DNA from: Deltaproteobacteria bacterium
GTDB lineage: Bacteria; Desulfobacterota; DSM-4660; Desulfatiglandales; HGW-15
Reading direction: 5' to 3'
Length of the DNA stretch: 35,970 nucleotides
NCBI GenBank assembly: GCA_016930835.1
Contig: JAFGGA010000150.1
Span: 1 to 35,970, forward strand
Position numbers and translations under genes: made by a program. How positions within the stretch are numbered: position 1 is the stretch's first letter; each line of letters starts with the position of its first letter. Below, piece by piece: positions 1-35,970 of the stretch. The notes below the pieces were generated by a model. That model made no database searches and was not told the DNA's origin. It saw nothing but the letters and a program-made list of their open reading frames with translations.

Positions 1-40
1 AGTCATAAAAAATATTATTATTACTCAAAAAGGAGATAAA

Positions 41-490
41 ATGAAAATAATTGGCATTGATCATATCGCAATAAGGGTGAAATATTTAAAGAAAGCAATA
101 GATTTTTTTGAGGATCTATTTGATACAAAATTTCATGAACTTGGGGAAGTCCCGGCTTTGGATATCATAAGCTATATCGATCCAATCGGCTTGGAACTAG
201 TCTCTCCCCTGCTTCCGGATGGCCCGACTCGCCGAGTACTTGACCGCCGTGGAGAAGGAATGACGGTGCTTTCTCTTAAGGTTGACGATCTGGACAAGGC
301 AGTGGCTGAGATGGAGGCAAAGGGCGTGCGCATGACCCATCGTGGAAGGAATGGGGATCTCGAAGGCGCGGTCTTTCATCCGTCGGATACCTTCGGTGTC
401 CTTTTTGAGCTGGTAGAGTATAAAAAAGAAGAACATCCAATTCGAACCACTATCAAAAAGAACGTTGGAAGACCGCTTTTGGATCAATAA
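41..490 (+). CDS. VOC-fold protein, methylmalonyl-CoA epimerase-like
   Basis: A 149-residue glyoxalase/VOC-fold protein. The N-terminus (IDHIAIRV, His8) and C-terminus (LFELVEY, Glu123) match the first and last metal-ligand strands of methylmalonyl-CoA epimerase. The second-module strand that normally carries a His pair reads GEGMTVLSLKV, so one ligand appears to be missing. A strong ribosome site (AAAGGAGAT) precedes the ATG. It is the first gene of a + strand catabolic cluster and is followed by a second VOC gene. A role in epimerising or isomerising a CoA ester is inferred from family and context only. The substrate is unknown, and with an incomplete metal site it may be a divergent enzyme or a binding protein. 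Confidence 0.85.
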   Translation: MKIIGIDHIAIRVKYLKKAIDFFEDLFDTKFHELGEVPALDIISYIDPIGLELVSPLLPDGPTRRVLDRRGEGMTVLSLKVDDLDKAVAEMEAKGVRMTHRGRNGDLEGAVFHPSDTFGVLFELVEYKKEEHPIRTTIKKNVGRPLLDQ

Positions 491-556
491 TCTTTTATGA
501 TCATTCATCTTTTTTTTATGCGTCACGATCCTTTCTTAAGCAAAGTTGACATACTT

Positions 557-619
557 GTAAAAAGTCGTCACCCCGGCCTTCGCCGGAATGACAAAAATGC
601 GTATTTTCCGACTTTTTAC
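557..619. repeat. Palindromic intergenic repeat (copy 1 of 5)
   Basis: An 11-bp perfect inverted repeat (GTAAAAAGTCG at 557-567, CGACTTTTTAC at 609-619) flanks a core, TCACCCCGGCCTTCGCCGGAATGAC, that is itself a hairpin (CCGGC/GCCGG). The core matches four other intergenic sites in this window. It sits in the 198-nt gap between the two VOC genes. Confidence 0.7.
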
Positions 620-688
620 GAGATCGTCAAAGTTAGAAGTACTTTTTTGAAATGCTACAATAGTATTTAATGAAAGTGAGGGATAACC

Positions 689-1165
689 ATGTTTGTTGAG
701 AAAATTGAGAGGATTTCAATAGCTGTAAAAGATCTGGACAAGTCGATCCAATTTTTCTCCGATCTGCTGGGAATACACTTTGATGAGACCTTTGTGGTTG
801 AGCAAAGTGGCGCGAGGGAAGCCATAAGTTCCTTCGGGCTTGAACTCGTAGAGGGTAAACCGGGTACCTGGGTGCATGATTTTATCCAAAAAAAAGGAGA
901 GGGTGTCTTTTCGCTCATGATCAAAGTAAGCGATATGGAAAAGGCCAAAAAGGTTTTCAAGGACAAAGGAGTGCGATTAACGGGCGAAATCAATAGCATT
1001 ACTGAACCGGGGGGGCCGGGGTTGAGGGAAGTTTCATATCATCCCAAGGACACGCATGGCGTGATGATATTTCTCACCGAGTACACAGAGAAACATCCCG
1101 CGACTATTGCCGCCTTGGAAAGACGTGAGGATACCGTCTTTTCAAGTGTTCGAGACAAAAAGTAA
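689..1165 (+). CDS. VOC-fold protein, degenerate metal site
   Basis: A 158-residue paralogue of the first VOC protein with the same two-module layout and the same closing pattern (HPKDTHGV, TEYTEKHP). The N-terminal His is replaced by Arg8 (KIERISIAV), and the C-terminal Glu position is Phe128 (MIFLTEY). The middle strand reads GEGVFSLMIKV with no His. All recognisable metal ligands of the epimerase family are therefore absent. It could be a non-catalytic partner of the first VOC protein, a metal-independent enzyme, or a substrate-binding protein. The ribosome site is GTGAGGGAT before the ATG. The next gene starts 9 nt after its stop, so the two are probably co-transcribed. Confidence 0.8.
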   Translation: MFVEKIERISIAVKDLDKSIQFFSDLLGIHFDETFVVEQSGAREAISSFGLELVEGKPGTWVHDFIQKKGEGVFSLMIKVSDMEKAKKVFKDKGVRLTGEINSITEPGGPGLREVSYHPKDTHGVMIFLTEYTEKHPATIAALERREDTVFSSVRDKK

Positions 1166-1173
1166 CTCAAATA

Positions 1174-1764
1174 TTGGCACCTGATGTGAAGAGGATGAGA
1201 TCAGAGCAAGTTGAATATGCACTGGCCTTACCCATGCCTTCCATGGGTAGAACCAGTCTTGATGACCTGGCCAGAAAAATGGGAAGAGAGCCCTCTTTGG
1301 TTGAAGAAAGGATCGAGGAGATGGCCGGGCAAAGATTGATCATGGCCACCAAGAGCAGAAAAGACGGTCTCGTACATTTGACGGGAAATGCGCAGCAAGG
1401 CCCCGCCGTGATTTGCAACTGCTGTTCCTGCTGCTGTAATGCCCTTCGAGGTCTCATCGAACTCCATAATCCTCGATCTTTTGTTAAAACCAATTTTTTG
1501 CCTCAATTCGACCACGATAAATGTAGGCTTTGCTCTACTTGCAAAAATATTTGTCCGATGGATGCCATTTCAATGCTCCCCGGCGTGGAAGCTGACGGAA
1601 CAGGCGCATTCATGAGGGTTGAGGAAACTCGATGCATAGGCTGCGGTTTATGCGCATCACATTGTCCTCACAACGCTGTCAGCATGGTAAAGGCATATAA
1701 TAATATCCCTGCCCAAACGCTTGCTGAATGCAACGAACGATATATGAATGGAAGACTTTGGTAA
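1174..1764 (+). CDS. Winged-helix/2x[4Fe-4S] ferredoxin with Cys-rich motif
   Basis: A 196-residue soluble protein. Residues ~20-70 look like a winged-helix module (SLDDLARKMGREPSLVEERI followed by a basic wing). Next comes the unusual motif CNCCSCCC, then two standard ferredoxin motifs, CRLCSTCKNICP and CIGCGLCASHCP, each expected to bind one [4Fe-4S] cluster. The start given is TTG at 1174. Neither it nor the in-frame ATG at 1195 has a good ribosome site, and translation may be coupled to the upstream gene. It lies 28 nt before the 4-hydroxybutyryl-CoA dehydratase-like flavoprotein. Electron delivery to that flavoprotein is a reasonable inference but is not shown by sequence. Confidence 0.85.
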   Translation: MAPDVKRMRSEQVEYALALPMPSMGRTSLDDLARKMGREPSLVEERIEEMAGQRLIMATKSRKDGLVHLTGNAQQGPAVICNCCSCCCNALRGLIELHNPRSFVKTNFLPQFDHDKCRLCSTCKNICPMDAISMLPGVEADGTGAFMRVEETRCIGCGLCASHCPHNAVSMVKAYNNIPAQTLAECNERYMNGRLW

Positions 1765-1792
1765 TCAATAAAAATGAAAAGGAGATATAAAT

Positions 1793-3226
1793 ATGGGATT
1801 AATTACTGCAGAAAAATATAAAGAAAGCCTGGCGGATGGCCGCGTTATCTATTACAAAGGAGAAAAGGTGGAAAATGTGGCAACTCATCCTGATCTCAGT
1901 GTCTGTGTAGATGTGATGGCTCTGGATTATCAAATGGCGGAGGCGCCTGAAACCAGAGATCTGGCAGTTGCGAAAGATCCGGAAACCGGAGATGAAATGA
2001 GCCGTTACTATTACAAACCTCAAAATGCTGAAGATCTTTTGAAGGCCTATGAACTGATAGTGAAAGCGACTGAACTTGGTGATGGAATCATCCCTCTTGC
2101 CAAGGACATTGGCGCGGATGCACTCAATGCCATTAATATCACTGCAAATATAATGGGCAATAAGGATTTCGTGGAGCGCATCAACAACTACCGCAAATTT
2201 TTGCAGGAAAAAGACCTGGCTACTTGCGCGGCTGTTACCTGTGTCAAGGGAGACCGTGTACTGAGGCCCTCTGACCCGAGGCAAGCCAACCCCGACTTCT
2301 ATGTGCGGGTAGTGGATAGAAACAAGGAAGGGATTATTGTTCGAGGGGCCAAGATCCACATTACCGGTGCAGCCTATGCCAATGAGATGTTTGTGATCCC
2401 TTGCCGGGCCATGAGCGAGGCAGACAAAGACTATGCTGTTTCTTTTGCGATTCCCATCAATACCAAGGGCGTTACTCAGGTTTGCAGGCCGTTTCAATCT
2501 CAATACAGCTCACTAGAATTTCCTGTTGATCGCCCTGTCAGAACACATACGGATTCTTTTGTTATTTTTGATGACGTGTTTGTTCCATGGGAACGAGTTT
2601 TTTTGTGTGGAGAATGGAATCATGCTGCCACGATGGTATATAATTTCGCTGTCATGCATAGACGTACCGGTTGTGCTTACCGTATTCCATTGACCGAACA
2701 GATTGTGGGCGCTGCTGTCGCCATAGCTGAATACAACGGCGTCGCTGGAGTCTCTCATGTGAAGGACAAGCTGACAAATATCATCATTTATTTGGAAACA
2801 CTCAAATCATTGGCAAAGACAGCCTGTTATGACTTTGTGATTCGTGGGGACATAGCCGTTCCCGACCCGATTGCGACGAATATGGCCAAATATCACTTTG
2901 CTCATAAATACCATGACGTCATCAGGGATCTCCAGGATATAGCCGGAGGACTTCTTGTGACGGCTCCCACCTACAAGGATTACCAGATTCCCAAGATTCA
3001 TGACGCCATGGATAAATACCTGGTCGGGAAAAAGGGTATCTCCGCGGAAAATCGCCTCCGCATTCTGGATTTCATCAGAAGGCTCGCAAAGACTGAACGT
3101 GAGACGATCGTTTTACACGGAGAAGGCTCCCCCATGGCTGAACGGATGACGATTCTCATGGAAGCGCAGCCAGTGCTCAAAAATTGCCAAAAGCTTGTAG
3201 AAAAACTCGCGGGGATCGAGAGATAG
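1793..3226 (+). CDS. 4-hydroxybutyryl-CoA dehydratase / HpaB-family flavoprotein lacking two cluster ligands
   Basis: A 477-residue member of the 4-hydroxyphenylacetate 3-hydroxylase/4-hydroxybutyryl-CoA dehydratase (AbfD) family, an acyl-CoA dehydrogenase-like FAD fold. Family features seen are ITGAAYANE (191-198), DDVFVPWERVF (260-270) and MHRRTGCAYR (288-297). AbfD of Clostridium aminobutyricum binds [4Fe-4S] through Cys99, Cys103, His292 and Cys299. Here the segment equivalent to the Cys pair reads PLAKDIGADALNA (~101-113) with no Cys. His289 and Cys294 remain but are two residues closer together than in AbfD. A standard AbfD cluster is therefore unlikely, and the reaction may differ (hydroxylation, dehydration or isomerisation of a CoA ester). 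The ribosome site AAAGGAGAT precedes the ATG. The adjacent ferredoxin could be a redox partner. Confidence 0.85.
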   Translation: MGLITAEKYKESLADGRVIYYKGEKVENVATHPDLSVCVDVMALDYQMAEAPETRDLAVAKDPETGDEMSRYYYKPQNAEDLLKAYELIVKATELGDGIIPLAKDIGADALNAINITANIMGNKDFVERINNYRKFLQEKDLATCAAVTCVKGDRVLRPSDPRQANPDFYVRVVDRNKEGIIVRGAKIHITGAAYANEMFVIPCRAMSEADKDYAVSFAIPINTKGVTQVCRPFQSQYSSLEFPVDRPVRTHTDSFVIFDDVFVPWERVFLCGEWNHAATMVYNFAVMHRRTGCAYRIPLTEQIVGAAVAIAEYNGVAGVSHVKDKLTNIIIYLETLKSLAKTACYDFVIRGDIAVPDPIATNMAKYHFAHKYHDVIRDLQDIAGGLLVTAPTYKDYQIPKIHDAMDKYLVGKKGISAENRLRILDFIRRLAKTERETIVLHGEGSPMAERMTILMEAQPVLKNCQKLVEKLAGIER

Positions 3227-3256
3227 AGAGATTTTTTGGAAAAGGAGATGATGAGT

Positions 3257-4021
3257 ATGAATTGTTCTTTTCTTTCTTTAAAAGGAAAAGTCGCCCTGGT
3301 CACCGGGGGAAGTCGTGGGATAGGAGAAGCGATTGCGCTTACTTTTGCGGATGCCGGGGCCGACATAGCCATATCAAGCCGAAAAATACAGGATCTGGAA
3401 AAGGTAGCCGCCAAGATAGAGGGGATGGGGAGGAAGGCCTTAGCCGTATCCGCCCATGCCCGCAAACCCGAGGACCTGAAAAGCCTTGTGGAGCAAGTTA
3501 TGGAGAATTTTGGCCGCATTGATGTCCTGGTTAATAATTCAGGGACCAATCCGGCAATGGCGCCCCTCATAGATACGGAAAATGACCTTTTCGATCAGAT
3601 TATCGAGACGAATCTAAGAGGATATTTCATCATGTGTAAGCTGGTCGGAAAAATTATGAAGGGGCAGGAAACCGGTCATATCATCAATATCTCCTCTGCT
3701 GGAGGGGTGTCTCCTTCAAAAGGACTGGCGGCATACTGCATGAGCAAGGCGGGAATAAACATGCTGACCAAACAGGCGGCACTGGAGCTGGGGCCTTACA
3801 ATGTTCGCGTAAATGCCATTGCTCCGCGTTTCGTGAAAACGAGTTTCAGTAAGGCCTTATGGACAAATCCCGAGCTGATGGAAAAGGAAACCCAGTTCAC
3901 CCCGCTGAAGTGCGTTGCCACGCCCGATGAGATAGCGCAAGCGGCACTTTTTCTTGCCTCAAATGCCGTAAATTATATGACGGGACACATATTGGTCATG
4001 AATGGAGGGGCCTTTTTCTGA
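3257..4021 (+). CDS. SDR-family oxidoreductase (3-hydroxyacyl dehydrogenase/ketoreductase type)
   Basis: A classical short-chain dehydrogenase/reductase of 254 residues from the chosen start. It has the cofactor motif TGGSRGIG (16-23), VNNSG in place of the usual NNAG, a catalytic Ser near 146-147, and YCMSK with Tyr160 and Lys164. The reading frame extends to a TTG at 3236, but GGAG at 3244-3247 sits correctly for ATG 3257, and that start gives the usual family length. It follows the dehydratase-like gene by 30 nt and precedes two hot-dog hydratase genes. NAD(P)-linked oxidation or reduction of a 3-hydroxy/3-oxoacyl-CoA is the likely role. FabG-like acyl-ACP reduction is possible but less expected in this context. 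Confidence 0.88.
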   Translation: MNCSFLSLKGKVALVTGGSRGIGEAIALTFADAGADIAISSRKIQDLEKVAAKIEGMGRKALAVSAHARKPEDLKSLVEQVMENFGRIDVLVNNSGTNPAMAPLIDTENDLFDQIIETNLRGYFIMCKLVGKIMKGQETGHIINISSAGGVSPSKGLAAYCMSKAGINMLTKQAALELGPYNVRVNAIAPRFVKTSFSKALWTNPELMEKETQFTPLKCVATPDEIAQAALFLASNAVNYMTGHILVMNGGAFF

Positions 4022-4046
4022 TTTTTCGGTCAGCATTAAAAACACA

Positions 4047-4138
4047 TTGTTGCCGCAGCGGATCACCTATGAAATCCAGGAATGAACCTCGGTCTTAGAG
4101 GCGAATGTTGTCAGGTGATCCGCGGCGCGGTGCGACAA
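4047..4138. repeat. Long-loop inverted repeat in SDR/MaoC gap
   Basis: GCGGATCACCT (4058-4068) and AGGTGATCCGC (4113-4123) form an 11-bp perfect inverted repeat with a 44-nt loop. Outer flanks TTGT (4047-4050) and ACAA (4135-4138) extend it imperfectly. No T-tract follows, so it is not a typical terminator. It may be an mRNA processing structure within the operon or a degenerate small palindromic element. Confidence 0.5.
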
Positions 4139-4209
4139 TTTACTAAAACTAATGGACAAACCTAACGAAAAAGGTATTCGTTTTTTCATAGAATAAGGAC
4201 ACGGATGAA

Positions 4210-4695
4210 ATGAACAGTCAAAAAAAATATACCCTGGAACAATTGAACAGCCTGATCGGACAAGAGATAAAAGTAGGGTATCCCACTCGGATCGAGGTGG
4301 AGAAAGGGGCGGTAAAAAATTTTGCGGAGGCCATTCGGTATGCGCATCCGCTTTATGTGAATGAGGCGTATGCCAGATCCAAAGGGTATCGTAGTGTCAT
4401 TGCACCACCCACTTTCGCGGCCTATGACTATCAAAGGGGTGATGCCGTACGTTCTGTTCCTTTGCCCTTTGAGTGGAGCGGTCTTCATGGCGGGGACGAG
4501 TGGAAATTTATTAAAGACATTCAAGCAGGGGATGTGCTGACTCCTACTGTAAAACTTGCTGACATATCATTGAAGGAGGGCAAGAAAGGACAAATATTTT
4601 TGCTCAAGGTTGAAATCACATATACGAATCAAGATAACGAGATCGTAGCGATATATCGATCGACAACAATAGTGATGCCGAAGGAGGGCCAGTAA
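4210..4695 (+). CDS. MaoC-like (FAS1-type) hot-dog dehydratase, subunit A
   Basis: A 161-residue hot-dog protein of the FAS1-type N-terminal dehydratase family, the family of mycobacterial HadA/HadC. The pattern HPLYVNEAYARSKGYRSVIA-PPTF is the family hallmark. It lacks the Asp/His catalytic pair of (R)-specific hydratases, as expected for the structural partner of a heterodimer. AAGGA lies 10 nt before the ATG. It is followed by a catalytic-type MaoC gene 3 nt downstream. Together the pair probably catalyses reversible hydration of an enoyl-CoA. Chain length and stereochemistry cannot be read from sequence. Confidence 0.82.
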   Translation: MNSQKKYTLEQLNSLIGQEIKVGYPTRIEVEKGAVKNFAEAIRYAHPLYVNEAYARSKGYRSVIAPPTFAAYDYQRGDAVRSVPLPFEWSGLHGGDEWKFIKDIQAGDVLTPTVKLADISLKEGKKGQIFLLKVEITYTNQDNEIVAIYRSTTIVMPKEGQ

Positions 4696-4698
4696 TTC

Positions 4699-5142
4699 TT
4701 GGAAAATACAGCTTCGCGAATGAAATTGAGGTTTGATGATATCGTGGTAGGAGCAGAAATACCCGCCCTAGTGCAAGAGAAGATAACCACCCAAATGCTT
4801 GTAGAATGGGCAGCCGCGGTTAGAGATTTTTTTCCTGTTCATTATGACCAGAACGTTGCGGAAAAAATGGGTTTTCCAACGGTGATTGTTCATGGGCCTT
4901 TGAAATGTGCGCTTTTAGCTCGCCTCATGGTACAATGGATTGGAGAGGAAGGAACGCTGCTGGAGCTTACTTGCGAACATAGGAAAAGTAATTTGGTGGA
5001 AGAAACTCTGATATGCAAGGGTAAAGTGAGCGATAAATTCGAAGAGAAGGGTTGCGGTTATATAAGAGCGGAAATTTGGGTAGAAAACGATAAAGGTTCG
5101 AAATCCGCTATAGGCTCATCCTTAGTTTCTCTGCCTCTGTAA
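4699..5142 (+). CDS. MaoC-like hydratase/dehydratase, catalytic subunit B
   Basis: A 147-residue MaoC-domain protein. RDFFPVHYD, followed by GFPTVIVHGP, corresponds to the (R)-hydratase motif with the catalytic Asp and His present. The TTG start at 4699 has AAGGAGGG 10 nt upstream, inside the end of subunit A. An alternative in-frame ATG at 4720 has no ribosome site. The tight spacing suggests a heterodimer with subunit A, as in HadAB. In this cluster it would hydrate or dehydrate the CoA ester handled by the neighbouring SDR and flavoprotein. Confidence 0.83.
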   Translation: MENTASRMKLRFDDIVVGAEIPALVQEKITTQMLVEWAAAVRDFFPVHYDQNVAEKMGFPTVIVHGPLKCALLARLMVQWIGEEGTLLELTCEHRKSNLVEETLICKGKVSDKFEEKGCGYIRAEIWVENDKGSKSAIGSSLVSLPL

Positions 5143-5294
5143 TAAAGCGTACGAAGCGCGCAGTAGGTTTATTCAGACTTTCCTCAGGTATGATATTGTC
5201 TATAGATCCGAAAACGTAGTGTCTCCGTCATCAAAATATATGATTATTAAAATTCGATACATTCATTATGGGATAATAAAATTTATGAGAAAAT

Positions 5295-5948
5295 ATGGAA
5301 CCAGCGATTGAAACCTACTGGCAAAAAAGATTGTCCGACGTTCAAAAAGCATTGGAGAAGAATAACTTTGAAGTATTTTTGGCCGTGGATGCCGCGGAAG
5401 CGAAAGAAATCGTAAAGGAGAAGATACTTCCTCAGTGTAACGCAAAAACCATATCCTGGGGAGGTTCTCTGACTTTCGGGGCCACAGGGCTTTATGGAGC
5501 ACTAAAAGAAAATGCTGATCTGGAAATCCTGGACCCCTTTAATCGGAAAGTTTCCCCTGAAAAGATTCAGGAAATGCGAAAAAGGGCTATGGTAGCCGAT
5601 CTATTCATAACCGGCAGCAACTCAGTCACCACAGACGGAAAGCTTGTTAATCTAGATATGGTGGGGAACAGGGTTACGGGTATTACTTATGGTCCTAAAA
5701 ATGTCGTCATCCTGGTAGGAAGAAATAAGATCGTAAAGGACCTTGATGCAGCCATGTGGCGGATAAAAAATTTTGTAGCGCCGGTAAATGCAATGAGACT
5801 GAATAAGAAAACTCCATGCGTGAAGACTTCTTATTGTGGAGATTGTGCGAGTCCGGACCGTATCTGTAATACGTGGGTTATCACTGAGAAATCATTTCCA
5901 AAGGGAAGAGTGAAGGTCGTTTTGATAAATCAGAGCTTGGGTCTCTAG
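5295..5948 (+). CDS. LUD-domain protein (LutC/YkgG-like)
   Basis: A 217-residue LUD (lactate utilisation, DUF162) protein. It has the family segments ISWGGSLTFGATGL, VADLFITGSNSVT, GKLVNLDMVGNRV and GPKNVVILVGRNKI, and a C-terminal Cys group (CVKTSYCGDCASPDRICN). LUD proteins such as LutC partner with iron-sulfur subunits in L-lactate oxidation, but stand-alone members are common in anaerobes and their function is unknown. It lies 152 nt after the MaoC pair with no clear ribosome site before the ATG, so its place in the same operon is uncertain. Confidence 0.85.
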   Translation: MEPAIETYWQKRLSDVQKALEKNNFEVFLAVDAAEAKEIVKEKILPQCNAKTISWGGSLTFGATGLYGALKENADLEILDPFNRKVSPEKIQEMRKRAMVADLFITGSNSVTTDGKLVNLDMVGNRVTGITYGPKNVVILVGRNKIVKDLDAAMWRIKNFVAPVNAMRLNKKTPCVKTSYCGDCASPDRICNTWVITEKSFPKGRVKVVLINQSLGL

Positions 5949-6411
5949 GGCACCTTAATTGAATCTACTGAATGGCGGAATGCATCCTGCAAACATTCAA
6001 TACCTTTCTCGCAGATCCGTTCACGCAAGCTTCCTGCTGAATTTCGCCATAGATCAACTTTTTCACTGATCTCTTGATCTGAAACCATTATTCACCATGA
6101 GAATAATCCTTAAGCATGTGCTCATTTATTCCATATGATCATGGAAACACAAAGGTTTTATTAACTGTCTCATAATTGTTCACACCTCCGTCATTCCGGG
6201 CTGCCTGTGCATGCCCGCACGCAGACAGGCGAAGACCGGAATCCAGTGGCTTTCCAGCACTACGGACCGTGAATACGATTATGTGATGATTAATAAGTTG
6301 ATTTCGTGCTCCATCTGTCCAAAAAATATTTGGAGTACCGGCCATTTGATACGTCTGCATACACAGATCCTGTAAGATATCGTATATTATATTGATTACA
6401 AAAGACTAACA
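5949..6411. other. Intergenic region before MFS gene
   Basis: A 463-nt gap with no convincing gene. It holds a 7-bp hairpin (ATTATTC 6087-6093, GAATAAT 6101-6107) and one copy of the dispersed repeat (6189-6250, listed separately). The last ~60 nt are AT-rich and may carry the promoter of the MFS gene, but no clear -35/-10 pair was found. Confidence 0.5.
6189..6250. repeat. Palindromic intergenic repeat (copy 2 of 5)
   Basis: CGTCATTCCGG (6189-6199) and CCGGAATCCAG (6236-6246) form the outer arms. Inside is a second stem, GCCTGT...ACAGGC. Same family as the sites near 566, 10124, 26009 and 32589. Confidence 0.75.
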
Positions 6412-7680
6412 ATGCTCCGACTTAAATACATGTTTTATGGATGGCGAATCGTAGGCGGCGGGTTTATGCTCCTCCTGATCTATGGAGGGTCCGCTTATTC
6501 CTTCAGCATATTCGTAACGCCTCTGGAAGACACCTTCGAATGGAGCCGGGCTGCAATATCCATGGCTATTTCCATTTACTGGATCGGGCATGGCATCTGC
6601 GCGCCATTTATCGGACGCCTGCTCCAGGCTCTTGGAAGCAAACGTGTCATGTGTATATCCACCTTGCTCTGTGGTGTTTTTTATGTGGCCCTGAGCCTCA
6701 CCCAATCACTGTGGTTTTATTATGCGGCATTTGCAATGCTATCGACAGTCACCGTGGGGATTGGGTATATCCCCGTCTCAGATATAGTTTCCAGATGGTT
6801 CGTAAGGAGAAGAGGAACAGCTATTGGTATTGCCATGATTGGAATATCCGCGGGTGGACTGATCATGCCTCCGCTGGTCTCTGAGATCGTCCTGCGTTTC
6901 GGATGGAGGAGTGCTTTCGTGGTTTTGGGAATTTTGGCGTGGGTGGTGTGCCTGCCTATCGTATTGTTTTTCATGAAAGACAGCCCGCAGGATGCAGGAT
7001 TACTCCCCTACGGTGAGGAGGAGGTCATTCCGGAGACGGGTTCCGATAAGAAGCCCTATTTGAACGTGTTGAAGGAGGATTGGCCTTTTAAAGCGGCAAT
7101 TCAAACCAAGGCCTTTATTTTCTCCTCTCTCGCCTTTTTTTTCGCGCCCCTTGCCCAGGCCGGTCTGTTAATGCATCAGGTGCCCATCCTTTTGGATATC
7201 GGAATCTCTCCGACGACTGCCGCGACAGCCCTTGGGTTGACCGCCAGCATTGGAGCACTGGGCAAACTGGCATTCGGCCGGCTTTCTGAAATCATCCAGT
7301 TCAAATATGCGCCTATGATTTGTTTCGGCCTTCAAGCCCTAAGCATTTTGCTACTGCTTAATGCTGATAGCCCGGTCATGCTGTGGGGTTACGTGGTGCT
7401 GTTCGGTTTTTCCATGGGTGGCGTGATCGTGCTGATCCCGCTGACTGTCGGGCATTTCTTCGGTCTGACCGCGTTCGGTGTGATCATGGGAATGCTCTCC
7501 TTTATTCAGGCCATGGGTTCTTCCTGCGGGGCCCTGATTTCCGGTATTATCTATGACACCTTCGGAAGTTACCGCCCGGCCCTCATTACCTATGCCGGTC
7601 TCTATTTAATCGCCGTTATGTTGATCTTCCTGGCTGGCAAAACCCGCCCTTACGAACAGGGCTTGCCGCTTTCAGGCTAA
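6412..7680 (+). CDS. MFS transporter (oxalate/formate antiporter-like)
   Basis: A 422-residue integral membrane protein with about 12 hydrophobic segments, starting with MFYGWRIVGGGF, typical of the OFA/monocarboxylate branch of the major facilitator superfamily. The loop motif SRWFVRRRGTAIGIA after the fourth helix is an MFS signature. Starts at 6412 and 6430 (MFYGWR) are both possible, and neither has a strong ribosome site. It probably carries an organic acid or carboxylate across the inner membrane, but the substrate is not identifiable. It lies downstream of the CoA-ester cluster in the same direction and may supply or export a pathway compound. Confidence 0.85.
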   Translation: MLRLKYMFYGWRIVGGGFMLLLIYGGSAYSFSIFVTPLEDTFEWSRAAISMAISIYWIGHGICAPFIGRLLQALGSKRVMCISTLLCGVFYVALSLTQSLWFYYAAFAMLSTVTVGIGYIPVSDIVSRWFVRRRGTAIGIAMIGISAGGLIMPPLVSEIVLRFGWRSAFVVLGILAWVVCLPIVLFFMKDSPQDAGLLPYGEEEVIPETGSDKKPYLNVLKEDWPFKAAIQTKAFIFSSLAFFFAPLAQAGLLMHQVPILLDIGISPTTAATALGLTASIGALGKLAFGRLSEIIQFKYAPMICFGLQALSILLLLNADSPVMLWGYVVLFGFSMGGVIVLIPLTVGHFFGLTAFGVIMGMLSFIQAMGSSCGALISGIIYDTFGSYRPALITYAGLYLIAVMLIFLAGKTRPYEQGLPLSG

Positions 7681-7698
7681 GAAATCAGATCTGAAAAC

Positions 7699-7733
7699 CT
7701 ATAGGATGGACACAAAACCCGTCCATCCTATAG
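7699..7733. terminator. Hairpin after MFS gene
   Basis: CTATAGGATGGAC (7699-7711) and GTCCATCCTATAG (7721-7733) form a perfect 13-bp stem with a 9-nt loop, 18 nt after the MFS stop codon. The following sequence (CCTCTCTAAAACC) has no long T-run, so it is a terminator-like or mRNA-stabilising hairpin. Confidence 0.6.
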
Positions 7734-7890
7734 CCTCTCTAAAACCTTCTTCATTCCTCAAATCGCACGCCTGCCAACCTTTCAAAATTGTAATCCTTCT
7801 GAAAGACTATCGAAAGCTTGATAATTTATAGTGATAAGAAAGATGAACCGGAGCTTGACATCTAGAAATTCATTCTTAAAAAGGATTCAC

Positions 7891-8388
7891 ATGGCGAATA
7901 AAATATACGACCTAAAAACAACCAAACGGGATCGAGAGCCAAAGAATATAAAAATAAAAGATATCCATGACGGACGACCTTCCGATATTACCCATAGATC
8001 GATGAAAGCCAAAAAAATTCTGATTGTTGATGATGATGCCGGTATGCGGGACATGTTGTTGAGTGCCCTTTCATATTTGGGCATTGATGCCGTCGCCGCC
8101 CATAGCGGCCCGGAAGCATTGGAGATGTTCTCAAAAAACCACTTCACGCTGGTGATTACGGATCTCCAAATGCCCGGCATGGATGGCTGGGCCCTAGCAT
8201 CCCGTATTAAAAAAGCCTTGCCGGAAATGCCGGTGATCATGATGACGGCCCAGGCCAAAAGCCATGTAATAAAGGATCTGGAAGAAAGTTGTTTTGATTC
8301 AGCATTGTTTAAACCTTTCAAGCTGGAGCAATTACAGCAAGAGATAAAAAGGTTATTGGGAAACACACCCATAAAGAAGAGCCATTGA
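7891..8388 (+). CDS. REC-domain response regulator
   Basis: A 165-residue protein from the chosen ATG (AAGGA 5 nt upstream). The frame also allows a GTG at 7831. Residues ~1-38 are a basic, probably flexible leader, and residues ~40-160 are a receiver domain: ILIVDDDAG (acidic pocket), LVITDLQMPGMDGW (phospho-acceptor Asp91), MMTAQA (switch Thr) and FKPFK (Lys). There is no output domain and no adjacent histidine kinase. The htrA-like gene starts 31 nt downstream, so the two are probably one transcript. A role in envelope-stress signalling is inferred from that neighbour only. Confidence 0.85.
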   Translation: MANKIYDLKTTKRDREPKNIKIKDIHDGRPSDITHRSMKAKKILIVDDDAGMRDMLLSALSYLGIDAVAAHSGPEALEMFSKNHFTLVITDLQMPGMDGWALASRIKKALPEMPVIMMTAQAKSHVIKDLEESCFDSALFKPFKLEQLQQEIKRLLGNTPIKKSH

Positions 8389-8419
8389 TAGACAAAATGG
8401 ATCAATAAAGGAGGTAGAC

Positions 8420-9880
8420 ATGAGTACTAATCAAAAACATCCATTCAAAAAGCTAACCATTGTCTTTGGGACCCTGCTGTGTCTTTTGGTCGGGTTCAGT
8501 GCCATCACATTCGTTGGACCGCTACCGGAAAGCCAGGCTCAGACCAGCGGATTGTTACCATCCGCGCCCGAGTCATTTGCCCCTTTGGTCAAAAAAGCCA
8601 GCCCCTCGGTGGTCTATATCAGCACGGTCAAAACCGTCAAAGGGCCGGGTCAGATACCCTTCCCTTTTGGGCCGGATAGTCCTTTTGGTGATTTTTTTGA
8701 TCGATATTTCAGAGATCAGATACCCCGAGATTTCAAACAAGAGGCCCTGGGTACCGGATTTATCATCGACAAGGAAGGCTACATCCTGACCAATAACCAT
8801 GTGGTTGAAAAAAGCGATGATATCAAGGTCAAGCTGGCCGACGGTAAGGAATATGAGGCCGACATTATCGGAAAAGACCCAAAGACGGATCTGGCGCTCA
8901 TCAAGATTAATCCGGATCAGGAATTGACCGCCCTGCCTCTAGGAAATTCCGACGAACCTGAGGTGGGTGATTGGGTTGTGGCAATCGGAAACCCTTTTGG
9001 ATTGGGCAACACGGTCACGGCCGGTATTGTCAGTGCCAAATACAGGAATATCGGCGCGGGCGCCTATGACAATTTCATCCAGACCGATGCTTCCATCAAT
9101 CCCGGGAACAGCGGCGGCCCACTTCTGAATACGAAGGGAGAGGTCATCGGCATCAACACCCTCATCTATTCCCAATCCGGGGGCAACATCGGGATCGGCT
9201 TTGCCATACCCATCAACATGGTCAAAGACCTCCTGCCCCAGCTCAAAGAGGGCAAGATCGTCAGGGGATGGCTTGGCGTAATCATCCAGGAAATCACATC
9301 AGAGTTGAAGGAGAAATTGGATCTCAAGGATGAGAACGGGGCCCTGGTCGCCGACGTGCCGACGGGCGGACCCGCTGAGGAGGCCGGCATTCAAAGAGGC
9401 GATGTGATCGTTTCCTTTGATGGACAAGAGATCAAGTCATCCAAAGAACTACCCTATCTGGTGGCATCCACTCCGGTGGGTAAAACCGTGACCGTCGAGG
9501 TTGTTCGGGATGGTAAAAAGATAAGCGTGAAAGTCAAGATCGGAGAACTCAAGGAAGGTGAAAGTGGGTATCCATCAGCCGAAGAAGATAAAACAGCCAA
9601 ACTGGGTATGGTTGTCCAGGAAATAACCCCTGAACTGGCCCGAAATTTTGGATTATCAGAAAAAAGCGGTCTGGTGGTGGTCCAGGTGGACAATGGATCA
9701 CCGGCGGCTGAGGCCGGTATCCGGTCCGGCGATATCATCCTAGAGGTGGACAGGGTAACCGTTAAGAACCTGGACGACTTTAACCAAAAGCTGGGGTCGT
9801 ACAAGGCCGGGGATGCCATATTGTTTCTGGTAAAACAACAAGGAAATACCTTTTTCTTGACCGTTAAGGTGCCCAAGTAG
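8420..9880 (+). CDS. HtrA/Deg-family periplasmic serine protease
   Basis: A 486-residue Do-family protease. An N-terminal signal segment (residues ~10-40, ending PESQA) directs it to the periplasm. The trypsin-like domain has the triad His127 (TNNHVV), Asp157 (TDLALI) and Ser231 (GNSGGPL). Two PDZ domains follow (~281-375 and ~395-486), the standard DegP/DegQ architecture and length. A strong ribosome site (AAAGGAGG) precedes the ATG. It degrades or refolds damaged envelope proteins. It is placed directly behind a REC-only regulator. Confidence 0.95.
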   Translation: MSTNQKHPFKKLTIVFGTLLCLLVGFSAITFVGPLPESQAQTSGLLPSAPESFAPLVKKASPSVVYISTVKTVKGPGQIPFPFGPDSPFGDFFDRYFRDQIPRDFKQEALGTGFIIDKEGYILTNNHVVEKSDDIKVKLADGKEYEADIIGKDPKTDLALIKINPDQELTALPLGNSDEPEVGDWVVAIGNPFGLGNTVTAGIVSAKYRNIGAGAYDNFIQTDASINPGNSGGPLLNTKGEVIGINTLIYSQSGGNIGIGFAIPINMVKDLLPQLKEGKIVRGWLGVIIQEITSELKEKLDLKDENGALVADVPTGGPAEEAGIQRGDVIVSFDGQEIKSSKELPYLVASTPVGKTVTVEVVRDGKKISVKVKIGELKEGESGYPSAEEDKTAKLGMVVQEITPELARNFGLSEKSGLVVVQVDNGSPAAEAGIRSGDIILEVDRVTVKNLDDFNQKLGSYKAGDAILFLVKQQGNTFFLTVKVPK

Positions 9881-9940
9881 AGGGCGTTTGATCAAATGAT
9901 TTCATGATAATGAAATCTCTCTTTCCCCCTCTCTTTTAAA

Positions 9941-9979
9941 TCCTGTATCGTGTCTTGTTTTGGAAGACACGATACAGGA
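9941..9979. terminator. 16-bp perfect hairpin between convergent genes
   Basis: TCCTGTATCGTGTCTT (9941-9956) pairs perfectly with AAGACACGATACAGGA (9964-9979) around a 7-nt loop. It lies between the htrA-like gene (+) and a - strand operon end, where a bidirectional terminator is expected. It lacks a T-tract on both strands, so factor-independent termination is uncertain. Confidence 0.6.
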
Positions 9980-10123
9980 ACAACAAACCGCATTTGCCCT
10001 TCCTCCGGTATTTCCCTGAAAAGAAAAAGGGACAGCCATTGTTTCATACCAGTTTGCGTATGACCCACATAGAGGATTTTTTGAATAGGAACCTTGATGT
10101 GATGGGATAAATCAAAAATACAT

Positions 10124-10151
10124 CTGGATGCCGGATCAAGTCCGGTATGAC
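10124..10151. repeat. Palindromic intergenic repeat (copy 3 of 5, short)
   Basis: CTGGATGCCGGATCAAGTCC-GGTATGAC; read on the other strand it is GTCATACCGG...CCGGCATCCAG. It is the short version of the dispersed family, with a CCGGA/TCCGG stem. Confidence 0.7.
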
Positions 10152-10228
10152 AAACGCACCATGCATTTTATGATTTTGAGAAATCTTCCATATTGGAAGG
10201 ATTTACAAATATCAGACCCGCCAAACAA

Positions 10229-10744
10229 TCACAATAGAATTTTCAGCGTCCTTTCTTTAAATTCCGTTTCCTTCCCCGACTGAAAAGCAAGCCATACGGG
10301 ATAGGAATCAATATTAGGCATCACGGCTGATCCGGATATCCCTCTTGAATTGAAATCATTCATCATCTCTTTTTCATAAATAGATCGTTTCCGACTCAAT
10401 TCTTGTTCGACCCGGTCTAACTCCTCCTTTAGTGAGACCGTCCGTATACTGCATATCTTCTCCAATACTTCCCATAGAAGACGATTATCTTTTCCCAGAC
10501 CTATCATCGATATCAGATCTTCTATGATCGTGTGTCTCACAAACTCCCTTTGATTATCTTCAAAGGCTGTGATTTCCATTCTAAGTCTTTCAAGATCCAT
10601 GAAGCCGTCTAGATATCTTTGAATGAGACCTTTGACTTTTTCGGTTGTTTCCTTCTCTTTGAACGCCCTCTTCTCTTCATCCGTCATGGTCATACCCTTG
10701 GTCTTCTCCATGATGAGATCGAGCGTGCTTTTTATCTCGGCCAT
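10229..10744 (-). CDS. Hypothetical coiled-coil protein
   Basis: A 171-residue, highly charged, mainly helical protein with no signal peptide or membrane segment. The N-terminal half (TDEEKRAFKEKETTEKVKGL) and residues ~100-130 (SLKEELDRVEQELSRKRSIY) look like amphipathic helices or a coiled coil. I do not recognise a defined family. It starts 9 nt after the stop of the lipoprotein gene, so the two are probably one operon, and it may act with that protein from the cytoplasmic side. Confidence 0.75.
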   Translation of the reverse strand: MAEIKSTLDLIMEKTKGMTMTDEEKRAFKEKETTEKVKGLIQRYLDGFMDLERLRMEITAFEDNQREFVRHTIIEDLISMIGLGKDNRLLWEVLEKICSIRTVSLKEELDRVEQELSRKRSIYEKEMMNDFNSRGISGSAVMPNIDSYPVWLAFQSGKETEFKERTLKILL

Positions 10745-10753
10745 ACTACTTCC

Positions 10754-11281
10754 TCACCTTTCATTCGATAAGGCACCATCCATAGACCTACCAAATTCAA
10801 TCAGATCGTCCACTTTGGGGCTGTTTTCCAGGGATGACGAATAATCCGGGGTGATTCGCAAAAAAGATTCCCCCCGACGCATCAAAACAATATAATTGTC
10901 GGTCCAGGCCTTGTCGCCAAGGTCTTTTATCGCCAAGCCCCCGTCTTGCGTGTATTGTTGGAAGATCCCTTCCGCCCCTGAACGGCCTCCCATGTCATAG
11001 ACTTCTACGATCATTGGAATATTCGTTTTCACATTTTCATATCTTAAGAGATATAAGACTTGAAATCCCAAGGGCAGATAGGCTTCAGCCTCGCCGTTCA
11101 TGTAGGCAAAGAGATTGTCTTTATTGTAGACTATCAGAGGATCGATCTGCTCGAAGCCGTCAAGTGAGAGGCCGCTTATCATAGGGGGGATATAACGGGT
11201 GTGGCACCCCAGAATAAAAAGCCATGGGACAAAAACCAGGAGGGTTATATAATGTTTTATATTCGTTGTGTATAGATTCAT
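10754..11281 (-). CDS. Lipoprotein, DUF6599-like
   Basis: A 175-residue exported protein. A hydrophobic segment ends in the lipobox LFILGC (Cys at ~26), so membrane anchoring through lipidation is expected. The motif LFAYMNGEAEAYLPLGF resembles the (Y)INGGAELYLxYGF signature of DUF6599 proteins. Other segments resembling that family are VEVYDMGGRSGAEGIFQQY and DNYIVLMRRGESFLRI. Function is unknown. The coiled-coil protein gene follows 9 nt later. Confidence 0.75.
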   Translation of the reverse strand: MNLYTTNIKHYITLLVFVPWLFILGCHTRYIPPMISGLSLDGFEQIDPLIVYNKDNLFAYMNGEAEAYLPLGFQVLYLLRYENVKTNIPMIVEVYDMGGRSGAEGIFQQYTQDGGLAIKDLGDKAWTDNYIVLMRRGESFLRITPDYSSSLENSPKVDDLIEFGRSMDGALSNER

Positions 11282-11353
11282 ACCAATGATTCTTCTACAA
11301 ACTTATTGTGATGAAGTGGCTGGTTGCTGACCGCTAATGGCTGAAAACGCCAG

Positions 11354-11374
11354 CCGGAAATAAAATATTTCCGG
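11354..11374 (-). terminator. Hairpin downstream of DUF362 gene
   Basis: CCGGAAATA (11354-11362) and TATTTCCGG (11366-11374) form a 9-bp stem with a 3-nt loop, 12 nt beyond the DUF362 stop on the - strand. The next bases on that strand include GCGTTTTC, a weak T-tract. A probable terminator separating this pair from the lipoprotein operon. Confidence 0.5.
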
Positions 11375-11385
11375 ATGGCCAATTA

Positions 11386-12477
11386 TTAAACCTCAATCAG
11401 CCTCCCCCCTTCGGGAAGATCCCTTTCCGTATAGCCGAATTCCGTTAAAAATCGACGGGCCATACCTTGATTATAGGACCATCCCAGCTTTTTGCCCCTG
11501 AATTGGGTCGCTAATTGATAATCCACAACAGGGGAAAGCACGCCCATGGCCAAAAAATTGGGCTGATGCGTGGGCAAGCCGCTGGGGCCCGGCTTGCTGG
11601 CCCAAAGCGCGTCCACAATACAAAGCTGCTGCCGCGGAAAAAGGACCTTCCCTGTTCTTTCATCCTGCAGGCCGAGGATCTCTGGAGTCTTGTTGATAGC
11701 GATGAGATAATCATCCGATCCTCCCTGATGTCCCGGTCCCGGATCAAATGTACCAAAGTGGTTCTTCATGGTCATGGTAAAACCACCGAAATGATTACCA
11801 TGTCCTTTACACATGGAAATGTTGATGAGTATGTCCACTGTACCGTCCACCAAATACCTTAAGCACCTGGATGCACTCCTACCATCTTTCCACGGCTTTG
11901 GAATCGCCGTACGGGCGGTGCTGCCGCCCCAATTATTCTCTATTTGACACCCCTCCGGAAGCCCATAAAAGGGTGTATCACGGCTGAGATTCCGTCCATG
12001 ACAGGCGTCATAAATATGGGTGTTTGAAGGTTTCACCCCGATCACGTCGGTTAAGGTATGACAAACCTTTGTGATGACGGCACTCCGTGTATGTTGTTGG
12101 GCGATATGGTTTGTCTTGATAGCCACAACCGTTTCCGCCCATGTCTTTTGAGGAGGTTGAATAAAGACAGTCTGCCAGGCCTTGACGGGATCTTTCATTT
12201 CCGTCAATCCAGAGGCCAACCTGTCCATGTTCTCCCAGACCTTTTCGGAAACAACCAATTCCTCCTGTCTTGCCCACGTGGAAACAGGGTCCAATGCCTT
12301 GGTCATGGCATTGTCCGTGATGCCCACGACCCGCGTGTTGTCAATACGGGGATGGGTAATAATCTTTTCATTTGATTCGGCGCCCGCGTTTTTTAGTAAA
12401 AAAGTCGGCGATGCCGCTATGGCACTCCCTGCCAAGATCGCCTTTTGTAAAAACAATCTCCGGCTTATTTTATCCAT
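11386..12477 (-). CDS. Tat-exported DUF362-domain protein
   Basis: A 363-residue protein from ATG 12477. The twin-arginine signal is SRRLFLQ (Arg6-Arg7) followed by a hydrophobic stretch and AxA-type residues (NAGAES), so a folded, possibly cofactor-bearing protein is exported. The body matches DUF362-type proteins (IDILINISMCKGH, TMKNHFGTF, LCIVDALWA). Their function is undefined, and some members carry Fe-S clusters, but no ferredoxin motif is seen here. The frame extends upstream to 12528, but the Tat signal and AGGGG ribosome site fix the start at 12477. That ATG overlaps the stop of the upstream hydrolase gene by 8 nt, implying translational coupling. Confidence 0.82.
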   Translation of the reverse strand: MDKISRRLFLQKAILAGSAIAASPTFLLKNAGAESNEKIITHPRIDNTRVVGITDNAMTKALDPVSTWARQEELVVSEKVWENMDRLASGLTEMKDPVKAWQTVFIQPPQKTWAETVVAIKTNHIAQQHTRSAVITKVCHTLTDVIGVKPSNTHIYDACHGRNLSRDTPFYGLPEGCQIENNWGGSTARTAIPKPWKDGRSASRCLRYLVDGTVDILINISMCKGHGNHFGGFTMTMKNHFGTFDPGPGHQGGSDDYLIAINKTPEILGLQDERTGKVLFPRQQLCIVDALWASKPGPSGLPTHQPNFLAMGVLSPVVDYQLATQFRGKKLGWSYNQGMARRFLTEFGYTERDLPEGGRLIEV

Positions 12478-13597
12478 ATTGCAAACCCCTGTTTGAAGAT
12501 CTTTGAAATTCTTCCATGACGGCATCATGAAGGATCGGCCTGAAACCTCTTATCTTTTGATTGTTCCGCGTCGGGTGCACCCTGTTTGTAAGTATAATAA
12601 CGATGACATCTTTTTCAAGATCCATCCAAACGGAAGTCCCGGTGAATCCCAGATGCCCTACACTGTTTGGGGAAAAATATCTGCCCGCACTCGAATCACT
12701 TTGAGACGGGGTATCCCATCCCAAGGCCCATGTACAGCCCGGCACCAGGTCCTGTTTGGTAAAAAAGGTTTTTACCGTTTTTTGACTCAGACAATCATTC
12801 CTCGCTCCCAAATAATGCCCCCGCAGCACATCAACCAGATGAAAAACGCCTTCAGCGTCTCCAAACAATCCGGCATGACCGGAATACCCCCCCAATGCAA
12901 AGGCATTCTCGTCATGCACCTCACCGCAGAGTACCCGCTTTCTCCAGGGACAGTCTTCGGTTGATGCGATGGACATCGCTTTGATGTCCGCCATCCTTCC
13001 GTTTGTAGATAGAAAGAGATTCGCTAGATGAAGCGGTTTGAAAAATAGGTTATCCACAAATGTTTTCAAAGCGGTTCCGCTGATCTCTTCAACGATCCAT
13101 TCCAATATCATGAACCCGAGATCGCTGTATAAGCATCCGGTTCCAGTTTTGTATACAAAAGGTTCTTCAATAATCTGTTCTCGAATAATATGCTTTCGCT
13201 TCTCAGGATTAACCTTGGTGAGGTTAAGATAAAAAGGCCTCCAATCCACAAATCCAGCCGAATGACTCAGGATCAGGCGGATATTAAGGTCTTTTTTATC
13301 GCTCAATAACGACACGGGGAGAATATTGGACAGCGGTTGATCCAGATCGATTTTTCCGTCTTCCAGCAATTTCATTATGGCTAGGGTTGTAGCAAGAGGT
13401 TTGGTTAGCGATGCGAGGTCAAAGACCGTTTCTTTTCCCATAGGGGAAGGGGTGGGGACCAAGGAAGCATGTCCGACCGCCTCAAAAAAAACGATTTCTC
13501 CGGACAGTGCAACCAAAAGCACGGCACCCGGATAGACGCCATCGTCAACACCCTTTTTTAACAAATTTCGTATTCGCGGATGATCTTGCAAGGACAT
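12470..13597 (-). CDS. Beta-lactamase-fold serine hydrolase
   Basis: A 375-residue class C beta-lactamase/esterase-type protein. It has SxxK as SLTK (Ser63, Lys66), YSD at 157-159 in the place of the YxN motif, and HLGFTGTS resembling the H/K-T-G strand. There is no signal peptide, so it is probably cytoplasmic, more like EstB-type esterases or peptide hydrolases than a true beta-lactamase. It overlaps the start of the DUF362 gene by 8 nt. The substrate is unknown. Confidence 0.85.
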   Translation of the reverse strand: MSLQDHPRIRNLLKKGVDDGVYPGAVLLVALSGEIVFFEAVGHASLVPTPSPMGKETVFDLASLTKPLATTLAIMKLLEDGKIDLDQPLSNILPVSLLSDKKDLNIRLILSHSAGFVDWRPFYLNLTKVNPEKRKHIIREQIIEEPFVYKTGTGCLYSDLGFMILEWIVEEISGTALKTFVDNLFFKPLHLANLFLSTNGRMADIKAMSIASTEDCPWRKRVLCGEVHDENAFALGGYSGHAGLFGDAEGVFHLVDVLRGHYLGARNDCLSQKTVKTFFTKQDLVPGCTWALGWDTPSQSDSSAGRYFSPNSVGHLGFTGTSVWMDLEKDVIVIILTNRVHPTRNNQKIRGFRPILHDAVMEEFQRSSNRGLQYG

Positions 13598-13653
13598 ATC
13601 CCCATATGATTTTTACCTAGAAAATTGTATTAACCAATGCATACAAGCTTTTC

Positions 13654-13683
13654 CCTTGCACCTTGCACCGTGGACCTTGCACC
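13654..13683. repeat. Short direct repeats CCTTGCACC
   Basis: Three copies of CCTTGCACC at 13654-13662, 13661-13669 and 13675-13683. The same motif and variants recur at 15682-15711. It lies in the gap between the M20 peptidase and hydrolase genes. Confidence 0.65.
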
Positions 13684-13747
13684 TCTTCACAATAAGTAAT
13701 TACCTATCGTCTAGGAATCTTTCCCTCATCAATATGATCCTTCAAAC

Positions 13748-14983
13748 CTAAGGAAACCCCATATACACACACGCAAAGGCCTTTGCATCGGAAATGAGAT
13801 TACTCACCAGACAATATTCATTCGGTTGGTGCTCAGTACCCGGGGTGGTTAACCATACGGCGGCAGGAAGGCCTGCCCGGCGAAAAAATGATGCCACGGT
13901 TCCACCTCCGATCCCCATGGGCTTGGCCTCTAAACCTTTCACACGATGGATGGCCTTTGCTAACGCCTTCACTACGGGCGCATCAGAAGGGGTGGGATTG
14001 ACTGAATCCTCCCGATATACAGGTTCGATTTCAATAGAGAGACCCAACTCCTTAGCAATGCCGGCTGCAATGCCCTTTGCTGATGTCAAAATGTGATCCA
14101 CTTCATAGGACGGTAGAATCCTACAATCCAGATAAAACACGTCTTTTCCAGGGATGGTGTTCACGTTGGGCACGTTGGCTTCTATCTTGGTAGGTTCAAA
14201 GGTCGATAATTTGGGGCTGAACATCTCATCAGCCAAGTCAAAGTCCTTTTTTAATTGTTCCAATGCAATGATGAGCCTTGCCGCTCCAAACAAGCTGTTT
14301 TTCCCCCTATCGGGCGTGCTGGCATGACACTGTTTCCCTGTAACCGTAAACTTGAGCCAAAGCATGGATTTTTCAGCCACCTCGATCATGGTACCGTCGG
14401 CATTACCGCCATCCGGTACAATGATCAGGTCATCTGGATGAAAAAGATCTTGACGTGTTTTCAGCAAGTACTCCAGGCCATATCGGCTTCCCGTCTCTTC
14501 ATCCGCCACAAACGCAAGACCGACCGGCATCTTTGATCGATGGCATGACTGTTTTATAGCCTTGAGGGCCATATAAGAACTGACGATACCGTGTTGATTA
14601 TCCTCCACACCCCTACCGATAATCTTATCACCCTCTATGGTGATCCGATAAGGATCTGTTCCCCATAATGTCGGATCTCCGGGTGGGACAATATCCATAT
14701 GGCTTAACACCCAGACTGTAGGGGACTCAATCACTCCTTTGAATCGAGCCACCAAGTTCGGCCGGTATCCTTCCTTAGCATGCTCATCCGGGGCCTTCAC
14801 CTCCTCCATATCATCCGGCTTAAGGTCTTCCAATTTTCGCTTCAGAAAGTCCGCCTTTTCGTGCTCTCCGGTACCGCCATTGGCCGGACCCAAGGCCACT
14901 CTGGATGTTAGATCACCCTGAAACTCAATGATCTCATCACGATACCCGTCTATTTTTTTGAATATGGTTTCCAGATCCGACAT
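13748..14983 (-). CDS. M20-family metallopeptidase
   Basis: A 411-residue dinuclear-zinc hydrolase of the M20 family (ArgE/DapE/CPG2 type). Metal and catalytic residues are visible: LSHMDIVPPGD (His95, Asp97), EDNQHG (Asp128) and DEETGS (Glu162/163), with a His close to the C-terminus (GTEHQPNEY). The dimerisation domain lies between ~185 and 300. The frame opens at TTG 15001, but ATG 14983 has AAAGGGGG at a good distance and gives MSDLETIF. It probably cleaves a dipeptide or an acylated amino acid; the exact substrate is not readable. It follows the acyltransferase gene by 19 nt. Confidence 0.9.
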   Translation of the reverse strand: MSDLETIFKKIDGYRDEIIEFQGDLTSRVALGPANGGTGEHEKADFLKRKLEDLKPDDMEEVKAPDEHAKEGYRPNLVARFKGVIESPTVWVLSHMDIVPPGDPTLWGTDPYRITIEGDKIIGRGVEDNQHGIVSSYMALKAIKQSCHRSKMPVGLAFVADEETGSRYGLEYLLKTRQDLFHPDDLIIVPDGGNADGTMIEVAEKSMLWLKFTVTGKQCHASTPDRGKNSLFGAARLIIALEQLKKDFDLADEMFSPKLSTFEPTKIEANVPNVNTIPGKDVFYLDCRILPSYEVDHILTSAKGIAAGIAKELGLSIEIEPVYREDSVNPTPSDAPVVKALAKAIHRVKGLEAKPMGIGGGTVASFFRRAGLPAAVWLTTPGTEHQPNEYCLVSNLISDAKAFACVYMGFP

Positions 14984-15002
14984 TCCATCCCCCTTTCTCA
15001 AA

Positions 15003-15602
15003 TCACATGCCCGATAACTTGGCTATTTCAAGCATTATTTTGTCCAAAAAATCTTTTATCTCAGTATCCGGATGCCGGTATAGCGGTATCCCGATTTTGA
15101 TCCGCACATGAGTCCGTCCCCTGAATCGTGAATACCGTATGCCCATTGGCAAAAAAGGCGGCTCCGTTCTGGATAGGATCATCCGTATCAGACCCGCATG
15201 TCCCGGACCCATTCGGTTTTCATAATATGTACCTTCAGGGAATATAACAACCCCGTCTCCTTTTTCTAAAGACGCCATCATCCTTTTCAAGGATTCACGA
15301 CTTTCCAAGGGTCGTTTCCTGTTTAACGGAATACCGCCCAAGGACGACAGGAACCATCCGGACAACGAATGAATAAACAATTCGTATTTCGCTATAAAAT
15401 ACAGGGGACGTGATACAGCGAGACCAATGATTGGGATGTCTACCCATCTTTGATGTTTGGGCACTAAAATAAAAGCATCATGCTCCGGTAGGTTTTCCGA
15501 GCCTTTAATATGAAGTTTAAAGAAAGGAGATAATACGATTCGGCTGATCAATCTGATTATCGCGACAAGTGCAGGATTTCTGGTTCGAACAGATACGGAC
15601 AT
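15003..15602 (-). CDS. PlsC-type lysophospholipid acyltransferase
   Basis: A 199-residue acyltransferase with the catalytic HX4D motif (His50-QRWV-Asp55) and the substrate-binding FPEG motif (121-124). It has hydrophobic N-terminal helices for inner-membrane association. It transfers an acyl group to 1-acyl-glycerol-3-phosphate or a related lysolipid. It is short compared with typical PlsC (~240 residues) but has all the main motifs. There is no clear ribosome site before the ATG. It is followed closely by the M20 gene. Confidence 0.88.
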   Translation of the reverse strand: MSVSVRTRNPALVAIIRLISRIVLSPFFKLHIKGSENLPEHDAFILVPKHQRWVDIPIIGLAVSRPLYFIAKYELFIHSLSGWFLSSLGGIPLNRKRPLESRESLKRMMASLEKGDGVVIFPEGTYYENRMGPGHAGLIRMILSRTEPPFLPMGIRYSRFRGRTHVRIKIGIPLYRHPDTEIKDFLDKIMLEIAKLSGM

Positions 15603-15681
15603 TTAGCTTGCATCTGGTAAAAAGATATGTCGTAAAAAGATAATCATATCAACCTTGGATTCTAACCCGGAGACTTCCGTG

Positions 15682-15725
15682 CCTTGCACCCTGAGCCTTG
15701 AACCCTGCACCGATTAAGCTTAATC
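15682..15725. repeat. CCTTGCACC-type repeats plus palindrome
   Basis: CCTTGCACC (15682-15690), CCTTGAACC (15696-15704) and CCTGCACC (15704-15711) are followed by the 14-bp perfect palindrome GATTAAGCTTAATC (15712-15725). They sit between glmS and the acyltransferase gene. Related to the repeats at 13654. Confidence 0.6.
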
Positions 15726-15787
15726 AGAACATCAAAATCCGAGCAAAGGTAAGATACAAAAAAACATTAGACCTTTGAAAATCCACC

Positions 15788-17614
15788 TCATTCCACCGTC
15801 ACGCTTTTTGCCAGATTTCTCGGTTTGTCAATATCTCGATTTAAAAATCGGGCGCAATAATACGCTATGAGCTGGCATGGGACAACGGCCAAAATCGGAT
15901 TGAGGATATCCAGGGTCGGAGGGATACCAATAAAATCATCCACCATTTCTTTTAACTGTTCATCCCCTTCCGTTCCAATGGCTATCACGAGACCCTTTCG
16001 ACTCTTGATCTCCTGGATGTTGTTAATCATCTTGTCATACATGGAGTCCTTCGGAGCGATGGCGACAGTGGGCATATCAGGATTAATAAGGGCTATGGGC
16101 CCGTGTTTCATCTCTCCGGCAGCATAACCTTCCGCATGGATATAGGATATCTCTTTCAATTTAAGCGCCCCTTCCATGGCAATGGGATAGCAATATTTCC
16201 TGCCTAAAAAAAGCCAATTGTTATAATGATAGTATTTTTCGGCTATCGCTTGGATATGATTAGCCTCTGATAGGATGGTCTGGACTTGTTCCGGTAATAC
16301 CTCAAGGGCCCGGATGGCTTCCACGCCTTCGGTTAATGAAAGATTCTGGTGACGTCCCAGTAAAAGAGCAAGCAGTGTCAATATAGTCAACTGCGAGATA
16401 AAAATCTTGGTGGACGCCACACCTATCTCAGGGCCGGCATGATTATAGACACCAGCATCGGTCTCGCGGGAGATGGAACTGCCCACCACATTGACGATCC
16501 CTAATAATTTTGCGCCTTTACGCCTTGCTTCTCGAATCGCCGCCAATGTATCAGCGGTTTCCCCGGACTGACTCATGGCGATAATATAAGTATTGTGTGG
16601 AAAATTGAGCTTACGATACCTGAATTCGGACGCCAATTCTACTTCTATATCGATCTCCGTCAACTTCTCAAAAATATACCGTCCTACACATCCAGCAAAA
16701 TATGACGTCCCACAGGCCACGATGACAATATGCCTGCACTCTTTTAAAGTATCCCAGACCGGCATGATACCGCCCAACCTCGGAACCCCTTCCCCTTGTT
16801 CGAGTCTCCCTCGCATGGCGTTTCTCAGTGTCTCAGGTTGTTCAAAGATCTCCTTTAACATGAAGTGGGGAAATCCATTTAATTCAGCATCCTCAGGGGC
16901 CCACTCCACCGTCTCGGCATCACGCTGAACTGCTATGGCCTGGGCAGTGGAGATAGTGAAACCGTCCTCAGTAATGGTGGCCAGCTCGTTATCATTTAGA
17001 TGAACCACCTTATTGGTATACCTGACCATTGCGGAGATATCGGACGCGGCGAAATTGCCGTCTTTACCGACGCCGATGATCAATGGGCTTCCCCGTCTGG
17101 CCACAACAATCTGACCGGGCTTGTTTCTATGGATCACGGCTATCCCGAAAGTGCCTTCGACCTTGGACATGGTCTTTCTCACGGCTTCGCATAAATCACC
17201 ATCAAAATATTTGGATATGAGGTGGGCCAAGACCTCGGTATCCGTATCGGAACTAAACCTAACGCCGTTTTTTTGAAGCTTGCTCTTGAGAATCTGATAA
17301 TTCTCAATAATTCCATTATGGATCACAAATACATTTTTCTCTTGATCCGTATGGGGGTGGGCGTTTTCTTCCGTGGGCTCGCCATGGGTAGCCCATCTGG
17401 TATGAGCGATACCCGACGAACCGGTTATATCATGGTCATGTATCTTCTTTTCCAATTCGACAATTCTTCCCACAGCCCTAAAATAATCCACATGGTCACC
17501 ATTCTGAACGGCCAGCCCGGCGGAATCATATCCCCGGTACTCCAGGCGTTTCAGGCCTTCTATGAGAATAGGCTGAGCTTTCTTCTTCCCCACATAACAC
17601 ACAATCCCGCACAT
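15788..17614 (-). CDS. glmS: Glutamine-fructose-6-phosphate aminotransferase
   Basis: A 608-residue protein, against 609 in E. coli. MCGIVCYVG supplies the N-terminal nucleophile Cys2 (after Met removal). The glutaminase domain covers ~1-240 (GIAHTRWATHG). Two SIS sugar-isomerase domains follow (GTSYFAG, SQSGETADT; GRKYCYPIAMEGALKLKE), and the C-terminal sequence ends KSVTVE. It makes glucosamine-6-phosphate for peptidoglycan and LPS. The ribosome site is AGAAGGGGG. It lies 17 nt after the transpeptidase gene, forming a cell-wall gene group with it. No glmS ribozyme is expected or seen in this lineage. Confidence 0.97.
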   Translation of the reverse strand: MCGIVCYVGKKKAQPILIEGLKRLEYRGYDSAGLAVQNGDHVDYFRAVGRIVELEKKIHDHDITGSSGIAHTRWATHGEPTEENAHPHTDQEKNVFVIHNGIIENYQILKSKLQKNGVRFSSDTDTEVLAHLISKYFDGDLCEAVRKTMSKVEGTFGIAVIHRNKPGQIVVARRGSPLIIGVGKDGNFAASDISAMVRYTNKVVHLNDNELATITEDGFTISTAQAIAVQRDAETVEWAPEDAELNGFPHFMLKEIFEQPETLRNAMRGRLEQGEGVPRLGGIMPVWDTLKECRHIVIVACGTSYFAGCVGRYIFEKLTEIDIEVELASEFRYRKLNFPHNTYIIAMSQSGETADTLAAIREARRKGAKLLGIVNVVGSSISRETDAGVYNHAGPEIGVASTKIFISQLTILTLLALLLGRHQNLSLTEGVEAIRALEVLPEQVQTILSEANHIQAIAEKYYHYNNWLFLGRKYCYPIAMEGALKLKEISYIHAEGYAAGEMKHGPIALINPDMPTVAIAPKDSMYDKMINNIQEIKSRKGLVIAIGTEGDEQLKEMVDDFIGIPPTLDILNPILAVVPCQLIAYYCARFLNRDIDKPRNLAKSVTVE

Positions 17615-17631
17615 AATAAAACCCCCTTCTC

Positions 17632-18951
17632 TTATGAGACAAAATAATAATCAATAATATATCTTGCTAGGTCTTTGGCCCGGATGCCGAGCAGTTCTCC
17701 GTGAACGGCCAGGACAGCAAGACTGAATTTATCATGACCTCCCTTCGGAATCGCATAGGTAATAATCCAATCATATTTATACTGATCAAGAGAATCATTT
17801 ATGGTGCCCGTCTTTGCGCCCAACTCAATTTCCCGGAAAAGCTTTTTGGACGTTAAAGGTCTAAAGGCCGTTCGACATGTTCCGGATTTTACGGTATTCG
17901 CCATCAATTTCCTCAATTGTTCCGCTGTCTTTTCAGTAATGGGATTCGAGAGCCCTTTCATGTCCGTCCGGTAGATGAGATCACCGTTTTCATCCCGGAC
18001 ACTTTTCACCAGCCATGGTTCCATCATCATACCATCATTGGCGATGGTCGACGCAATCAGCGCCGCGTGCATCGGAGAAAGCCTGGTCTTTTTATTAAAT
18101 CCGGATGCCAATTCAGCCAATCCGAATTCATCATCCGGGACAATAACATGGCTCATCCCGATGGGCAGGTCAAATGGAATGGGATGATCAAATAAAAACC
18201 TTTCAGCATAATCCGCCATGATCGGCCCACCTAAATCGTATATCCCCATTTTACCGAATACAGGATTATTGGAAAGGGAGAATGCCGTCTTCAGATCCGT
18301 TTTATATGTATATCGATTTTTGACTTGCTTCAACTGACTCTTGTAGAGTGTGTATCTATTGCCGTTAAAAAACATGGGTTCGTCAATATGGAAACCCCGG
18401 GCTTCAATGGCGGCCGAGGCTGATATGACCTTAAATATACTGGCGGCGGGGATATCCGCCTGAAGGCAAAGATTGTTCTGCTTTCCCTCGTCGAATTTTC
18501 GATGATCGACCATGGCCAATATTCGACCCGTATCGGGCTCCAACGCTACCACAGCGGCCTGATATGTCCGGGAACGCTTTAAAAGCTTCGTGATATATTC
18601 CTGAAGATCCTTATCAATGCCCGTCTCAGCCAATAGCCCGGTCCCTTCCTTTGAAAGGATATACCCTTCTGTAACGTGCGAAGGAAGCAATCGGAAATCA
18701 CTCATAAGCAATGAAATGTCACGCTTATCCCATTGATTTTTAAGCTCCTTTAAGGGCGGGGGCGTAGTTTCTCTCAAATTGGCGTTGAGCCATGAACCTG
18801 AAAAGAAGATAATTGCAAGGATTAAAAAAAGCCCGCCCCCATATATTCCAAGGACGGGGAGTCTTCGCAATAGATACTTCCCCCTTTTTTTCCTTTTAAG
18901 CTTTTTTTGATAGTCCTTCCAACTCTGTCGAATGCTTTTGTTTCCAATCAT
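17632..18951 (-). CDS. Penicillin-binding protein, transpeptidase only
   Basis: A ~439-residue protein: a basic N-terminal cytoplasmic tail, one membrane anchor (LGIYGGGLFLILAIIFF), then a periplasmic penicillin-binding transpeptidase domain with SxxK (ASIFK), SNN in the SxN place and KTG (GAKTGTIND). There is no glycosyltransferase domain and only a short linker, so it is a compact class B-like enzyme. The frame continues to a TTG at 18969 overlapping the end of serS; ATG 18951 is the alternative chosen. It cross-links peptidoglycan. Its neighbour glmS feeds the same pathway. Confidence 0.87.
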   Translation of the reverse strand: MIGNKSIRQSWKDYQKKLKRKKRGKYLLRRLPVLGIYGGGLFLILAIIFFSGSWLNANLRETTPPPLKELKNQWDKRDISLLMSDFRLLPSHVTEGYILSKEGTGLLAETGIDKDLQEYITKLLKRSRTYQAAVVALEPDTGRILAMVDHRKFDEGKQNNLCLQADIPAASIFKVISASAAIEARGFHIDEPMFFNGNRYTLYKSQLKQVKNRYTYKTDLKTAFSLSNNPVFGKMGIYDLGGPIMADYAERFLFDHPIPFDLPIGMSHVIVPDDEFGLAELASGFNKKTRLSPMHAALIASTIANDGMMMEPWLVKSVRDENGDLIYRTDMKGLSNPITEKTAEQLRKLMANTVKSGTCRTAFRPLTSKKLFREIELGAKTGTINDSLDQYKYDWIITYAIPKGGHDKFSLAVLAVHGELLGIRAKDLARYIIDYYFVS

Positions 18952-18961
18952 AACAGAACCA

Positions 18962-20242
<1,281 letters not shown>

Positions 20243-20333
20243 TCAAAGAAATACAAGCCGGTTTGTATATTTTTAAATATTTCGTTTGTAGAGTGTGATA
20301 AATTTTATAAATTGTATATAATTTATATATATT

Positions 20334-20362
20334 ATATTAAACCATTAAGCGCGATATGTCAA
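20334..20362 (-). promoter_or_regulatory. Sigma-70 promoter for serS
   Basis: On the - strand TTGACA (20362-20357), a 17-nt spacer and TAATAT (20339-20334) give a near-consensus promoter, in AT-rich DNA ~100 nt upstream of the serS start. Confidence 0.65.
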
Positions 20363-20505
20363 TTTCATTATGCATTATCAAGACCTCTTTCATAATGTCG
20401 AATGAATATTGAACTTCAAGCAGATATGGGCAAAGGATCATTTCTGGACAAATCAGGTATAGAAATCTATAATGCAAACCCTGTTCCAAGAAAAGGAGCC
20501 ATACC

Positions 20506-21219
20506 ATGCAAACATATACCATTCACCCCTTGGTCGTGGGAGCAAACGAGACCGACCAGGGGATTATGACCTATCTTAAGGATTATGGAAAGAGAATATG
20601 GATACCTATCTATGTCTTCTACATCAAAGGCGGAGATAAACACATTTTGGTTGATACGGGGCTTGACCAATTCGTGGTGCCGGATGGTCTGGGGGAGACA
20701 TACGGATTTCAGATAATGGAGTTCGAGGATGCACTTTCAACCGTGAATCTAAAGCCTGAGGATATAGACATGATCATTCACACACACCTCCACAATGACC
20801 ACTGTGAGAATGATTACAAATGCCCCAATGCCCAGGTCTTCGTCCAAAAGACGGAATTGGATTTTTTCAAATCCCCACACCCCATTGATCACCGGTATTA
20901 TCCGGATATCCTTGATGGTGTCAACGTGATTGAAGTGGATGGAGATACGACAATCCTGGAGGGCATTGATGTGATCTTCAGCCCGGGTCACACCGTGGGC
21001 GGGCAATCCGTATCCGTCAATACATCTAAAGGCAGAGCTATTATTACCGGATTCTGTTGCAATGACAAGAATTTCCCCAAAACCGGACCGGCCATTGCGC
21101 CCGGGGTACATATTAACGTGATGGACGCCTATGACAGCATTCAAAAAATAAAAGATCTGGCGGATATCCTGATCCCCTTGCATGATCTATCCATCGGCAA
21201 GAGAAAAAAAATACCATAA
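20506..21219 (+). CDS. Metallo-beta-lactamase-fold hydrolase (N-acyl homoserine lactonase-like)
   Basis: A 237-residue MBL-fold protein. The zinc motif HLHNDH (His94, His96, Asp98, His99) is followed by SPGHTVGG (His162) and PLHDL near the C-terminus. It resembles the AiiA-like lactonase branch (VDTGLDQF, ITGFCCNDKNF). There is no signal peptide. The ribosome site AAAAGGAG precedes the ATG. It may hydrolyse lactones or other esters. Quorum quenching is a family-level possibility, not something the sequence proves. It lies 15 nt before the histidine kinase gene, so a functional or transcriptional link is possible. Confidence 0.85.
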   Translation: MQTYTIHPLVVGANETDQGIMTYLKDYGKRIWIPIYVFYIKGGDKHILVDTGLDQFVVPDGLGETYGFQIMEFEDALSTVNLKPEDIDMIIHTHLHNDHCENDYKCPNAQVFVQKTELDFFKSPHPIDHRYYPDILDGVNVIEVDGDTTILEGIDVIFSPGHTVGGQSVSVNTSKGRAIITGFCCNDKNFPKTGPAIAPGVHINVMDAYDSIQKIKDLADILIPLHDLSIGKRKKIP

Positions 21220-21234
21220 AATGCTCATAAATCA

Positions 21235-22791
21235 ATGAACCGATTCAAGAGGCAAAGAACCGTAATGTTTAACTTTGCGGAATTCAATAAACGCCATCGA
21301 TCCGCAATTATTGAAGAATGGATCAGGAGGCTGCAAACGGAAGTCGGTGAACAGTATGCGCAAAGGCCCCGTGAAGAACTTGAAGGTACGGTATCCGGAG
21401 CTTTCGATGCAGACTATCATGTCATGATCCATAATGACTTCGGTCATATCAACAAATTTATTGAAAAAATCACACGCATGCGATTGGAGGCCGGATTTCG
21501 ATTATCCGATGTTCAGAAGGCCTTTGAGCTTTACAGGAGGACCGTGGTCCCGCTATTAGCGAAAGAAACCACTACCAATGAATTTCAGCAAAGTATTGTT
21601 AAAATCAATCATTGTCTTGCTTATACCATCCATCGTTTCAGTGATTTGTTTCAAAAAATGCATGAAGAAAAAATATTGGAACATAATCGTATACTCGAGG
21701 AAAAAGTAAGGATTAGGACAGCGGAACTGAGGGAATCGCAACTCAAATACAAAACCTTGGTTGAAGAAATCACGGATGGGTATTTTGTTGTTCAGGATGA
21801 GATCATTGTTTTTGCCAATCAAGCATTTTGCCAGATGCACGACTATGAACCGCATGAGGTCCTTGGGAAGACAATATACCAATTTATAGCACCTGAAAGC
21901 CGAGAACACGTCAGTGAAATATATCGTAAAAGTATTAGAAAAAGAGGCGCTCCCCGAATCCTGGAATACTTACGGCTCACGAGGTCGGGAGATAGCTTTG
22001 CAACCGAGATCCTCGCCAAAACCACTCATTATGACAACAGATTGTCGAACATCGGCATATGTCGGGATATTACGGAAAGGATTAAGATGGAAGAACGGGT
22101 CCGAGAGGCTGAGCGGATGGCCTATATCGGGCAGATTACGACATCACTCTCTCATGAGATCCGAAACCCGCTTTCTGCCGTTAAGATGAATCTGCAGATT
22201 CTAAAGAAAAATCTTCCTCTCCGGGGCAACGACTCCCGCCGAATGGATATTTCAATTACGGAGGTCATGAGACTGGAAGGGATATTGAAAGAACTCTTGG
22301 ACTTCGCGAAACCACTTCAACTGAATCCTGACGTTATTCAGGTCAATGATATTCTCAGATCTTCCGTTGATCTGCTGGACACAAAATCAAGGGAAGAAGA
22401 TATCTCGATTCTTACGGACCTTGACTCCCAAATGCCCGTTTTTATCGCGGATGGAGAAAGATTACAGCAAGCTTTCATCAATCTGATACTTAATGCCATG
22501 GAAGCATCTGATAAACAAGGGAAGATATGGGTTCAAACCTCGTACCGCACAGAAAAAAGTCAAAAAATGGCGTGTATCATTATAAAGGATGAAGGACATG
22601 GTCTGCCTGAAGAATTTCTTCCTGAAATATTCAAGCCTTTTTTTACCACAAAGACCAAAGGGACCGGCTTAGGATTAACCAATGTCAATCGCATTGTTGA
22701 GGCGCATCATGGATGGCTCGAGGCCCAAAATCGTCACCCCCATGGGGCGACCTTCCAAATAACCTTACCGATGGAAGAAAATCATGGCTAA
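21235..22791 (+). CDS. PAS-containing sensor histidine kinase with RsbRD-like N-terminus
   Basis: A 518-residue cytoplasmic kinase without membrane helices. Residues ~15-140 resemble the RsbRD N-terminal helical domain (IIEEWIRRLQ, LEAGFRLSDVQKAFELYRR). A coiled coil spans ~140-168 and a PAS domain ~170-285. HisKA has His307 (SLSHEIRNP), and HATPase_c has the N box near Asn416/420, DEGHGL (452-457) and GTGLGL (476-481). The soluble layout suggests it senses an internal signal, perhaps a CoA ester or redox state (inference). It overlaps the sigma-54 response regulator gene by 8 nt, marking them as a cognate pair. No clear ribosome site precedes ATG 21235; ATG 21265 is an alternative. Confidence 0.92.
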   Translation: MNRFKRQRTVMFNFAEFNKRHRSAIIEEWIRRLQTEVGEQYAQRPREELEGTVSGAFDADYHVMIHNDFGHINKFIEKITRMRLEAGFRLSDVQKAFELYRRTVVPLLAKETTTNEFQQSIVKINHCLAYTIHRFSDLFQKMHEEKILEHNRILEEKVRIRTAELRESQLKYKTLVEEITDGYFVVQDEIIVFANQAFCQMHDYEPHEVLGKTIYQFIAPESREHVSEIYRKSIRKRGAPRILEYLRLTRSGDSFATEILAKTTHYDNRLSNIGICRDITERIKMEERVREAERMAYIGQITTSLSHEIRNPLSAVKMNLQILKKNLPLRGNDSRRMDISITEVMRLEGILKELLDFAKPLQLNPDVIQVNDILRSSVDLLDTKSREEDISILTDLDSQMPVFIADGERLQQAFINLILNAMEASDKQGKIWVQTSYRTEKSQKMACIIIKDEGHGLPEEFLPEIFKPFFTTKTKGTGLGLTNVNRIVEAHHGWLEAQNRHPHGATFQITLPMEENHG

Positions 22792-24139
22792 GATACTGGT
22801 TGTTGATGATGAGCAATCAATCCTTGAAACATTAGAAATGTTCCTCGGTGAAAAGGGCCATGACGTCTACACTGCCTCCACCGGCGAAAAAGGCTTTACC
22901 CTATTTCATCAACTTGATCCCGAGGTGGTTATTTTAGATATCCGACTTCCTGACCAGAATGGTTTGGATATCCTTAGCCAAATCCAAAAGGATTGCTTTC
23001 ATACAAAGGTCATCATGATCACGGCCTTTCAGGATATGGAAACAACCATTGAGGCTATGAAAAGAGGGGCTTATGATTATATTCATAAGCCCCTGGATGC
23101 TGATGAGATCGAAAGATCCGTGAATCGTGCCCTACACATCTTAAAAGTGGATCGAGAGACCCCGAGCTTAAATGAATTGGAAACGCCTCCCAATCATGAA
23201 GTGATCATTGGAAAGAGCGGGAATATGCGTGGGATCTTTAAAATAATCGGGCTTCTTTGCCAAAATCGAGCCACGGTTCTGATTCAGGGGGAGACCGGGA
23301 CAGGAAAAGAACTCATTGCGCGGGTCATCCATCGCAATTCCCTTTTTGATAAAGAACCATTCGTCACGCTGGACTGTTCTGCGGTTGTGGAAACATTGAT
23401 TGAGAGTGAATTGTTTGGACATGAAAAAGGCGCTTTTACCGGTGCGCATCAAACAAAAAAAGGCAAAATAGAATTGGCCGGCAAAGGGACTCTATTTTTA
23501 GATGAAGTTGGAGAGCTACCCCTGAAAATACAAGGAAAATTCTTGGGATTTCTCCAACGCCGGGAATTTATTCGTGTCGGGGGCCATGAAACACTGAAAT
23601 CCCAATGCCGTATCATTGCCGCCACGAATCGTGAATTGGCCATGATGGTTAAGGAAGGGCGATTCAAAGAAGATCTGTATTATAGGCTTAAGGTGGTAAC
23701 CATCCACGTCCCGCCACTCAGGGAACGAACATCAGATATTCCTGATTTGGTGAACCATTTTCTACAAAAAATAAATCTTGAATTGGGTACCGAGGTTTCA
23801 AGATTACAGCAGGGTGTGTTGGATCGTCTGATGGTTCACCCTTGGACCGGAAACGTCCGAGAACTTGAAAACGCCCTTGTAGAGGCGGTTGTACGGGCTA
23901 GAGGGCAAGTGATTTTGCTGGAAGATATGGAAAAAATATTGAATACGAACCACCTCCTGTCTTCCAAAAGCCCTATTTCCTATTCACTACCTGATATTGA
24001 AAAGGAACATATCCAGCACACGCTCTCGCAAGTGGACTGGAATCGGACAAAGGCCGCCCAGATACTGGGGATCTCTCTTCCGACGTTAAGAAAAAAAATC
24101 AGGAAATTCGAACTGATGCCCCACAATAATCTTGGATAA
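22784..24139 (+). CDS. NtrC-family sigma-54-dependent response regulator
   Basis: A 451-residue transcription activator. It has a receiver domain (1-120, VVDDE, phospho-acceptor Asp52), an AAA+ ATPase domain (~140-380) with Walker A GETGTGKE (169-176), the sigma-54-contacting GAFTGA loop (216-221), Walker B (TLFLDE) and an arginine-finger region, and a Fis-type HTH at ~400-445 (RTKAAQILGISLPTLRKKI). It is co-translated with the upstream kinase. Its obvious target is the -24/-12 promoter at 24297-24310, 158 nt downstream of its stop. Confidence 0.95.
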   Translation: MAKILVVDDEQSILETLEMFLGEKGHDVYTASTGEKGFTLFHQLDPEVVILDIRLPDQNGLDILSQIQKDCFHTKVIMITAFQDMETTIEAMKRGAYDYIHKPLDADEIERSVNRALHILKVDRETPSLNELETPPNHEVIIGKSGNMRGIFKIIGLLCQNRATVLIQGETGTGKELIARVIHRNSLFDKEPFVTLDCSAVVETLIESELFGHEKGAFTGAHQTKKGKIELAGKGTLFLDEVGELPLKIQGKFLGFLQRREFIRVGGHETLKSQCRIIAATNRELAMMVKEGRFKEDLYYRLKVVTIHVPPLRERTSDIPDLVNHFLQKINLELGTEVSRLQQGVLDRLMVHPWTGNVRELENALVEAVVRARGQVILLEDMEKILNTNHLLSSKSPISYSLPDIEKEHIQHTLSQVDWNRTKAAQILGISLPTLRKKIRKFELMPHNNLG

Positions 24140-24147
24140 TATCCAAA

Positions 24148-24188
24148 TCCTGAAAGAAATTTTGCATATATGAAAGCTTTTTTCAGGA
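24148..24188. other. Inverted repeat after response regulator gene
   Basis: TCCTGAAA (24148-24155) and TTTCAGGA (24181-24188) form an 8-bp inverted repeat with a 25-nt loop, 109-149 nt upstream of the -24 element. It could be an activator-binding site at the usual enhancer distance or a weak terminator. The sequence alone does not decide. Confidence 0.35.
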
Positions 24189-24296
24189 CCTCTTTCATTC
24201 GTATCTCTATCTCCTTAGTACAACCATCTCACGAAACATATCGATCTCAACAACTTAACACGCTTCTATCACTTCAAAACATGCAACCATAGCCCT

Positions 24297-24310
24297 GGCA
24301 TGGCCTTTGC
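24297..24310 (+). promoter_or_regulatory. Sigma-54 (-24/-12) promoter
   Basis: CTGGCATGGCCTTTGCTT contains GG (24297-24298), exactly 10 nt, then GC (24309-24310), the invariant spacing of sigma-54 promoters, in a close match to TGGCAC-N5-TTGC. Transcription would start near 24322, ahead of the 59-residue HTH gene and the ABC operon. It lies directly after a sigma-54 activator gene. Confidence 0.85.
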
Positions 24311-24347
24311 TTAATTGAAAAACTGGAACTTTGCGGGATAGGTTGAA

Positions 24348-24527
24348 ATGAAGCTAAAGACCTTGAAACAAAGAGAAAAGGAACATCTTCAGCGAGTCCT
24401 GGAAATGACCGGATGGGATGAAGAAAAGGCAAGCCTGCTTCTCAAAATCCCCTTAGCACAAGTTCAACGAAAACTCCGCGAATATGCCATCCAGAAACCC
24501 AATGTGAAAGGGCCGTCCAATCATTAA
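24348..24527 (+). CDS. Free-standing Fis-type HTH protein, 59 residues
   Basis: An ATG frame of 59 codons ending at TAA 24525-24527. The segment EKEHLQRVLEMTGWDEEKAS, continuing into LLLKIPLAQVQRKLREYAI, aligns closely with the C-terminal Fis-type DNA-binding domain of the neighbouring NtrC-type regulator (EKEHIQHTLSQVDWNRTKAA, QILGISLPTLRKKIRKFEL). It has no receiver or ATPase domain. It is the first gene after the sigma-54 promoter and 26 nt before the binding-protein gene. It may compete for, or modulate, operator binding by the activator (inference). The ribosome site is weak. It could have arisen by duplication of the regulator's C-terminus. Confidence 0.75.
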   Translation: MKLKTLKQREKEHLQRVLEMTGWDEEKASLLLKIPLAQVQRKLREYAIQKPNVKGPSNH

Positions 24528-24553
24528 TCATCATAAATAAAGGAGGGTAAAAC

Positions 24554-25825
24554 ATGAAAACAAAAATTATTTCTATGGTTGTCTGTCTTTTGGTGGCATT
24601 TTTAATGATGGTCCCCTGCAGCCAGATATCAGCTGAGGAACCCATTGTTATCGGTGCTCCATTGTCTTTGGCTTATCTTTACGGTTGGGATGCTGAAAGA
24701 GGCATGACCCTGGCCATTGAGGAAATCAACGCCCAGGGCGGAGTTAAAGTGGGTGGTGTCAAACGGCCATTTCGGGCAGAGGTCATTGATACACGTGATT
24801 TAGAGCCGGGGGTACCTGTCAGTGAAGCCCTTTTGGCCGTAGAAAAATTGATCTTGGATAAAAAGGCCGATTTTATCGTGGGTGGCCCGGTTCGCTCCGA
24901 GGCGGCCTTGGCGGCCATGTCCCTTTTATCCAAATATAAAAAGATCTCTATTCTGACCACCGGTGTGTTAACACCCGCCTATCATGCTGCCGTTGCAAAA
25001 GAGTATGACAAATTCAAATACTGTTTCCGTATCCATGGTGAAGCGGGGAATCTGGTGGGAGAGATGTTCGCCAATTTTAAGGAATTGAGGGATGCGTACG
25101 GGTTTAATAATCTGTTTATCATTGCCCAGGATGTCTCCCATGCGCGAGGTGCGGCGGAGGTCATGAAAAAGGTGGCTGGAAGCCAGAAATGGAATGTGAC
25201 GGGTCTCGAGATCTATCCTACTGGTGCCAGCGATTTTTCAATGGGTCTGCTCAAGGCCAAAAGGACTCAATCGCAAATTATTAACATCTGGATGGATATG
25301 CCGGAAAGCGCCATTTTGTTAAAACAATGGTATGAGATGAAACTCCCCGCCTTGCCATTTGGTAGTACGCTTGCCGCCGCGGAACAACCTGGCTTCTGGA
25401 AGGCCACTGAGGGCAAAGGGGAATACACACTTTGCAATGTCGTTAATGCCGGTAACGCGCCCAGTGAGGCCACACCCTGGACCATGAAATTTTATGATGC
25501 TTACACAAAACGGTGGAATGTAGAACCGGAGGGTCTGGGTACTTCCAGCAGCTATATGGCTGTCTACGTATTGCGGGACGCCATTGAACGCGCCGGAACC
25601 CTTAACTCGGATCAAGTGGTAAATGAGCTGGAAAAAACGGATCTAGAAAGTGTTTACGGTCGACTTCGTTTTGATCCGAAAAACCACCAGGTCATCCCGG
25701 CCAATGATCCGAAAGAAGGCGCCGTGGGAAGCATTTTACAGTGGCAAGCGGGAAAACGGGTCGTGGTCTATCCGAAAAGCATTGCCAAGGGCAGCATTAA
25801 ACTCCCGCCCTGGATGAATAAGTAA
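24554..25825 (+). CDS. ABC transporter substrate-binding protein (branched-chain amino acid type)
   Basis: A 423-residue periplasmic binding protein of the LivJ/LivK (type I) fold. The signal peptide spans ~1-27 with likely cleavage after SQISA. The mature N-terminus (EEPIVIGAPLSLA) and GGVKVGGVKRPFRAEVIDT are typical of the family. A strong ribosome site, AAAGGAGGG, precedes the ATG. Family members bind amino acids, amides, aromatic acids and other carboxylates. The acyl-CoA ligase in the same operon suggests an organic acid ligand rather than an amino acid (inference). Confidence 0.92.
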   Translation: MKTKIISMVVCLLVAFLMMVPCSQISAEEPIVIGAPLSLAYLYGWDAERGMTLAIEEINAQGGVKVGGVKRPFRAEVIDTRDLEPGVPVSEALLAVEKLILDKKADFIVGGPVRSEAALAAMSLLSKYKKISILTTGVLTPAYHAAVAKEYDKFKYCFRIHGEAGNLVGEMFANFKELRDAYGFNNLFIIAQDVSHARGAAEVMKKVAGSQKWNVTGLEIYPTGASDFSMGLLKAKRTQSQIINIWMDMPESAILLKQWYEMKLPALPFGSTLAAAEQPGFWKATEGKGEYTLCNVVNAGNAPSEATPWTMKFYDAYTKRWNVEPEGLGTSSSYMAVYVLRDAIERAGTLNSDQVVNELEKTDLESVYGRLRFDPKNHQVIPANDPKEGAVGSILQWQAGKRVVVYPKSIAKGSIKLPPWMNK

Positions 25826-26212
25826 GTCAGCAGGCGCATGGCGCAGGGCATAAGGCTTATAAAAATAAAATCTCATTACCAAAAGCCTTATGTCTTAAGC
25901 CTTCCACCTCGCTTGTGGGGAAACGAGCTAATAAATAATCGATCACAATTCGCGATCTGTAAAAACTAATCAACCAGGTTTATGAATACAAAGGCCTATT
26001 TGTAAAAACTGGATTCCGGTTTTCAAGGCTGAGTCGTAATTCGTCATTCCGGCCAATCCCCGTGAAATGGGGTGCGAGCCGGAATCCAAAAATTATTACA
26101 CGCGACCCAGGTTTAAAAAAAATAGAATATCAAATTGATAGATAAAATAACTTAAATTTTAAAATCACAATTTTTACTCCCATAAAAATCACTCTTCAAA
26201 TCAGGAAAGACA
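25826..26212. other. Intra-operon gap between binding protein and permease genes
   Basis: A 387-nt gap with no gene seen. It holds CATAAGGCTT (25849-25858) paired with AAGCCTTATG (25883-25892), a 10-bp inverted repeat with a 24-nt loop, then the complex repeat at 26009-26087. The hairpins may protect or cut the mRNA and so raise the level of binding protein over permease (inference from position). Confidence 0.6.
26009..26087. repeat. Palindromic intergenic repeat (copy 4 of 5, composite)
   Basis: CTGGATTCCGG (26009-26019), CGTCATTCCGG (26042-26052) and CCGGAATCC (26079-26087). The last arm can pair with either of the first two, and an inner stem, CCCC-GTGAAAT-GGGG, is present. It looks like one full repeat plus a half copy. 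Confidence 0.75.
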
Positions 26213-27079
26213 ATGGATATCTTTATCTATGGCACGATTAACAGTGCCGCATTGGCACTCATGGCCTTAGGGTTTGCCCTGGTTTACGGCATCAGTCGCA
26301 TTCCGAATTTTGCCCACGGTGCTCTTTATGTCATCACAGGTTTTGTCACGTGGATCTGTCTACGATCTTTTCATCTCAATTATTTTCTCAGCATCCTACT
26401 GGCCATGATCATCACCGGCGTCATTGGCGCACTAATATATCAGTTCATATTGATACGTGTAAGAGGGATGTCCATCTCTGAAATTATCGCCTCTTACGCG
26501 ATCGGATTGGCCATATTGGAAGGTTTCAGATGGGGCGGATTTAAAGGAATGACCTACACACTTCCGGCTTTCGCTGACGGAACCATTATGATAGAAGGCA
26601 TTCCGGTAGATATGCAGCGCCTGTTTGTCGTAATCATCGGCGCTGCTGTCGTGGCCTTTCTTTGGGCCTTCACGCATTTTACTCGTCTCGGTCTGGCCCT
26701 TCGAGGCATGGCCCAAGATGAGCGGGCCGCCTTAATGCTGGGTATTGATTCGGATCGAATGGCGGTCGTGGCCATGGCCTTGGGAGCCATGCTTTCAGGG
26801 TTGGCGGCCATTGTTCTGTTACCTTTAGGGAATATCGTGGTCGAAAAAGGGTACGACGTCCTCATCCAGGCCATAGCCGTCTGTATCGTAGGTGGCCTGG
26901 GTAGCTGGATGGGCGCTGTGTTGGCCGCATTTATCATAGGATTCGCCCAGATTTTCACGGTGGTTTATTTAGGTGCCCACTTTCAAATGGTGGTCGCTTT
27001 ATTGGCCATTATCCTAACCCTTATTATAAGACCATCAGGCCTGTTCGGCAGGCAAAAAGAACTGGAAGAGAGGGTGTAG
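26213..27079 (+). CDS. ABC transporter permease, LivH type
   Basis: A 288-residue inner-membrane protein with ~8 hydrophobic segments. Hallmarks are ALALMALGFALVYGISRIPNFAHG at the N-terminus (the LivH pattern), a cytoplasmic ATPase-contact loop (TRLGLALRGMAQDERAALML) and GGLGSWMGAVLAA. It forms the translocation channel with the LivM-type partner 6 nt downstream. The ribosome site is AGGAAAG before the ATG. Confidence 0.93.
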   Translation: MDIFIYGTINSAALALMALGFALVYGISRIPNFAHGALYVITGFVTWICLRSFHLNYFLSILLAMIITGVIGALIYQFILIRVRGMSISEIIASYAIGLAILEGFRWGGFKGMTYTLPAFADGTIMIEGIPVDMQRLFVVIIGAAVVAFLWAFTHFTRLGLALRGMAQDERAALMLGIDSDRMAVVAMALGAMLSGLAAIVLLPLGNIVVEKGYDVLIQAIAVCIVGGLGSWMGAVLAAFIIGFAQIFTVVYLGAHFQMVVALLAIILTLIIRPSGLFGRQKELEERV

Positions 27080-27085
27080 TCTAAC

Positions 27086-28093
27086 ATGGAACAACGTCGC
27101 AAGGAAAGGCTGGATCGGGGTATTAAGGTCCGTTCGGACGGACTCTACGCCCTCATGTCCTGGAGGGAATTATCTTACCTGACACTACCCCGATTGGTTC
27201 TTATTATCGGAATGCTCATGCTGCCTTTTTTGATGCCTAATAGTTATTGGCAGCGGGTCATCTCCATAGTGTGTCTTTATGCACTTCTCGCCCTCAGTTT
27301 CGATTTTCTGGCACACTTTTTGGGTCTGGTTTCCCTCGGAGGGGCTTTCTTCATTGGTGTGGGAGGCTATCTCTCTGCCATTATGAATACCTCCCTCGGG
27401 CTCCCCCCCTTCATGGCCATCCCTCTGGCGACCCTTCTGGGGGCGGGGATTTGCACCCTTTTTCTGCTGCCATGCCTTCCCCTTCGAGGGGTCTATTTCG
27501 CGATCGTCACGCTGATGTACCCCCTTGCACTGGCAAGAGTGATTGAAGCCATGGATCTATTCGGTGGGACGGATGGGGTTCTGGGCGTGGATAGTTTTCC
27601 CAATCCCTGGGTGGAACAATATTTCGTCATCGCCATGGTTTTCCTTTTCATGTTCGGTACACGGCGGTTGGTCAATACAGATCTGGGACTCGTGCTCAGG
27701 GCGGTCAAGGACAATGATCAAGCCGTAAAGGCCTCGGGGATGAGCATCACATATTACAAGGCAATCGCCGTATTCATCGCATCCGCCATGGGTTGCTTGA
27801 GCGGTGCCTGTCTCGTGCATATCTATATGTGGGCGGGGATCTCGCTTTTTGCCTTGGACTTTTCCATACTCCCCATCGCCGCCACGGTTATTGGCGGCGG
27901 CGGGACTTTGGTGGGTCCGGTGTTGGGATGTTTTATCCTGGTCCCTATCTCCGAACTGCTCCGGGAATTCGGCACCCTTCGTATTGTTTTTTATTCATTG
28001 GTGCTGATGGCCTTTATTGTCTTTCGCAGCGAAGGCATTATGGTGTACGGGGAGCGAAAATACCATCAATTTGAAAGGTGGGTGAAGGTATGA
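27086..28093 (+). CDS. ABC transporter permease, LivM type
   Basis: A 335-residue inner-membrane protein with ~10 hydrophobic segments. LivM features are YALLALSFDFLAHFLGLVSLGG, FAIVTLMYPLALARV, GTDGVLGV and the ATPase-contact loop (TDLGLVLRAVKDNDQAVKAS). Its stop codon overlaps the ATPase start (ATGA), showing translational coupling. Second half of the transport channel. Confidence 0.93.
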   Translation: MEQRRKERLDRGIKVRSDGLYALMSWRELSYLTLPRLVLIIGMLMLPFLMPNSYWQRVISIVCLYALLALSFDFLAHFLGLVSLGGAFFIGVGGYLSAIMNTSLGLPPFMAIPLATLLGAGICTLFLLPCLPLRGVYFAIVTLMYPLALARVIEAMDLFGGTDGVLGVDSFPNPWVEQYFVIAMVFLFMFGTRRLVNTDLGLVLRAVKDNDQAVKASGMSITYYKAIAVFIASAMGCLSGACLVHIYMWAGISLFALDFSILPIAATVIGGGGTLVGPVLGCFILVPISELLREFGTLRIVFYSLVLMAFIVFRSEGIMVYGERKYHQFERWVKV

Positions 28094-28881
28094 AAAACGA
28101 CCAGGCGATCCTGAGAATCGATCATATCACCAAGGCCTTTGGGGGTATCTTGGCCCTCAATAGCGTGAGTTTTGATGTTCGCAAAGGCGAGATATTGGGT
28201 ATCATAGGACCGAACGGTTCTGGGAAAACCACCATTGTGAATTGTATTACGGGTTTTATTAAAATGACGTCAGGAAAGGTCTTTTTTCACGGAAGGGATA
28301 TCAGTGGTAAGCCGGCCCATAAGATCGCGGATATGGGTATTACACGGACCTTTCAAATTATGCGACCCTATTACAGCCTGCCTGCCTATAAAAACCTGGT
28401 GATCCCATTGTTCTCTCCTCGAGCGAAACGCACCGGCGGATGGAGAGGTGGCGGTCAACTTGGGGATCGTAATACCGTGGGGATCGATATCCTTGAAGAG
28501 ATCGGATTCGAACGGGATTCCTATGTTCCCTATAAAGCGGCCTCCACACTGCCTACCGGGTATTTGAAACGCCTCGAGCTCGCCAGGTGCCTGGCCCTCA
28601 AGCCGGAAATCATTCTCTGTGATGAGGTCTTTTCAGGCCTGAGCATGAGCGAAATCGCCAGTATGGTCCCCCTGATTGAACGTCTCCAAATGGATGGGAT
28701 CACCGTTATTATGATCGAGCACCGGCTCCGGGAACTCTTCCGGGTGGCCAATCGTGTAATGGTCATGAACTTCGGCGAAAAGCTTACGGAAGGAACGCCG
28801 GATGAAGTCATGGCGGATGAAAAGGTCAAAGAGGCCTATTTCGGTTCGGAAGAAGTGGAGGAGGTTATGACCTATGCTTAA
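28090..28881 (+). CDS. ABC transporter ATPase, LivG type, atypical signature
   Basis: A 263-residue ATPase from ATG 28090, which overlaps the LivM stop as ATGA (a GTG at 28078 is less likely). It has Walker A GPNGSGKT, Walker B IILCDE followed by Val where Pro is usual, and the H-loop IEHR. The ABC signature reads LPTGYLKRLELAR instead of LSYGQQRRLEIAR, so the Gln and first Ser of LSGGQ are replaced. Similar DEV-type variants exist in amide/urea-like LivG proteins, so it may still be active. It couples ATP hydrolysis to import together with the LivF-type partner. Confidence 0.9.
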   Translation: MKNDQAILRIDHITKAFGGILALNSVSFDVRKGEILGIIGPNGSGKTTIVNCITGFIKMTSGKVFFHGRDISGKPAHKIADMGITRTFQIMRPYYSLPAYKNLVIPLFSPRAKRTGGWRGGGQLGDRNTVGIDILEEIGFERDSYVPYKAASTLPTGYLKRLELARCLALKPEIILCDEVFSGLSMSEIASMVPLIERLQMDGITVIMIEHRLRELFRVANRVMVMNFGEKLTEGTPDEVMADEKVKEAYFGSEEVEEVMTYA

Positions 28882-29629
28882 GGCCACGGACCTGATGGTG
28901 TTTTATGAGAATATGCTGGCGCTTAATAATATCAGCATCACATGTGCCGACAAACAAATCATCGGCGTATTCGGGGCCAATAGCGCCGGCAAATCCACAC
29001 TTATGTATACCCTGTCCGGCATTATGGATGATATCCAAAAGAAGGAGGGGATGGCGGGCGGGGAAAGGATCACGGTTCTTGGGCGGATCCAGTATCTGGA
29101 ACGGGATATCACGGATCTCAAGCCGAGTATCCGGGCAAAGCGAGGAATGGTCTTATGCCCGGAAAGGCGCAGGATATTCAACGAAAGCAGTGTGATGGAA
29201 AACCTACGGATCGGGGGTTATCTCGCCACAAAGAAACAGTCCAAAGAGACACTTGATTACATCTTTGAATTATTTCCGCCTCTTCAAAAACTGAAAAAAC
29301 GGATCGGCGGGTTTTTAAGCGGCGGGGAACAGCAGATGTTGGCCATTGGCCGAGCACTCATGGCTCAACCGAAATTGCTCCTATTGGATGAACCGCTGAT
29401 GGGTCTGAGCCCCTTGATCCAATCTATCCTGGTTCGTGCCACCAGGAAGATCAGAGATAAAAGGGGTATTTCGATCATTGTGACCGAGCAATATGCACGA
29501 CCTGTCCTGCCGATTGTCGATTATGCTTATATCTTGGAAAATGGCGCCGCCGTACTCGAGGGCCCCCATGATGAAATATTAAACAATCCCGATGTACGTT
29601 CCGCATATTTCGGGGTGTCTGAGGAATAA
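28874..29629 (+). CDS. ABC transporter ATPase, LivF type
   Basis: A 251-residue ATPase overlapping the LivG-type gene by 8 nt. It has Walker A GANSAGKST (Ser in place of the usual Gly before Ala), signature LSGGEQQ and Walker B LLLLDEP. It has an extra ~15 residues (KKEGMAGGERITVL) between Walker A and the DIT segment compared with typical LivF. The switch position is reported as TEQYAR, where LivF proteins usually have EQN/EQ. It partners the LivG-type subunit. Confidence 0.92.
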   Translation: MLKATDLMVFYENMLALNNISITCADKQIIGVFGANSAGKSTLMYTLSGIMDDIQKKEGMAGGERITVLGRIQYLERDITDLKPSIRAKRGMVLCPERRRIFNESSVMENLRIGGYLATKKQSKETLDYIFELFPPLQKLKKRIGGFLSGGEQQMLAIGRALMAQPKLLLLDEPLMGLSPLIQSILVRATRKIRDKRGISIIVTEQYARPVLPIVDYAYILENGAAVLEGPHDEILNNPDVRSAYFGVSEE

Positions 29630-29634
29630 TAGGG

Positions 29635-31299
29635 ATGAAAATTTCATGTGATGAATTGGAGAAAGAACTTACATTTACTCGATTTGACCGAATGTGCGAA
29701 CGATTCCCGGAAAAGACCGCCATCATCTTTCTGGGAACACGGTTCTCCTATGCCCATTTAAAAGAATTAAGTGAAAGATTCGCCGGCGCCCTTCTGGGTT
29801 TGGGGGTTCATAAAGGTGACCGGGTGATGGTCTATATCTCCAATTCGATACAATGGGTCATCTCTTTTCTGGCTATCCAAAAAATGGGGGCCGTGCTGGT
29901 ACCGGTCTCTCCCATATATACCTCCTTTGAAATCGAATACATGATCAATGATTCCGGTGCTGAAACCATTATCTGCCTGGATACGAATTTCTGCTATGTC
30001 AAGGAGGTGTTTTTAAAAACCGGCCTTAAAAGGGCCATCGTGACCAATCTTGTGGACCTGCTTCCATTCTGGAAACGGTGGATGGGCATGATGTTTGATA
30101 AGATTCCCACAGGAAATGTGGATCGCGATAACCGGGTCTATTCCTTTAAATCACTCTTAAGACATCCCCCTTTAACCCGATCACCTGACATCGACCCATG
30201 GAGGGATCTCTCCTATATCCTGTATACAGGGGGAACCACCGGTTTCCCCAAAGGCGTGCCCGGCAATCATATCGGGATGACCTCCTACATAAATGATGTG
30301 ACGGAAGATGTGGCGGGCAATCACCTTAAGGAGGGCGAGGACGTCTACATCGCCGTCAATCCTTTGTTTCATATTATGGCCCTCGGGCTTTTCATGGCCG
30401 TTGGGCTGAATAAGGGAAATACCACCCTGTTGATGCCTGTTCCCCAGGTGGACGCCATTCTGGAAACCATTGAACAATATAAAGCGAGATGGATCTTGGG
30501 CGTACCCGCCCTTTATCGCATGATCTTGGAAAATGACCGTCTGGATCAATATGATATCAGTTCATTGCTTTATTGCTATTGCGGTGGTGACGTGCTCCCT
30601 GTTGAAGTTTTTAATCGCTGGAAAAGCTATTGGGGGAATCCCATATATCAGGTATACGGTTCAACCGAGGCCGGACATGTCACCTACAGCAGGATTGATG
30701 GGAATCCAAAGCCGACCACCATTGGTGCCCCCCTTATGAGTCGGGAATGCATGGTTGTTGATCCGGACACCCTCGCCCCTGTTCCATTTGGCCAAAGCGG
30801 TGAACTATTGGTGACATCGCCCTATACCATCAAGGAGTACTGGAACAAGCCTGAGGAAACAAGCCAATCATATGTGGAGATCAACGGCAAAATCTTTTAC
30901 CGTATGAGTGATTTTGTGAGTCAAGATGCCGACGGCCAACTTGTCTATATGGAACGATCCGCTGACATCATCAAGCACAAGGGATATCGGGTCTCGGCTT
31001 CCGAGGTGGAGGCCGTGCTACAGAATCATCCCACGGTCATCGGTGCTTGTGTGGTGGGGATTCCGGACAAAAAGGTCGGCGAACGGATCAAGGCGATTGT
31101 GGTATTGAAAGAAGACGCCAGAGGTGTAAGCGGAGCCGATTTAATTAAGTGGTGCCGGGAAAGGCTCGCGTCTTATAAAGTCCCAGGATATATTGAATTC
31201 AGGGATATGCTCCCGAAATCCAAGGTCGGGAAGCTGCTTCGAAGAGAAATCCGGGATGAAGAGCGGAGACGGATGTCCAAGCAAAAAAGGGCATCTTAA
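29635..31299 (+). CDS. Acyl-CoA synthetase (AMP-forming)
   Basis: A 554-residue member of the ANL superfamily. It has the P-loop-like motif YTGGTTGFPKG (~197-207), YGSTEAGH (~340-347), the hinge region GYRVSASEVE (~449-458) and the catalytic-lysine segment SKVGKLLRRE (~530). It activates a carboxylic acid with ATP to an acyl-AMP and then an acyl-CoA. It starts 5 nt after the ABC ATPase, so it is expected to activate the imported compound. The chain type (fatty, aromatic or branched) is not resolvable. A few hydrophobic segments hint at membrane association. Confidence 0.92.
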   Translation: MKISCDELEKELTFTRFDRMCERFPEKTAIIFLGTRFSYAHLKELSERFAGALLGLGVHKGDRVMVYISNSIQWVISFLAIQKMGAVLVPVSPIYTSFEIEYMINDSGAETIICLDTNFCYVKEVFLKTGLKRAIVTNLVDLLPFWKRWMGMMFDKIPTGNVDRDNRVYSFKSLLRHPPLTRSPDIDPWRDLSYILYTGGTTGFPKGVPGNHIGMTSYINDVTEDVAGNHLKEGEDVYIAVNPLFHIMALGLFMAVGLNKGNTTLLMPVPQVDAILETIEQYKARWILGVPALYRMILENDRLDQYDISSLLYCYCGGDVLPVEVFNRWKSYWGNPIYQVYGSTEAGHVTYSRIDGNPKPTTIGAPLMSRECMVVDPDTLAPVPFGQSGELLVTSPYTIKEYWNKPEETSQSYVEINGKIFYRMSDFVSQDADGQLVYMERSADIIKHKGYRVSASEVEAVLQNHPTVIGACVVGIPDKKVGERIKAIVVLKEDARGVSGADLIKWCRERLASYKVPGYIEFRDMLPKSKVGKLLRREIRDEERRRMSKQKRAS

Positions 31300-31347
31300 T
31301 GCCATGGTCGAAGGATCATATCCGCTCAGAAGGGATAAGGGAGTCAC

Positions 31348-31863
31348 ATGTCAAAAAGCATATTAACGAATAAACGTATCTTAGCAGTTGATGATGAACC
31401 GGATGTGTTGGAGTCCCTTGAAGAGTTATTAGAAGGATTTGAAGGTCTGATCCTTGATAAGGCATATAATTACGATGACGGTTATCATCTGCTAAGATCC
31501 TGGAGTTATGATGCGGTCATCTTGGATATCATGGGAGTCCGAGGGTTTGATCTCCTCAATGCGGCGGTTAGTCTTGGCTTCCCGAGCATCATGCTGACGG
31601 CCCATGCCCTTTCCATAGAAAACCTGAAAAAATCCATTCAAATGGGTGCACGGGCCTTCCTTCCAAAAGAGAAGATGGTCGAGATTGTGCCTTTCCTGGA
31701 AGATGTTCTGGGATTGGAATATCATAGCGCATGGCGCCGCTCGTTTGAGCGTCTCAAGAGTGTATTTAAATCAAGCTTCGGTGAGGATTGGCATAAGAAC
31801 GAAAAAATATTTTTGCAGGAGATAACATCAGGCCAATATGACCCGACTATTTTAAGGAAATAA
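31348..31863 (+). CDS. Response regulator with short C-terminal extension
   Basis: A 171-residue protein. The receiver domain covers ~8-125 (AVDDEPDVLES, phospho-acceptor Asp60 in AVILDIMG, LTAHA, LPKEK). The ~45-residue C-terminal tail (SFERLKSVFKSSFGEDWHKN) is not a recognised output domain. The ribosome site AAGGGAG precedes the ATG. It lies 48 nt after the ligase gene, probably the last gene of the sigma-54 operon. It may feed back on the upstream kinase, a guess from position. Confidence 0.82.
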   Translation: MSKSILTNKRILAVDDEPDVLESLEELLEGFEGLILDKAYNYDDGYHLLRSWSYDAVILDIMGVRGFDLLNAAVSLGFPSIMLTAHALSIENLKKSIQMGARAFLPKEKMVEIVPFLEDVLGLEYHSAWRRSFERLKSVFKSSFGEDWHKNEKIFLQEITSGQYDPTILRK

Positions 31864-31912
31864 ATCAACCGTCTTGTAAGAACCGCTTTACATCATCTCT
31901 ATAATGAATGTT

Positions 31913-32146
31913 TCATTTTTTTCTTTCTTCATCGATGTATTCTTTAACTTGATTTTCATTTTCACCAAAACTCCCCGAGGTCAGACCGGAAAGCTTTTCC
32001 GTAAAAGAAGTAATAGGCTGAAGGATGATCCTATTTTCTTCCCTGCTTATCAATATTTTCGTGCCTGATTTTATATCCATCTCTTTCCGGAGACTTGCAG
32101 GCAAAACGATATACCCTCTGTTTGAAACCGTCACCCTTTCCAGCAT
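31913..32146 (-). CDS. AbrB/MazE-type DNA-binding protein (solitary antitoxin-like)
   Basis: A 77-residue SpoVT/AbrB-fold protein: VTVSNRGYIVLPASLRKEMDI and KILISREENRIILQPI form the swapped-hairpin DNA-binding fold, followed by an acidic tail typical of VapB/MazE antitoxins. The ribosome site AGGAGG lies ~10 nt upstream. No PIN or MazF toxin gene is adjacent on either side, so it may be an orphan antitoxin or a stand-alone regulator. Confidence 0.8.
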   Translation of the reverse strand: MLERVTVSNRGYIVLPASLRKEMDIKSGTKILISREENRIILQPITSFTEKLSGLTSGSFGENENQVKEYIDEERKK

Positions 32147-32236
32147 CTTGCTGACACCTCCTGAATTTTCTGCAGGAACAATATTATGCTGCTTAGTAGT
32201 GAAATATCAAACATATTGGAGAATTTCGTATAAAGC

Positions 32237-32522
32237 TTAAGAACGAACCATTTCCTCTTTCTCGTGACGAGAGTTTAGAATAGACGGACCAAACCCGCCG
32301 GGTCATGTGGCTGAGACCTCTTCTGGTTTTAATGACCTGAATCAACTTTTCTTCAGGAAAAATTGACCTCAATTTCCTGAGGTTTTCATCATTTTCAAAA
32401 TCCAGCACCCAGGCAATAACATTATCCGCGTGTTGATCAAGGTCTATCTTTACCGAATCCCAGAACAGTCCTTGGCTAAAGATCGTCTTTGGATCTTTTG
32501 AGGAAAGCTCTTTTGGATTCAT
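32237..32522 (-). pseudogene. DUF6922-like protein, frameshifted near the C-terminus
   Basis: From ATG 32522 the frame encodes LFWDSVKIDLDQHADNVIAW, then RSIFPEEKLIQVIKTRRGLS and MTRRVW, which fits my recollection of DUF6922 (LFWD, H-x-I, RVLE, LS-T-W). As read, the frame continues to 32193 with unrelated sequence after VWS. Skipping one base near 32283 gives VWS-SILNSRHEKEEMVRS and a stop at 32237-32239, which fits the usual family ending. It is therefore probably a frameshifted remnant. DUF6922 proteins often sit beside toxin-antitoxin or abortive-infection genes. Confidence 0.55.
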
Positions 32523-32588
32523 TGTTGCACCGCCATAAATCAAAAGATTTCTATCCTGCGCAAACACAGGTATTTAAGGTAAGCGTTT

Positions 32589-32636
32589 CGTCATTCCGGA
32601 CAAGCGATGCCATGCATCGCGCGATCCGGAGTCCAG
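32589..32636. repeat. Palindromic intergenic repeat (copy 5 of 5)
   Basis: CGTCATTCCGG (32589-32599) and CCGGAGTCCAG (32626-32636) flank an inner 7-bp stem GCGATGC/GCATCGC with a 3-nt loop. Confidence 0.75.
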
Positions 32637-32825
32637 TCCGACCGCTAACTTGGCTAGCCGGTTTAATCAAATTTGGAGCTTCATGTCAAATGTAATTATT
32701 GTACTTTAATATTGAGTTTACTATAATTAATTAAAGTGGTAAAGAATAATCCTTCTGGAAAGCACGGCCTCTTCTTAATAAAGAAGATCCTGCTGAACAA
32801 AATAAATTCACCTGGAGTATTGACG

Positions 32826-34451
<1,626 letters not shown>

Positions 34452-34552
34452 ACGAATGTTTTATAACATTAAAATCTAGATACGCCTCCAAGAGGAATGG
34501 CAATGAATGCAAATGATCTTGATATTGAGAAAATAAAAAAAAAGGTGTTTCA

Positions 34553-34856
34553 ATGGATAAAATCCCGAATACTATAAAAGAGAGCGTGCAAAAATTCATT
34601 AATGCCGCAAAAAAACAATATCGAATTGAAGAAGCATATCTTTATGTCTCCCACGCTAAAGGAAATGCTTCATTTTGGAGTGATATCGACATTGCATTGA
34701 TTTCACCCGATTTTAAGGAAGATGTATTCGAGGAACGTTTAGCAATAATGCATATCGCAGCCGAAATAGACGACAGAATAGAGCCCTACACTTTTACATG
34801 ACTAACATTTAACAATGATAATCCTCTTGCCGATGAAATACAAAAAATGGGAATTA
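34553..34856 (+). pseudogene. MNT-type nucleotidyltransferase with internal stop, interrupted by IS630
   Basis: The frame from ATG 34553 (AAGGTG upstream) encodes 82 residues of a minimal nucleotidyltransferase: SHAKGNASFWSDIDIALIS, with Val before Ser where Gly is normal in the GS motif. It stops at TGA 34799-34801. Reading on in the same frame gives LTFNNDNPLADEIQKMGI, which fits the expected C-terminus, so the TGA is a nonsense change. The inverted repeat of the IS630 element begins at 34854, within the last codons. MNT proteins usually pair with a HEPN toxin. No HEPN gene is in the window. Confidence 0.75.
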
Positions 34857-34899
34857 TACTGAGTGCCATAATTAATTGCGCATAAATAAAAAATGTGTT

Positions 34900-35421
34900 A
34901 TGATGCTTTTCATGAAAGCATCTAAAATAACAGATACGGAAAATGTCATTTTCATCCTCCACGATGAAATACGTCGGACAGATGAGGCACGCTATGACCA
35001 TAGACTCCATGCTATACTTCTTGTTGCCCAAGGCATGAGTAGCAGACAAGCTGCTCAATACCTTGGGGATTCACCAAGGACTGTAGCATACTGGGTTCAA
35101 AGGTTCGAATCTGAAGGTCTTGCCGGACTTGCTGATGCGGATCGACCTGGAAGACCTACAAAGTTAAATCAGAAACAGGTAAACAAAATAGAGAGTGCTT
35201 TGCGTAATTCACCTTTGGATTATGGATTATCCGTCAATTTATGGGACGGTAAAACATTATCTACTTTCATCCAACAGGAATTTGGAATCCAATTAGGTGT
35301 ACGCCAATGTCAACGTATATTCCGACAATTAGGGTTTCGGCTTAGGAAATCACGTTCGAAGATAGCTAATTCTGACCCCTCCAAAAAAGAGGACTTTAAA
35401 AAAAATTCTCAAACTCATTAA
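34900..35421 (+). CDS. IS630 transposase, N-terminal DNA-binding part (OrfA)
   Basis: About 174 residues from ATG 34900 (34903 and 34912 are equally possible). It has a helix-turn-helix of IS630 type (AILLVAQGMSSRQAAQYLG, TVAYWVQRFESEGLAGLAD), the DRPGRP linker and a second winged-helix part (LSTFIQQEFGIQLGVRQCQRIFRQLG). The frame ends at 35421, just after the A8 tract at 35398-35405. Without a frame change the catalytic domain is not made. Confidence 0.85.
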   Translation: MMLFMKASKITDTENVIFILHDEIRRTDEARYDHRLHAILLVAQGMSSRQAAQYLGDSPRTVAYWVQRFESEGLAGLADADRPGRPTKLNQKQVNKIESALRNSPLDYGLSVNLWDGKTLSTFIQQEFGIQLGVRQCQRIFRQLGFRLRKSRSKIANSDPSKKEDFKKNSQTH

Positions 35422-35956
35422 GGATGATAAATACGATATTTGGTCACTTGATGAAGTTCATTTTCAACAATATGGTTCCCGTTGTCGTATGTGGATACCA
35501 CCTGAAATCAAAGAACCTATTCTATTACATCATCCTACACGTGCCAGCGTTGGCTATTATGGAGCAGTAAGGCTTCGTGATGGTAAATTTGTATATAAAC
35601 CTGAATGGGAGAAATTTGATGGTGAAACATTTTTTTCCTTTCTTAAATATTTAAGAAGGATGAGCTCTCATTCAGGACGCAAAGTAATTATTATAAGTGA
35701 CAACGCCCGATATCACCACGCCAAACTACATAAAACTTGGCGTGAAAAGTGTTCGAAAAGATTCGAGTTAATGTTTTTACCTCCATATAGCCCGGAATTA
35801 AATCCTATTGAACGTGTCTGGAAACTTACACGAAGGATGGCCGTTCATAATAGATATTTCCCTTCTTTACAAAGTGTTGTGGAGGCTGTTGAGTCGGTAT
35901 TTAATATTTGGGCTTCTGGTAATAATATATTGATTAAATTATGCGCAATTATATAA
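35399..35956 (+). pseudogene. IS630 transposase, DDE catalytic part (OrfB frame)
   Basis: The frame offset by +1 (equivalently -2) from OrfA. From the A8 tract it reads KKILKLIKDDKYDIWSLDEV (first catalytic Asp at 35450-35452), then VIIISDNARYHHA (second Asp) and PPYSPELNPIERVW (Glu). All three DDE residues are present. The only ATG (35489) lies after the first Asp, so independent translation would give a non-catalytic protein. A single-base change, or transcriptional slippage on A8, would be needed to join it to OrfA. Confidence 0.8.
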
Positions 35957-35970
35957 GGCGCTTAGTATAA

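Follow-up and report, generated by a model that had tools for sequence, protein, structure and literature searches.

The HpaB/AbfD superfamily of flavoproteins contains two characterised branches. In 4-hydroxybutyryl-CoA dehydratase (AbfD), Cys99, Cys103, His292 and Cys299 are the ligands of a [4Fe-4S] cluster and are needed for this cluster and for radical dehydration, and Glu455 and Tyr296 are catalytic residues. In the HpaB-type oxygenases, the functional residues correspond to Arg100, Tyr104 and His142 of the Thermus thermophilus enzyme. Msed_1220 of Metallosphaera sedula, which we set beside our protein by its description, may lack the cluster residues. It is listed as a second 4HBD candidate and AbfD homologue with neither an activity value nor up-regulation (PMC7078158, Table 1), and AbfD homologues with an unclear role occur in Archaeoglobus (PMC9802188). 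Our literature search returned no paper on the cluster-free clade described below, and no activity, cofactor or substrate on record for any member found. Two leads were discarded: the Sulfobacillus acidophilus HpaB, considered as a characterised clade member, is 53% identical to Thermus HpaB and belongs to the HpaB clade (PMC6375179), and the flavoproteins in the anaerobic benzene papers, considered as a source of homologues, are of other families (VAO/PCMH or GlcDEF-like).

We analysed a stretch of 35,970 nucleotides (hereafter the window) from a deltaproteobacterial genome, which encodes a 477-residue flavoprotein of this superfamily on the plus strand (1793..3226). The ORF begins with ATG, with AAAAGGAGATATAAAT just upstream and a strong ribosome-binding site, AAAAGGAGATATAAATATG. 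The protein passes the Pfam models HpaB_N (PF11794; 268.8 bits for a cut-off of 35) and HpaB (PF03241; 161.5 bits for a cut-off of 25). Its top solved relatives are AbfD from Clostridium aminobutyricum (1u8v; E 1.1e-69) and the N. maritimus enzyme (6vjr; E 1.5e-68), followed by Thermus HpaB (2yyg; E 3.2e-45); in the family alignment it is 32.5% identical to each of the two AbfD structures and 30.6% to the Thermus protein. Scores stay below the cut-off for the best NCBIfam match, HpaB-1 (TIGR02309; 206.7 vs 480.2), for TIGR02310 (126.1 vs 885.2) and for the Pfam ACAD middle domain (PF02770; 23.4 vs 33.3 bits). The comparison with AbfD and HpaB structures proposed in a preliminary description of this DNA returned an AbfD-like fold: an AlphaFold2 model built from a 55-sequence alignment (pLDDT 95.0, pTM 0.90) superposes, using VIA-align, on 1u8v over 429 residues at 2.4 Å (Z 42.6) and on 6vjr over 426 residues at 2.5 Å (Z 42.7), with Z of 37-39 for HpaB-type oxygenases (T. 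thermophilus 2YYG, E. coli 6EB0, HadA and TftD), and Foldseek agrees. Acyl-CoA dehydrogenases share the core fold (Z about 20) and the beta-oxidation context, but their identity in the structural alignment is 12-17% and the flavoprotein is longer. Note that residues 435-477, including Glu444, lie outside the well-superposed part of the model. Membership in the HpaB/AbfD superfamily and the fold are well supported.

The cysteine pair equivalent to Cys99 and Cys103 of AbfD had been described as absent, and this is borne out: the matching segment reads IIPLAKDIGADALNA, and the alignment places Ile99 at the position of Cys99 and Asp105 at that of Cys103. The preliminary description had also taken His289 and Cys294 for the remaining AbfD pair, brought two residues closer together. 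Its first half stands, His289 aligning with His292, but the alignment, which is ungapped over this stretch, sets Cys294 against Gly297 of AbfD and Tyr296 against Cys299; the apparent shortening by two residues arose because the wrong residues were paired. Since Cys299 falls on Tyr296, three of the four ligands are replaced, not two, and only His289 is kept. Tyr296 and Glu455 of AbfD, for their part, correspond to Gly and Ile. The ligand set is missing from every close relative examined, and a search for a conserved cysteine among 39 non-redundant clade members found none. Cys145, Cys150 and Cys294 are poorly kept (5/39, 4/39 and 6/39, respectively), which rules them out as substitute ligands; conservation of residues such as the first two in the cluster site had been named as one observation that would overturn the preliminary reading. 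Judged by these alignments, the protein very probably has no [4Fe-4S] cluster site.

An alignment of cluster-free sequences, used as query against 84,980 species genomes, yielded 80 loci, from whose number relative frequency is not inferable given such seeding. They include Desulfobacterota, Chloroflexota, Bacillota, Myxococcota, Binatota, Latescibacterota and Poribacteria and, among archaea, Lokiarchaeota and Thermoplasmatota; some clade members come from lineages that include aerobes, and a search for viral relatives confirmed none. At nearly all 80 loci, the His is the only one of the four ligands to be kept, Tyr occupies the position of Cys299 and an H[AG]EGS motif is present. In a maximum-likelihood tree of 70 sequences (supports as UFBoot/SH-aLRT), the HpaB oxygenases (100/99), the four-ligand or AbfD sequences (100/99) and the cluster-free sequences (97/88) form three clades, with the flavoprotein excluded from the second and placed in the third. 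The split is unchanged when ligand and catalytic columns are removed (SH-aLRT: cluster-free clade 91, four-ligand clade 99). The 39 members had been grouped by the Tyr at the Cys299 site and the His, and the same 39 were recovered together with a Cys103-only group in the tree built without those columns. Rooted on four HpaB sequences, the cluster-free clade is sister to the AbfD clade and not nested in it. On this phylogeny, the cluster-free group is in all likelihood a distinct, ancient clade.

The protein had been presented as a homologue that lost its cysteine pair. The absence is real, but a loss is doubtful, the clade lying outside the cluster-bearing one; the cysteines are missing from HpaB as well, so it is just as parsimonious that the AbfD branch acquired the cluster. 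The suggestions that the protein works without a cluster and that it carries out a different reaction within the family both gain support at the level of sequence, as no cysteine is conserved in the clade, Glu455 and Tyr296 of AbfD are gone and the clade stands apart in the tree.

Within the cluster-free clade, one subclade has a single one of the cluster cysteines, at the Cys103 site, and carries Lys or Arg followed by Met at the Cys299 site (L011, L129, L131, L133, L135, L141, L142, L146, L150, L153, L155 and L160); L011, L129, L135, L150 and L160 form a nested subclade in the tree.

The cluster-free clade conserves polar residues of its own. Tyr296, Glu444 and Tyr333 are present in 39/39 members, His374 and Asp15 in 38/39, and Asp45 in most, whereas the AbfD clade has Cys at the site of Tyr296, Ala or Gly at that of Glu444 (Ala460 in AbfD), variable residues at that of Tyr333 and mostly Tyr or Phe at that of His374. 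The Cys103 site is occupied by Asp or Glu in 32/39 members and by Ala or Phe in some. His289 and Arg290 are common to the cluster-free and AbfD clades (His292 and Arg293 in AbfD), HpaB having no counterpart of His289. The FAD-region motifs are kept as in AbfD, and R155, G180, G185 and K187 are common to AbfD and mostly to HpaB too. Arg100, Tyr104 and His142 of T. thermophilus HpaB correspond to Lys104, Ala110 and Ala146; Tyr104 and His142 are missing from both the cluster-free and AbfD clades, and Arg100 is mostly Lys in the former.

The gene order around the flavoprotein is VOC, VOC, dicluster ferredoxin, flavoprotein, SDR, FAS1_DH, MaoC, LUD and MFS. Both VOC proteins, the first of VOC/glyoxalase fold (41..490, plus strand) and the second also VOC-fold (689..1165, plus strand), are methylmalonyl-CoA-epimerase-like but score well below the model cut-off (57.1 and 59.3 bits, respectively, vs 114.95). 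Downstream on the plus strand, the short-chain dehydrogenase/reductase (SDR; 3236..4021) is a conserved neighbour, with orthologues 51-73% identical at the nine closest loci. A FAS1_DH/HadA-like hotdog hydratase subunit (4210..4695) follows in the same direction, possibly in the same operon, and its gene was not found at other flavoprotein loci; a MaoC-like hydratase subunit (4699..5142) begins 3 bp after it, and a LUD-domain protein (5295..5948) is an uncertain member of the transcription unit, both again on the plus strand. Farther along the window, 24554-31299 encodes a branched-chain-type ABC transporter (binding protein, two permeases and two ATPases) and then an AMP-binding acyl-CoA ligase, a set that resembles those beside homologues at L036, L037 and L094. 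At 34876-35956, two consecutive ORFs (HTH_32/HTH_29 and DDE_3) represent an insertion-sequence transposase split over two frames, IS630-like by its domains.

We compared the neighbourhoods of 75 loci, the window included. Among genes no more than two positions away from that of the flavoprotein, 26/259 encode an SDR, vs 7/358 among those beyond five (Fisher p 1.4e-5, the loci being related and not independent). In the nearest relatives, a gene for an Amino_oxidase/phytoene-desaturase-like FAD protein lies upstream (at -1 in 6 loci), thiolases, a ChsH2-type OB protein, MaoC, an acyl-CoA dehydrogenase and a FadJ-like protein are encoded downstream, and genes for an acyl-CoA ligase and a branched-chain-type ABC transporter are nearby.

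The dicluster [4Fe-4S] protein (1174..1764, plus strand) carries CRLCSTCKNICP and CIGCGLCASHCP plus a CNCCSCCC stretch; this stretch and an N-terminal part accompany what is a short form compared with related proteins, mostly of 345-420 aa. A gap of 28 bp separates its gene from that of the flavoprotein downstream, and the two are probably co-transcribed in the window. No clear orthologue was found in the genomes that encode 72-73% identical flavoprotein homologues, where the best matches are 30-45% identical and mostly parts of longer Fe-S proteins, and a same-strand dicluster ORF within 4 kb of the flavoprotein gene is present in the window and at only 2/74 other loci. The suggestion that electrons come from the adjacent ferredoxin finds no support in this pattern, and a conserved ferredoxin partner is rejected; of the proposed joint conservation, the absence of the cysteines is indeed clade-wide, but the ferredoxin gene is not kept with it. 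The neighbouring ferredoxin probably stands outside the conserved mechanism, though it may have a local partnership with the flavoprotein in the window.

The genome of the window encodes five HpaB/AbfD family members, two of them without the ligands: the window copy and one on contig C137 (48% identical). This paralogue (L035, C137:32412-33839) is 77-85% identical to copies in other Deltaproteobacteria and a Spirochaete, and its type usually has no conserved operon. The C202 copy keeps all four ligands together with Glu257, Tyr296 and Glu455 of AbfD, so that the canonical AbfD role is already filled in this host. The C193 and C127 copies also have the ligands, with differences elsewhere in the active site. 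The C193 copy (L002) belongs to a four-ligand group (with L049, L050, L016, L017, L018, L020, L052, L054 and L023) that has Cys at Glu257 (Ser in L002), His at Tyr296 and Ser at Glu455 and that, from these substitutions, probably has another chemistry with the cluster kept. A second four-ligand group (L030, L031, L064, L065, L068 and others) has Tyr at Gln101, Thr at Glu257, Cys at Tyr296 and Gly at Glu455. The genome also contains dsrA (569.5 bits) and three Flavin_Reduct genes, all away from the flavoprotein locus, and a search for the haem-copper oxidase COX1 found none in it. By gene content, the host would be an anaerobic sulfate reducer, and dsrA together with the taxa of the nearest homologues suggests a Desulfobacterota-like organism; with dsrA present and COX1 not found, an O2-using oxygenase is unlikely.

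We consider it reasonably probable that the flavoprotein belongs to a third, deep clade of the superfamily, which has no cluster site, performs neither the radical chemistry of AbfD nor the O2 chemistry of HpaB, and relies on His/Tyr/Glu acid-base catalysis and a two-electron flavin reaction. The balance tips slightly in favour of flavin chemistry that needs no O2, is of a two-electron or acid-base kind and acts on a CoA-linked substrate. FAD would bind in the pocket that AbfD and HpaB share. The protein would work in a catabolic pathway resembling beta-oxidation, on a CoA thioester or a comparable derivative of an acid. Beside the flavin, His289 and Glu444 would serve as general acid/base together with Tyr296, forming a proton-transfer set. 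The flavin step may be a two-electron one, either acyl dehydrogenation or a double-bond shift, as in acyl-CoA dehydrogenases or in the vinylacetyl-CoA isomerase step of AbfD, and the product would pass to the linked SDR.

Four other readings were weighed against these data. An O2-dependent two-component monooxygenase like HpaB, hydroxylating a phenol with reduced FAD from a separate reductase, would agree with the shared fold, with the lack of cluster cysteines in HpaB itself and with HpaB-1 as the top NCBIfam match; we regard it as unlikely, however, as this match is far from its cut-off, Tyr104 and His142 are missing and Arg100 is mostly Lys, the clade is separate from HpaB, HpaC-type reductase homologues occur at 2/75 loci and are adjacent to the flavoprotein gene at neither, and the host has dsrA and no COX1. 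Catalysis as a radical dehydratase of AbfD type, with a cluster on other cysteines or electrons from the adjacent ferredoxin, is highly unlikely in a clade without any conserved cysteine, lacking Glu455 and Tyr296, whose relatives do not keep the ferredoxin and whose host already has a canonical AbfD gene, even though the nearest solved relatives are AbfD enzymes, His292 is kept and the ferredoxin gene is so close.

The near-invariance of the His, Tyr and Glu, and the Asp or Glu that most members have at the Cys103 site, could also reflect a single metal ion held in the former cluster pocket by His289, Tyr296, Glu444 and that residue, but Ala or Phe takes its place in some members and we know of no citable precedent for such an ion in this fold, which makes this reading very unlikely. 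Finally, the protein lacks the catalytic residues known from either characterised branch, as would be expected of a degenerate member with a structural or regulatory role and no catalysis; yet it is full-length and 72-73% identical to homologues in other genera, and the strong conservation of clade-specific polar residues and the operon context leave little room for this explanation, the least probable of the four.

Whether the clade represents a third catalytic type of the HpaB/AbfD fold, namely an O2-independent, cluster-free flavoenzyme with a His/Tyr/Glu set at the place of the cluster, which serves anaerobic catabolism in many phyla by acting on CoA-linked intermediates, is in our estimate evenly poised. 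The 4-hydroxybutyrate branches of CO2 fixation are usually recognised by AbfD as their marker, and homologues of unclear role already raise doubts in this use (PMC9802188). A large cluster-free sister clade more than 30% identical to AbfD is an obvious source of wrong AbfD calls; the two could be told apart by Tyr in place of Cys299 together with the H[AG]EGS motif. One fold with three branches, using O2, a radical cluster or neither, would also help to define the contribution of the cluster; one question is whether the isomerase half-reaction may proceed without it.
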